Source of the DNA: Halorubrum aquaticum
GTDB taxonomy: Archaea > Halobacteriota > Halobacteria > Halobacteriales > Haloferacaceae
DNA length: 64,000 nucleotides
Reading direction: 5' to 3'
Assembly: GCF_900113615.1 (NCBI RefSeq)
Contig: NZ_FOPZ01000005.1
Span: 124,001 to 188,000, forward strand
Of this stretch, positions 1 to 64,000 are shown piece after piece (within the stretch, counting starts at the first letter, position 1; each line of letters starts with the position of its first letter). The notes under the pieces were generated by a model. That model was not told the origin of the DNA and did no database searches. It saw only the letters and a list, made by a program, of their open reading frames with translations. The position numbers and the translations under genes were made by a program.

Positions 1-141
1 GACTTAGCCGAGAACGTCCGGGCCGCCGAGGTGTGTCCGGCGAAGAAGGAGCGCGGGGTCATCCACGTCGTCGACCGGCGGACCGACGAGGAGATCGCGC
101 CGGACCCGCACGGCGACGGGACGCTCTCGGTCGACTGGTAG
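1..141 (+). CDS. C-terminal end of an unidentified protein (5' end outside window)
   Basis: Reading frame 1 is open from the first base and ends at the TAG at 139-141, giving the last 46 residues of a protein. The tail is charged and ends in ...GTLSVDW. It holds one Cys and no motif I recognise. GC-rich third positions match neighbouring genes, so it is probably coding. The gene lies directly upstream of tRNA-Leu on the same strand. No function is assigned. Confidence 0.6.
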   Translation, partial: DLAENVRAAEVCPAKKERGVIHVVDRRTDEEIAPDPHGDGTLSVDW

Positions 142-208
142 GGATCGGCCGGTGGAGGCGGGCCGTATCCGAAAGGGGTTTGACCGCGCCACCGGAAGCG
201 GGGAGTGC

Positions 209-293
209 GCGGGGGTGGCTGAGCCTGGCCAAAAGCGGCGGACTTAAGATCCGCTCCTGTAGAGGTTCGAGGGTTCGAATCCCTTCCCCCGCA
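209..293 (+). tRNA. tRNA-Leu (anticodon UAA)
   Basis: An 85-nt class II tRNA. The acceptor stem GCGGGGG (209-215) pairs with CCCCCGC (286-292), with discriminator A at 293. The D-arm starts TGGCTGAGCC. The anticodon loop CTTAAGA sits between CGGA and TCCG, giving anticodon TAA. A long variable arm follows, then T-loop GGTTCGAATCC. The 3' CCA is not encoded, as usual in haloarchaea, and no intron is seen. Decay copies of its 3' end follow it. Confidence 0.96.
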
Positions 294-347
294 TACCTGC
301 GGCGAGCACTTCGCGAGCCGCAGGTATCTGACCGGAAGGGATTCGAA
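274..347. repeat. Inverted repeat spanning the tRNA 3' end and the sequence after it
   Basis: The 14 bases at 274-287 (T-loop and 3' acceptor side of tRNA-Leu, TTCGAATCCCTTCC) recur as an exact reverse complement at 334-347. A second exact inverted repeat lies inside it: 294-303 (TACCTGCGGC) with 317-326 (GCCGCAGGTA). The transcript after the mature tRNA could form a hairpin at 294-326. This may act in 3' processing or termination, or may be a scar of recombination at the tRNA end. Confidence 0.6.
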
Positions 348-683
348 GCAGGGAGCGGGAGGTGAGCGAGCCGCGACGCGGCGAGCGAACGGGAGCGACC
401 GTGGTTCGAATCCCGTCCCTCACGGTTCCGTGATGCGCTACTCGCGAGCGACGGGAGCCACAACACGCCCTCCGAAGCCCCGCCCGGCTCGACCGACCCT
501 TCGAATCCCGCCCCCACCGCGTTCCGCGGCCGCAACCGCCCCGCACCTCAGGCCTCCCCAGCCTCGGTGGACGGACCGTCGCGGGCGAGCCGCTCCGGCC
601 CGCCACCTCCCTCGCGCGGGCTCCTCGTGCCCTCCGGGCACTCGGAGGCACGCGCCGACCGCAGCGACATTCGTGACGTTCGA
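294..683. other. Gene-poor spacer with degenerate tRNA 3'-end copies
   Basis: No convincing gene lies here. The T-loop word TTCGAATCCC occurs at 274 (in the tRNA), at 405-414 followed by GTCCCTCAC, and at 500-509 followed by GCCCCCACC. The downstream copies lack a paired T-stem and any cloverleaf, so they are not tRNAs. The stretch 355-400 is rich in GAGCGAG/GCGAGCG repeats. This looks like accumulated remnants of tRNA-directed insertions; no integrase is present. Confidence 0.5.
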
Positions 684-1595
684 TCAGTAGTGCCAGGGAT
701 AGTCGCCGAACTCCGGATCGCGCTTCTCGAGGAAGGCGTCTCTCCCCTCCTGGGCCTCCTCGGTCATGTACGCGAGTCGGGTCGCCTCGCCGGCGAACAC
801 CTGCTGGCCGACCATGCCGTCGTCGGTCATGTTGAACGCGTACTTCAGCATCCGCATCGCGGTCGGCGATTTGCTCGTCATCTCCTCGGCCCACTCGAGC
901 GCGACGGCCTCCAGTTCCTCATGCGGGATCGCCTCGTTGGCCATCCCCATGTCGACGGCCTCCTCGGCGGAGTAGGTCTTCCCGCGGAAGAACACCTCGC
1001 GGGCCTTCTTCTGTCCCACCTGTTTCGCCAGATAGGCGGAACCGAACCCGCCGTCGAAGGAGGCCACGTCCGGGTCGGTCTGGAGGAACTTCGCGTGCTC
1101 GTCGCTCGCGAGCGTGAGGTCACAGACGACGTGGAGCGAGTGGCCGCCGCCGACCGCCCAGCCGGGGACGACCGCGACCACCGGCTTCGGCATGAACCGG
1201 ATCAGCCGCTGGACCTCGAGGACGTGGAGCCGACCGGCCTTCGCCTCGCGCACGAGGGGGTCGTCCGCCTCGTCCGCCTCGTCGTCGTCGCGGTACTCGT
1301 AGCCCGAGCCGCCGCGCACGGACTGGTCGCCGCCGGCACAGAACGCCCAGCCGCCGTCCTTCTCCGAGGGACCGTTGCCCGTGAGGAGGACGCAGCCCAC
1401 GTCGGCCCGCTTGCGGGCGTGGTCGAGCGCGGCGTACAGCTCGTCGACGGTTCCCGGGCGGAACGCGTTGCGGACCTCGGGCCGGTCGAACGCGATCCGG
1501 ACGACCGGCGCGTCGCGGGCGCGGTGGTACGTCACGTCCTCGAACTCGTCGGTAACCGGCTCCCACGCGTCGGGGTCGAAGATCTCCGAGACCAT
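684..1595 (-). CDS. menB: 1,4-dihydroxy-2-naphthoyl-CoA synthase (MenB)
   Basis: A crotonase-fold enzyme of menaquinone synthesis that closes the ring of o-succinylbenzoyl-CoA; cytoplasmic. The 303-residue product carries the MenB oxyanion-hole region WAFCAGGDQSVRG, then PGWAVGGGHSLHVVCDLTLAS, SFDGGFGSAYLA and a C-terminal GDYPWHY. The length fits MenB (about 270-310). I chose the ATG at 1593-1595 rather than the in-frame start 29 codons upstream, because that extension is Arg/Pro-rich and shows no homology to the family. A 245-bp gap separates it from the divergent ABC importer; no functional link is implied. Confidence 0.93.
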   Translation of the reverse strand: MVSEIFDPDAWEPVTDEFEDVTYHRARDAPVVRIAFDRPEVRNAFRPGTVDELYAALDHARKRADVGCVLLTGNGPSEKDGGWAFCAGGDQSVRGGSGYEYRDDDEADEADDPLVREAKAGRLHVLEVQRLIRFMPKPVVAVVPGWAVGGGHSLHVVCDLTLASDEHAKFLQTDPDVASFDGGFGSAYLAKQVGQKKAREVFFRGKTYSAEEAVDMGMANEAIPHEELEAVALEWAEEMTSKSPTAMRMLKYAFNMTDDGMVGQQVFAGEATRLAYMTEEAQEGRDAFLEKRDPEFGDYPWHY

Positions 1596-1840
1596 GGCGG
1601 AGGGTGGCGCGCGGGCGACATAAACGGCGGCGAGTCGAGGCGGGAGGTCGACGGCGATCCGACGGATCTCCGAGACCGGCAATCCTTACGGCTATCGGGA
1701 ACGCGACGGATCGGACGGATCGGTGGAGAACCCGGTCGAGCGTCGGACATCGAACGATATCCGGATACCGTCGCGTCACCGGTACGGTCGGCGATTGCTG
1801 GTGGCGCGAGGGTATTGATCCCCGATCCCCTTGGATCGAC

Positions 1841-2866
1841 ATGAACCAGCGAAACGCGGGAGTCTCACGGCGGTCCTTTCTCGCGACCGCGGGCGGAACC
1901 GCGACCGTGGGACTCGCCGGATGTCTCGGCGGCGACGGCGGCGGACTCGAGGAGCTGACCGTCGCACACATGCCGATCTACCCGGACCTCCAGTGGTACG
2001 TGATGGAGGCGGAGGGCTACTTCGAGGACGTCGACGCCGAGGTCACCGGCGAGGAGTTCACCGACGGCCCGGCGATCGTTCAGGCGTTCGGGGGCGGCGA
2101 CATCGACGTCGCGATGTTCGGGATCGTGCCGGCGATGATCGTCATCGACCGCGGCATCCCCGCGCAGGTGACCGCGGCGAACGTCCGCGAGCCGATGGGG
2201 ATCATGGCCGAGTCCTCGTTCCACGACACCTTCGAGGCGGAGGGCGCGGGGGCGTTCGAGACCTGGGCGACGGAGCACGGTCGTCCCTTCCGGTTCGGCA
2301 CGTTCCCGCAGGGCAGCGTCCCGGACGTGCTGCTCCGGTACTGGCTCCAGGACGTCGGGGTCGACCCCGAAACGAACGACGCCGTCGAGATCATCGAGAT
2401 AGGCGGCGCGAGCGCGGTCTGGCAGGCGATCGCCAACGACGAGATCGACGGCACCTCGATCATGGAGCCGGTGCCGACGATCGCGGACGCCGAGGACTCC
2501 TCCGTGGCGATGCTTCGGACCGCCGCGGAGGTCCTCCCCGGCCAGCCGGCCGCGGTCACCCTGATGAGCGACGAGGTCCGCGAGTCGCCGCTCGCCGCGC
2601 AGTTCCTCGAGGGGCACGTCCGCGCCACCGAGTTCATCGACGAGGAGCCGGACGCGACCGCCCGACACGTCGAGGAGGGCATCGGGATGCCCGCCGACCG
2701 CGCCCGGCGCGCGCTCGACTCGCCGCTGTCGAACTTCGTCACCGACCCCGCGGAGATCACCGACGCGACGCCGGTGTTCGCCGAGTTCGCGGCGAACAAC
2801 GGACAGATCGATGAACGGCTCACGAACGACGGGATCTTCGATCTCGAGGTCTACGACTCGCTCTGA
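1841..2866 (+). CDS. ABC transporter substrate-binding lipoprotein (NMT1/SsuA-like)
   Basis: The extracellular binding component of an importer, 341 residues. The N-terminus has a twin-arginine motif (SRRSFLATAGG) and a lipobox (LAGC, Cys near residue 26), so it is probably Tat-exported and lipid-anchored. The body resembles the nitrate/sulfonate/taurine/thiamine-precursor binding family (LTVAHMPIYPDLQWYVMEAEGYFEDV; GDIDVAMFG). The substrate cannot be told from sequence. The start is the ATG that opens the Tat signal; the longer frame upstream is non-coding. Its stop overlaps the permease start (TGATG), so the three transporter genes are co-translated. Confidence 0.88.
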   Translation: MNQRNAGVSRRSFLATAGGTATVGLAGCLGGDGGGLEELTVAHMPIYPDLQWYVMEAEGYFEDVDAEVTGEEFTDGPAIVQAFGGGDIDVAMFGIVPAMIVIDRGIPAQVTAANVREPMGIMAESSFHDTFEAEGAGAFETWATEHGRPFRFGTFPQGSVPDVLLRYWLQDVGVDPETNDAVEIIEIGGASAVWQAIANDEIDGTSIMEPVPTIADAEDSSVAMLRTAAEVLPGQPAAVTLMSDEVRESPLAAQFLEGHVRATEFIDEEPDATARHVEEGIGMPADRARRALDSPLSNFVTDPAEITDATPVFAEFAANNGQIDERLTNDGIFDLEVYDSL

Positions 2867-3678
2867 TGGCCACCGATACCTCGGGACGGTTCGACGAGAG
2901 GGACGGCTCGGGACTACGGGTCGGCCTCGACCTCGACGACCCGAAGCGACTGCTCCGCGGCGTCGCCGGGATCGTCGGGTTTCTCGGACTCTGGTATCTC
3001 GTCTCGCTCACGCAGCCGGCGTACGTGTTGCCCTCGCCGGCGGCGGTGGGGACGCGGTTCCTCGAGGAGCTCGGGTCCGGCACGATGACCGCGGCGCTGG
3101 CGTCGAGCGTCCGTCACTGGCTCCCCGGAACCGTCGTCGGAACCGGTCTCGGCGTCGGTGCCGGCGTCGCCTTCTCCTGGAGCGGGTTCCTGGACGACCT
3201 GACCGCGCCGCTCGTTCGAACCCTTCGACCCGTTCCGCCGCTCGCGCTGATCGGGTTCGCGATCGCGTGGTTCGGGATCAACGACGCCGGCGCGGCGTTC
3301 ATCATCGCCGTCGGCGCGTTCTGGATCAATTTCTACGCGGCCTACGGAGCCGTCGAGGGCGTCTCCGAGGACCTCCTCGACGTGGGGTGGACGCTCGGAG
3401 TTAGCGGCGATCTCGACATGGTCCGGTCGGTCGTCCTCCCGGCGGCGCTGCCGGGGATCACGACCGGGATCCGCACCGGCCTCGGTCGATGTTGGATGCT
3501 CGTGGTCGCCGCCGAGATCTTCGGCGTGCCGGGCGTCGGTCGGGAGATACTGCGCGCGAGCAACAACCTGCTGGTCGACAAGGTGATCGCGTACATCCTC
3601 GTGTTGAGCCTGATGTACCTCCTCGTCGACGTGGCCTTCCGCGCGGTCCAACGCCGGGTGTTGATATGGCAGGCGTGA
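2866..3678 (+). CDS. ABC transporter permease (SsuC/TauC-like)
   Basis: An integral membrane subunit of 270 residues, with several hydrophobic segments from about residue 35 and a BPD_transp_1 EAA-type loop near VEGVSEDLLDVGWTLGVSG...AALPGITTGIRTGLG. The loop contacts the ATPase. The first 30 residues are charged and cytoplasmic. The ATG overlaps the stop of the binding protein by one base, and the 3' end overlaps the ATPase start by 13 bases, so the order is binding protein, permease, ATPase. The family imports small anionic organic substrates; which one is unknown. Confidence 0.9.
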   Translation: MATDTSGRFDERDGSGLRVGLDLDDPKRLLRGVAGIVGFLGLWYLVSLTQPAYVLPSPAAVGTRFLEELGSGTMTAALASSVRHWLPGTVVGTGLGVGAGVAFSWSGFLDDLTAPLVRTLRPVPPLALIGFAIAWFGINDAGAAFIIAVGAFWINFYAAYGAVEGVSEDLLDVGWTLGVSGDLDMVRSVVLPAALPGITTGIRTGLGRCWMLVVAAEIFGVPGVGREILRASNNLLVDKVIAYILVLSLMYLLVDVAFRAVQRRVLIWQA

Positions 3679-4460
3679 ACGGGAAGCCGGCGGCGGTCGA
3701 CGCGGACGACGATCCGGGCGTGGTCGTCGACGGGGTCGGCAAGACCTACGACGGGGACGGCGATCCCGTCCGCGCGCTCGAGGACGTCTCCTTTTCGGTC
3801 GAGGCGGGGGAGTTCGTCTGTCTCGTCGGCCCCTCCGGCTGCGGAAAGACGACGCTGTTCCGGGTCATCGCCGGACTCGCCGACGCCACGAACGGCGAGG
3901 TTCGGCTCGACGGAACCAGAGTGACCGGGCCGACGACCGACATGGGCGTCGTCTTCCAGGAGTACCATCTGTTCCCGTGGCTCACCGTCGAGGAGAACGT
4001 CGGGTTCGGGCTGGAGCGGAGCGACCGATCGGCCGACGAACGCGCGAAGCGGGTCGACGAGATGCTCGAACTCGTCGGGTTGACGGAGTTCAGAGGGACC
4101 TATCCGAAGTCGCTGTCGGGCGGGATGAAACAGCGCGTCGCCATCGCACGGGCGCTCGCGGTCGATCCACACCTCCTGTTGATGGACGAGCCGTTCGGCG
4201 CGGTCGACGCGCAGACCCGCGAGATGCTTCAACGCGAACTGCTCGACGTGTGGGCGTCGACGGGAAAGACCGTCCTCTTCGTCACCCACGACGTCGCCGA
4301 GGCGGTGACGCTGGCGGACCGGATCGTGGTCATGGCCGCCGAGCCGGGTCGCGTCCGCGAGGTCGTCGACGTCGACGTGGACCGCCCGCGCGAACGCGGC
4401 GACCCGGCCTTCGGCGAACACGTCGCCCGCGTTCGCGAGCTGATCGGTGCGCGTCCCTGA
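3666..4460 (+). CDS. ABC transporter ATP-binding protein (SsuB/TauB-like)
   Basis: The energising ATPase of the importer, 264 residues. Visible motifs are Walker A GPSGCGKTTLFR (about residue 55), Q-loop VVFQEYHLFPWLTV, signature LSGGMKQRVAIARAL, Walker B LLLMDEPFGAVD and the switch His in VLFVTHDVAEA. The ATG at 3666 lies inside the last codons of the permease gene; the earlier frame back to 3489 only shadows that gene. The length and the FPWLTV Q-loop are typical of nitrate/sulfonate ATPases. After it, 4461-4532 is an uninformative short spacer. Confidence 0.93.
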   Translation: MAGVNGKPAAVDADDDPGVVVDGVGKTYDGDGDPVRALEDVSFSVEAGEFVCLVGPSGCGKTTLFRVIAGLADATNGEVRLDGTRVTGPTTDMGVVFQEYHLFPWLTVEENVGFGLERSDRSADERAKRVDEMLELVGLTEFRGTYPKSLSGGMKQRVAIARALAVDPHLLLMDEPFGAVDAQTREMLQRELLDVWASTGKTVLFVTHDVAEAVTLADRIVVMAAEPGRVREVVDVDVDRPRERGDPAFGEHVARVRELIGARP

Positions 4461-4532
4461 CCCCGCACGCGTCCCTGGCCCCGGTTCGCGCCCTGATCGA
4501 CTCGCTCGCCCGCTCGTCATTTGCTCACTCGC

Positions 4533-4709
4533 TCACTCCCTCGCGCGTTCCTCCTCGAAGGCGTCCCGCAGGTCGTCGGCGTGGCTTCGGAGCACCGACA
4601 CGGTCGCGTCGGCGTCGGCGTATCCCCGTTCGTACTGGTCGAACGTCGCGTCCGCCTCCTCGAGGAACCGGTCGACCGCGTCCGCGAGATCGGTCTCGTC
4701 GTCGGTCAT
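4533..4709 (-). CDS. Small acidic helical protein
   Basis: A 58-residue acidic product, mostly helical by composition, with AVDRFLEEADATFDQYERGY and a DDLRDAFEEERARE tail that could form a short coiled coil. The ATG is at 4707-4709; the longer frame upstream shadows the USP gene on the other strand. It resembles several small haloarchaeal proteins of unknown function. It is divergent from the USP gene and ends in the spacer after the ABC ATPase. No function is assigned. Confidence 0.6.
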   Translation of the reverse strand: MTDDETDLADAVDRFLEEADATFDQYERGYADADATVSVLRSHADDLRDAFEEERARE

Positions 4710-4761
4710 GCCCGGAGAACGTGTCGCCGTCGAGTTATATCGCTCGACGACCCGATCGCGG

Positions 4762-4804
4762 GTTTTATCTCCGGAGAAGAGTATTGTACAGTATGGAGAA
4801 TACT
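4762..4804 (+). promoter_or_regulatory. Promoter and palindromic operator of the USP gene
   Basis: A TATA-like GTTTTATC sits at about 4762-4769. Downstream, 4780-4804 begins AGTATTGTAC and ends AATACT, an inverted repeat AGTATT...AATACT with 13 bases between. A site just after a TATA box is where an archaeal repressor would act. The same AGTATTGTA word is found ahead of the TauE cluster (7451) and thioredoxin (8856), and a variant ahead of the DsrE gene, suggesting shared control. Confidence 0.55.
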
Positions 4805-4860
4805 GGGTGGTCGGGCGGGGCAGCGAAACGGGGACGGACACGGGAACGGGGACGGGATCG

Positions 4861-5712
4861 ATGACCGGGAAGTCGGCCGTGCTCGCGACCGACCTCTCGA
4901 CGGCCAGCGAGTCGATGGTCGAGTCGGAGACGGGGCTGAACTGCCTCTCCCGGATCGGCGTGGATCGGGTCCACCTCGTGACGGTGGTCCCCTCGAACGT
5001 CCACTCCGGGATGCCCGGGATCGACTTCGAGAAGCGACGGAAACGCGGGCTTCGACGATATCGTTCGACGGTCGAGGCGGCCGGATTCGACGTCGAGACC
5101 CACGTGGTTCGGGGGACGCCCCACCGCCGGATCAACGGGATCGCGGGAGCGGTCGGTGCCGACCTGATCCTCGTCGGGTCCCGTGGAAAGAGCCCGCTCG
5201 AGAACCGCGTCATCGGGTCCACGGCGCGGAACCTGGCCCGGACCACGGTGGTCCCGCTGCTCGTCGACCGGATCGAACGCGGCGTCGACGAGCCCGAGAC
5301 GGTGCGACGACACCTGTTCAAGCGGACGCTCTTCGCCACCGACTTCTCGGAGAACGCCGAACGTGCCTTCGAGACGTTCGAGTACCTCCGGCACGCGACC
5401 GAGGAGGTCACGCTGGTTCACGTGCGGTCGCCGAAGGACGACACCGGCGACGAGGACGACGTGGAGGCACGTCTCGGCGACCTCGTCGACCGGCTCGACG
5501 GATGGGGGCTCGAGGCCCGGACGGACGTCAGGCGGGGCGACCCCGCGGCGGAGATCCTGGCCGCCGAACGGGAACACGAGCCGAGCACGCTGCTTCTCGG
5601 GTCTCGCGGCCGGAGCCGTCTGCGTCGGCTGCTGCTCGGTAGCGTGAGCGAGGAGGTCGTCGTGAACGCCGCCGGCAACGTCTTTCTGGTGCCGCCGCCG
5701 CGCTCGGCCTGA
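4861..5712 (+). CDS. Tandem-domain universal stress protein
   Basis: A 283-residue protein with two USP domains. Domain 1 (about 1-135) opens KSAVLATDLSTASE and ends with the nucleotide-binding loop GSRGKSPLENRVIGSTARNL. Domain 2 (about 150-283) opens RTLFATDFSENAERAFETFE and ends GSRGRSRLRRLLLGSVSEEVV. Both keep the G-S-R-G...GS pattern of ATP-binding USPs. I start at ATG 4861, just ahead of the first beta strand; the upstream frame is a low-complexity GT-rich leader. The promoter carries the AGTATTGTA motif. Substrate or signal is unknown. Confidence 0.88.
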   Translation: MTGKSAVLATDLSTASESMVESETGLNCLSRIGVDRVHLVTVVPSNVHSGMPGIDFEKRRKRGLRRYRSTVEAAGFDVETHVVRGTPHRRINGIAGAVGADLILVGSRGKSPLENRVIGSTARNLARTTVVPLLVDRIERGVDEPETVRRHLFKRTLFATDFSENAERAFETFEYLRHATEEVTLVHVRSPKDDTGDEDDVEARLGDLVDRLDGWGLEARTDVRRGDPAAEILAAEREHEPSTLLLGSRGRSRLRRLLLGSVSEEVVVNAAGNVFLVPPPRSA

Positions 5713-5777
5713 GCGGTCGGGGCGGTTAGCGGTACGAGGCCGGGCGTATCGGCGCGTTCGGACCCGTCCGCACGGAA

Positions 5778-5806
5778 TTGTGTGTTCTATACACAAGCCT
5801 TTTAGG
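5778..5806 (+). promoter_or_regulatory. Inverted repeat and TATA-like box ahead of the HTH regulator
   Basis: TTGTGT (5778-5783) and ACACAA (5791-5796) form a 6-bp inverted repeat with 7 bases between. A TATA-like CTTTTAGG follows at about 5798-5805, and the gene starts at 5835. A palindrome abutting the promoter of a small HTH regulator is a classic autoregulatory site. It is not the same sequence as the AGTATTGTA motif at neighbouring promoters. Confidence 0.5.
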
Positions 5807-5834
5807 CACACGGGTCGTACTCGTGGGTAATACC

Positions 5835-6233
5835 ATGCCAGACTCGTTGGCCGAACAGCTACGGAGCGACATGGAGTGTGAGGGGTTACTGGAGTGTTTT
5901 CACGGGCTCAAACCGCTGGATCGCGAGTGTTTCCAGGTGCTCGTCGACAGCGAGGAGCCGTTGACGATAGACGAGATCGGCGAGGCCGTCGACCGGGAGC
6001 GCTCGACCGCCTACCGTGCGGTCCAGCGGCTCCTCCAGACCGGCTTCATCAGCAAGGAACAGATCAACTACGACCAGGGCGGCTACTACCACGTCTACCA
6101 GCCGACCGATCCCGAGAAGATCTCGGGTGAGATGCAGCGGATGTTGAACGACTGGTACGCGAAGATGGGCCAACTCATCCAGGAGTTCGAGGACAAATAC
6201 GAGGGCGCCGAGTCGGTGACCGCCTCGAGCTGA
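5835..6233 (+). CDS. Small winged-HTH transcriptional regulator (TrmB/ArsR-like), Cys-rich N-terminus
   Basis: A 132-residue DNA-binding protein. A winged HTH lies at about residues 25-90 (LDRECFQVLVD, LTIDEIGEAVDRERSTAYRAVQRLLQTGF, wing near YDQGGYYHVYQ), followed by a helical tail that may dimerise (MQRMLNDWYAKMGQLIQEFEDKY). Cys15, Cys21 and Cys32 cluster ahead of the HTH, so redox or persulfide sensing is possible (inference). The ATG at 5835 lies 30-40 bases after a TATA-like box; the earlier frame covers the operator. Its neighbours are DsrE, TauE and thioredoxin genes whose promoters share a motif, making it the obvious candidate local regulator. Confidence 0.8.
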   Translation: MPDSLAEQLRSDMECEGLLECFHGLKPLDRECFQVLVDSEEPLTIDEIGEAVDRERSTAYRAVQRLLQTGFISKEQINYDQGGYYHVYQPTDPEKISGEMQRMLNDWYAKMGQLIQEFEDKYEGAESVTASS

Positions 6234-6340
6234 ACCGGCTCGGAGCGAACCGGCTCGAACCGATCGAGTCCGCTGAAACGGCTCTGTTGAGATCTCAGCG
6301 AGTGACCTATTCTGACTCAGTTGCGATCAATACACTCCTC

Positions 6341-6414
6341 TTTCTCGTCGAGTGCCCTCGCTCACTGCGTTCGCTTCGGGAACCACTCCTCGAAAGACCT
6401 GGAGGGAAAAAGGG
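6341..6414 (+). repeat. Dispersed 74-bp non-coding repeat, copy A
   Basis: This stretch (from TTTCTCGTCG to GGGAAAAAGG) is nearly identical, with about five differences, to 12,664-12,737. The shared core is CTCACTGCGTTCGCTTCGGG, followed by a CCTCGAAA..CCTGGAGGG block that can pair with itself. It lies in the spacer between the HTH regulator and the convergent DsrE gene and has no coding sense shared by both copies. It may be a haloarchaeal intergenic repeat or a small structured RNA. Confidence 0.6.
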
Positions 6415-6439
6415 ACTCCGCCGTCGAACCGACCGCGAC

Positions 6440-6790
6440 TCACCCGACCGTCACGACCTGATCCGCGGTGGTCACGACCTCGAGGAGGTCGTTCATCGTC
6501 GAGATCGGGCAGACCTCGCTTCCGTCGCGTTTCCGCATCTCCAGACACGTCCCACACGCGAGCAACTCCCCGCCGGCCTCGTCGAACGCCTCCATGCGCT
6601 CTCGCACGTCGAACTGGTCGTCTTCGATCTCCTCGGCTTCGACCCCTTCACCGAGGAGGAACACGGAGACGTCCCGTCCGTCCTCTACTGCGGTGATCCC
6701 GAGCCGGAACGCGTTCCAGGCACGCTCGGGGTCGCTGGTCTCGAGCACGATCCCTAACTTCCCGACGTCGTCGTCCGGTGTGTCGGACAT
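6440..6790 (-). CDS. DsrE/DsrF-family sulfur-relay-like protein
   Basis: A 116-residue protein of the DsrE fold. It opens GKLGIVLETSDPERAWNAFRLGITA, has the strand DVSVFLLGEGVEAEEI, and then a CGTC pair in LLACGTCLEMRKRDGSEVCP, where DsrE/TusD-like proteins keep the sulfur-carrying Cys. It probably handles sulfane sulfur or persulfide in the cytoplasm. The start is the ATG at 6788-6790, directly after the AT-rich promoter; the longer frame translates the promoter itself. It is convergent with the HTH regulator. Confidence 0.82.
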   Translation of the reverse strand: MSDTPDDDVGKLGIVLETSDPERAWNAFRLGITAVEDGRDVSVFLLGEGVEAEEIEDDQFDVRERMEAFDEAGGELLACGTCLEMRKRDGSEVCPISTMNDLLEVVTTADQVVTVG

Positions 6791-6828
6791 GTATTGTATG
6801 AAAATCCCAATAATACATAATACTGTCG
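6791..6828 (-). promoter_or_regulatory. Promoter of the DsrE-like gene with AGTATT-type motifs
   Basis: Read on the minus strand, the 38 bases ahead of the ATG are AT-rich. They contain AGTATTATGTATTATT (about 6809-6824) and then CATACAATAC (6791-6800), abutting the start codon. The plus-strand word GTATTGTATG (6791-6800) matches the AGTATTGTA motif at three other promoters in this neighbourhood. The transcript would have almost no leader, so protein bound here would overlap the start site. Confidence 0.5.
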
Positions 6829-6940
6829 TATCAAGCGAGAGGGGACCACGTTCGGCTCGGATCACGCCCGAAGGATCGAGTCGGATCGCGAACGCTCCTC
6901 GGCCGTCGTCGTTCGTCTCCTCGCCCCTGCCGCCGGGGTC

Positions 6941-7165
6941 TCAGCGTCGACGGAGCGCGTAGGCCGCGTAGCCGACCGCGGCAAGCAGTCCGGTGAAGAG
7001 CAGGCTTCCGGTCGCGGCGGGCGTGGTCGTGACGTACTCGCCGAACGGATCGGTGAGCGCGAGCACGCCCACGGTGAGTCCCACCCCGATCAGGATCGTC
7101 ACCGCACCGAACGCCTTGAACGCCGCGTCGAGGTCGATGCGCGAGGAACGCGATGAGTGGCTCAT
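6941..7165 (-). CDS. Small two-TM membrane protein
   Basis: A 74-residue protein with a short charged N-terminus, two hydrophobic segments (about 14-36 and 48-68) and a C-terminal YALRRR positive tail. The ATG at 7163-7165 is preceded on the minus strand by GGAGG four bases upstream (a Shine-Dalgarno-like site, uncommon here) and by a TATA-like TTTATG about 25-30 bases upstream. The longer frame is rejected on that ground. It is not a recognised family. It sits between the DsrE and TauE genes and may belong with them. Confidence 0.65.
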   Translation of the reverse strand: MSHSSRSSRIDLDAAFKAFGAVTILIGVGLTVGVLALTDPFGEYVTTTPAATGSLLFTGLLAAVGYAAYALRRR

Positions 7166-7507
7166 ACCCTCCGATACGTGCTGCCTACATAAATGAAGGG
7201 ACGGAGATTCCCACGGACGGGGAACACGTCGTTTCGAGATCACGAAGAGTGTGTGATGTAACCCCATGGACGCACCGTATTCCATCGGCGGGAGGACCGA
7301 ACTCGTCGAGACCAGGCGCACGTCTCGGACAGTAACGGTGACGTGTCGAAACGAGTCCGCGTCGAGTCGGCGGATCGGAACGGTCCGAAGGATCCCGCAG
7401 AAAATAATATCGATAAGTTATCCATCGTTCCCCGTCGCTCACGCGAATATAGTATTGTACAACTAACCCAAAACCGTTATATCTCCCTGTCGGCTATCCT
7501 CGGGTAC
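7166..7507. other. Intergenic region between divergent operons, with two promoters
   Basis: No gene is seen. The minus-strand promoter of the small membrane protein lies at about 7180-7200. At the other end, 7451-7482 holds AGTATTGTAC, then CCCAAAACCGTTATAT. The second half matches 8870-8886 ahead of thioredoxin almost base for base (CCAAAACCGTTAT). The middle is ordinary spacer with no repeat or open frame that looks coding. Confidence 0.6.
7451..7482 (+). promoter_or_regulatory. Promoter of the TauE operon with shared AGTATTGTA / CCAAAACCGTTAT elements
   Basis: AGTATTGTAC (7451-7460) is followed about 9 bases later by CCAAAACCGTTATAT (7469-7482 region), whose ACCGTTATA part can serve as the TATA/BRE element. 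Transcription would start near 7500, just before the short ORF at 7508. The same pair of words with the same spacing occurs at 8856-8887, so both promoters probably bind the same factor. Here the AGTATT word is upstream of the TATA element, consistent with activation. Confidence 0.55.
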
Positions 7508-7573
7508 ATGACCGACATCGATCGAGCGACTCGACACGGAAGGCGGGCGTCGGGAGACGGGTGGAGCCGATGA
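7508..7573 (+). CDS. Possible 21-residue leader peptide
   Basis: An ATG at 7508, about 30 bases after the putative TATA element, opens a 21-codon Arg-rich frame whose TGA (7571-7573) overlaps the next ATG as ATGA. That makes it the first ATG of the predicted transcript and suggests translational coupling with the small membrane protein. The sequence has no motif. It may be a leader ORF, or the true transcript start may lie downstream and the ORF be fortuitous. Confidence 0.35.
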   Translation: MTDIDRATRHGRRASGDGWSR

Positions 7574-7731
7574 CCGGTACGGAGCTCCTCGCGGGCGCGT
7601 CGCCGTCGGTACAGGCACTCGCAGTGATCGGGGTCGTCCTCCTCGAAGCGATCGCCCTCTACGTCGGGTACGGGGCCGTCGAGGAGGCGGTCGGGCCGGC
7701 CGTCCTGGATCGGCTCGCGAACGGGAGATGA
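7570..7731 (+). CDS. Small single-TM protein upstream of the TauE permease
   Basis: 53 residues: a short N-terminus (MTGTELLAGASPSVQALAVI), one hydrophobic segment (about 15-37, VIGVVLLEAIALYVGYGAV) and a short charged C-terminus ending LANGR. Its stop overlaps the permease start (ATGA at 7728-7731), so the two are coupled and probably work together, perhaps as a small subunit of the exporter. It resembles a small haloarchaeal family found beside TauE/SafE genes, as far as I recall. Confidence 0.72.
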   Translation: MTGTELLAGASPSVQALAVIGVVLLEAIALYVGYGAVEEAVGPAVLDRLANGR

Positions 7732-8822
7732 TCGGCTCCATCGCGACGGCCGAGCTCCTCGGTCTCGGCCCGGAGATCTTCGGCCTGTTCGTCGCCTTCG
7801 GGTTCATGGTCGGCGTGTTCTTCGGGTTCTTCGGGATGGGCGGCTCGTTCCTCGTCACGCCCGCGCTTCTGATCTTGGGGTACCCGGCCCCGGTCGCCAT
7901 CGGCAGCTCGATGGCGTTCGTGTTCGGGACCGCGGCGATCGCGACGATGAAACACCACGACGCCGGACAGGTCGACTACAAGCTCGGCGCGCTGATGTTC
8001 GTCGGGATCACCGTCGGCATCGAGCTCGGAAGCCGGCTCGTCTTCGGCCTCGAGGTGTTGGGGATCGCGAACGTCGTCGTCGGCGTCGCGTACGTGCTCC
8101 TGCTGGCGGCGATCGGCGTGTTGTTCACGCGGAGCGCGCTCGACACCGACGACGGCGACGAGGACGACGGAGGCGATGCGGACGCTGGAACCGACGAGAC
8201 GGGAAACGACGGCGAGGGAGCCGGAGACGACGCCGACGAGGTTCCGGCGATCGCTCGGAAGATCCAGTCGTACGAGATCCCGCCGATGACCACGCTCGCG
8301 GACGGCAGTCGGGCGTCGCTGTGGACGATCTCCGGCGTCGGCGGCGGCGTCGGACTCGTCTCCGGGTTCCTCGGGGTCGGCGGCGGGTTCGTCCGGATGC
8401 CCGCGATCTACTACGTGATCGGCACGTCCCTCGCGGCCGCGGTCGGGACGAGCCTCTTCGGCGGGCTGATGTCCGGGGCGGTGGGCGCGTTCACCTACGG
8501 TCGCGCGGGCGTGATCGACCTCGGGATCGTCACGGCGCTGCTCACTGGCAGCGCGCTCGGCGCACGGATCGGCTCGAGCGCGACCGCCTACGTCGACGAG
8601 GACGACGTGACGATCTACTTCGGGCTCATGCTGCTCGTCGCCAGCGCCGCGGTCGGGATCGGCGAACTCTCCGCGTGGCTGTCGATGCCCGTCCTCGACC
8701 GGCTCAGCTTCGTCCTCCTGATCGGCTCCGCGCTGCTCGTCTGTGCGGTCATCCTCTATCACGGCGCGCTCGCGGTGCGGCGGACCCGCGGCGTCCCCGG
8801 TTCGCCCCAGCGCGGCGAGTGA
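7728..8822 (+). CDS. TauE/SafE-family sulfite/organosulfur exporter-like permease
   Basis: A membrane protein of 364 residues with about eight hydrophobic segments in two halves. The halves carry the paired family motifs FFGMGGSFLVTPALLILG (near residue 40) and SGFLGVGGGFVRMPAIYYVIG (near 215). Between them is an acidic loop (about 140-175, DTDDGDEDDGGDADAGTDE) that should be cytoplasmic or solvent-exposed. The family moves sulfite, sulfoacetate or related anions. Neighbouring DsrE-like and thioredoxin genes support a sulfur role. It starts at the ATG overlapping the small membrane protein. Confidence 0.88.
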   Translation: MIGSIATAELLGLGPEIFGLFVAFGFMVGVFFGFFGMGGSFLVTPALLILGYPAPVAIGSSMAFVFGTAAIATMKHHDAGQVDYKLGALMFVGITVGIELGSRLVFGLEVLGIANVVVGVAYVLLLAAIGVLFTRSALDTDDGDEDDGGDADAGTDETGNDGEGAGDDADEVPAIARKIQSYEIPPMTTLADGSRASLWTISGVGGGVGLVSGFLGVGGGFVRMPAIYYVIGTSLAAAVGTSLFGGLMSGAVGAFTYGRAGVIDLGIVTALLTGSALGARIGSSATAYVDEDDVTIYFGLMLLVASAAVGIGELSAWLSMPVLDRLSFVLLIGSALLVCAVILYHGALAVRRTRGVPGSPQRGE

Positions 8823-8855
8823 GCGGCCCGCTCGGCGACGAGGCCGCCGAGCCGG

Positions 8856-8887
8856 AGTATTGTATTGAGTATCCAAAACCGTTATGA
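8856..8887 (+). promoter_or_regulatory. Promoter of the thioredoxin gene with the shared motif pair
   Basis: AGTATTGTATTGAGTAT (8856-8872) is followed by CCAAAACCGTTATG (8873-8886). The same two words appear in the same order at 7451-7482, with the second ending at the same distance from the first. The gene starts at 8912, about 30 bases after CCGTTATG, a normal spacing for a TATA element and a short leader. This is the clearest sign that the two operons share a regulator. Confidence 0.6.
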
Positions 8888-8911
8888 CCGTGGGGTGCCT
8901 ACCTACGGGTG

Positions 8912-9256
8912 ATGACACAAACCAGCGAACCCGTGCCGGCCGAACCGGTCGCGCTCGAGAGCGCCGACGACTTCGACGACTTCGTCGGCTCACACGGCGT
9001 CGTGCTCGTGGACTTCTACGCCGACTGGTGTGGGCCGTGCCAGATGATGGAGCCGGCGGTCGAGGCGGTCGCGTCGGAGACGGACGCGGCGGTCCTCAAG
9101 GTCGACGTGGACCGGCATCAGGGACTCGCCGGCGAGTACGGCGTTCAGGGGATCCCGACGCTCTTGGTGTTCGCCGACGGCGAGGTCGCCGACCGGATGG
9201 TCGGCGCACAGACCGAGGACGCCCTCCGGGAGGCCGTCTCCGGCCGTCTCGAGTGA
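8912..9256 (+). CDS. Thioredoxin
   Basis: A 114-residue cytoplasmic disulfide reductase. The active site is WCGPC in VLVDFYADWCGPCQMMEPAVEAV, followed by the cis-Pro loop GIPTLLVFADGE and a C-terminal amphipathic helix. Length and order match classical thioredoxin. I use the ATG at 8912; a GTG one codon earlier is possible. Its promoter carries the motif pair also seen ahead of the TauE operon. A 16-codon frame bridges its stop and the next gene. Confidence 0.95.
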   Translation: MTQTSEPVPAEPVALESADDFDDFVGSHGVVLVDFYADWCGPCQMMEPAVEAVASETDAAVLKVDVDRHQGLAGEYGVQGIPTLLVFADGEVADRMVGAQTEDALREAVSGRLE

Positions 9257-9302
9257 TGTGCGGCTCGATGCCGACGCTCGCTCCGACGGCGGGGGTGACC
9301 GC

Positions 9303-10421
9303 ATGACGCCGCGGGAGCTGCGGGCCGACGTTCCCGCGTTGGACGAGGACACGGCGTATCTCAACTACGGCGCACACGGCCCGAGCCCGGAGTACGTCGT
9401 CGACGCGGCGTCCGCGTTCCTCGCCGACCACGAGTACGACCCGGTCGGGACAGACCCCTACGAGCGCGCGTTCGGCACCTACGAGACGGTCCGGGAGCGG
9501 ATCGCCGAGTTCCTCGGCGCCGATCCCGAGGAGATCGCCCTCACCGAGAGCACGACCGACGGGATCGCGCGGATCGCCGCCGCGATCGACTGGGAGCCGG
9601 GCGACGTCGTCGTCCGGACCGACCTCGAACACCCGGCGGGGGTGCTCCCCTGGCGGAAGCTCGAGGAGGAGATCGGCGTCGAGGTCCGCGTCCTCGAGAC
9701 CGAGGACGGCCGGATCGACCGCGACGCCTACGCCGAGGCGGTCGCGGACGCGCGGCTCGTCTGCTTCAGCGCGATCACCTGGACGCACGGCACCCGGCTA
9801 CCCGTCGAGGACCTCGTCGAGGTCGCGAACGACGCGGGCGCGTTCACGCTCGTCGACGCGGTCCAGTCGCCGGGACAGGTCCCGGTGGACCTCCACGAGT
9901 GGAACGCGGACGCGGTCGCGGCAGCCGGCCACAAGTGGCTGCTCGGCCCGTGGGGTTCCGGCTTCCTCTACGTCGACCGCGCGGTCGCCGACGGGCTGAC
10001 GCCGGGGTCGGTCGGCTACCGCGGCGTGGAGACGCCTACCGCGCACGACATCGAGTACGCACCCGGCGCGAAGCGCTTCGAGGTCGGCACCACGACCCCC
10101 GCGGCACACGTCGGGTTGCTCGAGGGGATCGACGCCGTCGAGTCGATCGGGATCGACGCCATCACGGACCGGATCGAGGACCTCACCGACCGTCTGAAGG
10201 AGGGCGTCGGCGAGGACCGACTGTTGAGTCCCGAGTCGTACGAGTCCGGGCTCGTCACGGTCGACGTCGAGGAACCCGAGGCGACCGTCGAGCGGCTCCT
10301 CGAGCAGGGGATCGTCATTCGGGACCTCCCGCACCCGGACGCGGTCCGGGTGTCGGTCCACGCGGTCTCGACGAAACGGGAGATCGACGACGTCGTCGAG
10401 GCGCTGAACGGGGAGCCGTAG
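9303..10421 (+). CDS. Class V aminotransferase / cysteine-desulfurase-like PLP enzyme
   Basis: A fold-type I PLP enzyme of 372 residues. The PLP Lys lies in AAGHKWLLGPWGSGFLY (about residue 205), with the Asp of LVDAVQSPGQVPVD upstream and a C-terminal small domain. It begins PALDEDTAYLNYGAHGPSPEYV, typical of the isopenicillin-N-epimerase / SufS-like branch. I see no obvious SufS active-site Cys loop, so desulfurase activity is not assured. The ATG at 9303 overlaps the stop of a 16-codon frame as ATGA, which couples it loosely to thioredoxin. Confidence 0.82.
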   Translation: MTPRELRADVPALDEDTAYLNYGAHGPSPEYVVDAASAFLADHEYDPVGTDPYERAFGTYETVRERIAEFLGADPEEIALTESTTDGIARIAAAIDWEPGDVVVRTDLEHPAGVLPWRKLEEEIGVEVRVLETEDGRIDRDAYAEAVADARLVCFSAITWTHGTRLPVEDLVEVANDAGAFTLVDAVQSPGQVPVDLHEWNADAVAAAGHKWLLGPWGSGFLYVDRAVADGLTPGSVGYRGVETPTAHDIEYAPGAKRFEVGTTTPAAHVGLLEGIDAVESIGIDAITDRIEDLTDRLKEGVGEDRLLSPESYESGLVTVDVEEPEATVERLLEQGIVIRDLPHPDAVRVSVHAVSTKREIDDVVEALNGEP

Positions 10422-10422
10422 C

Positions 10423-10980
10423 ATGGGGTTTCACACGTTCGACGCGGACCGGGCGGCGAAACTCGAGGACCCCGAGCGGTACGCCTGGGTCTCCCGCGAG
10501 GAGCTGATCGACGCGGTCGACCCCGCCGCGGACGGGACGGTCGCCGACCTCGGCAGCGGGACGGGATTTTACACCGACGACGTCGCACCCCACGCCGGGA
10601 CGGTGTACGGCGTCGACGTCCAGGCGGAGATGCACGACCGCTACCGTGAGAAGGGGCTCCCCGAGAACGTCGAACTCGTCGAGAGCGACGTTGCCGACCT
10701 GCCGTTCGACGCGGACGCGCTCGACGCCGCCTTCTCGACGATGACGTTCCACGAGTTCGCCGACGACGACGCGGTGACCGAGCTCGCCAGGGTGCTCCGG
10801 ACCGGCGGGAGACTCGCCGTCTTCGACTGGTCCGCGGACGGTGCCGAGGCGACCGGGCCGCCGCTCGAGGAGCGGTACGGTCTCGGAGACGCGACCGCGA
10901 TGCTGGAGGCGGCCGGCTTCGAGGTCGCCCACGGAACGACCCGCACGGAGACGTTCGTGGTCGTCGCGCGGGCACCGTAG
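10423..10980 (+). CDS. Class I SAM-dependent methyltransferase
   Basis: 185 residues with a Rossmann-type methyltransferase core: motif I VADLGSGTGFYTDDVA (about 40-55), motif II YGVDVQ, and VELVESDVADLPFDADALDAAF (motif III). It is a compact Methyltransf_11-type protein similar to UbiE-like enzymes; the substrate is not evident. It starts one base after the aminotransferase stop, so the two are one operon. The 179 bases between it and the convergent aldolase gene hold nothing I recognise. Confidence 0.85.
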   Translation: MGFHTFDADRAAKLEDPERYAWVSREELIDAVDPAADGTVADLGSGTGFYTDDVAPHAGTVYGVDVQAEMHDRYREKGLPENVELVESDVADLPFDADALDAAFSTMTFHEFADDDAVTELARVLRTGGRLAVFDWSADGAEATGPPLEERYGLGDATAMLEAAGFEVAHGTTRTETFVVVARAP

Positions 10981-11159
10981 GAGAAGGGATCGAAAGGACA
11001 TCGAAACGGGATCGGAAACGCCGGCTTCGTTGAGGGCCTCATCGGCAGCGGCGACCCGTTTCCGGTCCCGGCGGATGCGGTCCCGTATCGGGAGTAGACG
11101 CCATCACACGGACCGGAAGGCGACCCTCTCGAACCCAGAACTCACGGAGAGGTGGCAGG

Positions 11160-11954
11160 TCAGGCGTCGTTCGGTTCGTAGGCGTCGAACCAGCTCGTGA
11201 CGGCCCCCTCGATCGCTCCGGTCGTGCTCCCGAGGTTCAGCATCCGGTAGCCGTTCGCCGCCTTCTCGTTCACGTCGTCCATGCCGAACCCGAGACCCGC
11301 AACGGGGACGTCCGCGTCGACGGCCTTCGATCGAACCGTCTCGACGGCTTCCTCCACGTTCGGATGATCGATCTCGCCGGGGTGACCGAGCGAGACCGAG
11401 AGGTCGAACGGGCCGATGAAGACGAACCCCAGCTCCGGAACGGAGAGGATCTCGTCCAGGTTCTCGACGGAGGCCTCGGTCTCGATGGTCACGCCGACGA
11501 GGGTCTCCCGGTCCTCGGTGGCGACGTACTCGTCGGCGAGACCCCAGCGAGACGCCCGCGGCGACGCCAGTCCTCGATCACCGGGTCCATCGTCGTAGCG
11601 AAACCGCGCGGATCGGACCGCGTCTCTGACTTCCTCGGCGGTTTCCACGCGAGGGAGGAACACGTTTCTCATGCCGAGATCCAGCGCTTTCCGGACGAGC
11701 GTCGGGTCGGTGTCGGGAAGCCGGAGGAGCAGTTCCACGCCCGTCCGTTCGGCCGCGCGAAGCAGGTCCTCCATCCGGCCCCCGTCCCGCGGGTCGGGGC
11801 CGCCGTGTTCGAGATCCAACCAGACGAAATCGGCGCCGAGTTCGCCGTAGAACTCCACGAGCGTCGGACTGTACGTGTTGTCGAGGACCCCGAGCGCGAC
11901 GTCCCCGTCATCCAGGGTCTCGACGAGGTCGTTGGCGGGTTGGGAGGGGCTCAT
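11160..11954 (-). CDS. HpcH/HpaI-family aldolase (class II, 2-keto acid aldolase type)
   Basis: 264 residues in a TIM-barrel aldolase fold. Recognisable stretches are GALGADFVWLDLEHG-type ELGADFVWLDLEHGGPD, LLLRLPDTDPTLVRKALDLGMRNVFLPRVETAEE (metal/substrate residues) and GFVFIGPFDLSVSLGHPGEIDHP. The family cleaves 2-keto-3-deoxy or 4-hydroxy-2-oxo acids to pyruvate plus an aldehyde. The physiological substrate here is unknown. Its ATG overlaps the stop of a 56-residue gene upstream (ATGA), so both are read from one transcript. Confidence 0.86.
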   Translation of the reverse strand: MSPSQPANDLVETLDDGDVALGVLDNTYSPTLVEFYGELGADFVWLDLEHGGPDPRDGGRMEDLLRAAERTGVELLLRLPDTDPTLVRKALDLGMRNVFLPRVETAEEVRDAVRSARFRYDDGPGDRGLASPRASRWGLADEYVATEDRETLVGVTIETEASVENLDEILSVPELGFVFIGPFDLSVSLGHPGEIDHPNVEEAVETVRSKAVDADVPVAGLGFGMDDVNEKAANGYRMLNLGSTTGAIEGAVTSWFDAYEPNDA

Positions 11955-12121
11955 GGGCCGCCGGACGGGGTGATGTTCGTCGGTACGTCGGGGGGCGTCG
12001 ATCCGGCTTTCGCGCGGTCGCTCGCCTCTCGAACCTCCGGCAGGCCCTCACCACCCTCTCCCTTCGACTCTTTGCTGAGCTGTACTTCGATCGCTTCTCT
12101 CATTGTTTCGGATGCGTTCAT
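11951..12121 (-). CDS. Small hypothetical protein coupled to the aldolase
   Basis: 56 residues: a helical first half (ASETMREAIEVQLSKESKGE) and a Pro/Gly-rich tail ending NITPSGGP. The ATG lies at 12,119-12,121, and the TGA overlaps the aldolase ATG by four bases. That overlap and the matching codon use argue for a real, translationally coupled gene. The longer frame running back to 12,286 shadows the PRC-barrel gene. No family recognised. Confidence 0.55.
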   Translation of the reverse strand: MNASETMREAIEVQLSKESKGEGGEGLPEVREASDRAKAGSTPPDVPTNITPSGGP

Positions 12122-12198
12122 TGCGTCTCGTCCGCCCGTCCGAACGGGGCTTGGTTCCGATTCGATGTCTCCGCTTCGATACCGCTGCTGGATGGCCG

Positions 12199-12438
12199 TT
12201 AGCGCTTGAGTCGGACCTCGTCGTCGTTGATACTGGCGATGCGTCGTGATTCGAGCAGATAATCGTCCGAATCCGCGTCTCTCCACCCGAGTTTTGAGCG
12301 GATCGAGTCCGTGATTCCGGGGTCCGGGTCGACGTACGCTTTCCCGTTCTCGACTTCGGTAACCATCCCGATCTTCTTCCCTTTGGAGTTGACCACTCGC
12401 TTTCCCTCGTCGTCATCGGATATCTTCGTTCGTTCCAT
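12199..12438 (-). CDS. PRC-barrel domain protein
   Basis: 79 residues. A compact beta-barrel domain is suggested by GKRVVNSKGKKIGMVTEVENGKAYVDPD, the typical PRC-barrel opening, followed by SIRSKLGW and a final strand RIASINDDEVRLKR. Stand-alone PRC-barrel proteins in archaea may bind RNA or other proteins; the role here is unknown. It lies upstream of the aldolase pair in the same direction with a 77-bp gap. Confidence 0.8.
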   Translation of the reverse strand: MERTKISDDDEGKRVVNSKGKKIGMVTEVENGKAYVDPDPGITDSIRSKLGWRDADSDDYLLESRRIASINDDEVRLKR

Positions 12439-13032
12439 CGCACGTCCCCCGACGGGACTCGGGTGGATTGTTATGGGTATCGTATCCGTGTATGAAAGCG
12501 ATAATCCTCCGTTATTGGCGTTTTAGAACGGCATGCCCGGCAGTTCGGATCTCGAATCCGGAGTGTCGGTATCGTTCGTACCGACTCCGTTGGAACCCTC
12601 GTTGGGGCGTTTTCGGAGTGTGGTCGATACATCACCTTTTCTCGTCGGGTACCCTCCCACCTTTTTCTCGTCGGGTACCCTCGCTCACTGCGTTCGCTTC
12701 GGGAACCCCTCCTCGAAAAACCTGGAGGGAAAAAGGCCGACTGCTCGGCGTTCGCCTCGCCGTCGGTGAACCGCTCACTACAGGGAACTCACGTACCGAT
12801 CAGCCGATTGTGTCGTTCACGACCTGACATGAATGTCCTCCGAGATACAGAGCGTGTAGTCACCACGACAACGCCGATCTGTCACTCTAGATCTCACGAT
12901 TGATCAACTGAGACAAACTAGGGTTTGATTTCCATTCCAAACCCACGTTCAGATAATGATTCGTCAATCACCGGTTGATAGGTTCATTTTTGTCCGTCCT
13001 GATGAAGCGAGCTACCCGCTGACAGAAACGAC
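12439..13032. other. Long intergenic region with repeat copy B
   Basis: No gene is supported. The first 200 bases hold the PRC gene's promoter. At 12,636-12,656 and 12,662-12,682 the 21-base word starting CTTTTCTCGTCGGGTACC is directly repeated (one extra T apart). The second copy runs into the 74-bp element also found at 6,341. From about 12,830 to 13,000 the sequence becomes AT-richer than the surroundings. The promoter for the PrsW-like gene should lie near 12,990. Confidence 0.6.
12664..12737 (+). repeat. Dispersed 74-bp non-coding repeat, copy B
   Basis: Nearly identical to 6,341-6,414 over 74 bases, with about five substitutions, in the same orientation. Both copies begin TTTCTCGTCG and end GGGAAAAAGG. 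The two flanks are unrelated apart from a short direct repeat just upstream of this copy, so the shared block is a discrete unit. There are no terminal inverted repeats or coding content of an insertion sequence. Confidence 0.6.
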
Positions 13033-14046
13033 ATGGAAGACGTAGAAACAGAGACGGATCCCGTTGAGGCGGCGGACGACGACCAAGATCTCTACGGGAT
13101 CTCAACGTGGGAACAGCGATCCCTTCTCGATAGCGTCTCGGTCGCAGTCTACTGGCTGGCGGTTCGTTCCGGCCAGGCCCTCTTGGTTCTGCTTGCGGTA
13201 CTGATTTTCGTCGCCGTCGGCGGACTCAGTATTGTGAGGGAGCCCCCTCTCGGCGTGCTAACGATCCTCTCTGCCCTCCCCGCGTTGGCGTTGGCGGGAT
13301 ACGTCTGGTACAGCGATGTCACGACCAGCGAGCCACTGTCGCTGCTGGCGGCCACCTTCATACTCGGCGTGCTCACCGCGGGCTTTGCTGCCGTCGTCAA
13401 TAGCTTGTCTCAGCCGTTTTTCACGGCACTCGGTGGTATCGGGATGGTTCTGTTTTTCTACCTCATCGTGGGCCCCGTAGAGGAGTCAGTGAAACTGCTT
13501 GCCGTACGGCTCTACGCGTATAACGACGATCGGTTCGCCGCAGTTATCGACGGTGCGGTGTACGGTGCCGTCGCCGGACTCGGATTTGCGACCATCGAGA
13601 ACGCCATCTACATCAGCGGGGTGGTCGGAGAAGTCGGCGGCCTGTCTCTCGGTTTGGACCTGATCGGTACCGGCGGTGATATCACTGCGACGCGCGCGTT
13701 GGCCGGCCCCGGTCACGTCGTCTACTCGTCGTTCGCGGGCTACTACCTCGGGTTAGCGAAGTTTAACCCCGAGAACCGCGGGCCGATCATCGTCAAGGGG
13801 CTCATCGTCGCCGCGCTTATCCACGCAACCTACAACGCCACGGTCGGTATCGGAAGCGGGCTGATCCAGACCGCGACGGGGCTTCCCCAACTTTCCGCAT
13901 TCTTCGTCTACGTGTTACTGTATGTCGGGGGGTTCGGCTACCTGCTCTACCGGAAAATCCAGCAGTATAACGACGCCCACCAGACGGCACATTCAAACGA
14001 GACTGACGAAAGGGAAGACCCAGTGATCGACGCCGAGACTGAGTAA
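13033..14046 (+). CDS. PrsW-family membrane protease
   Basis: A 337-residue polytopic membrane protein with about eight hydrophobic segments after a 30-residue acidic N-terminus and before a hydrophilic tail. PrsW signature motifs are present: VGPVEESVKLLAV (paired Glu, about residue 152), GFATIENAIYI (about 195), a GHVVYSS His, and the last-helix HATYNAT. In bacteria PrsW cleaves an anti-sigma factor; in archaea the substrate is unknown. GC is lower than the flanks. The ATG at 13,033 gives a normal family length. Confidence 0.88.
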   Translation: MEDVETETDPVEAADDDQDLYGISTWEQRSLLDSVSVAVYWLAVRSGQALLVLLAVLIFVAVGGLSIVREPPLGVLTILSALPALALAGYVWYSDVTTSEPLSLLAATFILGVLTAGFAAVVNSLSQPFFTALGGIGMVLFFYLIVGPVEESVKLLAVRLYAYNDDRFAAVIDGAVYGAVAGLGFATIENAIYISGVVGEVGGLSLGLDLIGTGGDITATRALAGPGHVVYSSFAGYYLGLAKFNPENRGPIIVKGLIVAALIHATYNATVGIGSGLIQTATGLPQLSAFFVYVLLYVGGFGYLLYRKIQQYNDAHQTAHSNETDEREDPVIDAETE

Positions 14047-14268
14047 CTGGCTGTTCCATCGTTCTCCCTCCCTCTCTTGTACACCGTTTGACACCCATCT
14101 GAATAGGGACGGAATCTCTCAGCAGTCAAGACGCAGTGGCGATCCCGTAATCAGTTCTGGATTCGTCCCGAAACTAGATCTCGGTACCGGATCGCGAGGG
14201 CGTACGCACGAACGCGGTCGTGCGAAATCATCACACACACTCAAGTCATCTGACCGTGACACGCCCGT
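14047..14268. other. Short intergenic spacer
   Basis: No gene, repeat or hairpin is evident. It contains a run of mixed GC and presumably the promoter of the ATP-grasp gene in its last 60 bases (CACACACACTCAAGTCATC). A TATA match there is weak, so the start of transcription is not assigned. Confidence 0.4.
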
Positions 14269-15579
14269 ATGGACGAAAGGTGCTTTCTGTTCGTCTCCGC
14301 GGACGCCGCGTTGATCACCGACCTGGCCTGGCAGGTCCACCGCGAGGGCCACGACGTGAAGTACTACATCGAAGCCGAAGGCGATCAAGAGATCGGGGAC
14401 GGATTCGTCCCGAAGACGGACGACTGGCGTGCGGAAGTCGAGTGGGCCGACGTCATCGTTTTCGACGACATCTGGGTCGGATCGGACGTCGGCACGGGTG
14501 AACTCGCTCAGGAACTCCGTGAGCAAGGCAAAGCCGTCGTGGGCGGCACGCCGAACACCGACCGTCTCGAGGAGGACCGGGGGTACGCGATGGAGATCCT
14601 CGAAGAACACGGCGTGAACACCGTCGAACACCACGTATTCCACGACTTCGACGAGGGCATCCGACACGTCCTGGAGAACCCTGCGCCGTACGTGATCAAG
14701 CCGCTCGGCGAAGTCCAGAACGTCAAGCGCTTGCTCTACGTCGGCAACGAGGACGACGGAAGCGACGTCGTGGACGTCCTCCGCGCCTACAAGAAGGCGT
14801 GGGGCCACCGAATGAAGGGCTTCCAGCTCCAGCGGAAGGTCGAGGGCGTCGAGATCGCCATCTGCGGGTTCTTCAACGGCGAGGAGTTCATCGATCAGGT
14901 CAACTTCAACTTCGAGCACAAGAAACTGTTTCCGGGGAACATCGGGCCCTCGACCGGCGAGATGGGTACGTCGATGTTCTGGGCGGGTCAGAACAGACTC
15001 TTCGAGGAGACCTTCGGGAGAATCGAAGACTGGCTCGCCGACGAGGGGTACGTCGGGAGCATCGACATCAACTGTATCGTCAACGAGAACGGGATCTACC
15101 CGCTCGAGTTCACGCCGCGGTTCGGGTACCCGACGATCGCGCTGCAGGAGGAGTCGATCGAGTCGTCCACCGGCGAGTTCTTCTACGACCTCGCCCACGG
15201 CAACGATCCCGACGTGACCGTTCACAGGGGGTATCAGATCGCGGTTCGGGTCGTCCTGCCGCCGTTCCCGTTCGACGACGAGAAGACGTACGACGAGAAC
15301 TCCCGGAACGCGGCCGTGGTGTTCGAAACGGGGGGCCGCGAGGGAATCCACCTCGAAGACGCCAAGAAAGTGGACGGCCAGTGGCGCGTCGCCGGCGACA
15401 ACGGGATGCCGATCGTCGTGACCGGCAAGGGAGAGACGATGCAAGCAGCACGGGACCAGGCATACGACCGGATCGACGACATCGTCATGCCCAACATGTA
15501 CTACCGCGACGACATCGGCGAGCGGTGGGTCAACGGCGAAGGTGACCGCCTACAGGCGTGGGGATACCTCGGGCCCTAG
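14269..15579 (+). CDS. ATP-grasp ligase, PurD-like (phosphoribosylamine-glycine ligase family homologue)
   Basis: 436 residues with an N-terminal pre-ATP-grasp domain (MDERCFLFVSADAALITDLA; VIVFDDIWVG), an ATP-grasp core (AMEILEEHGVNTVEHHVF, APYVIKPLG, VEGVEIAICGFFNGEEF, IDINCIVNENGIYPLEFTPRFGYPTIAL) and a C-terminal domain. The layout resembles PurD, but the opening is not the usual PurD GxGGREHA glycine-rich loop. It may thus ligate a different substrate. It stands alone. The alternative is a carbamoyl-phosphate/biotin-type ligase, which the C-terminus does not fit. Confidence 0.8.
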   Translation: MDERCFLFVSADAALITDLAWQVHREGHDVKYYIEAEGDQEIGDGFVPKTDDWRAEVEWADVIVFDDIWVGSDVGTGELAQELREQGKAVVGGTPNTDRLEEDRGYAMEILEEHGVNTVEHHVFHDFDEGIRHVLENPAPYVIKPLGEVQNVKRLLYVGNEDDGSDVVDVLRAYKKAWGHRMKGFQLQRKVEGVEIAICGFFNGEEFIDQVNFNFEHKKLFPGNIGPSTGEMGTSMFWAGQNRLFEETFGRIEDWLADEGYVGSIDINCIVNENGIYPLEFTPRFGYPTIALQEESIESSTGEFFYDLAHGNDPDVTVHRGYQIAVRVVLPPFPFDDEKTYDENSRNAAVVFETGGREGIHLEDAKKVDGQWRVAGDNGMPIVVTGKGETMQAARDQAYDRIDDIVMPNMYYRDDIGERWVNGEGDRLQAWGYLGP

Positions 15580-15666
15580 TCGTCCGTCCGCTGACCGGTC
15601 GCTCCGCTTTCTCGAGTCGATTCGGTCACGACCGGACCGCGGACCGTCGGAGACGAGTTGAGGTCC

Positions 15667-15678
15667 CGAACGTATTCG
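15667..15678. promoter_or_regulatory. CGAAC-GT-ATTCG palindrome ahead of the DUF2249 gene
   Basis: CGAACGTATTCG is an inverted repeat with one mismatch, ending 40 bases before the ATG at 15,719. A perfect version, CGAACGGGTTCG, lies at 16,672-16,683 at a nearly equal distance from two other DUF2249 genes. This form resembles the palindrome I recall for the haloarchaeal anaerobic/denitrification regulator NarO (CGAAC-N2-GTTCG); that link is from memory. Confidence 0.5.
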
Positions 15679-15718
15679 GCTCAAGGCCGATGCGGGCGGC
15701 TCCCGTCCCGTCGATCGC

Positions 15719-15952
15719 ATGCCGACACTCGATGTCCGAGAGATCCCGCCGGTGGACCGTCACACGAAGATCCACGAGAAGTTCGAGGCGATGGAGCCGG
15801 GCGAGACGCTCACGATCGTCAACGACCACGAGCCGAAGCCGCTGTTCTACGAGATGGCCGCCGAGGTGCCGTCGTTCGACGAGGACGCCTACGAGGTGTA
15901 CGAGGAGTCGCCCGGCGAGTTCGTCGCGGACTTCCCGAAGCGAGAGGAGTAG
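15719..15952 (+). CDS. DUF2249-like protein (first of three)
   Basis: A 77-residue domain of the DUF2249 / TusA-like type: LDVREIPPVDRHTKIHEKFEAMEPGETLTIVNDHEPKPLFYEM, with a G-E-T-L-T-I-V-N-D-H-E-P-K-P core, then a beta hairpin. Such small proteins are found with nitrate/nitrite and hemerythrin genes and are thought to bind redox ligands or metal, but their function is not settled. It has its own promoter with a CGAAC palindrome. Confidence 0.85.
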   Translation: MPTLDVREIPPVDRHTKIHEKFEAMEPGETLTIVNDHEPKPLFYEMAAEVPSFDEDAYEVYEESPGEFVADFPKREE

Positions 15953-16054
15953 TCGCCGAGCGTTCGGCAAACCGTCGTCGCTGGCGCGGAGAACACGTCC
16001 AACGCTCCATCCCGCACCACGACCATCGATCCCACGCCGCCATCGTCCCGTACC

Positions 16055-16381
16055 TCAGGCGTCATCACGGGGGCTCCGTTCCTCGTCGACGCCGAGGAGC
16101 CGTGCGAGGGCGCGAACGCGGTCCGGATCGGTTTGAGCCGTCCGTTCCGGGCCGGGATCGAGGCCGACCGTCAGCCTCCCGACGAGGGTCGACGCGAGAG
16201 CCCGGAGCGTCTCCCGCTGTTCGTCGGCGAGCGTCCCGCGGGCTTCGAGCGCGGAGACCGCCTCCTCGAGTTCGCGCCGCTCGATCCGGGCCGCACGCCG
16301 ACGGAGTCGCCGCCGGTATCGCCGCCGGAGTCGTTCCGGATCGGATGCCGGATCGATCCCGTCGACGCGGGACTCAGGCAT
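16055..16381 (-). CDS. Free-standing glutamyl-tRNA-reductase dimerisation domain (GlutR_dimer-like)
   Basis: 108 residues matching only the C-terminal helical dimerisation domain of HemA: an Arg-rich helix, RELEEAVSALEARGTLADEQRETLRALASTLVGRLTVGLDPG, then ALARLLGVDEE near the end (HemA proteins end similarly with ..LFGLE). It lacks the catalytic Cys and NADPH domains, so it cannot reduce glutamyl-tRNA. It may bind HemA or a partner in the DUF2249 operon (inference). Its ATG lies 8 bases inside the end of the upstream DUF2249 gene, so the two are co-translated. Confidence 0.72.
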   Translation of the reverse strand: MPESRVDGIDPASDPERLRRRYRRRLRRRAARIERRELEEAVSALEARGTLADEQRETLRALASTLVGRLTVGLDPGPERTAQTDPDRVRALARLLGVDEERSPRDDA

Positions 16382-16634
16382 GGCTTATCTCGACGTGCCA
16401 GACCGCGGCTCCGTCGTCGCCGGTCGGTTCCTTCCGCGTCGTCTCGTATCGGAATCCGCGACGTTCGAGGACGTCGTACAGCGGCTCCGGCTCGAAACCG
16501 TTCACCAGGAGCAGCGACTCGCCCTCGGGGAGGTCCTCGAGCGCGGCCATGATGTCGCCGAACGGTTCGCCGTCGATCTCGCGGGCGTCGAGCCGCCGGT
16601 TCGCGTCGGACGGGTCGGGCAGGTCGGTGCTCAT
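16374..16634 (-). CDS. DUF2249-like protein (second of three)
   Basis: 86 residues with the same core as its neighbours: RRLDAREIDGEPFGDIMAALEDLPEGESLLLVNGFEPEPLYDVLERRGFRYE. The P-E-G-E-S-L-L-L-V-N-G-F-E-P-E-P stretch aligns with that of the 15,719 gene. It is upstream of, and overlaps, the GlutR-dimer gene. The start ATG (16,632-16,634) is 37 bases from a perfect CGAAC-GG-GTTCG palindrome shared with the divergent third copy. Confidence 0.85.
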   Translation of the reverse strand: MSTDLPDPSDANRRLDAREIDGEPFGDIMAALEDLPEGESLLLVNGFEPEPLYDVLERRGFRYETTRKEPTGDDGAAVWHVEISHA

Positions 16635-16671
16635 ATCGGATACCGGAACGGGTCCGGAGTAGGGGTTCTCC

Positions 16672-16683
16672 CGAACGGGTTCG
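16672..16683. promoter_or_regulatory. Perfect CGAAC-GG-GTTCG palindrome between divergent DUF2249 genes
   Basis: CGAACGGGTTCG reads with two 5-base arms that pair exactly. It is 37 bases from the minus-strand start at 16,634 and 38 bases from the plus-strand start at 16,722, almost at the midpoint of the 87-bp intergenic region. This position suits an activator or repressor serving both promoters at once. A similar element lies 40 bases ahead of the gene at 15,719. Confidence 0.6.
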
Positions 16684-16721
16684 GGGAGAGGCGTACGGGT
16701 CCGAACCCCGTATCCCGGGAC

Positions 16722-16988
16722 ATGCCCGAGACCGCGGAGTTCCTCGACCGAGCCGGAGTCCCGGAGGACGTGGAACACGAGACGCTCGACGCCCGGGAAC
16801 TCCCGCCGCCGCGACCGCTCAAGGACACCCTCGAGCGGCTGGCGGACCTGGACGACGACGTGGCGCTGATCCAGTACAACGACCGTCGACCCCAACACCT
16901 CTACCCGCGGCTCGACGACCGGGGATACCGCCACGAGACCGTCGAGGACGACGGGACGGTCGTGACCGTCATCTGGACCGACGGCTGA
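16722..16988 (+). CDS. DUF2249-like protein (third of three)
   Basis: 88 residues, with EHETLDARELPPPRPLKDTLERLADLDDDVALIQYNDRRPQHLYPRLDDRGYRHETVED. The core has a DDDVALIQYNDRRPQHLYP stretch in place of the GETLTIVNDHEPKPL consensus and is the most divergent copy. The ATG at 16,722 lies just after the palindrome-bearing divergent promoter. The dehydrogenase on the opposite strand begins immediately after its end. Confidence 0.82.
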   Translation: MPETAEFLDRAGVPEDVEHETLDARELPPPRPLKDTLERLADLDDDVALIQYNDRRPQHLYPRLDDRGYRHETVEDDGTVVTVIWTDG

Positions 16989-17000
16989 ACCGTCCTCTCC

Positions 17001-17960
17001 TCAGATCACCTGGTTCACGAGCGATTCGCCGGCGACCGCCCGGCGACGGTTCTCGCGGACGATGTCGGCGATCCGCCGGTAGTAGTCGCGCGTCGCCGCG
17101 GCCGCGTGCGGCGTGACGATGACGTCCTCGAACCCCCAGAAGGGTGAATCCCTCGGCAGCGGCTCCGTCTCGAAGACGTCGAGGGCCGCGCCCGCGAGCC
17201 GGTCGTTCTCGAGTTCCGCGAGGAGCGCCGTCTCGTCGACGACGCCGCCCCGGGAGACGTTCAACAGGTAGGCCGACTCGGGCATCGCCGCCAGCTCGTC
17301 CGCGCCGATCAGTCCCCGCGTCTCCTCGGTCAGGGGAGTGGCGACCGCGACGAACCGCGCGTCCGCGACGGCGGCCTCGATCTCGCCCGGAGTGTACACC
17401 TCTCGAACGTGATCGACGGGGGTCGGCGTCCGTCGCACGCCGACGACCTCCATCCCGCAGGCGTCGGCGCGGGCGGCGATCCCCCGGCCGAGCGTCCCGA
17501 GCCCGACGACACAGAGCGACTCGCCGGAGAGCGTGAACGGCTCGTCCCACTCCGGATGCTTCCACTCGCCGTCCCGCCCGCGGTCGCGGTAGCGGTGGAG
17601 CCGGCGGGCGAACTGGATCATGTAGCCGAGGACGGTCTCGCCGATGGCGTCGCCGTGGATCCCGGTACTGTTGGTGAGACGGATCCCCCGCGATTCGAGC
17701 TCGTCGAACGGGAACCGGTCGACGCCGGCCTGGATCGAATGGATCCACGAGAGCCCCGCCGACAGGAACGCGTCCTCGTAGGCGAACGTCACCAGCGCGT
17801 CGCACGCCTCGAGTTCGGCCGCGGAGCCGACGACGCGGACCTCGGAGCCGTCGTCCGAGTCGGCCGCGTCCGCGCCGTCGTCCGGATCGAGAGCGTCGCG
17901 CAGAACGGTCGGCGGAAAGATCAGGTCAACCGATTCGTGGATGCCGAGAGTGAACGCCAT
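17001..17960 (-). CDS. D-2-hydroxyacid dehydrogenase
   Basis: 319 residues, NAD(P)-dependent reduction of 2-keto acids to D-2-hydroxyacids. The Rossmann motif is VVGLGTLGRGIAARADACG (about 155), the catalytic Arg is in LLNVSRGGVVDETAL, the Glu in LDVFETEPLP and the His in VIVTPHAAAA, in family order. The N-terminal catalytic half holds an acidic loop (DDGADAADSDDGSE). The ATG at 17,958-17,960 precedes the first beta strand; the longer frame is low complexity. The substrate may be glyoxylate, hydroxypyruvate or a branched keto acid. Confidence 0.88.
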   Translation of the reverse strand: MAFTLGIHESVDLIFPPTVLRDALDPDDGADAADSDDGSEVRVVGSAAELEACDALVTFAYEDAFLSAGLSWIHSIQAGVDRFPFDELESRGIRLTNSTGIHGDAIGETVLGYMIQFARRLHRYRDRGRDGEWKHPEWDEPFTLSGESLCVVGLGTLGRGIAARADACGMEVVGVRRTPTPVDHVREVYTPGEIEAAVADARFVAVATPLTEETRGLIGADELAAMPESAYLLNVSRGGVVDETALLAELENDRLAGAALDVFETEPLPRDSPFWGFEDVIVTPHAAAATRDYYRRIADIVRENRRRAVAGESLVNQVI

Positions 17961-18089
17961 GCCACCGGCTACCGACAGTGGGGACAAATAGGTTGCTCCG
18001 GCGGCGGAGCCGCCGGCGACACCGCCGCGAAGGAGCGATAGTGACCGAGCGAGGAACATGGTTCGAGAGATCGGAGCTCTCTCGTCATC

Positions 18090-18170
18090 GCCAGAAATCT
18101 TTGGTTTCTGGCTAGCAGCCAGAACGCTCTGCGTTCTGGCCACATCACGAAAGGCGCTTTGCGCCTTTCG
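18090..18170. repeat. Three tandem perfect hairpins
   Basis: Stem 1: GCCAGAAA (18,090-18,097) with TTTCTGGC (18,105-18,112). Stem 2: GCCAGAACGC (18,118-18,127) with GCGTTCTGGC (18,131-18,140). Stem 3: CGAAAGGCGC (18,148-18,157) with GCGCCTTTCG (18,161-18,170). Loops are 7, 3 and 3 bases. Stems 1 and 2 share GCCAGAA, so they may be one repeat unit copied. They could be a regulatory structure or a small mobile palindrome family. Confidence 0.7.
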
Positions 18171-18222
18171 AACGACACCGAGCCCTGCGAGTCGTGCGAG
18201 GGCGACCGAAGGGAGCCCTCGA

Positions 18223-18339
18223 GTGGCGAACGGCGATCTTCGAGCGTCGTTCGTCCTGCTGGCGATGCTCGTCGGCTCCGCCGTGGTGGGATACCGCCGC
18301 CGTGAGCGGATCCTCTCCGCCCTCGAGCGGCTCGGCTGA
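18223..18339 (+). CDS. Possible 38-residue single-TM protein
   Basis: A GTG at 18,223 opens 38 codons with one hydrophobic segment (FVLLAMLVGSAVVGY) flanked by Arg-rich ends (RRRERILSALERLG). The hydrophobicity pattern and codon use look coding, but the start is a guess: the frame is open further upstream through the hairpins. There is no family match. It is reported as possible only. Confidence 0.35.
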   Translation: MANGDLRASFVLLAMLVGSAVVGYRRRERILSALERLG

Positions 18340-18389
18340 GCCGACGACGGCCCGCCAGCTTTTACCGCACCGGGGGTGCTACGTGGGGT

Positions 18390-18968
18390 ATGCCAAAGTA
18401 CTCGACGGGGGACGGAGGCGGCGACGACGACGGCGACGCCTGCGAGCTCTGCGGACGGGAGACGACGAACCTCCAGCGGGCGAACGTCGCCGGCGCGCGC
18501 CTGCTCGTCTGTTCGAACTGCCGCCCGCACGACGACTCCAGACGGGGATCGGGCGGAAGCGGGGGCGGCGGAGGCGGAAGCGGGGGCGGGAGTGCCGGCG
18601 GCTCCGGCGGCGGATCCGGCAGCGCCGGCGGTGCGGACGGGAGCGGCCCGCGCAGCCGCACACAGGAGATCGCCAACAAGCAGGCGAAGATGTACGACGC
18701 CGCGACCGGCGACTCCTCCCACTGGGAGGAGGAGGGGACGAACTACGAGGAGGACCGGCTCCCGTACCTCGTCTCCGGCTACGGCGACCTGACGACCGAG
18801 GCGCGTCAGGGGGAGGGACTCACCGTCGAGGAGCTGGCGGCCGAACTCGACGTCGACGAGGACGACCTGTTGGCGATCGAGGACGGCCGGGCGGCGACCG
18901 CGGGCGTCGGCGGCTCCGTCGTCCGCGCGGTCGCGGAGCGGCTCGACGTGGAACTCGTCGAGGAATGA
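18390..18968 (+). CDS. Multiprotein bridging factor 1 homologue (MBF1) with a Gly/Ser linker
   Basis: 192 residues. An N-terminal zinc ribbon (ACELCGRETTNLQRANVAGARLLVCSNCRPHD) is followed by a long Gly/Ser-rich linker (about 53-90), then a conserved middle (SRTQEIANKQAKMYDAATGD) and a C-terminal HTH (LTVEELAAELDVDEDDLLAIEDGRA...VGGSVVRAVAERLDVEL). Archaeal MBF1 binds the transcription/translation machinery. The ribbon and HTH are canonical; the linker is unusually long. The stop overlaps the HD gene's start (ATGA-like, 18,965-18,968), so the two are coupled. Confidence 0.9.
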   Translation: MPKYSTGDGGGDDDGDACELCGRETTNLQRANVAGARLLVCSNCRPHDDSRRGSGGSGGGGGGSGGGSAGGSGGGSGSAGGADGSGPRSRTQEIANKQAKMYDAATGDSSHWEEEGTNYEEDRLPYLVSGYGDLTTEARQGEGLTVEELAAELDVDEDDLLAIEDGRAATAGVGGSVVRAVAERLDVELVEE

Positions 18969-20224
18969 ACGCGATCAAGGACAGCGTTCACGGTCACGTC
19001 CGACTGGACCCGGCGGCGGCCGAGCTGATCGACACGCCGGCGTTCCAGCGACTGCGCCACGTCAAACAGCTGTCCACGGTCCGGCTCGTGTACCCCTCCG
19101 CGAACCACACCCGGTTCGAGCACAGCCTCGGCGTCTATCACCTCGCCCGGCAGGCGCTCGACGGCCTCGATCTGGACCCCGACACCGCCGCGCACGTCCG
19201 GGCGGCCGCGCTGCTCCACGACGCGGGCCACGGCCCGTACGGCCACCAGACCGAGGGGATCATCCGGCGGCGAACGGGCCGGGATCACGACGACGTCGAG
19301 TGGCTCCTGACCGATCCGGACCGCGAGGTCACCCGCGTCCTCGAGCGCCACGGTCTCGACCCGGAACGCGTGGCGGCGCTGATCGCGGGCGAGGGCGGCG
19401 TCGGCGCGCTCGTCTCGGGCGAGCTCGACGTCGACCGCATGGACTACCTCGTGCGCGACGCCCATCACACGGGCGTCCCCTACGGCACCGTCGACACCGG
19501 GCGACTGGTGAACGAACTCCGGCTCGTCGACGGCGAGAGCGGACGGGGCAACGGCGGGAACGAACGGGGCAACGGCGGGAACGAACGGGACGGCGGAGGG
19601 AGCGACCCCGACCCCGCGAGCGCCGACCTCGTGCTCGCCGAGGGGAACGTCGCCACCGCCGAGAGCCTGCTTTTAGCCCGCTCGTTGATGAACGCGGTCG
19701 TCTACCGCCACCACGTCTCCCGGGTCGCCGGCGCGATGCTCGAACGCGCCTCCGAGCGCTATCTCGACCGGACGGGGACGGACGTCGAGACCTTCCGGCG
19801 GATGGCCGATCACGACCTGCTCGTCGACCTCCGCGAGCACGTCCCGGAGCTCGGCCGGCGGATCGAGCGCCGCGACCTGTACAAGCGTGCGGTCTGGGTC
19901 GGGCTCGGGGAGGTGCCGGCCGGAACCGTCGACGCCGACCACGAGGCGGCGCTCGCGGCCGAACGCGAGATCGCCGACCGGGCCGGCGTGGATCCCGAGA
20001 GCGTCGTCGTCGACGTCCCGTCGCGACCGGGACTCAAGGAGTCCGGCTCCACCGTCGTCGTCGACGGGATCACCCAGCGACTGTCGGACGCCTCCGAGCT
20101 CGTCGCCGGGATCCGGGCGGCCGAGCGCAGCCGCTGGCGGCTCGGCGTGTACTGTCCGGGCGATCACGTCGAGGCCGTCCGTGAGGCCGCCCGCGACGTG
20201 TTGGGCCTCCGGCTCGCCGAGTGA
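18965..20224 (+). CDS. HD-domain phosphohydrolase, SAMHD1-like (copy 1)
   Basis: 419 residues of the HD superfamily. Metal-site residues are visible in NHTRFEHSLGVYHLA, AALLHDAGHGPYGHQ and ELDVDRMDYLVRDAHHTGVPYG, the H...HD...D order of SAMHD1/dGTPase-type enzymes. Such proteins hydrolyse dNTPs or nucleotide polyphosphates; the substrate here is not known. A low-complexity loop (about 192-212, RGNGGNERGNGGNERDGGG) is encoded by a 21-bp direct repeat. It overlaps the MBF1 gene. The paralogue at 20,761 lacks this loop. Confidence 0.88.
   Translation: MNAIKDSVHGHVRLDPAAAELIDTPAFQRLRHVKQLSTVRLVYPSANHTRFEHSLGVYHLARQALDGLDLDPDTAAHVRAAALLHDAGHGPYGHQTEGIIRRRTGRDHDDVEWLLTDPDREVTRVLERHGLDPERVAALIAGEGGVGALVSGELDVDRMDYLVRDAHHTGVPYGTVDTGRLVNELRLVDGESGRGNGGNERGNGGNERDGGGSDPDPASADLVLAEGNVATAESLLLARSLMNAVVYRHHVSRVAGAMLERASERYLDRTGTDVETFRRMADHDLLVDLREHVPELGRRIERRDLYKRAVWVGLGEVPAGTVDADHEAALAAEREIADRAGVDPESVVVDVPSRPGLKESGSTVVVDGITQRLSDASELVAGIRAAERSRWRLGVYCPGDHVEAVREAARDVLGLRLAE
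19541..19600 (+). repeat. In-frame 21-bp direct repeat in the HD gene
   Basis: The unit beginning GGACGGGGCAACGGCGG occurs at 19,541-19,561, 19,562-19,582 and, partly, 19,583-19,600. It encodes the Gly/Asn-rich insertion. Because the unit is a multiple of three it keeps the frame. It may vary in copy number between strains by slippage. Confidence 0.7.
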
Positions 20225-20242
20225 CCGGCTCCCCTCACGCGA

Positions 20243-20644
20243 TCACTCGGGCTTCGGCTTCGGGACCGCGAACACGGGGAGCTCGCTCGAGAGGATCACG
20301 TCCTGCGTGACGCTCCCGAAGACCGCCTTCCCGCTCGGCCGCCGCTTCCGCCCGGAGACGCAGATCGCGTCGGCGTCGACGTCGTCGGCGGCGTCGACGA
20401 TCTCGGTACCGGGATCGCCGCTCGCCTCGTGGTGAGCGACCGAGACGCCCGCGTCCTCGAGCGTCTCGCGGGCGCGTCTGACCGCCGCGAGCTGGTTGAC
20501 CGACGCTCCCTCGGGGTTGTCGGTGAACACGTGACAGAGGTGTGCGGTCAGGCCGTCTTCCGCGCCGGGCAGGTCCGCGACCGCGCGAGCCTGGGCGGTC
20601 GCTCGCGCCTCGTCGGCGTCGATGGCGATGAGCACGTCGTACAT
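20243..20644 (-). CDS. Universal stress protein, single domain
   Basis: 133 residues. It opens MYDVLIAIDADEARATAQARAV and has the USP nucleotide-binding tail SGRKRRPSGKAVFGSVTQDVILSSELPVFAV. It lies between two HD-domain paralogues and points against them. The start is the ATG at 20,642-20,644; the frame continues upstream through the divergent promoter. Regulation is not evident. USPs bind ATP or act as stress adaptors; no specific role is inferred. Confidence 0.88.
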   Translation of the reverse strand: MYDVLIAIDADEARATAQARAVADLPGAEDGLTAHLCHVFTDNPEGASVNQLAAVRRARETLEDAGVSVAHHEASGDPGTEIVDAADDVDADAICVSGRKRRPSGKAVFGSVTQDVILSSELPVFAVPKPKPE

Positions 20645-20730
20645 ACCGGAGGATCGATCGGGTCGGGTAATAAACCGTGGCACCCGCGGGAACTCCGCGC
20701 CGCCGGAGGTCCGCACCGCCGAAGGTCCGC

Positions 20731-20760
20731 GTTTTTAACCGATCCCGACGAAGGAGGCGC
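20731..20760 (+). promoter_or_regulatory. Promoter of HD copy 2
   Basis: GTTTTTAACC at 20,731-20,740 is a good haloarchaeal TATA element 24-30 bases ahead of ATG 20,761, so the transcript should be leaderless. AGGAGGCGC just before the ATG looks like a Shine-Dalgarno site but would lie at or ahead of the RNA start. Confidence 0.6.
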
Positions 20761-22002
20761 ATGGCCACGGTCAAGGACACCGTCCACGACCACATCGAGA
20801 TCGACGGCGTCGGCGCGGACCTCCTCGACACGCCGACCGTCCAGCGGCTGCGCCACGTCAAACAGCTCGGTACCGTCCAGCTCGTGTACCCCTCCGCGAA
20901 CCACACCCGGTTCGAGCACAGCCTCGGCGTCTACCACCTCGCTCGACAGGCGCTCGACCACCTCGGGATCGAGGGGCGACAGGCCGACCGGATCGAGGCG
21001 GCCGCGATGCTTCACGACGTGGGACACGGCCCGTTCAGCCACAACCTCGAGTCGCTCACCCACCGTCGGACCGGAAAGTACCACGACGACGTCGAGGAGC
21101 TGCTCGACGGCGGCGAGGTGGGTGAGGTCCTCCGCGAGCACGGCCTCGATCCCGGGACGGTCGCCGGGGTCGTCGCCGGCGAGGGAACGTACGCCGGTCT
21201 CGTCTCGGGCGAGCTCGACGTCGACCGCATGGACTACCTCGTGCGCGACGCCTACCACACGGGCGTCCCCTACGGCACCATCGACACCGAGCGGTTCGTC
21301 CGGGAGCTCACCTTCGTGGAGGGGGTCGAATCCGGGGGGGACTCGCCCGCGCTCGTCCTGGACGAGGGGAACGTCCAGACGGCGGAGAGCCTCCTCCTGG
21401 CGCGGGCGTTGATGAACCCGGTCGTCTACACCCACCACGTCGCGCGGATCTCGAAGGCGATGCTCCGACGGGCGGCCGCGGAGCTCCTCGACGCGACGGC
21501 GACGAGCGCGGCCGAGCTCCGCCGGATGGACGACCACGACTTCCTGGCGGCGATCCGCGACTGTCCGGCGACGACGGAGCTCTCGCGACGGTACGACGAG
21601 CGCGACCTCTACAAGCGGGCGGTGTGGGCGGAGTACGGCGACGTCCCCGACCGCGTCCACGACGCCGACCACGCGAGCGAACTGGCGCTCGAACGCGAGA
21701 TCGCCGAGGAGGCCAGCGTCGCCCGCGAGGACGTGATACTCGACGTGCCGCCGGAGCCCTCGATGCGCGAGTCGACCGCGCGGGTGACGGTCAACGGCGA
21801 GGTCCGGCGGCTCGAGCGGCAGTCGCCGCTCGTCTCCGCGCTGCGGGTCGCCCAGCGGAACCAGTGGCGGCTCGGCGTGTACGCGCCCGGCTCGGCGACC
21901 GACCGGGTCGGCCGGGCGGCCGCCGACGTGCTCGGACTCGACCCCGACGCGCTCGTGATCGAGGTGCGGAAGGCGATGCCGACGACGCTCGACGAGTTCT
22001 GA
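20761..22002 (+). CDS. HD-domain phosphohydrolase, SAMHD1-like (copy 2)
   Basis: 413 residues, a close paralogue of the protein at 18,965. The N-terminal 60 residues align almost throughout (RLRHVKQLGTVQLVYPSANH in both). The metal motifs are conserved: TRFEHSLGVYHLARQAL, AAMLHDVGHGPFSH, ELDVDRMDYLVRDAYHTGVPYG. It lacks the low-complexity insert. It starts at the ATG after a TATA box. The pair flanks a USP gene, evidence of a local duplication. Substrate unknown. Confidence 0.88.
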   Translation: MATVKDTVHDHIEIDGVGADLLDTPTVQRLRHVKQLGTVQLVYPSANHTRFEHSLGVYHLARQALDHLGIEGRQADRIEAAAMLHDVGHGPFSHNLESLTHRRTGKYHDDVEELLDGGEVGEVLREHGLDPGTVAGVVAGEGTYAGLVSGELDVDRMDYLVRDAYHTGVPYGTIDTERFVRELTFVEGVESGGDSPALVLDEGNVQTAESLLLARALMNPVVYTHHVARISKAMLRRAAAELLDATATSAAELRRMDDHDFLAAIRDCPATTELSRRYDERDLYKRAVWAEYGDVPDRVHDADHASELALEREIAEEASVAREDVILDVPPEPSMRESTARVTVNGEVRRLERQSPLVSALRVAQRNQWRLGVYAPGSATDRVGRAAADVLGLDPDALVIEVRKAMPTTLDEF

Positions 22003-22026
22003 TCCGTCGTCGCGGGAGGACCGACT

Positions 22027-22098
22027 ACCGCGACAATCCCGTCGACCGCGACGATCCCGTCGACTGTGACAACCCCGTCGACCGCGACCGCCGATCCG
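22027..22098 (+). repeat. Four tandem 18-bp repeats
   Basis: Units ACCGCGACAATCCCGTCG (22,027), ACCGCGACGATCCCGTCG (22,045), ACTGTGACAACCCCGTCG (22,063) and a degenerate fourth unit (22,081) run head to tail just ahead of the amidohydrolase promoter. They lie 3' of HD copy 2, out of its reading frame. They have no spacers, so this is not CRISPR. They may be a protein-binding array or simple slippage. Confidence 0.75.
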
Positions 22099-22137
22099 TC
22101 CCGGTACGTTTTATGTTCGGGACGGAGACGCCGGCGT

Positions 22138-23196
22138 ATGGACATCGAAGGGACCGTCCTCCGCGGCCCCGACTTCGAGCCCGTCGAGGGACGCGTCGTC
22201 GTCGAGGGGGGCGAGATCGCCGCGATCGAGGAACGGGAGACCGAGAGCGACGCCGTGGTCCTCCCGGCGTTCGTGAACGCGCACACCCACATCGGCGACT
22301 CGATCGCCAAGGAGGCGGGCGCGGGGCTCTCGCTCGACGAACTCGTCGCGCCGCCGGACGGGCTGAAACACCGCCTGCTGCGGGCCGCGAGCCACGAGGA
22401 GAAGGTGGCCGCGATGGCGCGGACCCTCCGGTACATGGAGTCGACGGGGACGGGGACCTTCCTCGAGTTCCGCGAGGGCGGCGTCGACGGGGTTCGCGCG
22501 CTTCGGGACGCGCTCGCGGGCGACGGAGTCGACTTCGGCGAACGGGACCTCCGTGCGGTGGTGCTCGGCCGTGACGACCCCGGCGTGCTCCCGGTCGCCG
22601 ACGGCTACGGGGCGTCGGGCGCTCGCGACGCCGACTTCGACTCGGTCCGGACCGCGACCCGCGAGGCGGGCAAGCTGTTCGGCATCCACGCGGGCGAGCG
22701 CGACGCCGAGGACATCGACCCGGCGATGGACCTCGACCCGGACTTCCTCGTCCACATGGTCCACGCGGAGGGTGACCACCTCGACCGACTCGCGGAGGCG
22801 GGGACGCCGGTCGCCGTCTGCCCGCGGTCGAACCTCGTGACGAACGTCGGCGTGCCGCCGATCCGCGAGCTCGCCGAGCGGACGACCGTCGCGCTCGGCA
22901 CCGACAACGTCATGCTGGACTCGCCGTCGATGTTCCGCGAGATGGAGTTCGCGGCGAAGCTCTCCGACCTCCCCGCCCGCGAGGTGCTCCGGATGGCGAC
23001 GCTGAACGGGGCGGCGATCGCGGGGCTCGACCGCGGCGTCGTCGAGCCGGGGAGGCCGGCGGACCTGCTCGTGCTCGACGGCGACTCCGACAACCTCGCC
23101 GGCGCGCGGGACGTCGTTCGGGCGGTCGTGCGCCGTGCGGGGAGCGCCGACGTCTCCCGCGTCGTTCTCGGCGGCGAGACGGTCCATCGGGCGTGA
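22138..23196 (+). CDS. Metal-dependent amidohydrolase
   Basis: 352 residues. The metal-binding start LPAFVNAHTHIGDS (about 48) has the two His of subtype III amidohydrolases, with later residues in KLFGIHAGERDAED, FLVHMVHAEGDHLDRLAEAGTPVAVCPRSN and VALGTDNVMLDSPSMF. These are features of the cytosine-deaminase / SsnA / guanine-deaminase branch. The substrate cannot be told. The TATA-like TTTTATG (about 22,109) lies about 25 bases before the ATG, so the transcript is probably leaderless. The next gene is thymidine kinase, so nucleotide salvage is plausible. Confidence 0.86.
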   Translation: MDIEGTVLRGPDFEPVEGRVVVEGGEIAAIEERETESDAVVLPAFVNAHTHIGDSIAKEAGAGLSLDELVAPPDGLKHRLLRAASHEEKVAAMARTLRYMESTGTGTFLEFREGGVDGVRALRDALAGDGVDFGERDLRAVVLGRDDPGVLPVADGYGASGARDADFDSVRTATREAGKLFGIHAGERDAEDIDPAMDLDPDFLVHMVHAEGDHLDRLAEAGTPVAVCPRSNLVTNVGVPPIRELAERTTVALGTDNVMLDSPSMFREMEFAAKLSDLPAREVLRMATLNGAAIAGLDRGVVEPGRPADLLVLDGDSDNLAGARDVVRAVVRRAGSADVSRVVLGGETVHRA

Positions 23197-23282
23197 CCCC
23201 TCCTCTCCGTTCGCCGAGGTCCGAGGTGACGGAGCACGCCCGGAGAGAAACCGTTTAGTCGCTGGATCCACCCGGTGAGCGC

Positions 23283-23978
23283 ATGCACGCGATCACCCAG
23301 TCCGGGTGGGTCGAGGTCATCTCCGGCTCGATGTTCTCGGGGAAGACCGAGGAGCTCCTCCGCCGGCTGCGGCGCGCGGAGATCGCCGGCCAGTCGGTCG
23401 CCGTCTACAAGCCCGCGGTCGACGACCGCTACGGCGAGACCACGATCGGGACGCACAACGGCCGGCAGTGGGACGCGACCGTCGTCGACGACGACGACCC
23501 GCTCGGGATCCTCGACGACGACCCGGCCGCCGAGGTCGTCGCGATCGACGAGGCCAACTTCTTCTCGAACGACCTCGTCGAAGCCTGTAACGCGCTCGCC
23601 GACCGCGGCTCCCGGGTGATCGTCTCGGGGACGGACCAGACGTTCCGGGGCGAGCCGTTCGAGCCGCTGCCGCAGCTCATGGCGACCGCCGAGTACGTCG
23701 ACAAGCTCCGGGCGATCTGTACGGTGTGTGGCGAGCCCGCCACCCGAAACCAGCGGCTCATCGAGGGCGAGCCCGCCCACGTCGAGGACCCGACGATCCT
23801 CGTGGGCGCGGCGGAGTCCTACGAGGCCCGGTGTCGCGACTGTCACGTGCTCCGGACGGGCGAGCGGAGCGAGCGGGGTGAACGGGAGGAGCGGAGCGAG
23901 CGCCCCGACCGCGCCGGCGGGGAGAACGCGGTCGACGCAGACCGGACGAACGGTGCGAGCGACGCGGACGACGACTGA
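23283..23978 (+). CDS. tdk: Thymidine kinase
   Basis: 231 residues; phosphorylates thymidine in the nucleotide salvage pathway. The P-loop is GSMFSGKTEELLRRL (about 15-30), followed by AIDEANFF, IVSGTDQTFRGEPF (catalytic), and zinc Cys pairs CTVCGEPA and CRDCHVL. The last 40 residues are a charged tail (ERSERGEREERSERPD) beyond the normal fold. Type II TK length without the tail is about 190 residues. It lies after the amidohydrolase with an 86-bp gap. Confidence 0.94.
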   Translation: MHAITQSGWVEVISGSMFSGKTEELLRRLRRAEIAGQSVAVYKPAVDDRYGETTIGTHNGRQWDATVVDDDDPLGILDDDPAAEVVAIDEANFFSNDLVEACNALADRGSRVIVSGTDQTFRGEPFEPLPQLMATAEYVDKLRAICTVCGEPATRNQRLIEGEPAHVEDPTILVGAAESYEARCRDCHVLRTGERSERGEREERSERPDRAGGENAVDADRTNGASDADDD

Positions 23979-24011
23979 TCGGGTCGCTCTTGCTTCCGTC
24001 GACCCTTCCGT

Positions 24012-25520
24012 CTACCCCTTGATGTTACACACCGGGAACGTCCGTGCCACCGTGTCACCGATGCCGAGTTCGTCGCTGACGCGGACCACCTCGTCGACGT
24101 CCTTGTACACGCCGGGGGCCTCCTCGGCGACGGTCGCGCCGGACTGGGCCTTCACGTAGATCGCCTGCTCGCTCTCGAGGTCGTCCTGTACGTCGCCGCC
24201 CCAGAACTCCTGTTTGGCCTGCGTCCGGCTCATCAGCCGGCCGGCTCCGTGGGCGGTGGAGCCGAACGAGACCGACATCGACTCCGACCCGCCGCGGAGC
24301 ACGTACGAACCGGCGCCCATGCTCCCGGGAATGATCACGGGCTGGCCGACCGACCGGTACGCCTCGGGGACTTCCTCGTGGTCCGCGGGGAACGCCCGCG
24401 TCGCCCCCTTGCGGTGGACGTATAACTCGCGGTCGGCGCGGTCGACCGCCTCGTCGCCGACGGCGGGCAGCCCGTCGGGGCCGACGCCGACCTCGTGGGT
24501 CTCCTTCTTCGCGATGTTGTGGGCCACGTCGTAGAGCAGTTCCATCTCGAGGTCGTCGATCGGGTCGGCGTCGAAGACGTCGCCGAACACCTCCCGCGTC
24601 CGGTGGGTGATCAGCTGGCGGTTCACCCACGCGAAGTTGATACACGCGCCCATCGCGCCGTAGTACTCCTCGGCCAGTTCGGAGCCCGCTGGCGCGGCCG
24701 CGAGTTCCTTGTCCGGCAGCGACTCGAGGAGGTCGGCGTGTTCCCGCTCGATCCGGCGCAGGTAGTCGTTACACGTCTGGTGACCGAGCCCGCGGCTTCC
24801 GCAGTGGATCAGGACGACGACCTGTCCCTCCGAGAGCCCGTAGGCGTCTGCGACCTCGTCGCGGAAGACGTCCGTGACGCGCTGGACCTCGAGGAAGTGG
24901 TTGCCCGACCCGAGCGAGCCCAGCTGGTTGCGGCCGCGGTCCTTGGCCTTCTGGGAGACGTACTCCGGCCTGGCGTCGGGCCGCCGACCCTCGTCCTCGC
25001 ACTGCGCCAGGTCGCTCTCGATCCCGTACCCCTCTTCGACCGCCCACTCGACGCCGCGCTCGAGCGCCCCGTCGATCGCGTCGGCGTCGCCGTCGATCAC
25101 GCCGCCGCCACCGAGCCCGGAGGGGATCGCCTCGAAGAGCGCGTCGACGAGTTCCTCCTCGCGGCCGCGGACGTCGTCGTAGGCGAGCGACGTGCGGACC
25201 ATCCTGACGCCGCAGTTGATGTCGTAGCCGACCGCTCCGGGCGAGATACAGCCGGTCCGGGCGTCGATCGCGCCGACGCCGCCGACGGGGAATCCGTACC
25301 CCTGGTGGCCGTCGGGCATACACAGCGCGGGTTCGACCATTCCGGGGAGGTGCGTCGCGTTCCTCAACTGGCGGAGGGTGTCGTCCTCGCCGATCTCCTC
25401 GAGGAGGTCCTCGCTGGCGAGCACCCGCGCCGGGACGTTCATGTCGCCCTCGCGCGGTATCTCCCAGACGTGCTCTCGCAGCTTCTCCAACCGGATCCCG
25501 TCGAACTCGCGTGAAGTCAT
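24012..25520 (-). CDS. rtcB: RNA ligase RtcB (tRNA splicing ligase)
   Basis: 502 residues; joins tRNA halves after intron removal by GTP- and Mn-dependent 3'-P ligation. Signature stretches are MPDGHQGYGFPVGGVGA, VGYDINCGVRMV (metal Cys), GSLGSGNHFLEVQ, LIHCGSRGLGHQTCNDY, GSMGAGSYVLRG and STAHGAGRLMSR (guanylated His). No intein interrupts it, though some archaeal RtcB genes carry one. Archease, its activator, lies just upstream (94 bp) on the same strand. Confidence 0.96.
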   Translation of the reverse strand: MTSREFDGIRLEKLREHVWEIPREGDMNVPARVLASEDLLEEIGEDDTLRQLRNATHLPGMVEPALCMPDGHQGYGFPVGGVGAIDARTGCISPGAVGYDINCGVRMVRTSLAYDDVRGREEELVDALFEAIPSGLGGGGVIDGDADAIDGALERGVEWAVEEGYGIESDLAQCEDEGRRPDARPEYVSQKAKDRGRNQLGSLGSGNHFLEVQRVTDVFRDEVADAYGLSEGQVVVLIHCGSRGLGHQTCNDYLRRIEREHADLLESLPDKELAAAPAGSELAEEYYGAMGACINFAWVNRQLITHRTREVFGDVFDADPIDDLEMELLYDVAHNIAKKETHEVGVGPDGLPAVGDEAVDRADRELYVHRKGATRAFPADHEEVPEAYRSVGQPVIIPGSMGAGSYVLRGGSESMSVSFGSTAHGAGRLMSRTQAKQEFWGGDVQDDLESEQAIYVKAQSGATVAEEAPGVYKDVDEVVRVSDELGIGDTVARTFPVCNIKG

Positions 25521-25613
25521 ACGCGGGAGTTCGACGCCGGCGGGGAAGGGCGTTACGTCAGGTGGCCGGCGGCGGGATCGACCGACGACGGTCGAACCGG
25601 TCCCGCCTCGAGC

Positions 25614-26063
25614 TCAGACGTCGAAGACGACGTAGGCGTACCACCCGCCGTCGCGCCGTTCGAGCGTCATCTCGGAGTACGTGACCGCCTTGATCTCCCG
25701 GGCGGCCACCGCGTCGAGGGGGACGCCGCGGGCGCTGGCCTCGACGGTCCACGCCGGATCGTCGTCGGGGTCGAGGTCGCTTTCGACGGAAGGGTCCGGC
25801 GGGATCGCGTGACACTCGTGGTCCGCGGGGAGGACGAGTCGCACGTCGCGCTCGTAGATCAGCCGATCGAGGTAGTCGAAAAGCAGCGCCTCGCGGCTCT
25901 CCGCGGTCTCGCGGATCGAGAAACGGTCACCGTCGCCCGCGGGAACCGACTCACAGCTCGCGGCGGTCAGCCCGTCAGCGACCGCCGCGAACAGCGCCGA
26001 GAGGCTCTGGGCGGTCGCCTCGACGGCGACGTCGGCCGTGTGGTCCCGGAGTTCGTAGCTCAC
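25614..26063 (-). CDS. Archease (RtcB cofactor)
   Basis: 149 residues. Archease speeds RtcB turnover and helps tRNA ligation. It opens YELRDHTADVAVEATAQSLSALFAAVADGLT, with metal-binding acidic residues, then IKAVTYSEMTLERRDGGWYAYVVFDV. An acidic internal loop (about 92-105, SVESDLDPDDDPA) is longer than in most families. It is upstream of rtcB in the same direction, probably cotranscribed. Confidence 0.9.
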   Translation of the reverse strand: MSYELRDHTADVAVEATAQSLSALFAAVADGLTAASCESVPAGDGDRFSIRETAESREALLFDYLDRLIYERDVRLVLPADHECHAIPPDPSVESDLDPDDDPAWTVEASARGVPLDAVAAREIKAVTYSEMTLERRDGGWYAYVVFDV

Positions 26064-26262
26064 GGTCCGTCGCTTCGGGCGGAGTCGGCTTCCGCGTTGT
26101 CATCGCCGCCGACCGTCGCGTCGTCGCCGGCGCCGGCCATGGCGAAGACACGGCGGAGTCCGTCAAAACGCTTCGGCCGGCCGGCTTCGGTCGGTCGAAA
26201 CGGTCGCGGACGCGCCGCGCGGCCGGTGGAGTTATATTCCACAGGCGTGTTACGTTTTCCCA

Positions 26263-26736
26263 GTGAGCGTCAACGTGGAGAGACGGACGGACCCGCCCGG
26301 CGATGCCGAACACGTCCGCGAGGCGTGGGAACTCAAAGAGCGGATCCACCGGGTCGACGGCGTCCTCCGCCAGCGACGCGGCTTCTTCACCGACGCCTAC
26401 CGCCGGTCCACGACCCATCTCATACTCGAGGACGACGAGGTGATCGCGTTCGCCTCGGTCCGACGGGACGGCTACGTGCTCTTTCTCGCCGTGGACCCGG
26501 ACCACCGGGGGCGCGGGCTGGCCGAGCGGTTGATCGCCGACGTCGCCGAGGAGTACCAGTCCGTCTCGTGTCACGCGCGAACGACGAACGAGCGGGCACT
26601 CGGCTTCTACGAACACATCGGCTTCGAGGTGAAACGGCGGATCGACGGCTACTACGAGGACGGCGGGGACGCCTACTACCTCACGCTGGGACCGAACAGC
26701 CTCCGCGAGCGCCTCTCGGAGTTCGTCCGCGGGTAG
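26263..26736 (+). CDS. GNAT-family N-acetyltransferase (RimI-like)
   Basis: 157 residues. The acetyl-CoA loop is FLAVDPDHRGRGLAERLI (about 75-92), followed by YQSVSCHARTTNERALGFYEHIGFEVKRRI, typical of RimI/Ard1-like protein N-acetyltransferases. The start is GTG (26,263), just after a TATA-like TTATATTCC near 26,230 at the usual 25-30 base distance. Acceptor substrate is unknown; protein N-termini are the likeliest. Confidence 0.86.
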   Translation: MSVNVERRTDPPGDAEHVREAWELKERIHRVDGVLRQRRGFFTDAYRRSTTHLILEDDEVIAFASVRRDGYVLFLAVDPDHRGRGLAERLIADVAEEYQSVSCHARTTNERALGFYEHIGFEVKRRIDGYYEDGGDAYYLTLGPNSLRERLSEFVRG

Positions 26737-26813
26737 GTCTCCCCACGAGAGATCCGACCCCGCCAAGCCCCGGAATCGACACGCATTAGCACCCGCCCCG
26801 AGGAGACGCGGGC

Positions 26814-28034
26814 ATGACCGATCCCACAGTCGAGGACCTCCTCGAGCGCGTCCGCGAGGGCGACGTGCGGCTCCACGAGCTGGACGACCACGTCGACGCC
26901 GGGACGGCCGCGACCGTCCGCCGCCGGCTGGTCGCGGACCGATCCGGAGCCGACCTCGACGTCGTCGGCGAGTACGCCTTCGACGCGGCCGCCGCCGACC
27001 CGAACATCGACAACATGATCGGCGGGGTCCAGATCCCGCTCGGCGTCGCGGGGCCGGTGGCGGTCGACGGCGGCGCGTTCGACGGCGACCGGTTCCTCCC
27101 GATGGCGACGACGGAGGGCGCGCTCGTCGCCTCGGTCAACCGCGGCTGTTCGGTGATCGACGCGGCGGGGGGAGCGACCGCCCGCGTCACGAAGAGCGGG
27201 ATGACCCGCGCACCCGTCTTCCGCGTGACCGACGTGGCCGAGGCGGAGGCGCTCGTCGAGTGGGTCCGCGACAACGAGGACCGGCTCCGCGAGGCCGCCG
27301 AGTCGACGACGAGCCACGGCGAGCTGCTCGACGTCACGCCCTACGTCGTCGGCAACAACGTCTACCTCCGGTTCCGCTTCGACACGAAGGACGCGATGGG
27401 GATGAACATGGTCACCATCGCGACGGGGAAGGCCTGCGACGTGCTCGAGGCCGAGACCGACGCCGAACTCGTCGCGCTCTCGGGGAACCTCTGTTCGGAC
27501 AAGAAGCCCGCCGCGGTCAACGCGGTCGAGGGACGGGGGCGGTCGGTGACCGCCGACGTCGAGATCCCCCGCGAGGTCGTCGAGGACAGGCTCCACACGA
27601 CGCCGGCGGCGATAGCCGAGATCAACACACGCAAGAACCACGTCGGCTCGGCGAAGGCGGCGTCGCTCGGCTTCAACGCCCACGTCGCCAACGCGGTCGC
27701 GGCGATGTTTCTCGCGACCGGTCAGGACGCGGCGCAGGTCGTCGAGGGATCGAACGCGATCACCACGGCGGAGGCGACCGCCGACGGGAACCTCTACGTC
27801 TCGGTGTCGATCGCGAGCCTCGAGGTCGGCACGGTCGGCGGCGGGACGAAGCTCCCGACGCAGGCGGCCGGACTCGACGTGCTCGGCGTTCGTGGCGGCG
27901 GCGACCCCGCCGGCAGCAACGCCGACGCGCTCGCGGAGGCGATCGCGGTCGGCGCGCTCGCCGGCGAGCTCTCCCTTCTCGCCGCGCTCGGGTCGAGACA
28001 CCTCGCGTCGGCGCACGCGGACCTGGGTCGGTAG
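26814..28034 (+). CDS. hmgA: 3-hydroxy-3-methylglutaryl-CoA reductase (class I)
   Basis: 406 residues; NADPH-dependent formation of mevalonate, the committed step of archaeal lipid synthesis. Motifs: NIDNMIGGVQIPLGVAGPV, PMATTEGALVASVNRG (catalytic Glu), DTKDAMGMNMV (Asp/NADPH), NHVGSAKAASLGF (Lys region), EVGTVGGGTKLPTQ and the catalytic His near LGSRHLASAHADLGR. The start matches the usual length. HMG-CoA synthase is in the same window but 24 kb away. Confidence 0.96.
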   Translation: MTDPTVEDLLERVREGDVRLHELDDHVDAGTAATVRRRLVADRSGADLDVVGEYAFDAAAADPNIDNMIGGVQIPLGVAGPVAVDGGAFDGDRFLPMATTEGALVASVNRGCSVIDAAGGATARVTKSGMTRAPVFRVTDVAEAEALVEWVRDNEDRLREAAESTTSHGELLDVTPYVVGNNVYLRFRFDTKDAMGMNMVTIATGKACDVLEAETDAELVALSGNLCSDKKPAAVNAVEGRGRSVTADVEIPREVVEDRLHTTPAAIAEINTRKNHVGSAKAASLGFNAHVANAVAAMFLATGQDAAQVVEGSNAITTAEATADGNLYVSVSIASLEVGTVGGGTKLPTQAAGLDVLGVRGGGDPAGSNADALAEAIAVGALAGELSLLAALGSRHLASAHADLGR

Positions 28035-28054
28035 CGGGACGGTCGTTCCCTGCG

Positions 28055-28858
28055 TCACTCCCGGTCGTCGCCCTCGATAGCTCGCGCGGCAACCAGCACG
28101 TCCTCGTGGAGGTGGCCGTTGGAGGCGACGAGCCCGGTCGAGTCGTGTCGCCAGCGGTCCCCCTCCAGGTCGGTCACCCGTCCGCCGGCCTGCCGGATCA
28201 TGAAGACGCCGGCGACGGAATCCCAGGGGTTCGCCCGGAGGTTCGAGATCGTCCCCTCGAGCCCGCCCGCGGCGACCGTCGGGAGGACGACCTGTGCCGC
28301 GCCGAGCCGGCGCATGTCGCCGAAGCGGGTCACGATCGCCTCGCAGGCGTTCGCGTACTCGTCGCGGGCGTCGTGGTCCCACCACAGCGTCGGGTCGACG
28401 GTCCCCCGTCGGGGGTCCGATACGTCGCTGACGGAGAGCCGCTCGCCGTTGCGGTACGCCCCGTCGGCGTCGGCGGTGTAGACGTCCTCGAGCGCGGGAC
28501 AGACCGTCGCGGCCGCCACCGGCTCGCCGTCGACGACGGCCGCCACCGCGGTCCCCCACACGCGGATCCCGCGGACGAAGTTGTGCGTGCCGTCGATCGG
28601 GTCGATCACCCACGCGGCACCCTCGTCGGGCACGCGCTTGCGGGCGTCCTCCTCCTCGCCGACGACCGCGTCCTCCGGGAACGACTCGCGGATCGTCTCG
28701 ATGGTCGTCCGCTGGGCGGCCCGGTCGGCCTCGGTCACGACGTCGTCCTCGCCTTTCGCCTCCACGGCGATGTCGGTCCGGAACGCGTCGCTCGCGACGC
28801 GGGCACCCGCCCGCGCGGCCCGTTCGGCGAGCGCGGCGCGCTCGTCTGCGTCGGTCAT
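28055..28858 (-). CDS. Inositol monophosphatase-family phosphatase
   Basis: 267 residues, Mg-dependent. The motifs are GEEEDARKR, WVIDPIDGTHNFVRGI and GNSV-type WDSVAGVFMIRQAGGRVTDLEG (metal Asp). In archaea this fold also covers fructose-1,6-bisphosphatases, so the substrate is open. It converges with hmgA. The ATG at 28,856-28,858 fits the family N-terminus (ALAERAARAGARVA). Confidence 0.9.
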   Translation of the reverse strand: MTDADERAALAERAARAGARVASDAFRTDIAVEAKGEDDVVTEADRAAQRTTIETIRESFPEDAVVGEEEDARKRVPDEGAAWVIDPIDGTHNFVRGIRVWGTAVAAVVDGEPVAAATVCPALEDVYTADADGAYRNGERLSVSDVSDPRRGTVDPTLWWDHDARDEYANACEAIVTRFGDMRRLGAAQVVLPTVAAGGLEGTISNLRANPWDSVAGVFMIRQAGGRVTDLEGDRWRHDSTGLVASNGHLHEDVLVAARAIEGDDRE

Positions 28859-28943
28859 GCCCCGGATCCGGCCCCCGGACGCGTATAAACGTCGATCCGG
28901 CGACGGGCCCGACCTCGACAGTATTAACTCAGTTCCGAATCCG

Positions 28944-28979
28944 AGTATACTTAAGTGCGTCCGGCGGAGAGGTACGCGT
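28944..28979 (+). promoter_or_regulatory. Promoter of the small gene at 28,980
   Basis: GTATACTTAAG (28,944-28,954) has a TATA/BRE-like core about 26-30 bases before the ATG. GCGGAGAGG close to the ATG may assist ribosome binding if the transcript is leadered. Nothing else regulatory is seen. Confidence 0.45.
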
Positions 28980-29237
28980 ATGAGACCCGAGGAAGCGGTC
29001 CGTCAGCTGGAATACGCCATCGACGCCTCGCTCGACGAGATCGGCCAGCGCGCCGCCGCCGGCTACCGGCCGACGTTCGAGCGTGTCGCCGACCGCGCCG
29101 ACGGTGCCGCCGTCTACACGCTCGCCGGCGAGCTCGCGGAGGAGGTCGACTGCGGCGACTGTCCGACCCCCGCCGAGGCCAACGAGACGGCCGAACGCGT
29201 GCTCGCGGACCGGGCGTACACCGACGGCGGCGAGTAG
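28980..29237 (+). CDS. Small haloarchaeal conserved-type protein
   Basis: 85 residues, helical (MRPEEAVRQLEYAIDASLDEIGQ), with a DCGDCPTPAEANETAERVL segment containing two Cys. The ATG at 28,980 follows a TATA-like box. It resembles small haloarchaeal proteins of unknown function. Not related in sequence to either neighbour. No role assigned. Confidence 0.65.
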   Translation: MRPEEAVRQLEYAIDASLDEIGQRAAAGYRPTFERVADRADGAAVYTLAGELAEEVDCGDCPTPAEANETAERVLADRAYTDGGE

Positions 29238-29347
29238 GCCGCAGGTCGGTCCGGACCCCGACACGAACTCCCTTTTCGAAGTTCCGACTCGTTTCCCGGA
29301 GCCTGCGATCCGTTCTCCGATCTCCGTCCGACCGCGCCCGGCGTCGA

Positions 29348-31042
29348 TCACCGCGGCGCGCGGCGCACTAAGAACAGCGTGGCGAGGACGATGGCGACGA
29401 GCACCGCGAGTCCGCCGAAGTCCGCCGGGTCGAACGCGGCCGGTTCCGTCGGCTCCTGTGATGGGTCGTCGTCGCCGACCGCGCCGTTCCCGGAGACCGA
29501 CTCCTCGCCGCCGGCGTCCGATCCGGTTCCGTCGTCGGATCCCGTCCCGGGAGTCGGCTCCGGCCCGTCGGCGGATCCGTCTCCAGGGTCCGTGTCCGCC
29601 CCGTCGTCCGGATCGGAGTCCGGATCCGGTTCGGGCTCCCGCACCGCGAGCGAGGCGACGGTCGCGGGCTTCCTCAGCCGGTCGCCCTCGAGAACGAGGT
29701 CGTACTCGCCGGGCTCCTCGAGGGACACCGCCACCGACTCGGTGGTCGTCGCCCCCGGCTCGGCGTCGACTGCGAAGTCGGCGAGGTCGCCGTCGGAACG
29801 GCCCTTGCGGTCGCCGTCGACGGTCCGGACCCGGAGATCTGCGTCCTCGGCGGGGACCGGGCCGACGTTCGAGAGTGTCACCTCGAGGGTCACCCGCTCG
29901 CCGGGCGCGACCGTTTCGGCGGACGCGGTCGCCTCGATCGGCTCGAGCGCGGGGCGGTGGGCCCCGATCGCGAACGCGGAGAAGCCGTCCGACCGGACCG
30001 CGAGCCGGACCGTCTCGTCGGCCTCGTCGATCACTCTCGTCTCGGTCGTCCGCCAGCCGTCGTCCTCGCCCGCGCCCCCGCCGTCGTCGGTCTCGTGGTA
30101 GGCCGCCAGCCGCTCGGGATCGACACCGGCCGCCTCCAGCCGGTCGCGGTCCACGACCACCTCCGCGGTCGCCGCCTCGATCGGTTGGTCGGGCTCCGAA
30201 AAGGAGACCGCGTAGTAGCCGAGCGGGTCGACGCCGGGGCGGTCCACGGGTTCGACCGACTCCGGGGGCTCTGCGCTCCCCTCGACCGAGAACTCCACGT
30301 CGCCCGAGCGGTTCCGGACGAACGACAGACGGTCGAGCCGGACCGCGGGGTCGCCCATCTCGAGGTCCGCCAGATCGACCTCGGTCTCCGACTCCACCGC
30401 GACCGAGTAGACCTCGACCTGGCGGGCGGTCGGATCGGGCGAGTCGACGAGGACGGTCGGATCGGAGTCGTCGTCATCGTCCTCGCCGTCTCCGTCCTCA
30501 TCGTCCCCGTCTCCATCGATCCCGCCGTTCTCCTGTGTGATCGCCTTCGGGTCGGCGGGGCGGGCGTGGACCGAGATCTCGTCGAGGACGCGGTCGCCCG
30601 GCAGCAGGTCGGCGACGCGGGTGTCGACCCGGACGCCGACCGGAACGGTCTCGTCCTCGGCGGTCAGAAGCGTCGGGTTCTCACTGCTCTCGGCCGGTTG
30701 GCCCTTGATCACGAAGGTCACCGCCTGCGAGTCGTGTTCGATCCACACCTCGGCCGGCTCGCTCCCGTTGTAGACGACGTAGAAGAGGTCGTTCTCGACC
30801 GTGAGGGCGTTCGGGTTCACCCCTTCGGCGTCGAGGTTCGGGTTGTCCTCGCTGACGTCGATGACGAGTTCGCCGTCCTCGTCGAGGTTGGTGTACGGGT
30901 TGTCGCCGGGCTGGAGGGCGACCTCGTCGTTGAGAGGATCGGTGGGGCCGTCGACGATCGCAGCACCTGTGGAGAGGATCAGGGCAGTCGCCGCGATGGC
31001 GGCGAGGATCAGCAGTGTCGTCGTCGAACCGCGGATGCTCAT
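29348..31042 (-). CDS. Secreted surface protein with C-terminal membrane anchor
   Basis: 564 residues. It has an N-terminal signal (about 1-32, TLLILAAIAATALILSTGAAI), a DUF1102-like beta region, a highly acidic stretch (about 170-200, DGDGDDEDGDGEDDDDD), a CARDB-like beta domain (VAPGERVTLEVTLSNVGPVPAEDADLRV), a long Asp/Pro/Gly-rich stalk (about 470-530) and a hydrophobic segment with Arg-rich end (GGLAVLVAIVLATLFLVRRAPR). The last part resembles an archaeal surface-anchor segment but lacks a PGF motif, so I class it only as a membrane anchor. I start at ATG 31,040-31,042, since a TATA-like box is near 31,073. It heads a cluster of envelope genes. Confidence 0.75.
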   Translation of the reverse strand: MSIRGSTTTLLILAAIAATALILSTGAAIVDGPTDPLNDEVALQPGDNPYTNLDEDGELVIDVSEDNPNLDAEGVNPNALTVENDLFYVVYNGSEPAEVWIEHDSQAVTFVIKGQPAESSENPTLLTAEDETVPVGVRVDTRVADLLPGDRVLDEISVHARPADPKAITQENGGIDGDGDDEDGDGEDDDDDSDPTVLVDSPDPTARQVEVYSVAVESETEVDLADLEMGDPAVRLDRLSFVRNRSGDVEFSVEGSAEPPESVEPVDRPGVDPLGYYAVSFSEPDQPIEAATAEVVVDRDRLEAAGVDPERLAAYHETDDGGGAGEDDGWRTTETRVIDEADETVRLAVRSDGFSAFAIGAHRPALEPIEATASAETVAPGERVTLEVTLSNVGPVPAEDADLRVRTVDGDRKGRSDGDLADFAVDAEPGATTTESVAVSLEEPGEYDLVLEGDRLRKPATVASLAVREPEPDPDSDPDDGADTDPGDGSADGPEPTPGTGSDDGTGSDAGGEESVSGNGAVGDDDPSQEPTEPAAFDPADFGGLAVLVAIVLATLFLVRRAPR

Positions 31043-31057
31043 CGACTTGGATATCAA

Positions 31058-31357
31058 TCCACAGACACCAAAGTAATCGGTCCTCGATGGGGCATCGAGC
31101 GATGGTTTTTGACGGTGTAAAGTCTGATATCATTCAGGAAAGGCGTAAGAATACGTCCGATGGAAGATACAGAGAACCTTAGTGCTAGTCGATATTCGAC
31201 CGCGGCATAATATATTATTCTGATCTACTAGTGTGACTAAAAGTGTATTAGATTGATTCCGCGGAAATGCTTAGACCATGGATTATATTTATCGTTCCAC
31301 CATCGATGTCATCGCTGAGATCGAAATCCACAGTGACAGAGTTTTTGTGGTGATTAG
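31058..31357. other. AT-rich intergenic region with a gene remnant
   Basis: GC drops clearly below the flanks, with runs such as TATATTATTCTG. The right third (about 31,255-31,357) is a decayed copy of the DUF1102-like gene at 32,550-33,203 and is annotated separately. The left part carries the promoter of the surface protein at 29,348. Confidence 0.65.
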
Positions 31358-31360
31358 TTA
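31255..31360 (-). pseudogene. Remnant of the 217-residue DUF1102-like paralogue
   Basis: 31,255-31,277 aligns with the 3' end of the gene at 32,550 (ATTCCGCGGAAATGCTTAGA against ATTCCGCAGAGATGCTTAGA). 31,294-31,360 aligns with 32,751-32,817 (CGTTCCACCATCGATGTCAT against CGTTCCGCCATCAATGTCGT, and ATCCACAGTGAC in both). About 170 bases of the intact gene are missing between the two blocks. It lies immediately downstream of the intact DUF1102-like gene at 31,358, in the same order as the surviving pair at 32,550-33,965. Confidence 0.72.
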
Positions 31361-32101
31361 GGCGGATTCAGGATCGTCGGTGAATTCGTCGTGGCTTCCC
31401 GCACGCACGACGAGGGTACCTCCAAGACTCTCGCCAGAACCAACCTCACCTACTTCAACGATTATAGTAACTTCAATACTATGACCAGAGTCGACGTCTG
31501 TCGACCAATTCACATCTGGGTCATCGGTGTATAAGATACTCGCACGTCGCGCATCGGGCTCGGATGAGGCTACAAGCGCGCTGTTATTATCATCCGCTGG
31601 TTCGTCATAGTGTGAAATCATGTATAGCGAGGCATTATCCGGGAACGCATCGTTTGCCTCGTATGTGATCTCCACGTTCTGATCACTACCGGATTGGTTG
31701 AGAAGTTGGAAGGCGTATTCTTCTTCAATACTGGTTTCTGTATCGATTGCCAAGTCGGCGGCAGCATCCTCAGCAGGGGGATCCCCGGGGAGAGTGTCGA
31801 GACTGGGGACTCCACCGAGTCCACCGACCTGATAGGTGGAGTTCGGATTGACACCGGTGTCTTTGCCGTTAACCCCCGTATCGAAATCGATCTGTAGTTC
31901 GTCACCGGTATCTCCTCCACTGTCAGTAACCAGTTCGCTATCTCCGGCTTTGAGGCCGATCAGCCCTTGAGTGTCATCGACGACTCCAATAGTCGCCGTC
32001 CGTCCATTTAGTTCCGCAGCCGTAAACGCGCCCGTCCCCGTTGCAGCTGCCCCGCCGGCAGCGAGCGATCCCACACCGATCACGAACTTGCGCCGTTCCA
32101 T
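31358..32101 (-). CDS. DUF1102-like exported protein, copy 1
   Basis: 247 residues. It has a twin-arginine-like start (MERRKFVIGVGSLAAGGAAATGTGAFTAA), then a beta-rich secreted domain with GVVDDTQGLIGLKAGDSELVTDSGG and NPNSTYQVGGLGG. It is related to the small exported TasA/SipW-type proteins that form archaeal bundling fibres or surface layers; this is inference. An in-frame GTG four codons upstream is possible. Nearly identical to the copy at 33,210 over the N-terminal 100 residues. Confidence 0.8.
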   Translation of the reverse strand: MERRKFVIGVGSLAAGGAAATGTGAFTAAELNGRTATIGVVDDTQGLIGLKAGDSELVTDSGGDTGDELQIDFDTGVNGKDTGVNPNSTYQVGGLGGVPSLDTLPGDPPAEDAAADLAIDTETSIEEEYAFQLLNQSGSDQNVEITYEANDAFPDNASLYMISHYDEPADDNNSALVASSEPDARRASILYTDDPDVNWSTDVDSGHSIEVTIIVEVGEVGSGESLGGTLVVRAGSHDEFTDDPESA

Positions 32102-32549
32102 GTCGTATCTCACCTGCGTTCACACACCCGCAACCCGGACATCCGGGCCGGGAGCGCTCGGATAACCCATACGGAGGGAAGTACTTCGTTATGATATCCT
32201 CGATATGAACCAACCTCAGCTCATTAAAATTTCAAGATTTTTTGATCAGAAAGAGCACGGCTCATGGCTCTATTATTCTAACCCTGTGATACTACTTACC
32301 GTAATAGTAGTCCTCAGGCACTTGTCTCGGGAGAGTAAATGAATATCTGGGTTCTCGAAGGCGATCCTCGATACAGTTCAATCGATACTCCAAATGAACT
32401 ACAATAGCAATCACACCACTATATTATGTTGAGTTATATATTATATTGAATCTATTCGAAGCGAAACCGTTGTCACAATCTATGACCGGTTCCCCGGATG
32501 ATTTTTGACCCTTTAGCCGGAACCCACCACAGTGGGAAAAATCGGTGTT
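32102..32549. other. AT-rich spacer with a duplicated promoter region
   Basis: No gene is seen. The part next to copy 1 (32,102-32,210) closely matches 33,966-34,075, both containing CAACCCGGACATCCGGGCCGG-like sequence and TACGGAGGGA, so the promoter was duplicated with the gene. The rest (about 32,220-32,480) is AT-rich and without repeats. A CCCACC-ACA-GTGGG hairpin lies near 32,523-32,536. Confidence 0.6.
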
Positions 32550-33203
32550 TTAAACGGATTCCGCAGAGATGCTTAGACTACCAGAGATCGCATCACCTGT
32601 AGTACCTTCCAGCGCATTGATGATGAACGAAACTCCGATCGACTCACCGGTAGCCAACTCTGCGGGGAGTTCACCGGTGACGGGACTCGTCGTAACACCT
32701 TCCCGTGTACCGTTACCGCCTTGAGATGATTGTAGCTCGAAGGCATACGCCGTTCCGCCATCAATGTCGTCGTTGAGGTCAAAATCCACAGTGACTGAGA
32801 GGTCCTGTGGCGATTGGTTCACGATGGCGAACGCTGATTCAAGCGAATCCTGTCCGGTGCTCAGATCGGAAGGATCTCCGTCTGTAACCACGGAGAACGT
32901 GTCGCCTGTGATGTCACTCACTTCATCGTCAGTGACGAAGGCCCCAAACTGATACACCGAATTGACGTTTACTCCAGGATTGTTACCATCTCCGAGCGAG
33001 ATCGTCAACTCGCTACCGCCATCCATCTGAACGCCCGCAATCTCCTGATTCGCAATCAATCCGACTAGACCATTGTTGTCATTGACGACGCTGATACTCG
33101 CCTGCCGAGAGACTTCCGCAGCGCTAAACGCGCCGGTACCGGAAGCTAACGCTCCCGTACTAACCAGCCCTCCCAGCCCAACCACGACATCACGTCTGTT
33201 CAT
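32550..33203 (-). CDS. DUF1102-like exported protein, divergent paralogue
   Basis: 217 residues. It begins MNRRDVVVGLGGLVSTGALASGTGAFSAAEVSRQ, a twin-arginine-type signal. The mature protein is beta-rich (ASISVVNDNNGLVGLIANQE; NVNSVYQFGAFVTDDE; QSPQDLSVTVDFDLND). It is the same family as its neighbours but only distantly similar. Its ATG is seven bases downstream of the stop of copy 2 at 33,210, so the two form a pair on one transcript. A remnant of this gene lies 1.2 kb away. Confidence 0.75.
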   Translation of the reverse strand: MNRRDVVVGLGGLVSTGALASGTGAFSAAEVSRQASISVVNDNNGLVGLIANQEIAGVQMDGGSELTISLGDGNNPGVNVNSVYQFGAFVTDDEVSDITGDTFSVVTDGDPSDLSTGQDSLESAFAIVNQSPQDLSVTVDFDLNDDIDGGTAYAFELQSSQGGNGTREGVTTSPVTGELPAELATGESIGVSFIINALEGTTGDAISGSLSISAESV

Positions 33204-33209
33204 GACGAG

Positions 33210-33965
33210 TTATTCAGGAGCGGAATCGTCTGAATCGTCCGTATCAATAAAGTCGTCGTGGCTTCCCGCACGCACAACGATTTCTCCACCGAGATCATCA
33301 GGGGCACTCACATCATCGACATCAACGATCAGGGTGACCTCAACGTCAGTACCACTGGCAACGTTACTGGAATATTGACTCTCTTCGTCGTACAGGATAC
33401 TTGCGCTCCGATCGTCCGGCGTTGCCCGCGCTTCGAGAGCACTGGTTTCTTCAGGTTCACCGTCTCCCTGATCATAGTGAGAGATCATGTAGACCTCCGC
33501 TCCGGATGGGAGGCTATCGTTAGCCTGATACGTAATCTCGATCTGCTGGCTACTGCCCGATTGGTTCATCAGCCGGAAGGCACAATTGTTCTCGATATCC
33601 GAAGTAGTGTCAATCGCGATATCTAGGGCACTCGTCCCAGAACCACTACCTGGAACCTGATCGAGATTATCAATTCCACCAAGTCCACCAACTTGGTAGG
33701 TGGAGTTCGGATTGACACCGGTGCTTTTACCGTTAACCCCCGTATTGAAATCGATCTGTAGCTCGTTGCCAGTATCTCCTCCGCTGTCAGTAACCAGTTC
33801 GCTATCTCCGGCTTCGAGGCCGATCAGCCCCTGAGTGTCATCGACGACTCCGATACTTGCGGTCCGTCCATTTAATTCCGCAGCGGTAAACGCACCAGTC
33901 CCCGTTGCAGCTGCCCCGCCGGCAGCGAGCGATCCCACACCGATCACGAACTTGCGCCGTTCCAT
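33210..33965 (-). CDS. DUF1102-like exported protein, copy 2
   Basis: 251 residues. The N-terminal 105 residues are almost the same as in copy 1 (MERRKFVIGVGSLAAGGAA; GVVDDTQGLIGLEAGDSEL). The sequences then diverge (NLDQVPGSGSGTSALDIAID), and the C-terminus is acidic (DDFIDTDDSDDSAPE). The ATG is at 33,963-33,965, with an in-frame GTG upstream as in copy 1. It is followed directly by the divergent paralogue, giving a two-gene module. Confidence 0.8.
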   Translation of the reverse strand: MERRKFVIGVGSLAAGGAAATGTGAFTAAELNGRTASIGVVDDTQGLIGLEAGDSELVTDSGGDTGNELQIDFNTGVNGKSTGVNPNSTYQVGGLGGIDNLDQVPGSGSGTSALDIAIDTTSDIENNCAFRLMNQSGSSQQIEITYQANDSLPSGAEVYMISHYDQGDGEPEETSALEARATPDDRSASILYDEESQYSSNVASGTDVEVTLIVDVDDVSAPDDLGGEIVVRAGSHDDFIDTDDSDDSAPE

Positions 33966-34424
33966 GTCGTATCTCACCTGTGTTCGCACACCCCCGCAAC
34001 CCGGACGTCCGGGCCGGGAGTGCTTGGATGTCACATACGGAGGGAGGTACTTCGTTATGAGATCCTCGACATGTACGCGGGTCGGACTCGATGGGTCAAA
34101 GGGTCCCGATCGATGCGATTCGAGCACGGCTCACGACGCCATCGATCCGTGCTCGTGAACACCATGTGTCCCTCATAGCGGGTTTCAGGCGGTCGTGTAT
34201 GGTCGATCGATGGCTCCCTGAAGGGCCGTACGCGCTCCCTGTCGTAATTCAACCGCTTCTCTCGCGGATACCGATCGCGGGCTTCAATCATCAGATTTCT
34301 GAAACTAACAAGTTAATTATCCAACCTATTTATGTCATCTCCTCTCACACGCTACAAGCGAAATCTACCGGTTCGGGGACGGAGGTGCTCGACCGGTAGG
34401 TGATCAAGGAGGGTCCCGACACAG
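33966..34424. other. Spacer between divergent surface-protein modules
   Basis: The first 110 bases are the duplicated promoter of copy 2. An inverted repeat CGAGCACGG (34,121-34,129) / CCGTGCTCG (34,147-34,155) lies in the middle. Around 34,300-34,335 the DNA is AT-rich, with ACCTATTTATG as a likely TATA element for the gene at 34,425. No gene is supported. Confidence 0.55.
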
Positions 34425-35012
34425 ATGCTATCCACTATCGCCACGGCGACCGAGTCGAACGCGAACGGAGGTGAGCTCTCCGAGGACGAGATCTTCGAGG
34501 TACTCTCGAACCGTCGCCGACGGTTCGTCATTCACGCACTCAAACGCGAGGAAGGGGCCGTCGAGGTCTCCGACCTCTCCACGCACGTCACCGCCTGGGA
34601 GGTCGGTGTCGAACCCGAGGAGGTCGAGTACGAGGACCGACGGAACGTGTACAGCACGCTCCAGCGCACCCACCTCCCGAAACTGGAGGAGAAGAACGTC
34701 GTGACGTTCGACGAGGAGGAGAACCTCGTCTGGGCGACGCCCGAACTGGAGAACCTCGACATCTACGTCGAGGTACTGGGAACCAGGGAGATCCCGTGGA
34801 GCCTCTACTACGTCGGGCTCGCGGGCGTCGCGGTCGCGCTGCTTCTCGCGGTCGCGACCGGCACGCCGGGGTTCGCCGCGTTCGCCCCGCTGGACGTGGG
34901 AATGTTCACGGCCACCGCCTTCGGGATCTCCGCCGCCGCCCACTACGCCATCGGCCGCCGGATGCGCCTCGGCAACACGGAGAAACCACCGGAGCTCCGA
35001 AAGCGCGAATAA
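34425..35012 (+). CDS. Membrane-anchored winged-HTH protein (DUF7344-like)
   Basis: 195 residues. The first 115 form a winged HTH (ELSEDEIFEVLSNRRRRFVIHALKREEGAVEVSDLSTHVT; YSTLQRTHLPKLEEKNVVTFDEEENLVW), of a type common in haloarchaeal regulators. Two TM segments follow (about 126-148 and 155-175). Anchored HTH proteins of this type often sit beside pilus or surface genes, so it may control the cluster. The start follows a TATA-like ATTTATG by about 90 bases, implying a leader. Confidence 0.8.
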   Translation: MLSTIATATESNANGGELSEDEIFEVLSNRRRRFVIHALKREEGAVEVSDLSTHVTAWEVGVEPEEVEYEDRRNVYSTLQRTHLPKLEEKNVVTFDEEENLVWATPELENLDIYVEVLGTREIPWSLYYVGLAGVAVALLLAVATGTPGFAAFAPLDVGMFTATAFGISAAAHYAIGRRMRLGNTEKPPELRKRE

Positions 35013-35027
35013 GCGATAAAACTACGA

Positions 35028-35594
35028 ATGAGCACGACCAGCCGAACGCCGCCGGCCCGCGTGAGCGCCCTGCGTACCCTGAGCGTCCTGCTCGCGTTCA
35101 CGGCGGCGGTCGGGCTCGTCTTCGGCACGGCTGGCTTCTCCGCGATGGAGGCCGACCGCGGACTCGCGGTCAACGTGACCGATGACGAGGACGCGTATCT
35201 CGGCTACGAAGCGGTCACTGACACCGTCGAAAGCGGTGACCCCACAGTCGTCGTCGAGTACCACAATCGGTTCAGCGGCGAACTCACGCTCGACGTCACG
35301 GTCGAGGCCGGCGGGCAGCGTCACGAGGACGTGAACGTCACCCTCGACCAGGGAGAGGAAGAGCCGATCGAGGTCACGCTGACCTGTTCTGACGCGGACG
35401 AGGAGGTCGATCTCAGGTTCGTGGCGACCGGGAACGGGTCAGGAGTCAACGTCTCGCTGGAGCGTACCCACACCGTGACGTGTGAGTCGCCGGATACCTC
35501 CGGGAACACGACTTCGACGAATTCGACCACTACAAACACCACTGGGACGAATACGAGTACCGTCGACGCGAGTGATCTCACGGTCGTGACGTGA
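35028..35594 (+). CDS. Exported Thr/Asn-rich protein (DUF1102-like)
   Basis: 188 residues. A hydrophobic signal (about 15-38, TLSVLLAFTAAVGLVFGTAGF) precedes a beta-rich body (GYEAVTDTVESGDPTVVVEYHNRFSGELTLDVTVEA) and a C-terminal Thr/Asn-rich tail likely to be O-glycosylated (STNSTTTNTTGTNTSTVDA). It begins 15 bases after the HTH gene in the same direction, so they are probably cotranscribed. Its role is taken to be at the surface; this is inference. Confidence 0.68.
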   Translation: MSTTSRTPPARVSALRTLSVLLAFTAAVGLVFGTAGFSAMEADRGLAVNVTDDEDAYLGYEAVTDTVESGDPTVVVEYHNRFSGELTLDVTVEAGGQRHEDVNVTLDQGEEEPIEVTLTCSDADEEVDLRFVATGNGSGVNVSLERTHTVTCESPDTSGNTTSTNSTTTNTTGTNTSTVDASDLTVVT

Positions 35595-35654
35595 GACCCG
35601 TCGATTCTCGAAGCACCTTCCCCACCGCCGACGGCGACTATCCTCCTCCGATCC

Positions 35655-36926
35655 TCAGAGTTCGATCCGCTCGCCCAACTCCGGCGCGCTCGCTTTGAAC
35701 CTGTCCGCCCGAAGGTCCTCGGCGAACGCGACACACCGGTCGCCGTGGTTCACGAGCACGCGCGAGTCGCGATAGTCGTCCAGAAACGACTCCAGCCCCT
35801 CGCGGTCCGCGTGCGCGGAGAAGTCGAAGGAGTCCACCCGCGCGCTGACGGGTCGAACCCGCCCGTTCAACTCCAGCCGGCCGTGTTCCTGTAGCTCCCG
35901 GCCGGGCGTCCCCTCGACCTGGTAGCCCGTCAGCGTCACCGCGTTCGTCGGGTTCGTCCGGATCTCGGGGAGGTACGAGTGGACCGGTCCCCCGGCGAGC
36001 ATCCCGCTCGTGGTGATAACGAGGGCGTTGTCGGCGGCGATCCGCTCGCGCTGGCCGTCCCGACCCGTCACGAACCGGGCGGCCCCCTTCGCGCGCCGGA
36101 GCGCCTCGGGATCGCGCAGGAACTCGGGATGCCGGCGGACCAGCCGCGTCACCTCCTTTCCCATCCCGTCGACGTAGGGGGTGAGGTCGTTGGCGTCGGC
36201 GACGAGCATCAGCTCCTGGGTCCGGCCGATCGCGAACGCGGGCGCGACGACGGTCCCGCCCTCCCAGATCGTCGTCCGTACACGGTCGGCCCAGCGCGTC
36301 TCGACCGCGGCGCGCTCCTCGTGGGTCACGTCGGCGTAGGTCGACTCGCAGATCACGACGTCGGCGTCGGGCCGCGCCCTCGTCCCCGACACCAGCCGCT
36401 GGTCGTCGGTGTGGAAGTCGCCGGTGTACAGTAGGCGAGTGTCCCCGTCGTCGACGAGCACGTGCGCCGACCCGGGGACGTGACCCGCGTTGAAGAGCGT
36501 CACCTCGTATCCGGTCCCGCCGGCATCGCTCCCGCCGCCGTCGACCCCGCCCGCGACCGGGAACGACTCGCCGTAGCCGTGTCGCACCTCCACCTCACCC
36601 AGGCGGGCGACGTGCTCCTCGGAGAACGGACACAGCGGACTGTTCCCGTGGAGCTTCAGCGTGTCGCGCGCGAGGACCCTCGCGAGGTCGGCGGTCGGCG
36701 GCGTCCAGTGGACCGCCGGCCGCCGGTCGCCCTTCAGGAGCGCCGGCACCGCGCCGACGTGATCGAGGTGGCCGTGCGAGACCACGACCGCGTCGGGCTC
36801 GGGGTCGCGGATCGGGTACTGCGGCGGGTCGGCCGTCAACAGGCCGTAGTCGAGGAGCAGCGAGCCGTCGACGAGGACCGCGCTCCGGCCGACCTCGCGG
36901 GCCCCGCCGAGGAACTCGACGTCCAT
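35655..36926 (-). CDS. Beta-CASP metallo-beta-lactamase RNA-processing nuclease
   Basis: 423 residues. The MBL core carries VVVSHGHLDHVGAVPALLKG (HxHxDH), NAGHVPGSAHVLV, LLYTGDFHTDD and VICESTYAD. The beta-CASP part holds APAFAIGRTQELML, TTSGMLAGGPVHSYL and the final His in DSFDFSAHADREGL and VNHGDR. It is in the CPSF/Ysh1-like archaeal family and should cleave RNA 5' or 3' ends. The KH domains of the longer archaeal form (aCPSF1) are missing. Cytoplasmic, with two zinc ions expected. Confidence 0.88.
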   Translation of the reverse strand: MDVEFLGGAREVGRSAVLVDGSLLLDYGLLTADPPQYPIRDPEPDAVVVSHGHLDHVGAVPALLKGDRRPAVHWTPPTADLARVLARDTLKLHGNSPLCPFSEEHVARLGEVEVRHGYGESFPVAGGVDGGGSDAGGTGYEVTLFNAGHVPGSAHVLVDDGDTRLLYTGDFHTDDQRLVSGTRARPDADVVICESTYADVTHEERAAVETRWADRVRTTIWEGGTVVAPAFAIGRTQELMLVADANDLTPYVDGMGKEVTRLVRRHPEFLRDPEALRRAKGAARFVTGRDGQRERIAADNALVITTSGMLAGGPVHSYLPEIRTNPTNAVTLTGYQVEGTPGRELQEHGRLELNGRVRPVSARVDSFDFSAHADREGLESFLDDYRDSRVLVNHGDRCVAFAEDLRADRFKASAPELGERIEL

Positions 36927-36949
36927 GGCCCCCGTAGCCCGCGACCGGG

Positions 36950-37573
36950 TTAGTGTCCGTCGGTCCCGCCGACCTCACGTCCGCCGACCACCGGCAGTGG
37001 GCCGACGAACCACACCCACGCGGCGAGCATGAGCGCGCCCGGAAGCTCTGGGAGCGCGAGCCCGGTCACCGGCCAGTACCCCGCGAGGAACGTCGCCCAG
37101 ACGGCGACGTGGACCGGGACGAACGCGAGCGCGACCCGGCCGGTCGCGACGCTCCGACGGACGACTCCGTCGATCCCGAACGCGACCGTGACGAGGGAAT
37201 AGAAGCCGACCGCCGCCGGGGCGTGGAGCGGCCGCGTCAGATCGAAGACGCCGACGCCGGCCATCGAGACCATCGCGAGCGCGAAGACGAGGGCTCGGAG
37301 CCGACCCGCGGTGTTCGCCCGCCCGCGTTCCCACAGCCCGGCCGCGTAGCCGAGCCCCGCGAGCCCGCCGAGGACCAGTCCCCCGTTGAAGACCGGGGCG
37401 CTTCGGTCGCGGACGCCCAGGTCCGAGAGCGCGTCGGCCGTCCACGAGAACGTCGGATCGAGGCGTATCGCGAGGACGATCCCGCCGAGCGCGGCGAGCG
37501 TCGCGGCCGCGCCGAGCGTGCGCACGGGAATCGGACCCTCCCGGAGCGATCCCGGACCTGCGTCGTCGTTCAT
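36950..37573 (-). CDS. DUF998-like membrane protein
   Basis: 207 residues with about six TM segments (for example TLGAAATLAALGGIVLAIRL, GVFDLTRPLHAPAAVGFYSLVTVAF). The opening and TM spacing resemble the DUF998 family. The extension DALSDLGVRDRSAPVFNGGLVLGGL is typical of it. No enzymatic motif is visible. Its end is 24 bp from the beta-CASP nuclease gene; both are on the minus strand. Confidence 0.75.
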   Translation of the reverse strand: MNDDAGPGSLREGPIPVRTLGAAATLAALGGIVLAIRLDPTFSWTADALSDLGVRDRSAPVFNGGLVLGGLAGLGYAAGLWERGRANTAGRLRALVFALAMVSMAGVGVFDLTRPLHAPAAVGFYSLVTVAFGIDGVVRRSVATGRVALAFVPVHVAVWATFLAGYWPVTGLALPELPGALMLAAWVWFVGPLPVVGGREVGGTDGH

Positions 37574-37633
37574 GGACGAACGGAGGGGAGTCGGGACGAA
37601 AAGGGTCGTGACCGCGGAGCGACTCGCGCTCGC

Positions 37634-38692
37634 TCACTCGATCCGCTCTGCGGCGTCCCGTTCGACGAGCGGCTTCGCGTTCGCGGCGGGGAGGGTGACG
37701 ACGTCCTCGCTCGCGAGGTCGTACTCGCGCTCGTCGACGCCGAATATCTCGCCGACGTCGCGAGTGATCCGGACGGTCTCCCGGTCTATCTCCGGCGTGT
37801 CGGTTCCGTCCGTCGTCGGAGCCTCGATCCCTCCGGACGGGGCCGTCCCGTCCCCCATCGGTCCCGGATCGTCGGCCGTCCGGTCGCTCGCAGCCGTCTC
37901 CGGGCCGTCGGTCGTCGGTTTCGGGGCATGGGTCGTCTCCGGGCCGTCGGCGACCGGATCATCCACGCCCGGCGCACCGGGAGGCGCGGGGTCGGGTTCC
38001 ACGGTCGTCGGGCCGCCGTCGGTGCTCGCGGTATCGGCCGTGGACGGGTTCGAGTCGCCGCCCATCGCTCCCGCCAGTACGTCCGAATTCGGGTCGGCTT
38101 CCGGCGGGACGGACCCCTCGGATTCCGGCGGGACGGCCTCGTCAGTCTCCCGTGTATCGGGGTCGTCCGAGGTTCCCGTCTCGGGTGGCGGGTCGGGTTC
38201 GCTCGCCGGCGACCCGGCGTCGTCGTCGCGGGGGGTCGGGGTTCCTGCCGGCTCCCCCTCCCGCTCGGGATCCGGAGGAGTTCCGTCGTCTCCCGCGGTC
38301 GGCACGTCGCCGGCCAGCGTCGCGAGGACCTCGGACTTGTTCGCGCGGATCCGCGCGACGAGGTCGTCGAAGAGCGCGCGCTCCTGGGTCGTCATCCCCT
38401 CGGTCTCGACGGACATCTCGGCCGCCGCGAACGACGCGAGCTTGACCACCTTGCCGACGCGGCGCTCGTAGAGCGCCTCCGCGACCTCCTCCGCGGTCTC
38501 GAGCTCGTCGGACATCCGCCGGACGTCGTCGTCCGAGAAGGGGTTGTCGACCTGCTCCGCGCGCCGGTCGCGCGCGGCGCGCAGGTCGGAGACGTACGCG
38601 GCGACGTCGTCGTAGAAGGCGTCCCGCAGGTGCTGGAGGCTGTCCTTGCGGCGTTCCTTCGCCTGTACCGAGCGCAGTTCGTCCAGATTCAT
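37634..38692 (-). CDS. Archaeal GINS subunit (Gins51-type) with a long disordered linker
   Basis: 352 residues; a component of the CMG-like replicative helicase complex. The A-domain (about 1-120, LDELRSVQAKERRKDSLQHLRDAFYDDVAAYVSDL) is followed by a linker (about 120-295) very rich in Asp, Pro, Gly, Thr and Glu. The B-domain (about 297-352, TVRITRDVGEIFGVDEREYDL) ends the protein. The linker makes it much longer than the usual 180 residues. It overlaps the primase gene (ATGA) upstream, an order kept in archaea for coupling primase and helicase. Confidence 0.85.
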   Translation of the reverse strand: MNLDELRSVQAKERRKDSLQHLRDAFYDDVAAYVSDLRAARDRRAEQVDNPFSDDDVRRMSDELETAEEVAEALYERRVGKVVKLASFAAAEMSVETEGMTTQERALFDDLVARIRANKSEVLATLAGDVPTAGDDGTPPDPEREGEPAGTPTPRDDDAGSPASEPDPPPETGTSDDPDTRETDEAVPPESEGSVPPEADPNSDVLAGAMGGDSNPSTADTASTDGGPTTVEPDPAPPGAPGVDDPVADGPETTHAPKPTTDGPETAASDRTADDPGPMGDGTAPSGGIEAPTTDGTDTPEIDRETVRITRDVGEIFGVDEREYDLASEDVVTLPAANAKPLVERDAAERIE

Positions 38693-39852
38693 CGTTCGGG
38701 GGCCTTCCGCGCCTCGCCGCGGGCCATCAGGAAGACGCCCGCGAACTCGGGTACGGTGTTCTCGCCGGCTTGGATCGTACACCTCTTTCCGTTTAGTTCT
38801 ACCGTCCGATCGGCGTCGACGTCGATCCGGATGTCGCGGCCGACGAAGCGGTCGGGGACCGCGTCCCGAAGGGGGTCGAACGCGTCGAGTTCGTCGCGCG
38901 CGATCGGCGTGACGACGAGTCCCGACCCGCCGTGTAGCGTTCCGGGCAGGCGGATGAGCCGACGCGTGTCGGTCGTCACCGGCTCGTCGATCGGGGCGGC
39001 GTCGGTCGCGGCCACCCGAGCGGCGAGCGCGGAGACGAGCCGTCGGACGCCCGGCCCGCCGGCCTCGACGTTCCCCTCGCGGACCGCGTCGGGGTTGCGG
39101 TCGAACGCGCCCAGGATCGTCTTCGCGCGTCCCTCGCCGATCCCGTCGAGCTCCATCAGTCGCTCTCGGGCGTCCTCGTCGTCCATCTCCCGGAGGTCGT
39201 CGGCGTACTCGACGAGCGCCTCGTGGACGCGCGCGCCCCAGCCGCCCTCGGTGCGGAGCACGCGCTTCGTCGTGCCACGGTCCGAGACGGTCCGGATCAG
39301 TCCGTCGACGTCGAGGTCGATCGCGCGGACGTAGTCGACGACCTCCCGGCGGGCCTCGCTTCCCAGCTCTCGAATCGCCTCGTCGCGGACGTGGACGTGG
39401 TAGCCGCGTCCGCCCGAGAAGACGACCGAGAGGTCCTCGAAGGCGAAGTCGTTCTCGAGGAAGTCGAGCAGCCGAAGGAGGGCGTCCTTGCACGCCGCGA
39501 GCATCTCCCGATACGTCGCCTCCTCCGGGTCGACCCCCGGCAGGTGGTCGGCGTCGAGGTCGAAGACGAGGTCGGCGGAGCGCCACCCCTTTCTCGACAT
39601 GGTCGACGCGCCGGGGTCGTCGTAGCGCGCGGCCGAGAAGTACGCGTGTCGCGGGGCGTTGTCCGCGAAGAACGTGTCGAGATCGCCCAGGTCGTACATC
39701 GACTGGTGGCGGACCATCGTCGTGCCCGCGCCGGGCGTCCACGGGATGTGTCCCCACTCGCGCAGGTGTGCGTCCGGCGGCGGCGACAGCGAGACCTCCC
39801 GGTAGTAGTCGCCGAACCGACCCCGGAGGTACTCCCGCGTCCGATCGTCCAT
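38689..39852 (-). CDS. priS: DNA primase small subunit PriS
   Basis: 387 residues; the catalytic subunit of the archaeal-type primase. The catalytic Asp pair is in DLVFDLDADHLPG (about 95), followed by VVFSGGRGYHVHVRDEAI, RLPGTLHGGSGLVV (basic/phosphate contacts) and a C-terminal beta segment. The N-terminus MDDRTREYLRGRFGDYYREV is family-typical. The ATG is at 39,850-39,852. The stop overlaps the GINS start. It is transcribed from a promoter in the 120-bp gap shared with the gene at 39,975. Confidence 0.95.
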   Translation of the reverse strand: MDDRTREYLRGRFGDYYREVSLSPPPDAHLREWGHIPWTPGAGTTMVRHQSMYDLGDLDTFFADNAPRHAYFSAARYDDPGASTMSRKGWRSADLVFDLDADHLPGVDPEEATYREMLAACKDALLRLLDFLENDFAFEDLSVVFSGGRGYHVHVRDEAIRELGSEARREVVDYVRAIDLDVDGLIRTVSDRGTTKRVLRTEGGWGARVHEALVEYADDLREMDDEDARERLMELDGIGEGRAKTILGAFDRNPDAVREGNVEAGGPGVRRLVSALAARVAATDAAPIDEPVTTDTRRLIRLPGTLHGGSGLVVTPIARDELDAFDPLRDAVPDRFVGRDIRIDVDADRTVELNGKRCTIQAGENTVPEFAGVFLMARGEARKAPER

Positions 39853-39974
39853 CGTTCCGTCGTGTATCCGGGGTCGCCGTATAGGCGTGTCGCTCGCGGT
39901 CGAACCGACCCGACGTCGGGGCGACGCCTCGCGGCGACCACAACCCTTTGAATCGGGCTCCCCTACCGGTTCGC

Positions 39975-40121
39975 ATGCGCTCGGAAGAGGAGATCCGCGA
40001 GCAGTACGAGTTCCTGTGCGAGGAGTTGGCCGACGAGGAGATGTCCCACCGCGGCGTCGAGGAGCTGTTCACCCACTACAAACGCGCGCTCGGATGGGTG
40101 TTGGAGAAGGAACACATGTAG
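39975..40121 (+). CDS. Small conserved-type haloarchaeal protein (48 aa)
   Basis: 48 residues, helical and charged (MRSEEEIREQYEFLCEELA, FTHYKRALGWVLEKEHM). It starts at the ATG 39,975 and stops at TAG 40,119-40,121. The codon pattern is that of a coding gene. It lies divergent from priS and just upstream of the putative RNA. It is similar in type to short haloarchaeal proteins of unknown function. Confidence 0.65.
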   Translation: MRSEEEIREQYEFLCEELADEEMSHRGVEELFTHYKRALGWVLEKEHM

Positions 40122-40519
40122 CGCGCGCTCGATAGGTTTATTACTATCAACCCAATACTGTCAGGTGACGCTTCGTCTGGAGGGCCGAAGCGTCAGCGGG
40201 GACCAATTTCGAACGCCCGCCTCACGCGGCTTTTTTCCGCGTGGGGCCTGCGTTCGTTCTCGACGATCGAATCGCGAGCCGACGGCTCGTCGACGTTGAC
40301 GTCTCGGTTCGGTGGGGGTCCCTCGAGTTCGCCGAGATAATGTCGGATCCCATATGTCAGTTAGACGCCGAAAACGGTCGTCGATCCGGGAATGATGGTC
40401 TCTTATTTGACAGTACTGAACGGCTCACATCGGTGCGATACGTGTCGGATGCTTCCGTATTCGGGATCGGATGTAACGGTATATTTATTTATTTTCCACA
40501 TATATGTCCGCATAGCCGC
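40122..40519. other. Intergenic region with RNA candidate and PadR promoter
   Basis: The first half is the putative RNA. The second half (about 40,340-40,519) is lower in GC and ends in a T/A-rich promoter (GGTATATTTATTTATTTT near 40,478-40,495) 25-40 bases before the PadR start. The region 40,260-40,470 has no gene or repeat that I can support. Confidence 0.55.
40136..40257 (+). ncRNA. Putative structured non-coding RNA after priS
   Basis: A TATA-like GGTTTATTACT (40,136-40,145) precedes a stem TGACGCTTCG (40,166-40,175) / CGAAGCGTCA (40,186-40,195) with a 10-base loop. A longer imperfect hairpin follows at 40,210-40,256 (CGAACGC with GCGTTCG, GCC/GGC, CACGCGG with CCGCGTG and a T-rich loop). 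Spacing from TATA to the first stem is about 25 bases, so transcription could start near 40,163. No ORF fits. It may be an H/ACA-like or other RNA, or a terminator complex. Confidence 0.5.
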
Positions 40520-40795
40520 ATGTACGACCTCACAGGTTTCCAGCGCGACTTGCTCTACGTGATCGCCGGCCTCGAGGAGCCGCACGGACTGGCGATAAAG
40601 GACGAACTGGAGGACTACTACGAAAAGGAGATCCACCACGGCCGGCTCTATCCGAACCTCGATACGCTCGTCGAGAAGGGGCTCGTCGAGAAGGGACAAC
40701 GCGACCGTCGCACGAACTACTACACGCTCACGCGCCGCGGACGACGCGAGATCGACGCCCGCACGGAGTGGGAGACCACGTACATCGAACACTGA
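40520..40795 (+). CDS. PadR-family transcriptional regulator
   Basis: 91 residues; a compact winged HTH of the PadR type. It has the opening FQRDLLYVIAGLEEPHGLAIKDELEDYYEKEIHHGRLYPNLDTL, with recognition helix, then the wing VEKGQRDRRTNYYTLTRRGRREIDAR. It lacks the long C-terminal helix of larger PadR proteins. The ATG is at 40,520 after a strongly AT-rich promoter. No regulated gene is obvious; the next gene, a class III aminotransferase, is in the same direction 104 bp away. Confidence 0.85.
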   Translation: MYDLTGFQRDLLYVIAGLEEPHGLAIKDELEDYYEKEIHHGRLYPNLDTLVEKGLVEKGQRDRRTNYYTLTRRGRREIDARTEWETTYIEH

Positions 40796-40899
40796 CCGAC
40801 CCGACCCGTTCCCTTCCGTTCTCCCATCGATACGTCCGTCACGGACCCTCCTCCCATGGTAGCCCCCTGTTTTTTCGCGGCCGGGATACACACTAGTGT

Positions 40900-42240
40900 A
40901 TGGACCGTGACACCGTAACACCCGAAGTGACCGAGTTCCCGGGCGAGCGAGCCCAGGAGTGGGTCGATTACCACCACCGATCGGCGGCACCGAGCACGTA
41001 CGTCTACGAGTTCGTCTGGGACCGCAGCGCGCCCGCGACGGGGCCCTTCTGTACCGACGTCGACGGCAACGTCCTCATGGACTTCACGAGCCACGTCGCC
41101 GCCGCCCCGCTCGGGTACAACAACCCGCTCATCACCGAGCCGATGGAGGAGTTCGGGGTCGTCGACCCGACGAAGATCGCGGGTCAGGACTTCTACGTCT
41201 CCGACGGCAACCCGCCGGGCGAGGCGTCCCCCGGTCCCGCCGACCTCATGGACCGGCTCACCGACATCACCTCCCACTACGACATGGACACCGTCTTCCT
41301 CTCGAACTCCGGGGCGGAGGCGGTCGAGAACGCGATCAAGATCTCCTACGACGACGCCGACGGCGCGAAGTACGCGCTCACCTTCGAGGGTGCCTTCCAC
41401 GGCCGGACGCTCGGCGCGCTCTCGCTCAACCGCTCGAAGTCCGTCTACCGCCGGGACTTCCCCGAGATGAGCGGCGTCCACGACGTGCCGTTCTGTGACG
41501 ACCGGACCTGTTCGGCCGACACCTGCTCGTGCGGCTTCTTCGCCGGCGGCGAGTCCAAACTGCGCGAGAAGCTCGACCCGAAGAGCGGCCACATCGACCC
41601 CGACGAGGTGGCGTACCTGATCATGGAACCGATCCAGGGAGAGGGCGGCTACCGGTTCCCCTCGGAGGCGTTCACCGACGAGATCGCGGACCTCGTCGAG
41701 GAACACGACATCACCCTCATCGCCGACGAGATCCAGTCCGGGCTCGGCCGCACCGGCGAGATGTGGGGCGCGGACAACTACGCGCTCGAGCCCGACGTGA
41801 TCACGAGCGCGAAGGGCCTCCGCGTCGGTGCCACCGTCTCCCGCTCGGACGTGTTCCCGGAGGAGACCGGTCGGATCTCCTCGACGTGGGGTGCCGGCGA
41901 CGTCATCGGCGCGCTTCAGGGCTCGCTGACGATCGACGCGATCCGCGAGGAGGGACTCATGGAGAACGCCAGCGAACGCGGCCGGCAGTTCCTCGAGACG
42001 ATGCGCGACGCCGACCCCGAGGGCGTCGTCGACGTCCGTGGGAAGGGACTCATGCTCGCCGTGGAGTTCGACACGACGGACCGCCGCGACGAGGTGGTCG
42101 ACCGGGCGGTCCGACACGGACTTCTCACCCTCGCGTGCGGCCAGAAGGTGATCCGGATCCTCCCGCCGCTGGACGTCACCGAACGCGAGATCGAGCTCGG
42201 CTGTGAGCTCTTGACGGCCGCGATCGAGGACGTCGCCTGA
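40900..42240 (+). CDS. Class III PLP-dependent aminotransferase
   Basis: 446 residues. Motifs: VFLSNSGAEAVENAIKISYD, FEGAFHGRTLGALSL, IMEPIQGEGGYRFPSEAF, IADEIQSGLGRTGEMWG and the PLP Lys in SAKGLRVGATVS, all in family order. Members are 4-aminobutyrate, acetylornithine or diaminobutyrate transaminases; substrate not assigned. A short Cys-rich insert CDDRTCSADTCSCG (about 200) could bind metal and is unlike the well-known members. TATA-like GTTTTTTCG at about 40,869 precedes the ATG by about 30 bases. Confidence 0.86.
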   Translation: MDRDTVTPEVTEFPGERAQEWVDYHHRSAAPSTYVYEFVWDRSAPATGPFCTDVDGNVLMDFTSHVAAAPLGYNNPLITEPMEEFGVVDPTKIAGQDFYVSDGNPPGEASPGPADLMDRLTDITSHYDMDTVFLSNSGAEAVENAIKISYDDADGAKYALTFEGAFHGRTLGALSLNRSKSVYRRDFPEMSGVHDVPFCDDRTCSADTCSCGFFAGGESKLREKLDPKSGHIDPDEVAYLIMEPIQGEGGYRFPSEAFTDEIADLVEEHDITLIADEIQSGLGRTGEMWGADNYALEPDVITSAKGLRVGATVSRSDVFPEETGRISSTWGAGDVIGALQGSLTIDAIREEGLMENASERGRQFLETMRDADPEGVVDVRGKGLMLAVEFDTTDRRDEVVDRAVRHGLLTLACGQKVIRILPPLDVTEREIELGCELLTAAIEDVA

Positions 42241-42360
42241 GGGACCGTCGCGGGACGCCCGCTCGCCCCCGACCGCCGCCCGACCACCGACCGACCGCTA
42301 CGGCCGATCCGGACCGCCCCGGACCATCACCGATAAACCGCCCGCCGCCCGACCGGTCGT

Positions 42361-43311
42361 ATGGTCGAATCCGACGAGGGGACGCCCCCGTCGCTGGCCG
42401 ACGGCGACGCCCCGTCGCTCCCGACGGACCGCGAGTCGGTCCGCGACGCGCTGGTCGAGTGGTACGAGGCGGACCACCGGGAGTTCCCGTGGCGGCGGAC
42501 GGCCGACCCCTACGAGGTCCTCGTCAGCGAGGTGATGAGCCAGCAGACCCAACTCGACCGGGTCGTTCCCGCGTGGGAGGACTTCCTCGAGCGCTGGCCG
42601 ACGGCCGCCGACCTCGCCGCCGCCGACCGAAGCGACGTGGTCGCCTTCTGGTCCGACCACTCGCTCGGGTACAACAACCGCGCGAAGTACCTCCACGAGG
42701 CGGCGACGCAGGTCGAAACGGAGTACGACGGGACGTTTCCCGAGACTCCCGGCGAGCTTCGGGAGCTGATGGGTGTCGGTCCCTACACCGCCAACGCGGT
42801 CGCCTCCTTCGCGTTCAACGCGGGCGACGCGGTCGTCGACACCAACGTGAAACGCGTGCTCTATCGGGCCTTCGACGTCCCGGACGACGAGGACGCCTTC
42901 GAGCGGGTCGCCTCGCTGCTCATGCCCGACGGCGAGTCGCGCGTCTGGAACAACGCGATCATGGAACTGGGCGGCGTCGCCTGCGGGAAGCAACCGCGGT
43001 GTGACGAGGCGGGCTGCCCGTGGCGCGAGTGGTGTCACGCCTACGGGACCGGCGACTTCACCGCGCCGGACGTTCCGACACAGCCGAGCTTCGAGGGGAG
43101 CAGGCGACAGTTCCGCGGGCGGATCGTTCGGCTCCTCGGCGAGCACGACGAGATGGATCTCGACACGCTCGGCCATCGGATTCGCGTGGACTACACTCCT
43201 GATGGGGAACACGGACGGGAGTGGCTGCGAGGTCTCCTTTCGGACCTCGCCGACGACGGTCTCGTCCGGATCGAGGAAGGGGACGATCGGACGGTCGCTC
43301 TGCTCCGATAG
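42361..43311 (+). CDS. mutY: A/G-specific adenine glycosylase MutY
   Basis: 316 residues; excises adenine mispaired with 8-oxoguanine. The HhH-GPD core has EFPWRRTADPYEVLVSEVMSQQTQLDRV, LMGVGPYTANAVASFAFN (catalytic Asp nearby, VVDTNVKR), and a Fe-S Cys cluster in VACGKQPRCDEAGCPWREWC. The Cys spacing is C-X5-C-X4-C-X5-C, not the usual C-X6-C-X2-C-X5-C. A C-terminal domain (about 235-316) follows. The ATG is at 42,361. Confidence 0.92.
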   Translation: MVESDEGTPPSLADGDAPSLPTDRESVRDALVEWYEADHREFPWRRTADPYEVLVSEVMSQQTQLDRVVPAWEDFLERWPTAADLAAADRSDVVAFWSDHSLGYNNRAKYLHEAATQVETEYDGTFPETPGELRELMGVGPYTANAVASFAFNAGDAVVDTNVKRVLYRAFDVPDDEDAFERVASLLMPDGESRVWNNAIMELGGVACGKQPRCDEAGCPWREWCHAYGTGDFTAPDVPTQPSFEGSRRQFRGRIVRLLGEHDEMDLDTLGHRIRVDYTPDGEHGREWLRGLLSDLADDGLVRIEEGDDRTVALLR

Positions 43312-43371
43312 GGCGGTTCACCGCCGCGCCCGAACCGTCACTCGTTTAGCGTCGGAACCGAACGATCGGGT

Positions 43372-43770
43372 ATGAGCGAGACCCTGGAGTCGGACCTCTA
43401 TCAGCGGACGAAGGCGCTCCTCGAGCCCGGCGACATCGAACTCGTCGGCTGTATCGTCCACACGGAGCTTTCCGGCCAGGAGGACCTCGAGATGCACGAG
43501 CTCACCGTCGACGCCAACGAGGTCATCGCCGACCACGCCGGGAAGGGCGAGACGTTCATCGAGGCTGGCAACGACGACACCGACTTCTCCTCGAACCAGT
43601 TCCAGGGGCGCACCCTCGACGAGGAGGCGTTCGTCTGGGAGTGTCAACAGCTCCTGCGCGAGGGTACCTTCGACGTGGTGTTCTACTACGAGGCCGGCGT
43701 CGACCAGGAGGCGCTCGCCGCCGACCTGTCCGATCTCGACGGCGTCGACCGCGTGACGCAGGTGCCCTGA
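43372..43770 (+). CDS. Haloarchaeal hypothetical protein (DUF5778-like)
   Basis: 132 residues with SETLESDLYQRTKALLEPGDIELVGCIVHTELSGQEDLEMHELTVDANEVIADHAG and a later QFQGRTLDEEAFVWECQQLLREGTFDVVFYYEAG. I recall a family like this in haloarchaea under a DUF number, not a function. Two Cys are present and the fold appears alpha/beta. It is 60 bp downstream of mutY in the same direction and 14 bp upstream of a hydrolase gene. Confidence 0.75.
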   Translation: MSETLESDLYQRTKALLEPGDIELVGCIVHTELSGQEDLEMHELTVDANEVIADHAGKGETFIEAGNDDTDFSSNQFQGRTLDEEAFVWECQQLLREGTFDVVFYYEAGVDQEALAADLSDLDGVDRVTQVP

Positions 43771-43784
43771 CGGCTGCCCCGTCC

Positions 43785-44405
43785 GTGAGCGACACCGTCC
43801 TGATCCCCGGCGGCCGCGACGTGCGCGCGACGCTGGACGTCGCGGACGGCGACGATGTCGACACCGACGCCGACGCGGTCGTCGTCGCCTGTCCGCCGCA
43901 CCCGCGACACGGCGGCCACCGCGGAGACGAGCGTCTGACCGCCGTCAGCGACGCGCTCGCCGACTTCGGGATCGACTGTCTGCGGTTCGACTACGGCGAG
44001 TACGACGAGGGGTACGGCGAGTGTACCGACGCCGACGACGCCGTCGGCTGGGCGATCGACCGATACGACCGGGTCGGGCTGTTCGGCTACTCCTTCGGCG
44101 GCACCGTCGCGCTCGTTACGGCCGCGAGTCGACCGGATCTCTCCGGCGTCTTCGCGCTCGCGCCGACCGATCGGCTCGCGGCCGATGTCGACGCGGTCGC
44201 CGCACTCGACGACCTCGCGGCGGGGAACGTCCCCGTTCGGATCGGGTACGCGACCCGCGACTCGACGGCCGACTGGGAGCCGGTGGTCGAGCGCGCGCGA
44301 GTGCTGGGGATCGGGACCGTCGCCTTCGAGTCCGACCACTTCTTCGTCGGACGCGCCGTCGACGTCGGCGAGGCGGCGGCGGCGTTTCTCGAACCGCGGT
44401 CGTGA
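43785..44405 (+). CDS. Alpha/beta hydrolase (dienelactone-hydrolase-like)
   Basis: 206 residues starting at GTG 43,785. The nucleophile elbow is VGLFGYSFGGTVALV (GYSFGG), the oxyanion/His regions include CPPHPRHGGHRGDERL and the last His in FESDHFFVGRAVDV. The length fits small dienelactone hydrolases and esterases. The frame upstream is a shadow of the previous gene. Substrate unknown. The DoxX-like gene follows. Confidence 0.8.
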   Translation: MSDTVLIPGGRDVRATLDVADGDDVDTDADAVVVACPPHPRHGGHRGDERLTAVSDALADFGIDCLRFDYGEYDEGYGECTDADDAVGWAIDRYDRVGLFGYSFGGTVALVTAASRPDLSGVFALAPTDRLAADVDAVAALDDLAAGNVPVRIGYATRDSTADWEPVVERARVLGIGTVAFESDHFFVGRAVDVGEAAAAFLEPRS

Positions 44406-44480
44406 GTCCGTTCGATGGCGACCCCGAAACGCCCCGCCGCCGACTGTAGAGTTTTGTACCTCGCGTGCGTCGTGTGGGAC

Positions 44481-44882
44481 ATGAACGGAGATACATCGGA
44501 ATCCGACGCGGGCGAGTCGCTCTCACGGCTCGGCCGGGTCGCGCTCGGACTCGGGCTCGCGCTTCAGGCCTCCGAGGACTTCCGCGACATGGAGGACACG
44601 ATAGACTACGCCGACTCCGCGGGCGTTCCGCTGCCCGAGATCGCGGCCCCGCTGGGATCCGGGACGATGGTCGTCGCCGGGTTGGGGATCGCGCTCTGGC
44701 GGCTCCCTCGGATCGCGACCGGCGCGGCCGCCACCTTCCTCGCGGTCATCACGGTGACGATGCACGACTTCTGGGACGCCGACGAGGACGACCGCGACGG
44801 TGAACGGCTGGCCTTCTTCGGGAACCTGGCGATGCTCGGCGGCGTGCTCGTCTTCCTCCGACGGGCGTATCGGTCCGAGTGA
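44481..44882 (+). CDS. DoxX-like small membrane protein
   Basis: 133 residues with four TM segments (GRVALGLGLALQASEDF, SGTMVVAGLGIALWRL, GAAATFLAVITVTMHDFW, AFFGNLAMLGGVLVFLRR) and acidic loops. This topology and the MHDFWD-type motif near the third segment recall the DoxX family. The ATG at 44,481 follows a TTTTG-rich promoter; the longer frame to 44,415 is less likely. Role unknown. Confidence 0.68.
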   Translation: MNGDTSESDAGESLSRLGRVALGLGLALQASEDFRDMEDTIDYADSAGVPLPEIAAPLGSGTMVVAGLGIALWRLPRIATGAAATFLAVITVTMHDFWDADEDDRDGERLAFFGNLAMLGGVLVFLRRAYRSE

Positions 44883-44898
44883 GTCGAGCGCGCCCGTA

Positions 44899-44938
44899 GT
44901 TTTATTTCTCCGTACCGTGTGATTACGAATACACACGG
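44899..44938 (+). promoter_or_regulatory. Promoter with an operator palindrome of the 44,947 gene
   Basis: TTTATTT (44,900-44,906) is a TATA element. CCGTGTG (44,915-44,921) and CACACGG (44,932-44,938) form a perfect 7-bp inverted repeat with 10 bases between, directly between TATA and the ATG at 44,947. A dimeric regulator bound there would block RNA polymerase. The downstream gene encodes a winged-HTH protein, so autoregulation is likely. Confidence 0.6.
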
Positions 44939-44946
44939 AACCGACC

Positions 44947-45249
44947 ATGGCCCACGACACCACTGCCGCCGACACGTCGCCGCTCGAGTTCGCGTCGCGA
45001 CGACGGGTCGTCGCGGCGATCGCCGACGACGCGGTCGAATCGGTGACCGACCTTCGACCTCGCGGCCGCGCCGAGGAGATCGAGGCCGCGCTTCGCGAGA
45101 CCCACCTCCCCGCGCTCGAGGAGGCGGGCTACATCGAGTGGGACCCCGAGACCGGCGAGATCGAACCCGGGCCGAACTTCTCCGAGGCCGCCGACCACGT
45201 CGCCGACCTCCCGATCCCGGTCCACGACCCGGAGTCCGCCGACGACTGA
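44947..45249 (+). CDS. Winged-HTH regulator-like protein
   Basis: 100 residues. The winged HTH is in FASRRRVVAAIADDAVESVTDLRPRGRAEEIEAALRETHLPALEEAGYIEWDPETGEI, resembling DUF7344-like haloarchaeal regulators. A short tail follows (ADHVADLPIPVHD). The promoter contains a perfect palindrome, suggesting self-control. No operon partner is obvious; tmcA is convergent. Confidence 0.75.
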   Translation: MAHDTTAADTSPLEFASRRRVVAAIADDAVESVTDLRPRGRAEEIEAALRETHLPALEEAGYIEWDPETGEIEPGPNFSEAADHVADLPIPVHDPESADD

Positions 45250-45319
45250 CCGGTTTTCCGATCTTTCGATTTCTCCGTTCCTCGGCTCTCCGATCTTCCG
45301 AATCACCGAACTCCGACGC

Positions 45320-47611
45320 TCAGCGGTCGACGAACCGGTCGCGTTCCGCCAGCGCGAGGTCGGTCCCGTAGCACTCGACGAGGGGCTCGAACGCCGACCC
45401 GAGCGCGCGCATACACGCCGCCGTCGAGACGTAGTCCAGTTCGTCGGCGACCGCCTCCCACGGACGGCCCTGTAACACCTTTCGGACGAGCAACCGCTCC
45501 TCGCGGTCGTCGAGGCTGACATCGCCGCTTCCGCCGACCAGCACCGCGACCGCGAGGTCGCGGAACGCGCCCGGCGCGACGTCGTACATCCCCGGACCGA
45601 ACGACGCCCCGACGACGGCTCGCCACTCGTGGTCCGTGAGATCGATCGACTCGGACGCGGGACAGGCCGCGAGAGCGCCGCGGACCACGTCGGCGTCGAC
45701 GTCGCGGTGGGCGTCCGAGAGCGCGTCGCGCTCGCGGTCCCGGAGGGCGACTGCGTGTCGGTCGAGCAGGGACCTCCCGGCCTCGCCGTCCGGCCGGAGC
45801 ATGACTGCGGAGTACTCGCCGGAGGCGTCGTTGCGGGTGGTCGAGAGGTGGACGTTCCGGTAGCCCGCCCGCCGCCAGAAGCGGAGGAGCCGCGGCGTCG
45901 CGCCGAACCCGACCGAGAGGTAGTCCACGTCGTCCGCGAACTCCCCGTGAACCCGGTCGAGCAGGCGGGATCCGAGTCCGCGGTCGCGGACGGCGTGGTG
46001 GACCGCGATCCGGACGGTTCGGAGCCCGCGGGGCTCGGCGGCGGACTCGTCGCGGAGCTGGCTCGTGAGCACGTCCGGCACCATGTTCCCGCGGACGCGC
46101 TCGCCCTCGTACATCCCCGCGCGCGTCTCCGGGTCGAGCCCGCCCTCCCGGGCGCACAGCGCGACGGCGACGACGCGATCGCCGGCGACGAGGGCCCGCG
46201 CGGCGAGGTTCGGCGCGTCGAGCAGCCGCGCGAGGTCGTTCGGCTCCGTCCGGTAGTGCGCGGCCACGAGCAGCCCGAACGCCTCGCCGAGGAGGACCTC
46301 GTCGTCGAGCAGTTCGTCGGGCGCGAGCGCCCGGTACCGGACGTCGTCGACGGTCGTCCCGGCGACCGCCTCAGGGACCGCCGGGCGGGCGTCCAGGAGC
46401 AGCGCGCGTGCGACCCACGACTCCACCGGGTCCTCGCGGGCGTACCGGATCGGCTCGTCGAGCCGGACGTCGCGGACCGCGAAGTCGCTCTCGGCCAGCC
46501 GGTCGCGGAAGCGCACCGAGAAGCCGCGGCCGGCCCCCTCGTAGCCGTGAACCGTCGTACAGAACGCGACCGCGGGCGCGGCGAGGAACCGCTCGAGCAG
46601 CCGCACCGGGAGCGCGGCCGCCTCGTCGACGACGACGCAGTCCGGGTCCTCGGGGAGTTCGGCCGCGGTCGCCGGCGACGCGAACCGGACGCAGCCGCCG
46701 CTGGGAGCGCGGATCGTTCGAGCGTCGTTCGGGCTCGTCCCCTCGTCGCTGCCCTCGTCGTCGTCCGCACCGACGACCTCCCGGGCACGGGCGAACACCT
46801 CCGCGGCGTTGCGATAGGCGGGCGCGGTGACCAACACGTCGCTCCCGTCGAGCGCGAGCGCGCCGGCGGCGAGCCCGGCGGCGCTCGACTTCCCCCGTCC
46901 CCGATCCGATTCGACGACCACCGCGGACCCCGGTGTCGACAGCGACTCCAGCACGCGGACCGCGCGCGACTGGTCGGCGGTGAGACACGCCTCGTACACG
47001 GTTTCCGGAAACGTCGCGGTCGCGGGGCGGGTCGGCGGCGACCGCGCCCGCGCCGGCGACGGGTGGGTGAGCCCCTCGCGTTCGATCGTGGGCGTCCAGT
47101 CTCCGCTCCCACCGACCCCCTCTTCCGTTTCGCCCAGATCGACGACGGCGACGCCGGGATGCGTCCGTATCGTCCCCACGAGCCGCTCGCGGAACCGACC
47201 CGTCACGTCCGCGAGCGTGAACGGCGGAACCGCGAGCGACTCGTCGAAGCCGTCCCGCCGCCCCGGCCAGTCGTCGAGCGGGGGCGTCAAAAGCACCAAG
47301 AGCCCGCCGCCGTCGACCGCGCCCGCGGCTCGACCCAGTGCGTTCGGGACGAACCGGTCGTGACAGTCGAGAACGACGGCCTCTCGCGTTCGACCGAGGA
47401 GGTCGTTCGCGCCGCGCGGGGCGACTCGCTCGAATCGAAACCCCTCGCGGGTGGAGACGAGAGAGACGCTTCCCTCGTCGACGCCGATCGCCTCGATCGC
47501 GTCGTATGCGGCGTCGATGCCGCGGTCGCGGTCGCCGGCGAGCACGAGGAGCCGCCGCTGGTTCGCCCGTTCGGCCTCGCGTTTCAGGTCCCTCGCCAGC
47601 TCCGCGATCAT
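45320..47611 (-). CDS. tmcA: tRNA(Met) cytidine acetyltransferase TmcA
   Basis: 763 residues; makes N4-acetylcytidine in tRNA and probably rRNA. Domain order: N-terminal helicase-like region, P-loop-type VVVESDRGRGKSSAAGLAAGALAL (about 235), Walker B-like CVVVDEAAALPVRLLERFL, GNAT domain (TVRIAVHHAVRDRGLGSRLLDRVHGEF), and C-terminal tRNA-binding segment. Start: the ATG at 47,609-47,611. The long plus-strand frame that covers this gene is a GC-driven shadow. It is convergent with the regulator at 44,947. Confidence 0.93.
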   Translation of the reverse strand: MIAELARDLKREAERANQRRLLVLAGDRDRGIDAAYDAIEAIGVDEGSVSLVSTREGFRFERVAPRGANDLLGRTREAVVLDCHDRFVPNALGRAAGAVDGGGLLVLLTPPLDDWPGRRDGFDESLAVPPFTLADVTGRFRERLVGTIRTHPGVAVVDLGETEEGVGGSGDWTPTIEREGLTHPSPARARSPPTRPATATFPETVYEACLTADQSRAVRVLESLSTPGSAVVVESDRGRGKSSAAGLAAGALALDGSDVLVTAPAYRNAAEVFARAREVVGADDDEGSDEGTSPNDARTIRAPSGGCVRFASPATAAELPEDPDCVVVDEAAALPVRLLERFLAAPAVAFCTTVHGYEGAGRGFSVRFRDRLAESDFAVRDVRLDEPIRYAREDPVESWVARALLLDARPAVPEAVAGTTVDDVRYRALAPDELLDDEVLLGEAFGLLVAAHYRTEPNDLARLLDAPNLAARALVAGDRVVAVALCAREGGLDPETRAGMYEGERVRGNMVPDVLTSQLRDESAAEPRGLRTVRIAVHHAVRDRGLGSRLLDRVHGEFADDVDYLSVGFGATPRLLRFWRRAGYRNVHLSTTRNDASGEYSAVMLRPDGEAGRSLLDRHAVALRDRERDALSDAHRDVDADVVRGALAACPASESIDLTDHEWRAVVGASFGPGMYDVAPGAFRDLAVAVLVGGSGDVSLDDREERLLVRKVLQGRPWEAVADELDYVSTAACMRALGSAFEPLVECYGTDLALAERDRFVDR

Positions 47612-47741
47612 TCGACGGCCCTTCTCGGGCGCGGGGGATGTACGTTGCCTTCGGCGGTCGCGGGCGAGGCGGCGTGGGGGCGGTCGTCGTCGTCCCCTCC
47701 GATGCGGGAGGCTTACGACGCCGGGGGACCTCCCTCCGGGC

Positions 47742-48191
47742 ATGCCCACGGTCACGCTCATCGGCTCGCGGCTCGCGGACACGGGGCGCGAGTTCGTCTA
47801 CGAGGGGGAGTCGTCCGACTGTGCGGGCTGTCCCTACCGAAGCCAGTGTCTCAACCTCTCGGTCGGGACGCGGTACCGGGTCACCGACGTGCGCGAGAAC
47901 GCCCAGACGCTCGACTGTGCCGTCCACGACGCCGGCGTCCGCGCGGTCGAGGTCGAGCCCGCGCCGGTCCCCGCCAACGTCCCGTCGAAGGGCGCGTACG
48001 CCGGGAGCCGGGCGACGCTCGCCGGGCCGTGTCCCCACACCGAGTGCCCGAGCCACGAGTACTGCGTCCCCGACGGGGCCGACTTCGACGAGGAGCGCCG
48101 GATCGAGCGGGTGCTCGGAGACCCGCCGCACGACTACTGCGCGCTCGACCGAGAGTTGACGCTCGTGGAGTTCAAAGCCGAGGAGGAGTGA
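47742..48191 (+). CDS. UPF0179-type protein
   Basis: 149 residues. It has two Cys-rich parts, SSDCAGCPYRSQCLNLS and GPCPHTECPSHEYCVPDG, consistent with a small metal- or Fe-S-binding archaeal family (UPF0179), as I recall. The rest is a beta-barrel-like stretch (RYRVTDVRENAQTLDC). The ATG at 47,742 begins MPTVTLIGSRLADTG, matching the family opening. Divergent from tmcA; function unknown. Confidence 0.85.
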   Translation: MPTVTLIGSRLADTGREFVYEGESSDCAGCPYRSQCLNLSVGTRYRVTDVRENAQTLDCAVHDAGVRAVEVEPAPVPANVPSKGAYAGSRATLAGPCPHTECPSHEYCVPDGADFDEERRIERVLGDPPHDYCALDRELTLVEFKAEEE

Positions 48192-48223
48192 GCGGGCTCG
48201 GAAGAGCCGGCGTCGAACCGACC

Positions 48224-48949
48224 CTACAGCCCGGTGACCGCATCGAGCGTGATCCGGATCGCGCGCTCGACGTTGTCCTTCGCCTTCTCGGGGAGCTCGT
48301 CGTCGGAGTCGGCGCCCTTCTGGGTGCCCGCGACGAGGTTGCCGTCGACGGTACAGATCGCGCCGGCGGCCAGGCCCTTCCGGCGGGCGAGCGAGAACAC
48401 GGTCGCGGCCTCCATCTCGATCGCCAGCAGGTTCGCGTCCTCCCAATCGACCACGTACTCGTCGCTCTCGTTGTAGAAGGCGTCGTCGGAGACGATGGGG
48501 CCGACGTGGACCTCCTCGTCGTTCGCCTCCGCGCCGTCGACGAGCGCGGAGAGCACCTCGTAGTCCGGGACCGCCGGGTACACTTCGTCTTCGTAGCGCT
48601 TGCTCGTCCCCTCCTCTTTGGCCGCGCCGGTCGCGACGACCATGTCGCCGACCTCCATGTCGGCCTGGAGCGCCCCGCAGGTGCCACAGCGGACGAACGT
48701 CTCGACGCCGACCCGCGAGAGTTCCTCGACGGCGATGGCCGCGGACGGGCAGCCGATCCCGGTCGAACAGATCGTGAGGTCGACGCCCTCGTAGGTCGCG
48801 TTGACGACCTTGTACTCGCGGTTCTCGGCGACGAGTTCGCTGTCGTCACACAGGTCCGCGATCCGGTCGACGCGGCCCGGGTCGCCGGGAACGATCGCGG
48901 TCTCGTGGACGTCGCCCTCCTCCACCAGCAGATGCGGCTGTTTCGCCAT
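48224..48949 (-). CDS. udp: Uridine phosphorylase / nucleoside phosphorylase (NP-I)
   Basis: 241 residues; phosphorolysis of uridine or related nucleosides to base and ribose-1-phosphate. Motifs include ETAIVPGDPGRVDRIADL (phosphate loop), CSTGIGCPSAAIAVEELSRVGVETFVRCGTCGAL, and IEMEAATVFSLARRKGL (base/ribose site). Length fits udp. I use the ATG at 48,947-48,949 (MAKQPHLL). Substrate could be another pyrimidine or purine nucleoside. Possibly acts with tdk in salvage. Confidence 0.9.
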   Translation of the reverse strand: MAKQPHLLVEEGDVHETAIVPGDPGRVDRIADLCDDSELVAENREYKVVNATYEGVDLTICSTGIGCPSAAIAVEELSRVGVETFVRCGTCGALQADMEVGDMVVATGAAKEEGTSKRYEDEVYPAVPDYEVLSALVDGAEANDEEVHVGPIVSDDAFYNESDEYVVDWEDANLLAIEMEAATVFSLARRKGLAAGAICTVDGNLVAGTQKGADSDDELPEKAKDNVERAIRITLDAVTGL

Positions 48950-49179
48950 ACGACCGTCTCCAGCGGCCGCGCGCAAAAACGACCCGGTACTCGGTGGGGG
49001 ATCAGGCCTAGATCGCGATCGGATCGGAATTTGCTATACCGATATGAAGTGTATGGACGGTGGGTCGGCCGGATCGATCCCGACCGTCTCGGGTCGTAGT
49101 TCGTCTCGGAGGAATGGTGGTTATCGCGCGTGAAACACGGTCGCGGGAATTTATAACCGTTGGCGACCCAGAGACGGCA
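48950..49179. other. Divergent promoter region between udp and the pilin-like gene
   Basis: TATA-like AATTTATAACC at 49,148-49,157 stands about 25 bases ahead of the start at 49,180, so that message is leaderless. On the other strand, GTTTTTGCG near 48,970 can serve udp. Nothing else is seen. Confidence 0.5.
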
Positions 49180-51840
49180 ATGAGTTTCAGTCACGACCGT
49201 CGGGGCCAGTCGGTCGTGGTGGGGACGGTGATCCTCTTCGGCTTCCTGATCCTCGCGATGGCGACGTATCAGGTCCAGTTCGTACCCGCGGAAAACGAGG
49301 AGATCGAGTTCGAACACAGCCAGCAGGTGGAAGGGGAGTTCCTGGACCTGCGGAATTCTCTGTTATCTGCCAGTACGACTGGAGACTCCGGACCCGTTTC
49401 GCTCCAATTTGGGACTCGGTATCCACCCCGGACGTTCTTTTTGAATCCCCCACCCGTCTCGGGATCGTTATCAACGAGTGAACCACGTGAGCTACGTATC
49501 GAGAACGCTAACGTATCCGAAGACGGGAATATAGGAGATTTCTGGACGAATGGGCCGAATAATGACGCCGGAAATCTCACGTTCAACACCCGTTCGGTTC
49601 GATATTCAGTGAACTACAACGAGATCCAAGGAGATCCGGATCTGCTGTATGAACATTCGCTCGTCGTTGCGGAATTCGACGAAACCGCACTCGGAAGATC
49701 CGGACAGTCGCTCGTTCGTAATGAACAGCGTGTCGTGATGATCCCACTGCTTGATGGAGAACTCTCGGAGAGTGGTGTTGATCAGCAGAGCATCGAACCG
49801 AGGACCCTCTCGGCGAGTCAACGAACGGTAACACTGACGCGAGAAAACCCGACAGAACCATTAGAGATCGTTCTTCCGACGAGCGTCTCCGGGGATCAGC
49901 AACTTGAGCGACTCACAACTGAGTGGGATGACCGGATCGAAAACGGTACTGTTAGCGTAACTTCTGAAGATAATATTCGACTGACGATCAACGCCGAGTC
50001 GTACGAGCTTAGGATCGGAAAGGCTGGGATCGGGTCTGGGCTCACGGCTGAGGACGAATCGAGCGGATACATCGTGCGAATTCCAGAGAGTGGGACCGCT
50101 ATCGTGGAGGTTCGTGATCGATATAATAACCCAGTCACGGGTGCGAAAGTTGATGTTTACAACAGTACGACTGCCACAGATCCCGAACAAACGCTTCGGA
50201 CAGATTCGAACGGGCAAGTTCGATCTGAGAGTGGAACGGTCTTCACGATCAATGGTGTCGATGCTGACGGCACAGACGGCGAGGGCTACGAGAGAGTCGT
50301 TATCCCTTCGGAGACGTCTGACAGCAACGGGAATGTGTCTGGTCCGGAGGTATACGATACTGCCGTCTCACCCACAACTCTCCCACGTGGAAATTCGTTC
50401 AGTCTCACTTCCACGATCAGCAGCGTTGGCGACGGATCCCCGATACGAACTGGAACGCCGATCCAAGCCGCGGAAGTCCTTGCTGAACATGAGAATGGTA
50501 CATCCTACACAACCTCGTTCAACTACGACCCGGATACCACGGAACGAACGTACAGCCTCTCTGAGGTGATATCTACGGACTCCTGGGAAACTGGTGCGTA
50601 TGACGTTACGGTTCGAGGGCAGGATGCCAGTGGTCGCTGGACTGACGAAACGGAGGTAGGAACTGCTGAAGTAACGATTACCGAACCTACTAATGGAACA
50701 CAGATCACCGAATTCAGTTCGGTCTTCGTGACGAATATGGTTGAGAACTCGAACAGTGAGAGTCAGACATTCTCCTTCTCGCTGGACGGAGATCTGGCAG
50801 AGGGAGAAGAAATCGTTATTGATCTCAACGATCCGCAGGATGTTGGTGGTCCTCCGGGCAGCCAAGAGGTCCAGTACAACGGGGCGACCGTAACGGTTGA
50901 TGCTGGATCAGGAACTGCCGAAATCACCGTTGGAGGACCTAATGCGGAGATCGTCTATACGGCGGGATCTGGTGGTGATCCGAGTGGAATCGAACTCCAA
51001 GTCACGGTTGACGGCGTCAGTACCGGCGATGTCGCGGGTGAACAGTATAACGTCGTGTTCGAACAACCGGCAAGCGGGTCGACAGCGATGACGACGTTCG
51101 GTATCGCGCCCGCAGCGGGAGACCGGACTGTGAGTAACGACGTTAACGGAAACGTCTTTTCGACCGGATCACTGACCGTCGCATCAGATCACACAATCAG
51201 CGGTGATGCGAGTGGTAACGGTGATGTTACGATGAACTCCGGTTCGGAGGTGAGTGGGTCCGTCACGAGCGGTGGAGCGGTGACAGTCGGCCAAGAGTCC
51301 ACTATTGGAGATAGCCTTGATGCGCAAGGAGATGTAACTTTGAATCTCCGCTCGGAAGTGGATGGACCCGTCACGAGTCGTGGAGCGGTGACGGTCGGTC
51401 AAGAGTCAGTCGTTGGAGGCGGTGTCGATGCGCAAGGGGATGTCACCACGAACTTCCGTTCGGAGGTGGGCGGAACCATCATCAGTGATGGAGCGGTGAC
51501 AATCGGCCAAGAGTCGGTTGTCGGGGGAGGGGTAAACGCACGGGGTGATATCACACTGAATTTCGATTCAGAAGTGGATGGGACCGTCACGAGTGAGGGA
51601 GCAGTGACGATCGGACAGGATTCGATCATCAGAGGTGATGTCGTTGCCAGCGGCGACGTGACTATCGAACAGGGGGCCATCATCGAAGGCAGCGTGACTT
51701 CCGATGGACAGGTCTCTCTCGGTCAATCGAGTGCGGTTCAAGCGGACGTGTTCGTCGATTCTGCCGGTGACATCAGCTGTGGACAGGGGTCTACGATCAG
51801 CGGACAGAACTGTTCCACGTATGTCAACGAGAACTATTAG
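49180..51840 (+). CDS. Type IV pilin-like surface protein with a C-terminal beta-helix of 36-residue repeats
   Basis: 886 residues. The N-terminus DRRGQSVVVGTVILFGFLILA has an archaeal class III signal: PibD should cut between Gly9 and Gln10, leaving a hydrophobic helix. A long Ser/Thr/Asn-rich extracellular part follows, with a carboxypeptidase-regulatory-like section (VEVRDRYNNPVTGAKVDVYNST, about 309). From about residue 648 to the end is a beta-helix-like repeat: a Gly-rich 18-residue rung pattern, GDVTLNLRSEVDGPVTSR then GAVTVGQESVVGGGVDAQ, repeated. This resembles bactofilin/polymer-forming folds. The fusion of a pilin anchor to a polymer-forming helix is unusual. GC is lower than the neighbours. 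Confidence 0.82.
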   Translation: MSFSHDRRGQSVVVGTVILFGFLILAMATYQVQFVPAENEEIEFEHSQQVEGEFLDLRNSLLSASTTGDSGPVSLQFGTRYPPRTFFLNPPPVSGSLSTSEPRELRIENANVSEDGNIGDFWTNGPNNDAGNLTFNTRSVRYSVNYNEIQGDPDLLYEHSLVVAEFDETALGRSGQSLVRNEQRVVMIPLLDGELSESGVDQQSIEPRTLSASQRTVTLTRENPTEPLEIVLPTSVSGDQQLERLTTEWDDRIENGTVSVTSEDNIRLTINAESYELRIGKAGIGSGLTAEDESSGYIVRIPESGTAIVEVRDRYNNPVTGAKVDVYNSTTATDPEQTLRTDSNGQVRSESGTVFTINGVDADGTDGEGYERVVIPSETSDSNGNVSGPEVYDTAVSPTTLPRGNSFSLTSTISSVGDGSPIRTGTPIQAAEVLAEHENGTSYTTSFNYDPDTTERTYSLSEVISTDSWETGAYDVTVRGQDASGRWTDETEVGTAEVTITEPTNGTQITEFSSVFVTNMVENSNSESQTFSFSLDGDLAEGEEIVIDLNDPQDVGGPPGSQEVQYNGATVTVDAGSGTAEITVGGPNAEIVYTAGSGGDPSGIELQVTVDGVSTGDVAGEQYNVVFEQPASGSTAMTTFGIAPAAGDRTVSNDVNGNVFSTGSLTVASDHTISGDASGNGDVTMNSGSEVSGSVTSGGAVTVGQESTIGDSLDAQGDVTLNLRSEVDGPVTSRGAVTVGQESVVGGGVDAQGDVTTNFRSEVGGTIISDGAVTIGQESVVGGGVNARGDITLNFDSEVDGTVTSEGAVTIGQDSIIRGDVVASGDVTIEQGAIIEGSVTSDGQVSLGQSSAVQADVFVDSAGDISCGQGSTISGQNCSTYVNENY
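51220..51759 (+). repeat. Five tandem 108-bp repeats in the pilin-like gene
   Basis: Units begin at 51,220, 51,328, 51,436, 51,544 and 51,652, each 108 bp without indels. Each unit encodes two 18-residue rungs starting GDVT and GAVT/GQVS. The third-position changes show the units have diverged at DNA level while protein spacing is strictly kept, pointing to selection on the helix geometry. Confidence 0.85.
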
Positions 51841-51913
51841 TGTCGCCAGTGTTCGACGACCGACGTAACACCCTATCGACACACCCATATGCCTGTCCCA
51901 TGAACGACCGTTT

Positions 51914-53257
51914 ATGACCGCAGTGGGGATCGACGCCATCGAGATCCGATCCGGAAAGCTCAAACTCGACTTACCGGGCACGTTCGCCCCGCAGAAGGGC
52001 GACGACCCGGAGAAGTACACGAAGGGACTCGGGCTCACGAACTCCTCGTTTCCGGACGTCTACGAGGACATCGTCACCATGGGCGCGAACGCGGCCAAGC
52101 GCCTGATGGACCGCAAGGGGCTCGTTCCCGACGACATCGGGCGGATCGACGTCGCCACGGAATCGGCGTTCGACCACTCCAAGCCCGTCTCGACGTACAT
52201 CGCGGGGTGTCTCGAGAAGGTGTACGACGGCGACTTCGTCCACGCCAACAAGGGCGAGCGCAAGTTCGCCTGTGTCGCCGGCACGCAGGCCGTCGACGAC
52301 GCGTACAACTGGATCCGCGCGGGGCGGAACCGCGGCCGGGCGGCGCTCGTGATCGCGACCGACACCGCGCTGTACGCCCGCGGCGACCCCGGCGAGGCGA
52401 CCCAGGGCGCGGGCGCGGTCGCGATGCTTATCGCCGAGAAGCCGAACCTCGTCGAGCTCTCGGACGACCAGGGATACGGCTCGAAGGACGAGACGGACTT
52501 CCTGAAGCCGAACCAGCAGTTCCCGAGCGTCGACGGCAAGCGCTCGATGCAGGTGTACCTCTCGCGGATGCGCGAGGCGCTCGAGGACTACGAGTCGGTC
52601 GCGGGGAAGATCGAACTCGACGACTTCGCGTACGCCCCGTTCCACACGCCGTTCCCGGGGATGGTCCGGAAGGCCGCCCTGCTCGCGTACCGCCACGTGA
52701 TCCGCGACACCGAGTACGAGGACGACCTCGCCGGCGAGATCGGCCGCCAGCCGCGCGAGGACGAGTACGACGACCGCGAGGCCTACGAGGAGGCGATCCG
52801 CGGCTACATGGACGATCTGAAGACGACGGAGCAGTATCGGACGTGGTACGACGACGCCGTCGAGCCCACGCTGGGGCTCTCCCGGGAGGTCGGAAACTGG
52901 TACACCTCCTCGGTCCACGTCGCCCGCGTGAGCGCCCTTCGCGACGCGCTCGCGCGTGACCGCGACTTCGTCGGCGAGACGCTGCTCGTCGCCTCCTACG
53001 GCTCCGGCGCGCAGGCCGAGATCCACGCCGAGACGGTTCGTGAGGGGTGGCGTTCGGAGGTCGACGCGCTCGACATCGACGACCAACTCGAGGACCGATA
53101 CGACCTCTCGTGGGAGGAGTACGAGGACGTCCACGACATCCACGAGTACGACAAGGACCTCGACCGCGAGATCGAGGAATTCACCGCCCCCGAAGGGGAG
53201 TTCGTCTTCACCGGCTGGGGCCGGATGAACGAGCGGAAATACGAGTACGTCGAGTAG
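51914..53257 (+). CDS. hmgB: 3-hydroxy-3-methylglutaryl-CoA synthase
   Basis: 447 residues; condenses acetoacetyl-CoA with acetyl-CoA in the mevalonate pathway for isoprenoid lipids. The catalytic Glu is in DVATESAFDHSKP and the Cys in ERKFACVAGTQAVDDAYNW (near residue 120); the His lies in YAPFHTPFPGMVRKA. Length is typical of the archaeal form, with an acidic C-terminus (DIHEYDKDLDREIEEFTAPEGE). The ATG at 51,914 fits. A short TATA-like CGTTTATG (51,909) lies too close to be the promoter, so a more distant one is expected. Confidence 0.96.
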   Translation: MTAVGIDAIEIRSGKLKLDLPGTFAPQKGDDPEKYTKGLGLTNSSFPDVYEDIVTMGANAAKRLMDRKGLVPDDIGRIDVATESAFDHSKPVSTYIAGCLEKVYDGDFVHANKGERKFACVAGTQAVDDAYNWIRAGRNRGRAALVIATDTALYARGDPGEATQGAGAVAMLIAEKPNLVELSDDQGYGSKDETDFLKPNQQFPSVDGKRSMQVYLSRMREALEDYESVAGKIELDDFAYAPFHTPFPGMVRKAALLAYRHVIRDTEYEDDLAGEIGRQPREDEYDDREAYEEAIRGYMDDLKTTEQYRTWYDDAVEPTLGLSREVGNWYTSSVHVARVSALRDALARDRDFVGETLLVASYGSGAQAEIHAETVREGWRSEVDALDIDDQLEDRYDLSWEEYEDVHDIHEYDKDLDREIEEFTAPEGEFVFTGWGRMNERKYEYVE

Positions 53258-53360
53258 CCTCCCGGCGAGCCGTCAGGCCCGCCGTTCTCCGTGAAAACGG
53301 CTCACACGACGGCTCTCGAATACGATGGGTTTAAACGACCTTGGGCTGAATTCTCCCCTA

Positions 53361-53816
53361 ATGGTAACCATCTACGACGTGCCGGCGGACGCCCTCATCG
53401 AGGCCGTCGCGGCGCGACTCGAGGACCGGATCGACGAGCCCGACTGGGTGGAGTTCACCAAGACCGGCGCGGGCAAGGAGCTCCCGCCCGAACAGGACGA
53501 CTTCTGGTACGTCCGCTCGGCGAGTCTCCTCCGCAAGGTCGCCCAGAACGAGCCGGTCGGCATCGAGCGGCTCGCCACGGAGTACGGCTCGAAGAAGCGT
53601 GGCTCCAACCGATACATCGTCCGTCCCGGCGAGCACGAGAGCGGCTCCCGCAAGCTCATCCGTGCGTCGCTTCAGGCGCTCGAGGAGGAAGGGCTCGTCA
53701 CCACCGCCGCCGGCGAGGGTCGCCGGGTGTCCGACGAGGGCGAGGCGTTCCTCTCGGAGGTCGCGACCGAGGTCTTCGAGGACCTCGACCGGCCGGAACT
53801 CGAACGCTACGCCTGA
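53361..53816 (+). CDS. rps19e: 30S ribosomal protein S19e
   Basis: 151 residues of an archaeal/eukaryotic small-subunit protein. Conserved parts: TIYDVPADALIEAVAARLEDRI, DDFWYVRSASLLRKVAQNEPVGIERLATEYGSKKRGSNRYIV and GSRKLIRASLQALEEEGLV. The ATG is at 53,361, with TATA-like TTTAAAC near 53,331 about 30 bases away. The preceding 12 codons in frame are not part of the family. Confidence 0.95.
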   Translation: MVTIYDVPADALIEAVAARLEDRIDEPDWVEFTKTGAGKELPPEQDDFWYVRSASLLRKVAQNEPVGIERLATEYGSKKRGSNRYIVRPGEHESGSRKLIRASLQALEEEGLVTTAAGEGRRVSDEGEAFLSEVATEVFEDLDRPELERYA

Positions 53817-54124
53817 GACCGGTCTTCTCCGTTTTTCGCGTTTCGTCGCGCCGTGAGCCGTCGGCTCGTCGGCGTCAGGGCTGCTCGATTCCGTCGACGT
53901 CCACTTTTCAGCACGATTCGAGGTAGAGCCCCCGACCTCAAGGAGCGACCGTGTAGTATACTCTATAACGATATATCAAAATTGAATTCGGCAGATCGGC
54001 CGCGTGTTCGTCTCGGCCAGTCTCGCCTCGACCTCCGGACGTATCCCCCGCCACGCCGAACGTCTCCCATGGACGACCCAACCGGTACCGTCCGACTTCG
54101 AGCGGATCGTCGGGTGATCCGACG
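53817..54124. other. Spacer upstream of the PLP gene with AT-rich core and a short ORF
   Basis: The middle (about 53,950-53,992) is distinctly AT-rich (TATACTCTATAACGATATATC), suggesting a promoter. From 54,069 a 19-residue Arg-rich frame starts and overlaps the next ATG as ATGA (listed separately). No gene is otherwise supported. Confidence 0.55.
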
Positions 54125-54128
54125 ATGA
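54069..54128 (+). CDS. Possible 19-residue leader peptide of the PLP gene
   Basis: ATG 54,069 opens 19 codons (MDDPTGTVRLRADRRVIRR), and its TGA (54,126-54,128) overlaps the ATG at 54,125. Like the 21-codon frame ahead of the TauE operon it is Arg-rich, short and translationally coupled. It could act as a translational leader. It may also be chance; comparative data would decide. Confidence 0.3.
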   Translation: MDDPTGTVRLRADRRVIRR

Positions 54129-55303
54129 CGGGGCGCGACGCTCGCGAGGACCGATTCGCGACGATCGCCGTCGGGGCAGCCGGCAACGCGACGCGTTCTC
54201 ACGGGCGCGGGGCGCACGACGTCGTCCCGCCGGTCCATCTCTCGAGCACCTTTCGGTGGGCCGACGGTGACGACGCCAACGAACACGACTACTCCCGCGA
54301 GAGCAACCCGACGAGGGCGGCTCTCGAGGTGCGGTTGGCCCGTCTCGAAGGCGGTGACCACGGGCTGGCGTTCGCTTCGGGAATGGCCGCCATCTCGACG
54401 ACGGTCCTGTCGCTGGTCCCGCCGGGAGGTCACGTCGTCTCGTCGGACTCCGTCTACGGCGGGACCGAGAAGCTGCTCACGGAACTCGTCGCCGGTCACT
54501 TCGGCGTCGACGTCGACTTCGTCGACGCCCGCGACCCCGAAAACGTCGCCGATGCCGTCGACCCGGATACCGACCTGATCTGGGCGGAGACGCCGACGAA
54601 TCCGCTGGTGCGGTTGTGTGACGTCCGATCGATGGCCGACGTCGCCGATGACCACGACGTCCCGTTCGGGGTCGACAGCACGTTCGCGAGCCCGTACTTC
54701 CAGGCTCCGCTCGAACTGGGTGCCGACGTCGTCGTCCACAGCACCACGAAGTATCTCAACGGACACTCCGACTCCATCGGCGGTGCCGTCATCACCGACG
54801 ACGACGCGGTCTTCGAGAAGCTGGCGTTCTCCCAGCGGATCGGGCTCGGGAACGTGCTCTCGCCGTTCGACTGTTATCTGGTCGCGCGGGGCATCAAGAC
54901 GCTCCCGGCACGGATGGAACACCACGAGGAGAACGCGACGGCGGTCGCGAGGTTCCTCGAGGACCACGATCGGGTCGTTCGGGTTCGCTATCCGGGTCTC
55001 GAGAGCCATCCGCAACACGACCTCGCGAGCGAACAGATGTCGGGGTACAGCGGGATGCTGTCGTTCGAGTTCGACGGCACACTCGTCGAGCTCGAAGCGT
55101 TCGTCGAGGGCCTCGACGTGTTCACGCCGGGAGCCAGTCTCGGGGGCGTCGAGAGCCTCATCGAGGTGCCGTCGCTGATGCTCCCCGACGAGGTGAGTCA
55201 CGGGGAGGCCACGGCGGAGATCCCCGAGACGCTGGTTCGGGTGTCGGTCGGCCTCGAAGACGCCGACGACCTCCGTGAGGACCTCCGGTCGGCGCTCCCG
55301 TAG
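54125..55303 (+). CDS. Cys/Met metabolism PLP enzyme (cystathionine gamma-synthase/lyase type)
   Basis: 392 residues. The PLP Lys is in VVVHSTTKYLNGHSDSIGGAVIT (about 205). The opening DVVPPVHLSSTFRW, YSRESNPTRAALEVRLARLEGGDHGLAFASGMAAIST and the ETPTNPLVRLCDVRSMA region are typical of trans-sulfuration enzymes, including cystathionine gamma-synthase, lyase and O-acetylhomoserine sulfhydrylase. Which reaction is performed cannot be decided. It starts at the ATG after a possible leader. Confidence 0.9.
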   Translation: MTGRDAREDRFATIAVGAAGNATRSHGRGAHDVVPPVHLSSTFRWADGDDANEHDYSRESNPTRAALEVRLARLEGGDHGLAFASGMAAISTTVLSLVPPGGHVVSSDSVYGGTEKLLTELVAGHFGVDVDFVDARDPENVADAVDPDTDLIWAETPTNPLVRLCDVRSMADVADDHDVPFGVDSTFASPYFQAPLELGADVVVHSTTKYLNGHSDSIGGAVITDDDAVFEKLAFSQRIGLGNVLSPFDCYLVARGIKTLPARMEHHEENATAVARFLEDHDRVVRVRYPGLESHPQHDLASEQMSGYSGMLSFEFDGTLVELEAFVEGLDVFTPGASLGGVESLIEVPSLMLPDEVSHGEATAEIPETLVRVSVGLEDADDLREDLRSALP

Positions 55304-55379
55304 GTTCGCGCTTCTCCTCGATCGGTTCGGGTCGGTTCGAGAGTCGCCCCGGAGGTCGCTCCGGCGGTGAACGTTCGCG

Positions 55380-58082
55380 TCACCCGGTGTTCTTCATCCC
55401 GGCCGCGATCCCGTTGACGGTGAGCCGGAGGGTTCGCTCCTCCGCCTCCGTCCGGTCGCCCCGCCCGAGCAGGTCGGCTTGGAGCAGGTTGAGCGGGTCG
55501 ACGTAGGGGTTCCGCCGCTCGAGGCTCTCGGCGAGCCAGTCGCGCCGGATGAGCTCGTCGCGACCGCTGATCGCGAGCACGAGCTCCCGTCCGCGTTCGT
55601 ACTCTCCGACGAGTTCCGGGAAGAACCGCTCTCGGAGGTCGTCGTCGGCCAGGTCGGCGTACTCGGCGGCGATCTCCGGCTCCGTCCGCGCGAGCGCGAG
55701 CGCGGCGTTGTCGAGCGTCGTCCGGAAGAACGGCCACTCCTCGTACATCTCCCGGAGCGTCTCGAGGCCCGCCTCCTCGCCGACCGCCTCGAGGTAGGCG
55801 TCGAGTCCGGACCCCAGCGCGTACCAGCCGGGGAGGATGAGCCGGGTCTGCGTCCACGAGAACACCCACGGGATCGCCCTGAGGTCCTCGACGGTGCGCT
55901 CCCCGCTCCGGGAGGCGGGCCGGGACCCGAGGTTGAGGTCCTCGACGACGGAGATGGGCGTCGCCTGTCCGAAATAGGAGACGAACCCGTCGGTGTTCAA
56001 CAGGTCGCGGTAGGTGTTCCGGGCGGCCGGGACCATCGTCTCCATCGCGTCGACCCACTCGTCGGGAACGTCCTCCGTCGGCTCCTCGTTGGCCTCGTGG
56101 CGGGCGCGGATCTGCGCGTCGAGCATCTGTTCGAGTTCGCGCTCGGCGATCCGGTGGTTTGCGTACTTCTCGGCTATCGCCTCGCCCTGCTCGGTGAACT
56201 TCACCTGCCCGGTGACCGTCTCGTTCGGGAGCGCGAGCAGCGCCTCGTTCATCGGCCCGCCGCCGCGGGAGATGGACCCGCCCCGACCGTGGAACAGCCG
56301 GAGGGTGACGTCCTCCTCGCGGCAGAAGCTCGCGAGCCGGCGCTGGTTCTTGTAGAGGTCCCAGTTGGCCGCGAGAAAGCCGTTCTCCTTGTTGGAGTCG
56401 GAGTAGCCCAACATTACCTCCTGGATCTCCCCTCTGGTCTCGAGGGCGGTTCCGTACGCCTCGTTCTCGAAGAGCGTCCCGAGGATCCGCTCCGCGCCGT
56501 TGAGCGCGGACTCGGTCTCTAAGAGCGGGACGACGTCGAGCCCGCAGTGGTCCGGAAGCGAGACGACGCCGACCTGGTCGGCTAAGAAGAGCACCTCGAG
56601 GACGTGGCTCGGCTCCTCGGTCATCGAGATGCAGTAGGTGTCTATCGCCTGGGACCCGTACTCCGCCTGCCAGTCGGCGAGCTCGCGGAAGCGACGGAAC
56701 ACGCGGTCGGTCGTCTCGGAGACGTCGCCGGGCTCCTCGGCGTCGACGACGGGCTCCTCCTGGAGGATCGCCTCGGTGAGGAACTCGGTGCGGGCCTCCT
56801 CGTCCATTCCGCGGTAGTCGACCCCCTCGGCCGCGACCGCCTCGGCGACGGCGTCGGTGTGGTTCTCGCGGTGGTCCCGGAGGTCGAGCGACGCGAGGAC
56901 GAACCCGAACGTGTCGACCTGGCGGCGGAGCGGCTCGATGAACGACGTGCGGACCACGTCGTTGCGGTCGACCGTCAGCGACTCCGCGATGACCTCGAGA
57001 TCCGCGAGGAACGCCTCGCCGTCGGGATACCCGCCCGGCCGCACGTCGTCGACGCGATCGAGCCGCTCGCGCATCAGCTTCAGCTTCTGGCGGTACGGCT
57101 CGTCGGGGTACCGCTCGCGGGCCTCCTTCACCACCGTCGGGAAGCGCTCGGCGTCCGCCGCGAGCGACTCCCGAAGCGGGCCGTCCACCGCGTACCGGTC
57201 GCCGTCCTGGCTCAACACCGCCGAGAGCCGCTTACACTGGTCGCGGTACTTGTCGATGGCGACCGCCCGCTGTCGCTCGAGCGTCTCCGCCGTCACCTCC
57301 GGCGTGACGAACGGGTTGCCGTCGCGGTCGGAGCCCGCCCACGAGCGGAACTCGAACAGCTTCGGGCAGTCGACGTCCTCGTACTCGCTCGAGATCGTCT
57401 CCTCGAACTCCTCGTAGGCGTCGCCGACCACGTCGAACAGCGTGTTCTCGAGGTACCACTGGACGTTTCGGGCCTCGTCTGCGGGCTCCGGACGGCGCTG
57501 GCGCACCTGTCGGGTCCCCCAGAGGCTCGTCACCTCGGCGGTGACGTCGCGCCAGACGGCGTCGCGCTCGCGGTCGGTCATGTCGCGCTCGTCCAGCTCC
57601 TCGAGGTGGGTCGCGATCGAGCGGAGCTTCGCCTTGACGGTCGCCCGCCGCGCCTCCGTCGGGTGGGCGGTGAACGTCGGCTCGATGAGCACGTCCGCGA
57701 GCAGCTCCTCGAACTCGTCGGCCTCGACGCCGGCCGCCGCGAGCTCCGAGACCGTCGCCTCGAGGGAGTCGTGTAACGAGCCGTCGGCGTCCGCGTTCCT
57801 GACCGAGCGGACCCGCTCGCGCTCCTCCGCGAGGTTGATCAGCTCGAAGTACGTCGTAAACGCCCGCGCGACGACGTCCTGACGAGGTCCCGAGAGGTCG
57901 TCGATCGTCTCCTCGAGGACGCCACGACTCGACGCGTCGCCTTGGCGGTACTCGATCGCGGCGGTCCGGAGGTCCTCGACCGTCTCGTAGGCCTCCGTCG
58001 AGGTCTGTGCGGCGAGGACGTCGCCCAGCAGCGCGCCGAGCTCGCGGACGTCCGTCCGCACGCTCCGATTGTGCAACTCCAT
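55380..58082 (-). CDS. ppc: Phosphoenolpyruvate carboxylase
   Basis: 900 residues; carboxylates PEP to oxaloacetate. Conserved: FTAHPTEARRATVKAKL (catalytic His), LFEFRSWAGSDRDGNPFVT, EVMLGYSDSNKENGF, RLFHGRGGSISRGGGP, and the C-terminus ...TVNGIAAGMKNTG. These match the bacterial-type PEPC, length about 880-930. Start: ATG at 58,080-58,082 (MELHNRSVRTDVREL), with a TATA-like GTTTTAACC about 25-30 bases upstream on the minus strand. Convergent with the PLP gene. Confidence 0.96.
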   Translation of the reverse strand: MELHNRSVRTDVRELGALLGDVLAAQTSTEAYETVEDLRTAAIEYRQGDASSRGVLEETIDDLSGPRQDVVARAFTTYFELINLAEERERVRSVRNADADGSLHDSLEATVSELAAAGVEADEFEELLADVLIEPTFTAHPTEARRATVKAKLRSIATHLEELDERDMTDRERDAVWRDVTAEVTSLWGTRQVRQRRPEPADEARNVQWYLENTLFDVVGDAYEEFEETISSEYEDVDCPKLFEFRSWAGSDRDGNPFVTPEVTAETLERQRAVAIDKYRDQCKRLSAVLSQDGDRYAVDGPLRESLAADAERFPTVVKEARERYPDEPYRQKLKLMRERLDRVDDVRPGGYPDGEAFLADLEVIAESLTVDRNDVVRTSFIEPLRRQVDTFGFVLASLDLRDHRENHTDAVAEAVAAEGVDYRGMDEEARTEFLTEAILQEEPVVDAEEPGDVSETTDRVFRRFRELADWQAEYGSQAIDTYCISMTEEPSHVLEVLFLADQVGVVSLPDHCGLDVVPLLETESALNGAERILGTLFENEAYGTALETRGEIQEVMLGYSDSNKENGFLAANWDLYKNQRRLASFCREEDVTLRLFHGRGGSISRGGGPMNEALLALPNETVTGQVKFTEQGEAIAEKYANHRIAERELEQMLDAQIRARHEANEEPTEDVPDEWVDAMETMVPAARNTYRDLLNTDGFVSYFGQATPISVVEDLNLGSRPASRSGERTVEDLRAIPWVFSWTQTRLILPGWYALGSGLDAYLEAVGEEAGLETLREMYEEWPFFRTTLDNAALALARTEPEIAAEYADLADDDLRERFFPELVGEYERGRELVLAISGRDELIRRDWLAESLERRNPYVDPLNLLQADLLGRGDRTEAEERTLRLTVNGIAAGMKNTG

Positions 58083-58269
58083 ACCATCCACACTTCGGTG
58101 GGTTCCGGTTAAAACCGCCGTATCCCCGAACGTTTGCCTCGGATTCGAGTGAACGTTCACGATCGTTTGCGTGTGGACTTCGCCGAGGCGCCGTCGGGGG
58201 CCTCGCTTCGACCCGGGGAGAACCGGCGGGTTCGTCACCCTTTTTACCGGTCCATCCCGAACCGATCGT

Positions 58270-59103
58270 ATGAGCATGTCCGACAAGTACCCGGCCGAGT
58301 CCGGGCGGCGGCGCTTCGTCAAGGGCGTCGTCGGCGGCGCGGCCCTCGCGGGGGTCGGCGCGACGGGGTCGGTGACGGTGAACACCCTGACGACGGCGGG
58401 CGGCGTCGGCGGCGGTCAGACCACCGCGATGACGATCGCCAAGGTGACCGGACCGGCTCCGCGCGGACTCCCGCAGATCCCGGTCCGCGTCACCGACGAC
58501 GGGTACATCGAGGGGATCTGGCCCGAGGTCCAGACGATCGAGCAGAACGGGGTGGAGATCGAAGTCGCCCAGGAGCAGCTCGGCGGGCGCACGTACTCCG
58601 GCGCGTGGTTCCAGTACTGCGGCGTGGAGTCACAGGAGAACGTGGCACCGAACTTCGAGTCGGACAACCTCTTCCGGGCGGAGACGGGCCAGTACGAGTG
58701 GCAGGACGACACGTACGACTCGGGCGACCGCATCCACATCGACGACTTCCAGAACTACGACACGTGGGGCAACGGCGTCGGGAGCGACGGTGTCGGCAAG
58801 CCGGCGGCCGTGACGTGGCGCTCGGAGGACGCGGACTCCAGTCTCAACGCGACCGTCATCCGCTCGACGCGGATCGAGGAGGCCGCCCAGGAGGACGAGT
58901 GGATCGAGGCCTCGACCGACCAGGGGTTCATGGCGTACCTCAACGTCTGTACGCACTTCTGTTGTATCCCCGGCTACAAACAGCTCGAGGAGTCCTCCCG
59001 GTACGGCGTCGGCGACGGGACCTACTGCGTCTGTCACCAGTCCGGCTACGACCCGTTCACGCTCGAACAGGCGCTGTTCGTCGCGCGGCCGCGTCCGGAC
59101 TGA
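58270..59103 (+). CDS. Rieske [2Fe-2S] protein
   Basis: 277 residues, likely Tat-exported or membrane-anchored (GRRRFVKGVVGGAALAGVGATGSV). The cluster motif is C227-T-H229-F-C-C232 and C253-V-C255-H256-Q-S; the His pair and two Cys bind the cluster and Cys232/Cys255 probably form the disulfide. This is a cytochrome bc-type Rieske protein of the haloarchaeal kind. No cytochrome b gene lies beside it. TATA-like CTTTTTACC about 25-32 bases before the ATG. Confidence 0.9.
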   Translation: MSMSDKYPAESGRRRFVKGVVGGAALAGVGATGSVTVNTLTTAGGVGGGQTTAMTIAKVTGPAPRGLPQIPVRVTDDGYIEGIWPEVQTIEQNGVEIEVAQEQLGGRTYSGAWFQYCGVESQENVAPNFESDNLFRAETGQYEWQDDTYDSGDRIHIDDFQNYDTWGNGVGSDGVGKPAAVTWRSEDADSSLNATVIRSTRIEEAAQEDEWIEASTDQGFMAYLNVCTHFCCIPGYKQLEESSRYGVGDGTYCVCHQSGYDPFTLEQALFVARPRPD

Positions 59104-59147
59104 CCGCGTAGCGCGGCGTTTTTCCCTCGTTCGTCCGAAGCGCGTCC

Positions 59148-59531
59148 ATGAGCGACGACGACCCGCGGTCGGAGGGCGGCGACGAACGTGACGACGACCA
59201 CGAACGCGGCGACGACCACGAACGCGACGACGAGCGCGACGAGTTCGCGGCCGAACTCGAGCGCGCCCGCGATCTGCTCGACGGCGACGAGATAGAGGCG
59301 GTTCACGTCGGCGTCGTCCGCGACGGCGAGGTGGACACCACGTTCGCCCAGCGAACCGCCGACGACCCCGAGTCGGAGGGGTTGCGCGCGCTCGCGCTGC
59401 TCGCGGCGCACGTCCAACTGGTCGCGGACGAGGCGGGCGTCGAGGCGTCGACCGTCGCCGGCGACGCCGCGACGCTCGCGGGGCGGGTCGAACGGATCCC
59501 CGCAAACACCGAAGACCTGCCCGAGGAGTAG
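59148..59531 (+). CDS. Acidic hypothetical protein
   Basis: 127 residues. The N-terminal 35 are an Asp/Glu/Arg/His-rich low-complexity stretch (DERDDDHERGDDHERDDERDE) encoded by repetitive DNA. The rest is compact (RARDLLDGDEIEAVHVGVVRDGEVDTTFAQRTADDPESEGLRALALLAAHVQLVADEAG), probably alpha/beta. It follows the Rieske gene by 44 bp in the same direction and may be cotranscribed. No family named. Confidence 0.65.
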   Translation: MSDDDPRSEGGDERDDDHERGDDHERDDERDEFAAELERARDLLDGDEIEAVHVGVVRDGEVDTTFAQRTADDPESEGLRALALLAAHVQLVADEAGVEASTVAGDAATLAGRVERIPANTEDLPEE

Positions 59532-59540
59532 CCCCGTCGT

Positions 59541-60116
59541 CTATCGTTCCGCGTCCTCGGACGCCCGCGGCTCTTCGGTTCGGGGCGGCTCGGGATCGGC
59601 CGTCCCGCCGTCGCCGACGCGGATCCGGTAGAGCTGGTGGGCCACGCCGGCGAGCGCGACGAAGAGCACCGCGAGGTTGAACGCCGCGAGCGCGATCGGC
59701 TGGTAGGCGGGATCGAGCCACGTCCGGATCGCCCGCCCGGTCTGGCTGTAGAAGCTCCAGCCCGCGATCAGCGCGAGCAACACCAGGGCGGCGAGGCCGA
59801 TCCGGTCGAGCAGCCCGCGGAGGTCCTCGGAGGAGAGCCGGGAGAGTCGAGACCCGCTCTCCTCGGCCGGTTCGGGGTCGTCCTCCGCGGTGCCCCCGTC
59901 CGGGGCGGTCGCCGGCTCGGCTGCTGGAGTGGTCGCCGACTCGGCTGCTGGAGCGGTCGTCGGGGCGGTCCGCGTCGAATCGGTCTCCGTTTCGTCTGAG
60001 GTGTCGGTCATGGCGTCGGTGTTCCGTGAGTCGGTCGGGCGGGCGTCTCGTCGGTCGGTGGCTCGGTCGCGATCGGTCCGGGCGTTCGGCGGCCCGTCGG
60101 AGGGGTCGTCGCTCAT
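59541..60116 (-). CDS. Hypothetical membrane protein with disordered N-terminus
   Basis: 191 residues. About 90 N-terminal residues are a disordered Asp/Thr/Ala/Pro-rich stretch. Two TM segments follow (IGLAALVLLALIAGWSFY; AAFNLAVLFVALAGVAHQLY). A second start at MTDTSDETE is possible. Its ATG overlaps the stop of the PGF-CTERM-like gene upstream (60,113-60,116), so they are cotranslated. Function unknown. Confidence 0.6.
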   Translation of the reverse strand: MSDDPSDGPPNARTDRDRATDRRDARPTDSRNTDAMTDTSDETETDSTRTAPTTAPAAESATTPAAEPATAPDGGTAEDDPEPAEESGSRLSRLSSEDLRGLLDRIGLAALVLLALIAGWSFYSQTGRAIRTWLDPAYQPIALAAFNLAVLFVALAGVAHQLYRIRVGDGGTADPEPPRTEEPRASEDAER

Positions 60117-61135
60117 GACTCCCTCCGTGCGAGAAGCGCGGCGGCGAGGAGCCCCGCCACCGCGACGACGAACCCGAATCCGGGCGTCGCGTCGTCGGTG
60201 CTCGCGTCTCCGCGGTCCGGCGCGCCGTCGTCGGCGCCGCCGTCGAGGGCGTCGTCGCCGGCCTCCTCGGAGAAGTCCTCGATCTCGAAGGAGACGTCCC
60301 GGACCGTCTCGTTCGCGGTGATCCGCTCCTGCGGATCGAGGTTGGCCACGCCCTGCGTCTCGTCGATCAGGACGTCGTCGTCGAAGAGCGCGGCGTCGAC
60401 GTAGTAGTTGTACCCGTCCGGGGCCTCGAGCGTCGTCGTCACCGTGGCGGTGCGGCCCGGACGCACCGACCCGACCGTCTCGGTCGCCTCGTCGGCGATC
60501 ACGTTGGAGTCGGCCTGTCGGAGCAGCAGCCGGAGGTCGATCTCCTCGGAGGCGTCGTCGCCGCGGTTCGTGACCGACACCGACACCGAGAGGGTCGCCG
60601 TCTCCTCGCTCGTCCCGGCCACGCTCACGGCGACGGTCGGCCAGACGTTCCCGTCGGCGAACTCGACCGGGGAGTCCGCGTACGTCGGCGTGAGCGCCGA
60701 GACGCCGGCGACCCGCGTGGTCCGCTCGCTTCGACGCTGGCCGTCGGCGTAGACCACCGTCTCGAGGCGATACCCGCCCTCCCGTTCCACGTCGAGGCTG
60801 CCGTTCACGGTCGTCTCCCCCTCGCGGTCGACGTCGCCGACGTCGACGGTCGTCTCGTCGACGAGCAGCCCGGAGTCCGCGTCGATCGCGCGGTGGCGGA
60901 CCGTGACGTTCTCGACGGTCGAGCCGCGGTGTCTGAGGTCGACGAGGAGGTCGAGCGTGGCCGTCTCCCCGCGGACCTCGCCGGGCGAGACGACGACGTC
61001 CGCGAGGTCGATCTGTCCGGGTCGGTCCGTCTCCGCCCGCGGGTCGTCGATCGCGTCGGGGACCGCGACGATCCCGACCGCGCCCGCGAGCACGACCGCG
61101 GCGGCGACCGCCAGGAGGGTGGTTCGCGTGTCCAT
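60113..61135 (-). CDS. Exported surface protein with PGF-CTERM-type sorting signal
   Basis: 340 residues. It has an N-terminal signal (MDTRTTLLAVAAAVVLAGAVGIVAV), two beta-rich domains of the CARDB/DUF7490 type (VVVSPGEVRGETATLDLLVDLRHRG; VSVSVTNRGDDASEEIDLRLLLRQ), an acidic linker (about 290-315) and a C-terminus TPGFGFVVAVAGLLAAALLARRES, a PGF-CTERM-like archaeosortase recognition segment (P-G-F then TM then Arg). It would be lipid-anchored after processing by archaeosortase A. Confidence 0.78.
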   Translation of the reverse strand: MDTRTTLLAVAAAVVLAGAVGIVAVPDAIDDPRAETDRPGQIDLADVVVSPGEVRGETATLDLLVDLRHRGSTVENVTVRHRAIDADSGLLVDETTVDVGDVDREGETTVNGSLDVEREGGYRLETVVYADGQRRSERTTRVAGVSALTPTYADSPVEFADGNVWPTVAVSVAGTSEETATLSVSVSVTNRGDDASEEIDLRLLLRQADSNVIADEATETVGSVRPGRTATVTTTLEAPDGYNYYVDAALFDDDVLIDETQGVANLDPQERITANETVRDVSFEIEDFSEEAGDDALDGGADDGAPDRGDASTDDATPGFGFVVAVAGLLAAALLARRES

Positions 61136-61178
61136 ACGCCGCGATCCGGGCCCGGGGGTAAGTGCTTTGTCCGCCGGA

Positions 61179-61709
61179 TCAAAGGGTCCGGTACCGACCC
61201 TGCGACTCCGAGAGTTCCCCGCGACGCGTCAGTTTCTCCAGGAGGTCACGGGCCGCTTCGGCGGGAACGCCGTGGTCCGTCGCGTACGCGACGATCCGTT
61301 CCTCGGTCGGTTCCGCGGCCTCGTCGACCCCGTCCCGGACGACCTCCTCCCGCGAGCGAGTCGACCCGGCGCTCCCCTCGGCACGCGAGCCGGCGTCGAA
61401 CACCGCGTCGGCGTCGAGCCCCGAGGCTTCGAGGTACTCCCGGTCGTCGATCCCGGCGTCCTCGACGGCGCGTTCGAGCTCCGAGACGTGCCCGACGTCG
61501 GCGAAGGCCTCGCCGTCGCCCCGTTTCTCGGCGAGCAGGGCCGCACGCGCCTCGCGGGCCGCCTCGCGGTCGTCGGACTCGAAGAGGCGTTTGAGCTTCG
61601 CGGTTCGATGGGTGGTTTCACACCGCGAACAACGGGCCGTCTCGCTCGATCGCGGGTCGCGAACGAGCCAGAGGTTTCCACACCGGTTACACCCGACGAC
61701 CGCGTACAT
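61179..61709 (-). CDS. Zinc-ribbon protein (DUF5817-like)
   Basis: 176 residues. An N-terminal zinc ribbon YAVVGCNRCGNLWLVRDPRSSETARCSRCETTHRTAKLKRLFESDD has two CxxC pairs. A helical middle (about 45-95) and a C-terminal winged-HTH-like section (ERIVAYATDHGVPAEAARDLLEKLTRRGELSESQGRYR) follow. It looks like a haloarchaeal nucleic-acid-binding protein. ATG at 61,707-61,709. The large frame running upstream is a shadow. Confidence 0.78.
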   Translation of the reverse strand: MYAVVGCNRCGNLWLVRDPRSSETARCSRCETTHRTAKLKRLFESDDREAAREARAALLAEKRGDGEAFADVGHVSELERAVEDAGIDDREYLEASGLDADAVFDAGSRAEGSAGSTRSREEVVRDGVDEAAEPTEERIVAYATDHGVPAEAARDLLEKLTRRGELSESQGRYRTL

Positions 61710-61789
61710 GCCCGACCCTTCGCCGGCCTCCGATTTGAACCCTCGGCTCCCGGGTTCGCCGTCGGCCGGTGGCGACGAGACGGGTCGAC

Positions 61790-63094
61790 TCAGGCCTCGT
61801 CGCCCGGGGACCCGCCCGCTCCGTCGGACCCGTCCGCGTCGGGGTCGTCGGGCAGCGATATCAGGTTCTCCCGACCGAGCCGGAGCTTCTCGACGCGTCC
61901 CTCGTCGGCCATCGCCGAGAGGAGCTGGGAGACCTTCGCGTCGGACCACCCCGTCTCCCCGACGATGTCGGCCTGTCGCATCCGTCCGCCGTTCCGATCG
62001 AGCAGGCGCTCGACGCGCTCCTCGTCGGAGAGGAGCGAGAGGTCCTCCTCGGGTTCGCCGTCCTCGCCCTCGCCGCCGGGATCGCCGTCGTCCCGTGCGT
62101 CCGGGGCGTCGTCGTCCCCGGCGGCCGCCGAGATGCCGGCCGCCGCCCCCGGGTCGGGTCCGTCGGGCCCGTCGGACGACGTCGGGTCGCCCCCGGACTC
62201 GAGCCGGCGATAGCCGATGAGCCCTCCGGCGATGACGACCGCGGCGAGGACGATCGCGCCGGCCAACAGCGTCCACGGCGGCGTTTCCTCGGTCGGCGGC
62301 GGCGACGTCGGCGAATACACGACCGCCACGCGGTCGCCGTCGGCGAACACTCGCGGCCCCTCGATGACCACGGAGTTGTCCTCGAGTCTCACGTTCGCGC
62401 CCGGCGTCCCCGAGACGGAGAACCCCTCCGGCGTGGTCACCTCGATCGTCTGGCCGGACTGAAGCGACCGGAGCCAGGTCCCGTTCTCGGTGGTCGTCAA
62501 CGCGTCGCCCAACACGAGGTCCTGGTCGTCCTCCGCGAGGAAGTCGGTCCAGACGAAGGTCAACCGCAACTCCCCGGCCGCAGCGACGTCCTCGGCTCCG
62601 ACGCTTTCGTCGGTTCCGTCCCCGTCGACGCCTCCGTCCCCGTCCGTCCCGTTCGCCGTCCCGGGGTCCTCGATGACGACGAACTCGCGGTCGACGTTCA
62701 CCACCGACATCTCGCGGTCGGCGCTTCGGCTCGCCTCCTCGGCGAACCGCTCGAACAGGGCCGGTGACGGTCCCACCTCCCCGTCGACGAACCGCTCTCC
62801 GACGGTCTCGAACGCGGCGGTTCGGTTCGGTTCGGCGAACTCGTAGCGAACGACGACCTCCCACCGCGCGTCGCGGTTCGGCCGTAAGTCGATCCGTATC
62901 CGCGTCTCGCCCGTCGGCACGGCCGCCCCGTCGACCTGGGCTGACGGGCCGGGCCCTATCGAACTCGAGTGCGTCGGATCCGGCGGTGACGGGTGGATGG
63001 AGGGAGCGGTCTCCCCGACCGCGATCCCCGATCCGCCCGCGAGGGCAAGGACGAGGAACGCGACGAGGAGAACGCGGGTCGCGGGGTTCCGCAT
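61790..63094 (-). CDS. Membrane-anchored HTH protein with exported N-terminal domain
   Basis: 434 residues. Signal/TM at 7-27 (VLLVAFLVLALAGGSGIAV), an external beta-rich domain (TRIRIDLRPNRDARWEVVVRYEFAEPNRTAAFETV), a second TM (WTLLAGAIVLAAVVIAGGLIGY, about 270-292), a disordered linker, then a winged HTH (LSLLSDEERVERLLDRNGGRMRQADIVGETGWSDAKVSQLLSAMADEGRVEKLRLGRENLI). A surface sensor with an intracellular regulator is suggested. I use the ATG ten codons inside the longest frame. Confidence 0.82.
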   Translation of the reverse strand: MRNPATRVLLVAFLVLALAGGSGIAVGETAPSIHPSPPDPTHSSSIGPGPSAQVDGAAVPTGETRIRIDLRPNRDARWEVVVRYEFAEPNRTAAFETVGERFVDGEVGPSPALFERFAEEASRSADREMSVVNVDREFVVIEDPGTANGTDGDGGVDGDGTDESVGAEDVAAAGELRLTFVWTDFLAEDDQDLVLGDALTTTENGTWLRSLQSGQTIEVTTPEGFSVSGTPGANVRLEDNSVVIEGPRVFADGDRVAVVYSPTSPPPTEETPPWTLLAGAIVLAAVVIAGGLIGYRRLESGGDPTSSDGPDGPDPGAAAGISAAAGDDDAPDARDDGDPGGEGEDGEPEEDLSLLSDEERVERLLDRNGGRMRQADIVGETGWSDAKVSQLLSAMADEGRVEKLRLGRENLISLPDDPDADGSDGAGGSPGDEA

Positions 63095-63298
63095 GTAGTT
63101 CGGGGGCACTCGCGCCCCGGGCAAAACGCTTTCTATACCCGGTCTCGTCGATCGCGGAGACCCGTGACGGCGGCGGGTCTCGGTCGCCGATCGCGGGGAT
63201 CTCCGCGTTGAGACGGCACGGGTCCCGCGCCGTCGGTCGTGGCGGACCCCCGCCGAGTTGAGGTGGGTTTTTCACCCTCGCCGGAGAAGCGGACGACG

Positions 63299-64000
63299 AT
63301 GAGAGCCCTCTCGGTCTTCGTCGCCGTCCTCCTCCTCGTCTCCTCGATCGCCGCAGGGGTCGGTCCCGCCGGAGCGACGGCCGACGCTCGGTCCGCCTCG
63401 GCGTCCGCCGTCCCCGAGTCCGACCCCGCTCGGACGGGATCGATCGACCCGGCAACGGGACCGGCCTCGACACACGGCGAGAACTTCACGCTCCGCGTGT
63501 TGTCGACGCCCCCCGGGGTCGAGCCGCGGCTCTCGAGCCACCGGCGCGGCGTCAACCTCGGCACGTCCCTGGGGCTCGCGGTCGGCGACTCGGACGCGGC
63601 CCTCCGGACGGAAACGGCGGTACGGCGCATCGAGTCCGCCGAGACGAACGCCGAGCGTCAGCGACGCATCCTCTCCGCGATAAACGAGGTCGAACAGAAC
63701 GAGGTGAGCCTCGACAGTCGACAGACGACGGCGATCAACGCACACGCCTCGGGAGAGCTGACCGACCGCGAGCTCCTCGACGAGCTGGTTCGGATCGCGG
63801 CGCTCGCACGCGAGTACGACAGTCGGCTCGACACGCTCTCCGAGCTCGCCGAGGAGACGGACGGGTTCAACACGCCGGACCGCGTCAGCGCGCTTCAGGT
63901 CCGGCTTCAGGTGTACGACGGTCCCGTCCGACGGATCGCGCTCGAGACGGTCCGCGGCGATCGGACGGGAACCGAGATCCACGTCCAGTCGAGTTCGAAC
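63299..64000 (+). CDS. Exported coiled/helical protein (3' end outside window)
   Basis: Open from ATG 63,299 through the window edge (234 codons). It starts with a signal peptide (MRALSVFVAVLLLVSSIAAG, cleavage near GATA), then a helical region with repeated acidic residues (RIESAETNAERQRRILSAIN; ELLDELVRIAALAREYDSRL). It resembles haloarchaeal exported families of unknown function (DUF7096-type, as I recall). Divergent from the HTH gene at 61,790; the two may be functionally linked. Confidence 0.75.
   Translation, partial: MRALSVFVAVLLLVSSIAAGVGPAGATADARSASASAVPESDPARTGSIDPATGPASTHGENFTLRVLSTPPGVEPRLSSHRRGVNLGTSLGLAVGDSDAALRTETAVRRIESAETNAERQRRILSAINEVEQNEVSLDSRQTTAINAHASGELTDRELLDELVRIAALAREYDSRLDTLSELAEETDGFNTPDRVSALQVRLQVYDGPVRRIALETVRGDRTGTEIHVQSSSN

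What the first reader, a model, noticed from the sequence alone, without database searches (positions are those of the whole stretch)
15650..16990. DUF2249 trio plus a free-standing GlutR dimerisation domain under shared palindromes
Three DUF2249-like proteins surround a protein that matches only the C-terminal domain of glutamyl-tRNA reductase. CGAAC-N2-(G/A)TTCG palindromes lie 37, 38 and 40 bases from the three DUF2249 starts. That geometry suggests one regulator, possibly the anaerobic/denitrification regulator NarO (from memory), and a function linking heme synthesis to redox or nitrogen metabolism.
Basis: partly seen in the sequence, partly recalled or inferred. Interest (0 to 1): 0.72.

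Follow-up and report, generated by a model that had tools for sequence, protein, structure and literature searches.

The report
Stray HemA dimer domain, denitrification regulon
A salt-loving archaeon carries a small protein that is only the dimer-forming tail of the first heme-synthesis enzyme, and relatives across its class keep that gene under the DNA switch of the nitrate/nitrite-breathing genes, often beside the anaerobic heme synthase gene, which suggests an undescribed control link between heme making and anaerobic respiration.

Summary
Window 15719-16988 holds three DUF2249 genes (A, C, D) and a 108-aa protein (B) homologous to only the C-terminal dimerisation domain of glutamyl-tRNA reductase (HemA). 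Two palindromes, not three, serve three starts at 40, 37 and 38 bases; the second is shared by the divergent C and D genes. B overlaps C by 8 bases, so it is probably in C's operon. The palindrome is the published haloarchaeal denitrification motif (CGAA-N4-TTCG, tied to NarO at nirK in Haloferax volcanii). The palindrome count in the window is not unusual; the exact spacing is, and recurs in dozens of relatives across several families. B alone misses Pfam's cut-off (19.5 against 22.9 bits), but as a family the homology is secure: 26 of 26 members match, profile-profile E 3.7e-22, and window B against its own genome's HemA gives 2e-11. Of 54 free-standing B loci, 16 have their own palindrome (37-38 bases), 16 follow ahbD or an ahbD fragment, 12 follow DUF2249 gene C or D. 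B tracks NirK within the genus. I found no paper on free-standing B. Most likely it pairs with HemA to tune heme-precursor supply under low oxygen; that mechanism is inference.

The parts
15667..15678 (.). palindrome CGAACGTATTCG, candidate NarO-type site for gene A
   Evidence: ends 40 bases before the A start; the same 38-41 base gap at A in 31 of 31 loci that have a palindrome within 70 bases
15719..15952 (+). gene A, DUF2249 protein (77 aa) with His15 and His37 kept in relatives
   Evidence: PF10006 83.9 bits; conservation in 38 relatives
16055..16381 (-). gene B, free-standing relative of the HemA (glutamyl-tRNA reductase) dimerisation domain, 108 aa; no catalytic or NADPH domain
   Evidence: own HemA E 2e-11; family alignment A1 vs HemA tails E 3.7e-22; 26/26 members match PF00745
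16374..16634 (-). gene C, DUF2249 protein (86 aa); its last 8 bases overlap the start of B, so C-B is probably one operon
   Evidence: PF10006 60.4 bits; overlap ATGCCTGA read directly
16672..16683 (.). palindrome CGAACGGGTTCG shared by the divergent genes C (37 bases) and D (38 bases)
   Evidence: the same 37/38 spacing in relatives
16722..16988 (+). gene D, DUF2249 protein (88 aa), weak TusA-like match
   Evidence: PF10006 54 bits, PF01206 18.8 bits below cut-off

Best explanation
This is a satellite of the haloarchaeal denitrification / anaerobic-heme regulon. A NarO-type (bacterio-opsin-activator-like) regulator most likely binds CGAA-N4-TTCG just upstream of the core promoter and switches on three DUF2249 proteins and B when oxygen is low. 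B is a HemA dimerisation domain that has lost the catalytic and NADPH parts. Most likely it binds HemA through the dimer interface, as mixed dimers or as a capping domain, and so adjusts 5-aminolevulinate supply to the demand of the anaerobic (AhbD) heme route and of NO-reducing or globin proteins. Shown: homology, gene order, palindrome spacing, co-occurrence with NirK. Inferred: regulator identity, induction, HemA binding, and the sign of its effect. My odds: B is a real member of this regulon, 0.9; B acts by binding HemA, about 0.4.
For: Homology: (own HemA found by the B profile at 74.8 bits, E 1.3e-20). Regulon: motif in the literature (PMC5746218: the palindrome is in denitrification promoters and at ahbD, and is essential at nirK by the reporter work it cites; PMC10062603: mutations lower nor and nos promoter activity). 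In this genome palindromes lie before an AhbD-like radical SAM gene (46 bases), a CGCGG protein (38), a heme-copper-oxidase-like gene near NirK (166), a two-domain multicopper oxidase (67), and next to a BAT-type regulator locus. Context of 54 free-standing B loci: 16 under their own palindrome, 16 after ahbD or an ahbD fragment, 9 after DUF2249 D, 3 after DUF2249 C, 2 after CGCGG, 1 after DUF2249 A, 7 none of these. Co-occurrence in the genus: B+NirK+ 15, B+NirK- 6, B-NirK+ 1, neither 30; Fisher p 1.6e-7. The GluTR dimer domain is a known regulatory surface: plant FLU binds it (PMC4726326).
Against: No binding, expression or genetic data exist here. HemA itself has no palindrome in its fetched surroundings (L084). 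B is about as often next to a DUF2249 gene as to ahbD, so its partner may be DUF2249. Six genus members keep B without a NirK match, and two loci (L094, L095) keep B with only an ahbD fragment. This genome has no NarG match. The Fisher test ignores shared ancestry. The fold search was uninformative.
Confidence: 0.45

Rival explanations
1. B no longer meets HemA. It has become a small helical partner of the DUF2249 proteins, and together they sense or handle nitrate, nitrite, NO or iron-sulfur damage, like the proposed nitrate-sensing DrpA/DrpB pair of Thermus.
For: B directly follows or overlaps a DUF2249 gene (C, D or A) in 13 of 54 loci, including the window, and often faces gene A. DUF2249 genes are induced in denitrifying Haloferax mediterranei (PMC11218638) and drpAB affects nitrate-dependent expression (PMC6282519).
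Against: B follows ahbD or an ahbD fragment in 16 loci, and one copy sits in a cobalamin-like operon (L163), pointing to tetrapyrroles. The dimer-domain sequence is kept, which a pure DUF2249 partner would not need.
Confidence: 0.25
2. B is a self-dimerising adaptor that tethers AhbD or other Ahb-pathway enzymes, without acting on HemA activity.
For: Recurrent CGCGG-ahbD-B gene order in families f1, f7 and f8, and ahbD-B in f2 and f6.
Against: In Halorubrum B is unlinked from ahbD (in the window genome ahbD is on contig C10, B on C5), and in family f3 it usually follows DUF2249 D instead.
Confidence: 0.15
3. The GlutR similarity is a chance match of a charged helical protein, and the ORF may not be a gene.
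For: The single Pfam hit is below the curated cut-off, and a simple codon-usage gene finder did not pick B.
Against: 26 of 26 relatives match PF00745, profile-profile E 3.7e-22, own HemA E 2e-11. The ORF is conserved across families with fixed promoter spacing.
Confidence: 0.03

Closest known systems
Glutamyl-tRNA reductase (HemA) C-terminal dimerisation domain, PF00745
   Same: Same domain by sequence: RRE-x4-A-x-x-LEA-x-G-x-LT-x-EQRETV and the final helix
   Different: No catalytic or NADPH domain, free-standing, under the denitrification palindrome; lacks the PT-x-SLR and DDW signatures seen in haloarchaeal HemA
NarO / CGAA-N4-TTCG denitrification regulon of Haloferax (PMC5746218, PMC10062603, PMC11218638)
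   Same: Palindrome sequence; target types ahbD, DUF2249, globin, BAT-type regulator
   Different: B is not mentioned as a target in the passages I read of these papers; spacing here is tighter (37-40 bases) than the 66-79 given for nir, nor and nos in H. mediterranei
DUF2249 proteins / DrpA-DrpB of Thermus (PMC6282519)
   Same: DUF2249-type proteins in a denitrification setting; A keeps conserved histidines
   Different: Three small single-domain copies with B rather than a drpAB pair; location and function untested
Plant FLU and GluTR-binding protein (PMC4726326)
   Same: Proposed type of action: post-translational control of GluTR, FLU by binding the dimerisation domain
   Different: B is not homologous to FLU or GBP; it is a copy of the domain that FLU binds

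Membership tests
GlutR_dimer domain (PF00745) | significant sequence homology to the HemA C-terminal domain | tested here: met
GlutR_dimer domain (PF00745) | window protein alone scores above Pfam's curated cut-off | tested here: not met
   19.5 against 22.9 bits, profile positions 27-70 of 99
GlutR_dimer domain (PF00745) | same fold as solved GluTR dimer domains | tested here: inconclusive
   predicted helical hairpin, pLDDT 70; GluTR 4yvq_A listed at Z 6.0 among many unrelated helical bundles
glutamyl-tRNA reductase enzyme (HemA) | N-terminal catalytic and NADPH-binding domains | tested here: not met
   108 aa with only the dimer-domain match; the true HemA is elsewhere, contig C13
DUF2249 (PF10006) | match above curated cut-off for A, C and D | tested here: met
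NarO-type (CGAA-N4-TTCG) regulon | palindrome at fixed distance upstream of the start, conserved in relatives | tested here: met
NarO-type (CGAA-N4-TTCG) regulon | binding by a NarO/BAT-type regulator and induction without oxygen | not testable with these tools
   18 HTH_10 proteins exist in the genome; no expression data

The most novel reading that the evidence does not exclude
Haloarchaea use a detached copy of HemA's own dimerisation domain, made only under denitrifying or low-oxygen conditions, as a subunit-exchange regulator of the first step of heme synthesis.
Probability: 0.35. Interest if true: 0.82.

Novelty: new variant of a known kind. Interest (0 to 1): 0.62.

Why it matters
How haloarchaea match tetrapyrrole supply to the switch between oxygen and nitrogen-oxide respiration is poorly known: aerobic ChdC and anaerobic AhbD heme routes are documented, but I found no account of control at the HemA step in haloarchaea. 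A conserved, co-regulated fragment of HemA is a concrete, testable candidate, and it adds a new gene to the denitrification islands of the class.

Tried and rejected
Reading significance from the number of palindromes: rejected, and the genome-wide intergenic excess is weak. Chance helical similarity: rejected by family-level tests. Structure comparison: uninformative for a helical hairpin. The protein at L080:6112-7326 first looked like NirK, but it is closer to two-domain laccases; the real NirK is at C2:86144-87073. The ~365-aa protein I had labelled 'Halocyanin' is this NirK. A single-protein scan of genome contigs found nothing, alignment A1 was too diverse to scan with, and a narrower alignment found 13 named Halorubrum loci. 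No plasmid match for B. One origin of B from HemA is neither shown nor excluded; the tree has too few columns. Full text of Hattori 2016 on NarO is not held, so NarO facts come from papers citing it.

Full report
What is there. The window comes from a haloarchaeal genome (G000, 3.18 Mb in 40 contigs). Close B relatives found by alignment search are all Halorubrum species, so the genus is probably Halorubrum. Genes A, C and D are DUF2249 proteins above Pfam's cut-off, the only three in the genome. B (16055-16381, minus strand) matches only the GlutR_dimer domain, below the cut-off for the single protein. C and B overlap by eight bases (ATGCCTGA), so they are probably co-transcribed. Two palindromes serve three DUF2249 promoters: 15667-15678 for A, and 16672-16683 shared by the divergent C and D genes.

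Is the GlutR match real? Yes. A single-sequence search with B found HemA tails in most of 170 genomes of the family. Window B against its own HemA gives E 2e-11. An alignment of 26 free-standing B proteins matches PF00745 in every member, finds the genome's own HemA at 74.8 bits, gives profile-profile E 3.7e-22 against haloarchaeal HemA tails, and has plant GluTR as its best solved structure (4yvq, E 5.7e-4). B lacks the catalytic and NADPH domains, so it is not a reductase. The predicted structure is a helical hairpin plus a short helix; fold searches cannot tell it from other helical bundles.

How widespread is it? Free-standing copies, distinct from HemA, occur in about 21 of 52 genomes of the genus (my reading), and in several other haloarchaeal families (second matches in f2, f3, f4, f6, f7 and f8 besides f1; neighbourhoods read for most of them).

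Where does it sit? I examined 54 loci chosen only because they encode B. In 16 an in-frame start lies 37 or 38 bases after its own palindrome. In 16 B directly follows ahbD-like sequence, in two of these (L094, L095) only a fragment. In 9 it follows DUF2249 D, in 3 DUF2249 C, in 2 the CGCGG protein, in 1 DUF2249 A. In the remaining 7 none of these applies; five of those lie in NirK-bearing clusters with several palindromes (L087, L088, L090, L091, L092). Neighbours also include a truncated globin and a BAT-type regulator. In the genus B and NirK co-occur (15 both, 6 B only, 1 NirK only, 30 neither; Fisher p 1.6e-7, shared ancestry not corrected). In this genome NirK and B are on different contigs, so the link is not only physical.

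The palindrome. CGAA-N4-TTCG is published as the candidate site of the regulator of denitrification genes and ahbD in Haloferax volcanii (PMC5746218, citing the NarO work). In H. mediterranei mutating a matching motif lowers nor and nos promoter activity (PMC10062603), and the motif occurs before two of four DUF2249 genes there (PMC11218638). Counts alone are weak evidence. Fixed spacing is strong: among loci with a palindrome within 70 bases, D has 38 bases in 19 of 20, C has 37-38 in 8 of 9, A has 38-41 in 31 of 31, and a heme-copper-oxidase-like gene has 38-39 in 16 of 16. In this genome the palindrome also precedes an AhbD-like radical SAM gene and a CGCGG protein.

Mechanism. Shown: homology, gene order, spacing, co-occurrence. 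Inferred: a NarO-type regulator induces these genes at low oxygen; B then binds HemA by the dimer interface and tunes 5-aminolevulinate supply. A precedent for control through this domain is plant FLU, which binds it (PMC4726326). Whether B lowers or raises HemA activity cannot be told. The main rival is a DUF2249 partner role, in line with the proposed nitrate-sensing DrpA/DrpB of Thermus (PMC6282519).

Novelty. DUF2249 and the palindrome in haloarchaeal denitrification are known. I found no paper on a free-standing GlutR dimerisation domain; a survey of archaeal fusions and fissions names a HemA-HemB fusion, and the passages I read do not mention this domain. The library holds open-licence papers only.

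Noticed in passing
L163:5383-5757 (-): A free-standing GlutR_dimer-like ORF lies between genes that look like cobalamin-pathway genes (CobN- and CbiX-like by eye), a second tetrapyrrole setting for this domain.
   Followed up: no
L094, L095 upstream of B: Only short ahbD-like fragments (96-103 bits) remain before B while B is intact, as if ahbD decayed and B stayed.
   Followed up: partly
L060:1634-1963 and L075:894-1964 (window genome contigs C3 and C10): A CGCGG putative rSAM-modified peptide protein (TIGR03995) and a TIGR04053/AhbD-like radical SAM protein, unlinked here, each sit behind the same palindrome (38 and 46 bases); in other genomes they are adjacent.
   Followed up: partly
window genome G000: NirK present (C2:86144-87073, 365 bits) but no NarG match, so a partial nitrogen-oxide respirer by these two tests.
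   Followed up: partly
window 18965-20224 and 20761-22002: Two similar ORFs by eye (HD-phosphohydrolase-like) in near tandem, possibly paralogs.
   Followed up: no
window 18390-18968: HVO_2718-like transcription regulator (PF24250, 192.7 bits).
   Followed up: no

What the first reader, a model, noticed from the sequence alone, without database searches (positions are those of the whole stretch)
16055..16381. Free-standing GlutR dimerisation domain without a catalytic part
A 108-residue gene aligns by eye with the helical tail of HemA (ELEEAV...LRALASTLVGRL...LLGVDEE) but has no Cys/NADPH domain. It is co-translated with a DUF2249 protein. It could modulate HemA dimerisation or act as a scaffold.
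Basis: partly seen in the sequence, partly recalled or inferred. Interest (0 to 1): 0.66.

Follow-up and report, generated by a model that had tools for sequence, protein, structure and literature searches.

The report
Free-standing HemA dimerisation domain protein
A small protein of salt-loving archaea is a detached copy of the pairing domain of HemA, the enzyme that starts haem and vitamin B12 synthesis, and its relatives sit beside genes for nitrate breathing, haem and B12, so it may adjust HemA to demand, which is untested.

Summary
The 108-aa ORF (16055-16381, minus strand; "GL") overlaps the upstream DUF2249 gene by 8 nt. Pfam GlutR_dimer scores it 19.5 bits, below its cut-off of 22.9, but 7 of 7 tested relatives pass. 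GL matches HemA C-termini at 48-55 bits, reached by 0 of 3000 shuffles. A profile of 73 GLs finds the Arabidopsis GluTR dimerisation domain (4yvq, E 1.9e-7). The predicted fold ranks that same structure first.

GL is a widespread haloarchaeal family, a sister group of the HemA C-terminus. It occurs in two settings. In 68 of 74 loci it lies among denitrification-type genes (DUF2249, AhbD-like radical SAM, NirK, Nor), with CGAA-N4-TTCG sites near it in 68 of 68. In the other six it sits directly behind CobN, before CbiC, in cobalamin operons, once fused to CbiC. The genome's hemA locus (3.3 kb) lacks the motif.

Best reading: GL is a plug-in that binds HemA, or scaffolds late tetrapyrrole enzymes, to match precursor supply to anaerobic-haem or B12 demand. 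The HemA-binding step is inference. Not found in the papers searched.

The parts
16055..16381 (-). GL: free-standing GluTR-dimerisation-type protein, 108 aa
16374..16634 (-). DUF2249 protein (Db), upstream partner; its 3' end overlaps the GL start by 8 nt
   Evidence: PF10006 60.5 bits; sequence
16722..16988 (+). DUF2249 protein (Dc), divergent from Db
   Evidence: PF10006 54.0 bits
15719..15952 (+). DUF2249 protein (Da), convergent with GL; Da, Db and Dc are the only three DUF2249 matches in the genome
   Evidence: PF10006 83.9 bits; own-genome search
16672..16683 (.). CGAA-N4-TTCG palindrome, 37 nt 5' of the Db start codon and 38 nt 5' of the Dc start codon
15667..15678 (.). CGAA-N4-TTCG palindrome, 40 nt 5' of the Da start codon

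Best explanation
GL is a paralogue of the C-terminal dimerisation domain of glutamyl-tRNA reductase (HemA), detached from the enzyme and placed under the control of pathways that consume tetrapyrroles. SHOWN by computation: homology and fold; widespread in haloarchaea; in the denitrification type, CGAA-N4-TTCG promoter motifs and linkage to DUF2249 and AhbD-like radical SAM genes; in the cobalamin type, location directly after cobN and before cbiC. INFERRED: the motif makes GL appear when oxygen runs out; GL then pairs with HemA through the shared domain, or with itself as a docking dimer. That would change HemA activity or stability, or tether it to late-pathway proteins, so that 5-aminolevulinate supply fits the demand for anaerobic haem (or B12), without changing hemA transcription.
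For: Homology: BLAST against HemA with 0 of 3000 shuffles reaching the score; GL profile finds 4yvq (GluTR dimerisation domain) E 1.9e-7 and 4n7r E 1.5e-6; Pfam GlutR_dimer above cut-off for L097, L105, L100, L117, L120, L106 and L116; predicted fold's first three matches are GluTR, 4yvq Z 8.9 over 82 of 84 residues. Context: AhbD-like TIGR04053 radical SAM directly upstream in 17 of 68 denitrification-type loci and GL directly 3' of it in 12 of 80 named loci; six cobalamin operons with the order CobN - GL - CbiC, one GL-CbiC fusion ORF. Regulation: 202 motif sites against 15.3 expected around 68 loci, every locus with at least one; cobalamin loci 3 against 1.07, none in promoter position. Own ahbD-like gene has the motif 47 bp upstream; own hemA locus has none. 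NirK and GL co-occur within the genus: 13 of 13 NirK+ against 7 of 33 (or 6 of 32) NirK- genomes, p below 1e-6. Precedent: plant FLU inhibits GluTR by binding this very domain (PMC4726326).
Against: No interaction, dimerisation or expression datum exists for any GL. Neither setting is universal: GL is absent beside ahbD in 11 of 11 Haloferax loci and in 66 of 80 named AhbD-like loci overall, so it is not required for AhbD. In the window's genome GL is not adjacent to ahbD or nirK (other contigs). GL lacks the upper part of HemA's long spinal helix. Foldseek gave no significant match (best E 4.6).
Confidence: 0.45

Rival explanations
1. GL no longer touches HemA. It is a homodimeric helical adaptor of the DUF2249 / radical-SAM / CGCGG-peptide modules, holding those proteins together.
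For: Same-strand upstream partners in 68 loci are radical SAM 17, DUF2249 12, CGCGG peptide 5, peroxiredoxin-like 4. Halomarina plasmid order: DUF2249, CGCGG RiPP, TIGR04053 radical SAM, GL.
Against: Does not explain the separate cobalamin-operon setting without DUF2249, nor why HemA-like residues are kept.
Confidence: 0.3
2. GL is a decoy that titrates a protease or inhibitor recognising HemA's dimerisation domain, so HemA is stabilised when GL is made.
For: Plant FLU binds exactly this domain (PMC4726326), so such regulators exist in nature; the isolated domain crystallises with FLU.
Against: No FLU-like regulator of haloarchaeal HemA was looked for here, and I recall none.
Confidence: 0.12
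3. GL is a decaying duplicate with little function.
For: Relaxed constraint (median dN/dS 0.475), variable N-terminus, an in-frame TAG in the G148 copy, patchy distribution.
Against: All 153 pairs have dN/dS below 1; present in seven haloarchaeal families with conserved promoter motif and operon position.
Confidence: 0.08
4. The match is a chance or composition effect of an arginine-rich helix; the ORF is not a GluTR relative.
For: Pfam below cut-off; atypical codon usage; pI 10.2 in a window with median 4.45.
Against: 0 of 3000 shuffles; relatives above Pfam cut-off; plant GluTR hit.
Confidence: 0.02

Closest known systems
C-terminal dimerisation domain of glutamyl-tRNA reductase (PF00745; Arabidopsis GluTR 4yvq/4n7r, M. 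kandleri 1gpj)
   Same: Sequence and predicted helical fold.
   Different: No catalytic or NADPH domain; separate gene in denitrification-type or cobalamin operons; upper part of the spinal helix missing.
Plant GluTR regulators FLU and GBP
   Same: Separate proteins that tune GluTR; FLU acts on the dimerisation domain (PMC4726326).
   Different: [quoted passage not shown] GL's effect is untested.
Haloarchaeal denitrification regulon with DUF2249 proteins (DrpA-like) and AhbD
   Same: Motif, DUF2249, NirK/Nor, AhbD; DUF2249 genes induced under denitrification in Hfx. mediterranei (PMC11218638).
   Different: The passages I read of that study do not mention a GluTR-like protein.

Membership tests
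PF00745 GlutR_dimer | Profile score above the curated cut-off (22.9 bits), this protein | tested here: not met
   19.5 bits, E 0.0013
PF00745 GlutR_dimer | Profile score above the curated cut-off, relatives in the same GL family | tested here: met
   7 of 7 relatives tested: 38.7, 45.3, 47.6, 43.0, 31.5, 33.6 and 43.5 bits; a further one, the L104 fusion ORF, 43.3
PF00745 GlutR_dimer | Helical fold of the GluTR dimerisation domain | tested here: met
   AF2 model (pLDDT 79.9, pTM 0.60); VIA-align ranks 1-3 are GluTR, Z 8.9, 8.0, 7.3; but Foldseek not significant and only 38 chains compared
PF00745 GlutR_dimer | Dimerises | not testable with these tools
   single-chain prediction only
Glutamyl-tRNA reductase (HemA, TIGR01035) | N-terminal catalytic Cys domain and NADPH domain | tested here: not met
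   108 aa, absent; the genome has a separate 451-aa HemA with TCNR
CGAA-N4-TTCG (NarO-type) regulon | Palindrome in the promoter | tested here: met
   37-40 nt before the start codons of Db, Dc and Da; 68 of 68 related loci have a site within 3 kb
CGAA-N4-TTCG (NarO-type) regulon | Induction without oxygen | not testable with these tools
   no expression data for this gene

The most novel reading that the evidence does not exclude
Haloarchaea regulate the entry of tetrapyrrole synthesis with detachable copies of HemA's own dimerisation domain: one lineage is wired to denitrification and anaerobic haem, another built into B12 operons. Each binds HemA to direct or adjust precursor flow, a plug-in subunit mechanism that I know of for no GluTR.
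Probability: 0.33. Interest if true: 0.78.

Novelty: new variant of a known kind. Interest (0 to 1): 0.62.

Why it matters
Control of the first committed step of haem and B12 synthesis in archaea is largely open to my knowledge. A detached copy of the enzyme's own pairing domain, found in both a haem-demand and a B12-demand setting, gives a directly testable candidate. It also gives a role to look for in unnamed genes of denitrification and cobalamin clusters. PMC8305020 (passages) lists unresolved points in exactly these two haloarchaeal pathways.

Tried and rejected
Chance or composition: rejected by shuffles and reversal. Non-coding ORF: codon score is poor, but homologues and dN/dS below 1 argue against it. 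Haem binding through conserved Cys/His: unlikely, 56 of 74 GLs lack Cys and 24 lack both. NCBIfam and PHROGs gave nothing for the window protein (PHROGs best E 0.44). Plasmid records: none for the window GL or the L097 GL; two Halomarina records for a Halococcus-type GL. Foldseek against PDB: nothing significant; the VIA second look covers only 38 chains. Distribution outside the class: with PF00745 at E<=0.001, one of the genomes listed as 'same phylum' (G426) has two matches; this model is not sensitive to divergent GLs. Counting genomes with two or more profile matches (128 of 391, handles copied by hand into) overstates GL, because some hold two full HemAs; a stricter set of 90 (38 doubtful genomes dropped) keeps the NirK association (69 of 90 against 113 of 263, p 2.5e-8). 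Phylogeny was corrected for only by the within-genus test. The L104 GL-CbiC fusion could be an indel, since in L105 of the same genus the genes are separate and overlapping. Literature: searches found no paper on free-standing archaeal copies; subscription journals and bioRxiv are not held. Papers: PMC11218638 section 6 and passages; PMC5746218, PMC8305020, PMC10062603, PMC11237513, PMC4521371 passages; PMC4726326 abstract, introduction and results; PMC6282519 abstract; Hattori 2016 only as cited in others.

Full report
What is there. The ORF at 16055-16381 on the minus strand (108 aa, "GL") begins inside the last codons of the DUF2249 gene 16374-16634, an 8-nt overlap typical of coupled translation. 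Two further genes, 16722-16988 (+) and 15719-15952 (+), are also DUF2249 proteins (PF10006). These three are the only DUF2249 matches in the whole genome.

Is it really a HemA piece? Yes, by several routes. (i) BLAST: 47.8 bits to the genome's own HemA, up to 54.7 to other HemAs; 3000 shuffles reach at most 38.1. (ii) Searching 170 genomes of the family with GL alone finds HemA C-termini in most, E about 1e-7. (iii) A profile from 73 GLs finds Arabidopsis GluTR in the PDB: 4yvq E 1.9e-7, 4n7r E 1.5e-6; the archaeal 1gpj only E 0.22. (iv) Pfam GlutR_dimer: this protein 19.5 bits, below 22.9, but 7 of 7 tested free-standing relatives pass. (v) The AlphaFold model (pLDDT 79.9, pTM 0.60; helices 15-47, 53-72, 78-81, 86-95) has GluTR structures as its first three VIA-align matches (4yvq Z 8.9, rmsd 2.1, 82 of 84 residues), although Foldseek itself is not significant and helical models can reach such Z values by chance. 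In the tree (83 rows, 98 columns) HemA C-termini form one clade (95/98), and the window genus GLs another (98/96). The genome also has a complete 451-aa HemA.

The family. I extracted GL from 74 loci: the window, 26 loci. One further locus (L093) proved to be full HemA and was dropped, and two loci identical in GL to L052 were left out. The 48 loci are my selection. The loci cover seven haloarchaeal families. Some genomes contribute two loci, so the loci are not all independent. DUF2249 lies within 5.5 kb in 61 of the 74.

Setting 1, denitrification type (68 of 74). Frequent neighbours: Bat-type HTH regulator (27 loci), AhbD-like radical SAM (22), cupins, Nor-like 748-aa protein (15), NirK (14), halocyanin (14) (NirK, radical SAM, HTH_10, cupin and DUF2249 confirmed by profile; the Nor-like and halocyanin labels are recalled from sequence). 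The same-strand gene directly upstream of GL is a radical SAM in 17, DUF2249 in 12, the CGCGG peptide in 5, a peroxiredoxin-like gene in 4, something else in 2, none in 28 (the window and L049 are among the 28 by script, but have DUF2249 upstream by eye). The radical SAM is TIGR04053 (496 bits), a sister of haem b synthase AhbD (TIGR04545, 341 bits, cut-off 500). In Hfx. volcanii the gene named ahbD (HVO_2144), shown there to serve anaerobic haem synthesis, lies with nirK and norB, and shares the CGAA-X4-TTCG palindrome with them (PMC5746218, PMC8305020, passages). I did not test orthology of that gene to the GL neighbour. Among 80 named AhbD-like loci, 14 have GL within 9 kb and 12 directly 3'; 66 do not, including 11 of 11 Haloferax loci (the matches in L178, a full HemA, and L205, E 2.4e-4, were not counted).

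The motif. In the window, 2 of the 4 CGAA-N4-TTCG sites in 64 kb (2.55 expected) fall 37-40 nt before the start codons of Db/Dc and Da; the chance of two of four falling in those 228 bp is 7.6e-5. Around the 68 loci (3 kb each side) there are 202 sites against 15.3 expected; 68 of 68 loci have one, and 161 sites lie in promoter position; 28 of 68 GLs have one within 160 bp upstream of the domain. The genome's AhbD-like gene has one 47 bp upstream, its hemA locus none; 7 of 8 hemA loci lack it and the eighth has it on the downstream side of hemA. The palindrome is needed for nirK reporter activity (Hattori 2016, as told in PMC5746218) and affects nor and nosZ promoters in Hfx. mediterranei (PMC10062603 passages).

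Setting 2, cobalamin type (6 of 74: L097, L100, L104, L105, L117, L120; three families). GL sits directly after cobN and before cbiC, usually overlapping both, followed by cbiE-type methyltransferase and cbiX. In L104 GL and CbiC form one 325-aa ORF. These loci have 3 motif sites against 1.07 expected and none in promoter position.

Co-occurrence. Of 391 class genomes, 128 have two or more GL/HemA-type matches and 210 have NirK. After dropping 38 doubtful genomes, NirK is in 69 of 90 GL genomes and 113 of 263 others (p 2.5e-8). Within the window's genus 13 of 13 NirK+ genomes have GL, against 7 of 33 NirK- (6 of 32 if one doubtful genome is dropped). The window's own genome has NirK and the AhbD-like gene on other contigs.

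How it may work. Shown: a detached HemA domain, in anaerobic-respiration-type promoters and in B12 operons. Inferred: hemA itself is outside the motif regulon, so GL may be the way the regulon reaches HemA. It would pair with HemA or dock it near late enzymes, and so tune 5-aminolevulinate supply. Plant FLU shows that the dimerisation domain is a site of control, and that the isolated domain folds and crystallises (PMC4726326). The main rival is that GL is only a scaffold for DUF2249 and radical SAM proteins; the B12 setting speaks against that.

Novelty. The domain is known; a free-standing, co-regulated family of it is not described in the papers that my searches reached. The Halomarina copy is annotated 'hypothetical protein'.

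Noticed in passing
L104:6041-7018 (+): One ORF encodes GlutR_dimer fused to precorrin-8X methylmutase CbiC; either a true fusion or an indel.
   Followed up: partly
L091:6158-7222 (+): A protein with four tandem DUF2249 domains directly after a GL gene.
   Followed up: no
L139:5332-10359 (Halomarina plasmid NZ_CP100455.1): GL follows a CGCGG RiPP and TIGR04053 radical SAM; a TIGR04347 pseudo-SAM with Htur_1727 RiPP lies nearby. A similar radical SAM / second SAM-like pair is on G000 contig C10.
   Followed up: partly
window 16055-16381: GL has pI 10.2 in a window whose called genes have median pI 4.45; the arginine-rich first helix is typical of the window's genus and may bind RNA or an acidic partner.
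   Followed up: partly
L036:5660-5962 (-): GL copy of genome G148 carries an in-frame TAG, a likely pseudogene.
   Followed up: no
window 18965-20224 and 20761-22002: Two similar long genes lie near each other on the + strand; they look like HD-domain phosphohydrolases (label recalled, not searched).
   Followed up: no

Follow-up and report, generated by a model that had tools for sequence, protein, structure and literature searches.

A pilin-anchored haloarchaeal protein with a capped, bactofilin-like beta-helix at a conserved locus with exchanged alleles

Background

The window analyzed here is a 64,000 nt stretch from Halorubrum aquaticum (contig NZ_FOPZ01000005.1, positions 124001–188000). 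It contains a gene whose product begins like a pilin and ends in a predicted beta-helix of the type found in bactofilins. A preliminary description of this DNA proposed that the protein may self-assemble into a surface polymer, possibly an unreported one, and that the gene may have been acquired.

Results and discussion

The gene and its neighbors

The gene and flanking features are as follows.

48224–48976, minus strand: nucleoside phosphorylase-family gene (PF01048), upstream neighbor
49150–49155, plus strand: TATA box (TTTATA) of a probable leaderless mRNA promoter, kept at -30 across loci
49180–51840, plus strand: gene for the pilin-anchored beta-helix protein, 886 aa, ATG at 49180, stop at 51840
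51914–53257, plus strand: HMG-CoA synthase (HMGS) gene (PF01154/PF08540), downstream neighbor
53325–53816, plus strand: ribosomal protein eS19 gene (PF01090), conserved downstream

The TATA box is present in 37 of 40 related loci and is at exactly -30 in 36 of these and at -31 in one. Because of this spacing, the start at ATG 49180 is considered right and the mRNA is probably leaderless. The gene is single copy. Its GC content is 0.55 compared with approximately 0.69 in the flanks, in agreement with the preliminary description.

Among 39 named relatives, most of them Halorubrum, each of the 36 loci in which HMGS was located has it downstream, and each of the 34 in which the phosphorylase was located has it upstream. 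The same locus and neighbors are also present in most order-level relatives, and the GC is below that of the flanks in nearly all relatives' versions of the gene. Since the locus is syntenic and the low GC is shared in this way, the gene does not represent a recent island.

The amino-terminal anchor

Three features make up the amino-terminal part of the protein.

49180–49206, plus strand: class III signal peptide MSFSHDRRG, residues 1–9, motif in 35/35 sequences, with cleavage predicted after G9 by PibD
49201–49377, plus strand: pilin-type N-terminal alpha helix (H-domain and extension), residues 8–66, AF2 model
49378–50049, plus strand: beta-rich pilin-like head, residues 67–290, AF2 model, kept in all alleles

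The sequence MSFSHDRRG/QSVVVG, where the slash marks the predicted cut, carries the motif R8-G9/Q10-S11...G15. R8 and G15 are invariant in the 35 family sequences, and positions 9–11 stay within the permitted set in all of them (G/A at 9, Q/V/A at 10, S/A/T at 11). The published class III rules call for a charged residue at -2, G or A at -1, permitted residues at +1 and +2 and then an H-domain (PMC4371748); the window protein agrees with these (RG/QS). The genome has one copy of an A24 prepilin peptidase gene (PF01478, over cut-off) and six T2SSE-type ATPase genes.

An AF2 model of residues 1–400, built on an alignment of 32 sequences, has a mean pLDDT of 86.8 and displays the helix at 8–66 (pLDDT 79–97 from residue 11 onward) followed by the beta head. 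A VIA comparison of this model gives no clear PDB match for the head. The window N-terminal domain is under every Pfam pilin cut-off: there is no match to Pilin_N (PF07790), and DUF7289 scores 15.3 bits against a 27-bit cut-off. The conserved class III signal supports an exported, membrane-anchored protein, as had been claimed along with the signal itself; judged from sequence, it would be cleaved and exposed at the surface.

The stalk, the beta-helix and the cap

The outer part of the protein consists of the following.

50059–50319, plus strand: Ig-like stalk domain, residues 294–380 (EVRDRYNNPV), AF2 model and VIA
50695–51120, plus strand: Ig/cohesin-like beta-sandwich, residues 506–647, AF2 model and VIA
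51124–51777, plus strand: bactofilin-like beta-helix of 18-residue rungs, residues 649–866, AF2 and PF04519
51220–51759, plus strand: five in-register 108-bp units of two rungs each, no indels
51769–51837, plus strand: C-terminal cap with C867 and C878, residues 864–886, short end helix

The stalk domain resembles invasin and macroglobulin (MG) domains (VIA Z 7–8), with a weak Big_1 match in 22 of 32 relatives. The beta-sandwich (VIA Z 6–8) directly precedes the helix, and the same domain type is found in three other cases (L070, L118/L166 and L096).

Autocorrelation of the protein sequence is 0.47 at a lag of 36 residues with a harmonic of 0.28 at 18; the maximum in 1000 shuffles is 0.18. The last 240 residues had been described as strictly periodic. 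This holds for the rungs, approximately residues 649–866, but the terminal 22 or so residues are a non-periodic cap. Similarly, although all five 108-bp units share one register, DNA likeness is limited to four of them, with 66–73% to the first unit within this group and 45% for the fifth.

An AF2 model of residues 480–886, based on an alignment of five sequences, contains a beta-helix with a pLDDT of 97–98, and values are 94–98 over most of residues 649–866. Pfam places Bactofilin (PF04519) over cut-off in the window protein (E 1e-8, 35.7 bits vs 27.9) and in all five helix alleles, so the bactofilin-like assignment made earlier is upheld by both model and profile. VIA matches the model to right-handed beta-helices, e.g., the HMW1 secretion domain (Z 16.4) and tapirin (Z 16.2). 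Foldseek gives no convincing PDB match for either AF2 model; the best E for the helix model is 0.017. The solved bactofilins 6ria and 2n3d are absent from the Foldseek and VIA lists, which is no evidence for a different fold, and solved bactofilins give weak profile matches only (E 0.01–0.04).

In the H. cibi orthologue the array is shorter by one 36-residue unit and includes two nearly identical units; therefore the helix changes in length by duplication or loss of units. At one locus (L069, 6709–7782) the opposite strand of the helix-encoding DNA also carries long repeat frames that match the helix. As these are a codon-pattern effect, such antisense matches are not to be counted.

The cap is about 22–23 residues long and finishes in an end helix at residues 878–885 in the AF2 model. 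C867 and C878 are the only cysteines of the protein. The same arrangement of just two cysteines, both in the cap, is found in 4/4 capped orthologues from this locus (those of the window, Halorubrum cibi, H. halophilum and H. rubrum). Across 13 aligned capped helices, the invariant cap residues are C, I, G, C and Y alone. A C867–C878 disulfide in the cap is probable.

Capped helices in other haloarchaea

A profile of the capped end gives 30 strong loci in 391 genomes of the class. A class III signal is present in 26 of these by rule and in 27 by eye (L207 added), while L201, L202 and L204 have a Sec-type signal. Four proteins (L203, L205, L210 and L198) have both Pilin_N and Bactofilin over cut-off and represent canonical pilins with a capped helix. 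Capped helices with pilin signals occur in many genera, and with about 27 such proteins the combination is not unique to this gene. Since some 27 of 30 capped helices carry a pilin-type signal, extracellular reuse of the bactofilin fold appears to be recurrent.

In a broader survey of helices the cap goes with the class III signal (11/16 vs 3/49, Fisher p 1.4e-6, a value that is optimistic because of the relatedness of the genomes and the use of pilin-type proteins to build the profile). Cytosolic halofilin-type relatives (L152–L165, L168 and L191) are without signal and without cap. Other exported helices have Sec, Tat or lipoprotein signals; the Tat or Tat-lipoprotein type is seen on ten bactofilin-like helices (L121, L127, L128, L131, L138, L139, L143, L183, L188 and L189). 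Exported bactofilin-like proteins without a pilin signal thus look common in haloarchaea. At E 1e-12 no genome in the phylum sample outside this order gives a match, and no relative was confirmed in the viral contigs searched with the helix profile.

A distant relative in the pilin-like N-terminal family (L195/L172, G091:C7) has a separate, differently built helix that also matches FapA (PF03961) and ends in the same Cys cap. This suggests that the cassette for the cap or tip is passed from one anchor to another.

Allele variation and exchange

The helix type described here is found only in the window, H. cibi, H. halophilum, H. rubrum and a contig named Halobellus captivus (L096). Most relatives' alleles at the locus have other outer domains without the helix, and two (L106 and L107) have a shorter, different periodic tail at the end. 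The HMG-CoA synthase of L096 differs from that of the window by a dS of 0.19, no more than in Halorubrum species; a wrong name, contamination or a transfer of the locus would each explain this.

For species pairs with an HMG-CoA synthase identity of 94% or more, the identity of the N-terminal domain is 34–93%, and the N-terminal and HMGS trees disagree. In the comparison with H. cibi, the pilin part has a dS of 0.47 and the parts beyond it range from 0.7 to >1.5, as compared with 0.155, 0.138 and 0.107 in three neighbor genes; overall, synonymous divergence is 0.4 to >1.5 in the gene vs 0.11–0.19 in the neighbors. DNA identity is 96–100% over the first 100 nt of the gene, falls mostly to 40–80% inside the gene in relatives other than H. 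cibi, and is back to about 95% at HMGS where this follows directly. This pattern of a kept 5' end, a diverged gene and restored HMGS identity marks an exchange of alleles between relatives, that of the window included, through homologous recombination. The suggestion of acquisition is therefore retained for the allele and not for the locus, which is syntenic, ancient and low in GC nearly throughout the relatives.

Proposed function and alternative explanations

The explanation that we consider fairly probable is a pilin-anchored surface protein for recognition or adhesion, with a capped, length-variable rigid tip, encoded at a fixed locus by exchanged alleles. The protein would be inserted by the Sec pathway and cut after G9 by PibD, and the alpha1 helix of roughly 57 residues would serve as its anchor, with the membrane a likelier site than a pilus. 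Beyond this helix, the head and Ig-like domains would raise a rigid right-handed beta-helix rod of about 12 rungs, or about 6 nm by our own estimate at 0.48 nm per rung. A disulfide-stabilized cap would close the rod, whose tip may serve as the distal recognition or adhesion element and would vary in length by 36-residue units. Recombination would swap the outer domains, with the conserved 5' end and the adjacent HMG-CoA synthase gene as its anchors. These swaps and the changing unit number suggest that the variation is driven by partners such as other cells, surfaces or viruses. Prediction and conservation give good support to the anchor and fold steps, and the conserved motif, the order of domains, the cap, the synteny and the allele divergence are seen in the sequences themselves. 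For the function, we infer a recognition or adhesion role from what these features suggest; the protein is not known to carry a binding motif, and the resemblance to adhesin beta-helices is one of fold only.

An alternative that we regard as unlikely is that the protein is a minor pilin or tip subunit, built into a type IV pilus with the beta-helix decorating or tipping the filament. The pilin-like signal with its long alpha1, the six ATPase genes and the canonical Pilin_N pilins with capped helices are consistent with this, but no pilus-assembly gene adjoins the locus, where the neighbors are metabolic or ribosomal, and the head far exceeds the usual size in pilins. In addition, the H-domain is unlike the PilA-type H-domain. 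Haloferax adhesion pili need an H-domain of that type (PMC4371748). Unlikely as well is a wider version, in which pilin heads made from a bactofilin-type beta-helix form a widespread disulfide-capped class on surface filaments, with length-variable and exchangeable forms as variants for cell-cell recognition or as virus receptors. The polymer of the preliminary description, i.e., exported helices stacked end to end or side by side into a membrane-tethered extracellular filament or mat, is improbable. The PF04519 matches, the regular and uninterrupted helix and the related exported helices in other proteins speak for it. However, the bactofilin BacM polymerizes via hydrophobic patches at both ends and has only short tails outside the solenoid (PMC4372379), whereas here both stacking ends are occupied, by an Ig-like domain before the first rung and the conserved Cys-Cys and alpha-helix cap after the last. 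Alleles without any helix also occupy the same locus in most relatives.

Two further explanations have very little probability. A recently acquired foreign gene would fit the low GC and the dS raised relative to neighbors, but the single-copy gene keeps its locus and neighbors in named haloarchaea that number about 36 and belong nearly all to Halorubrum. Whole-gene acquisition is ruled out by this synteny; only allele replacement within the family fits. An adhesive beta-helix of the Ice-binding/DUF3494 type, and not a bactofilin relative, was considered since Ice_binding (PF11999) is just over cut-off on segment 480–886 (29.2 vs 28.7 bits) and the best PDB profile matches are antifreeze proteins (E 0.0016). 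This match is restricted to profile positions 161–205, the last 45 of 208, and for the full protein it drops below cut-off (20.2 bits); Bactofilin scores higher.

Relation to known systems

The likeness to bactofilins and halofilins (PF04519) lies in the 18-residue-rung beta-helix and the Pfam score. Bactofilins are cytoplasmic, without an export signal and with free helix ends, in contrast to the conserved class III signal and the enclosed helix of the window protein. Archaeal type IV pilins (PF07790, DUF7289) share the class III motif, H-domain, long alpha1 and beta head with it; the window protein differs in its length of 886 aa, its Ig stalk and solenoid tip and its hypervariable locus. 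An outermost right-handed beta-helix on a surface protein, as in the model, is also seen in beta-helical adhesins such as tapirins, which are associated with type IV pili, and the HMW1 secretion domain, but these are unrelated in sequence to the window protein. In the searchable literature, outside which the halofilin paper (PNAS 2024) falls, no account of bactofilin domains that are exported or fused to pilins was found. Fold and anchor are each known; the recurrent joining of the two, together with a conserved cap, is not described as far as this literature shows.

The significance of the protein is that the fold of an intracellular cytoskeletal polymer appears to have an extracellular use on pilin anchors, where a cap would block stacking. 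The capped helix offers a direct test of what lets a bactofilin helix polymerize. The hypervariable, recombining single-copy locus provides a handle on haloarchaeal surface variation, in recognition and virus defense, which is poorly understood.

The locus also gains further genes. Some relatives have extra genes between the phosphorylase and the pilin-like gene: in L086 (2206–4848) a gene for a repeat-bearing surface protein of 880 aa whose end is PGF-CTERM-like, and in L099 (2393–4825) a solute-binding-protein-like gene together with a HEAT-like gene.
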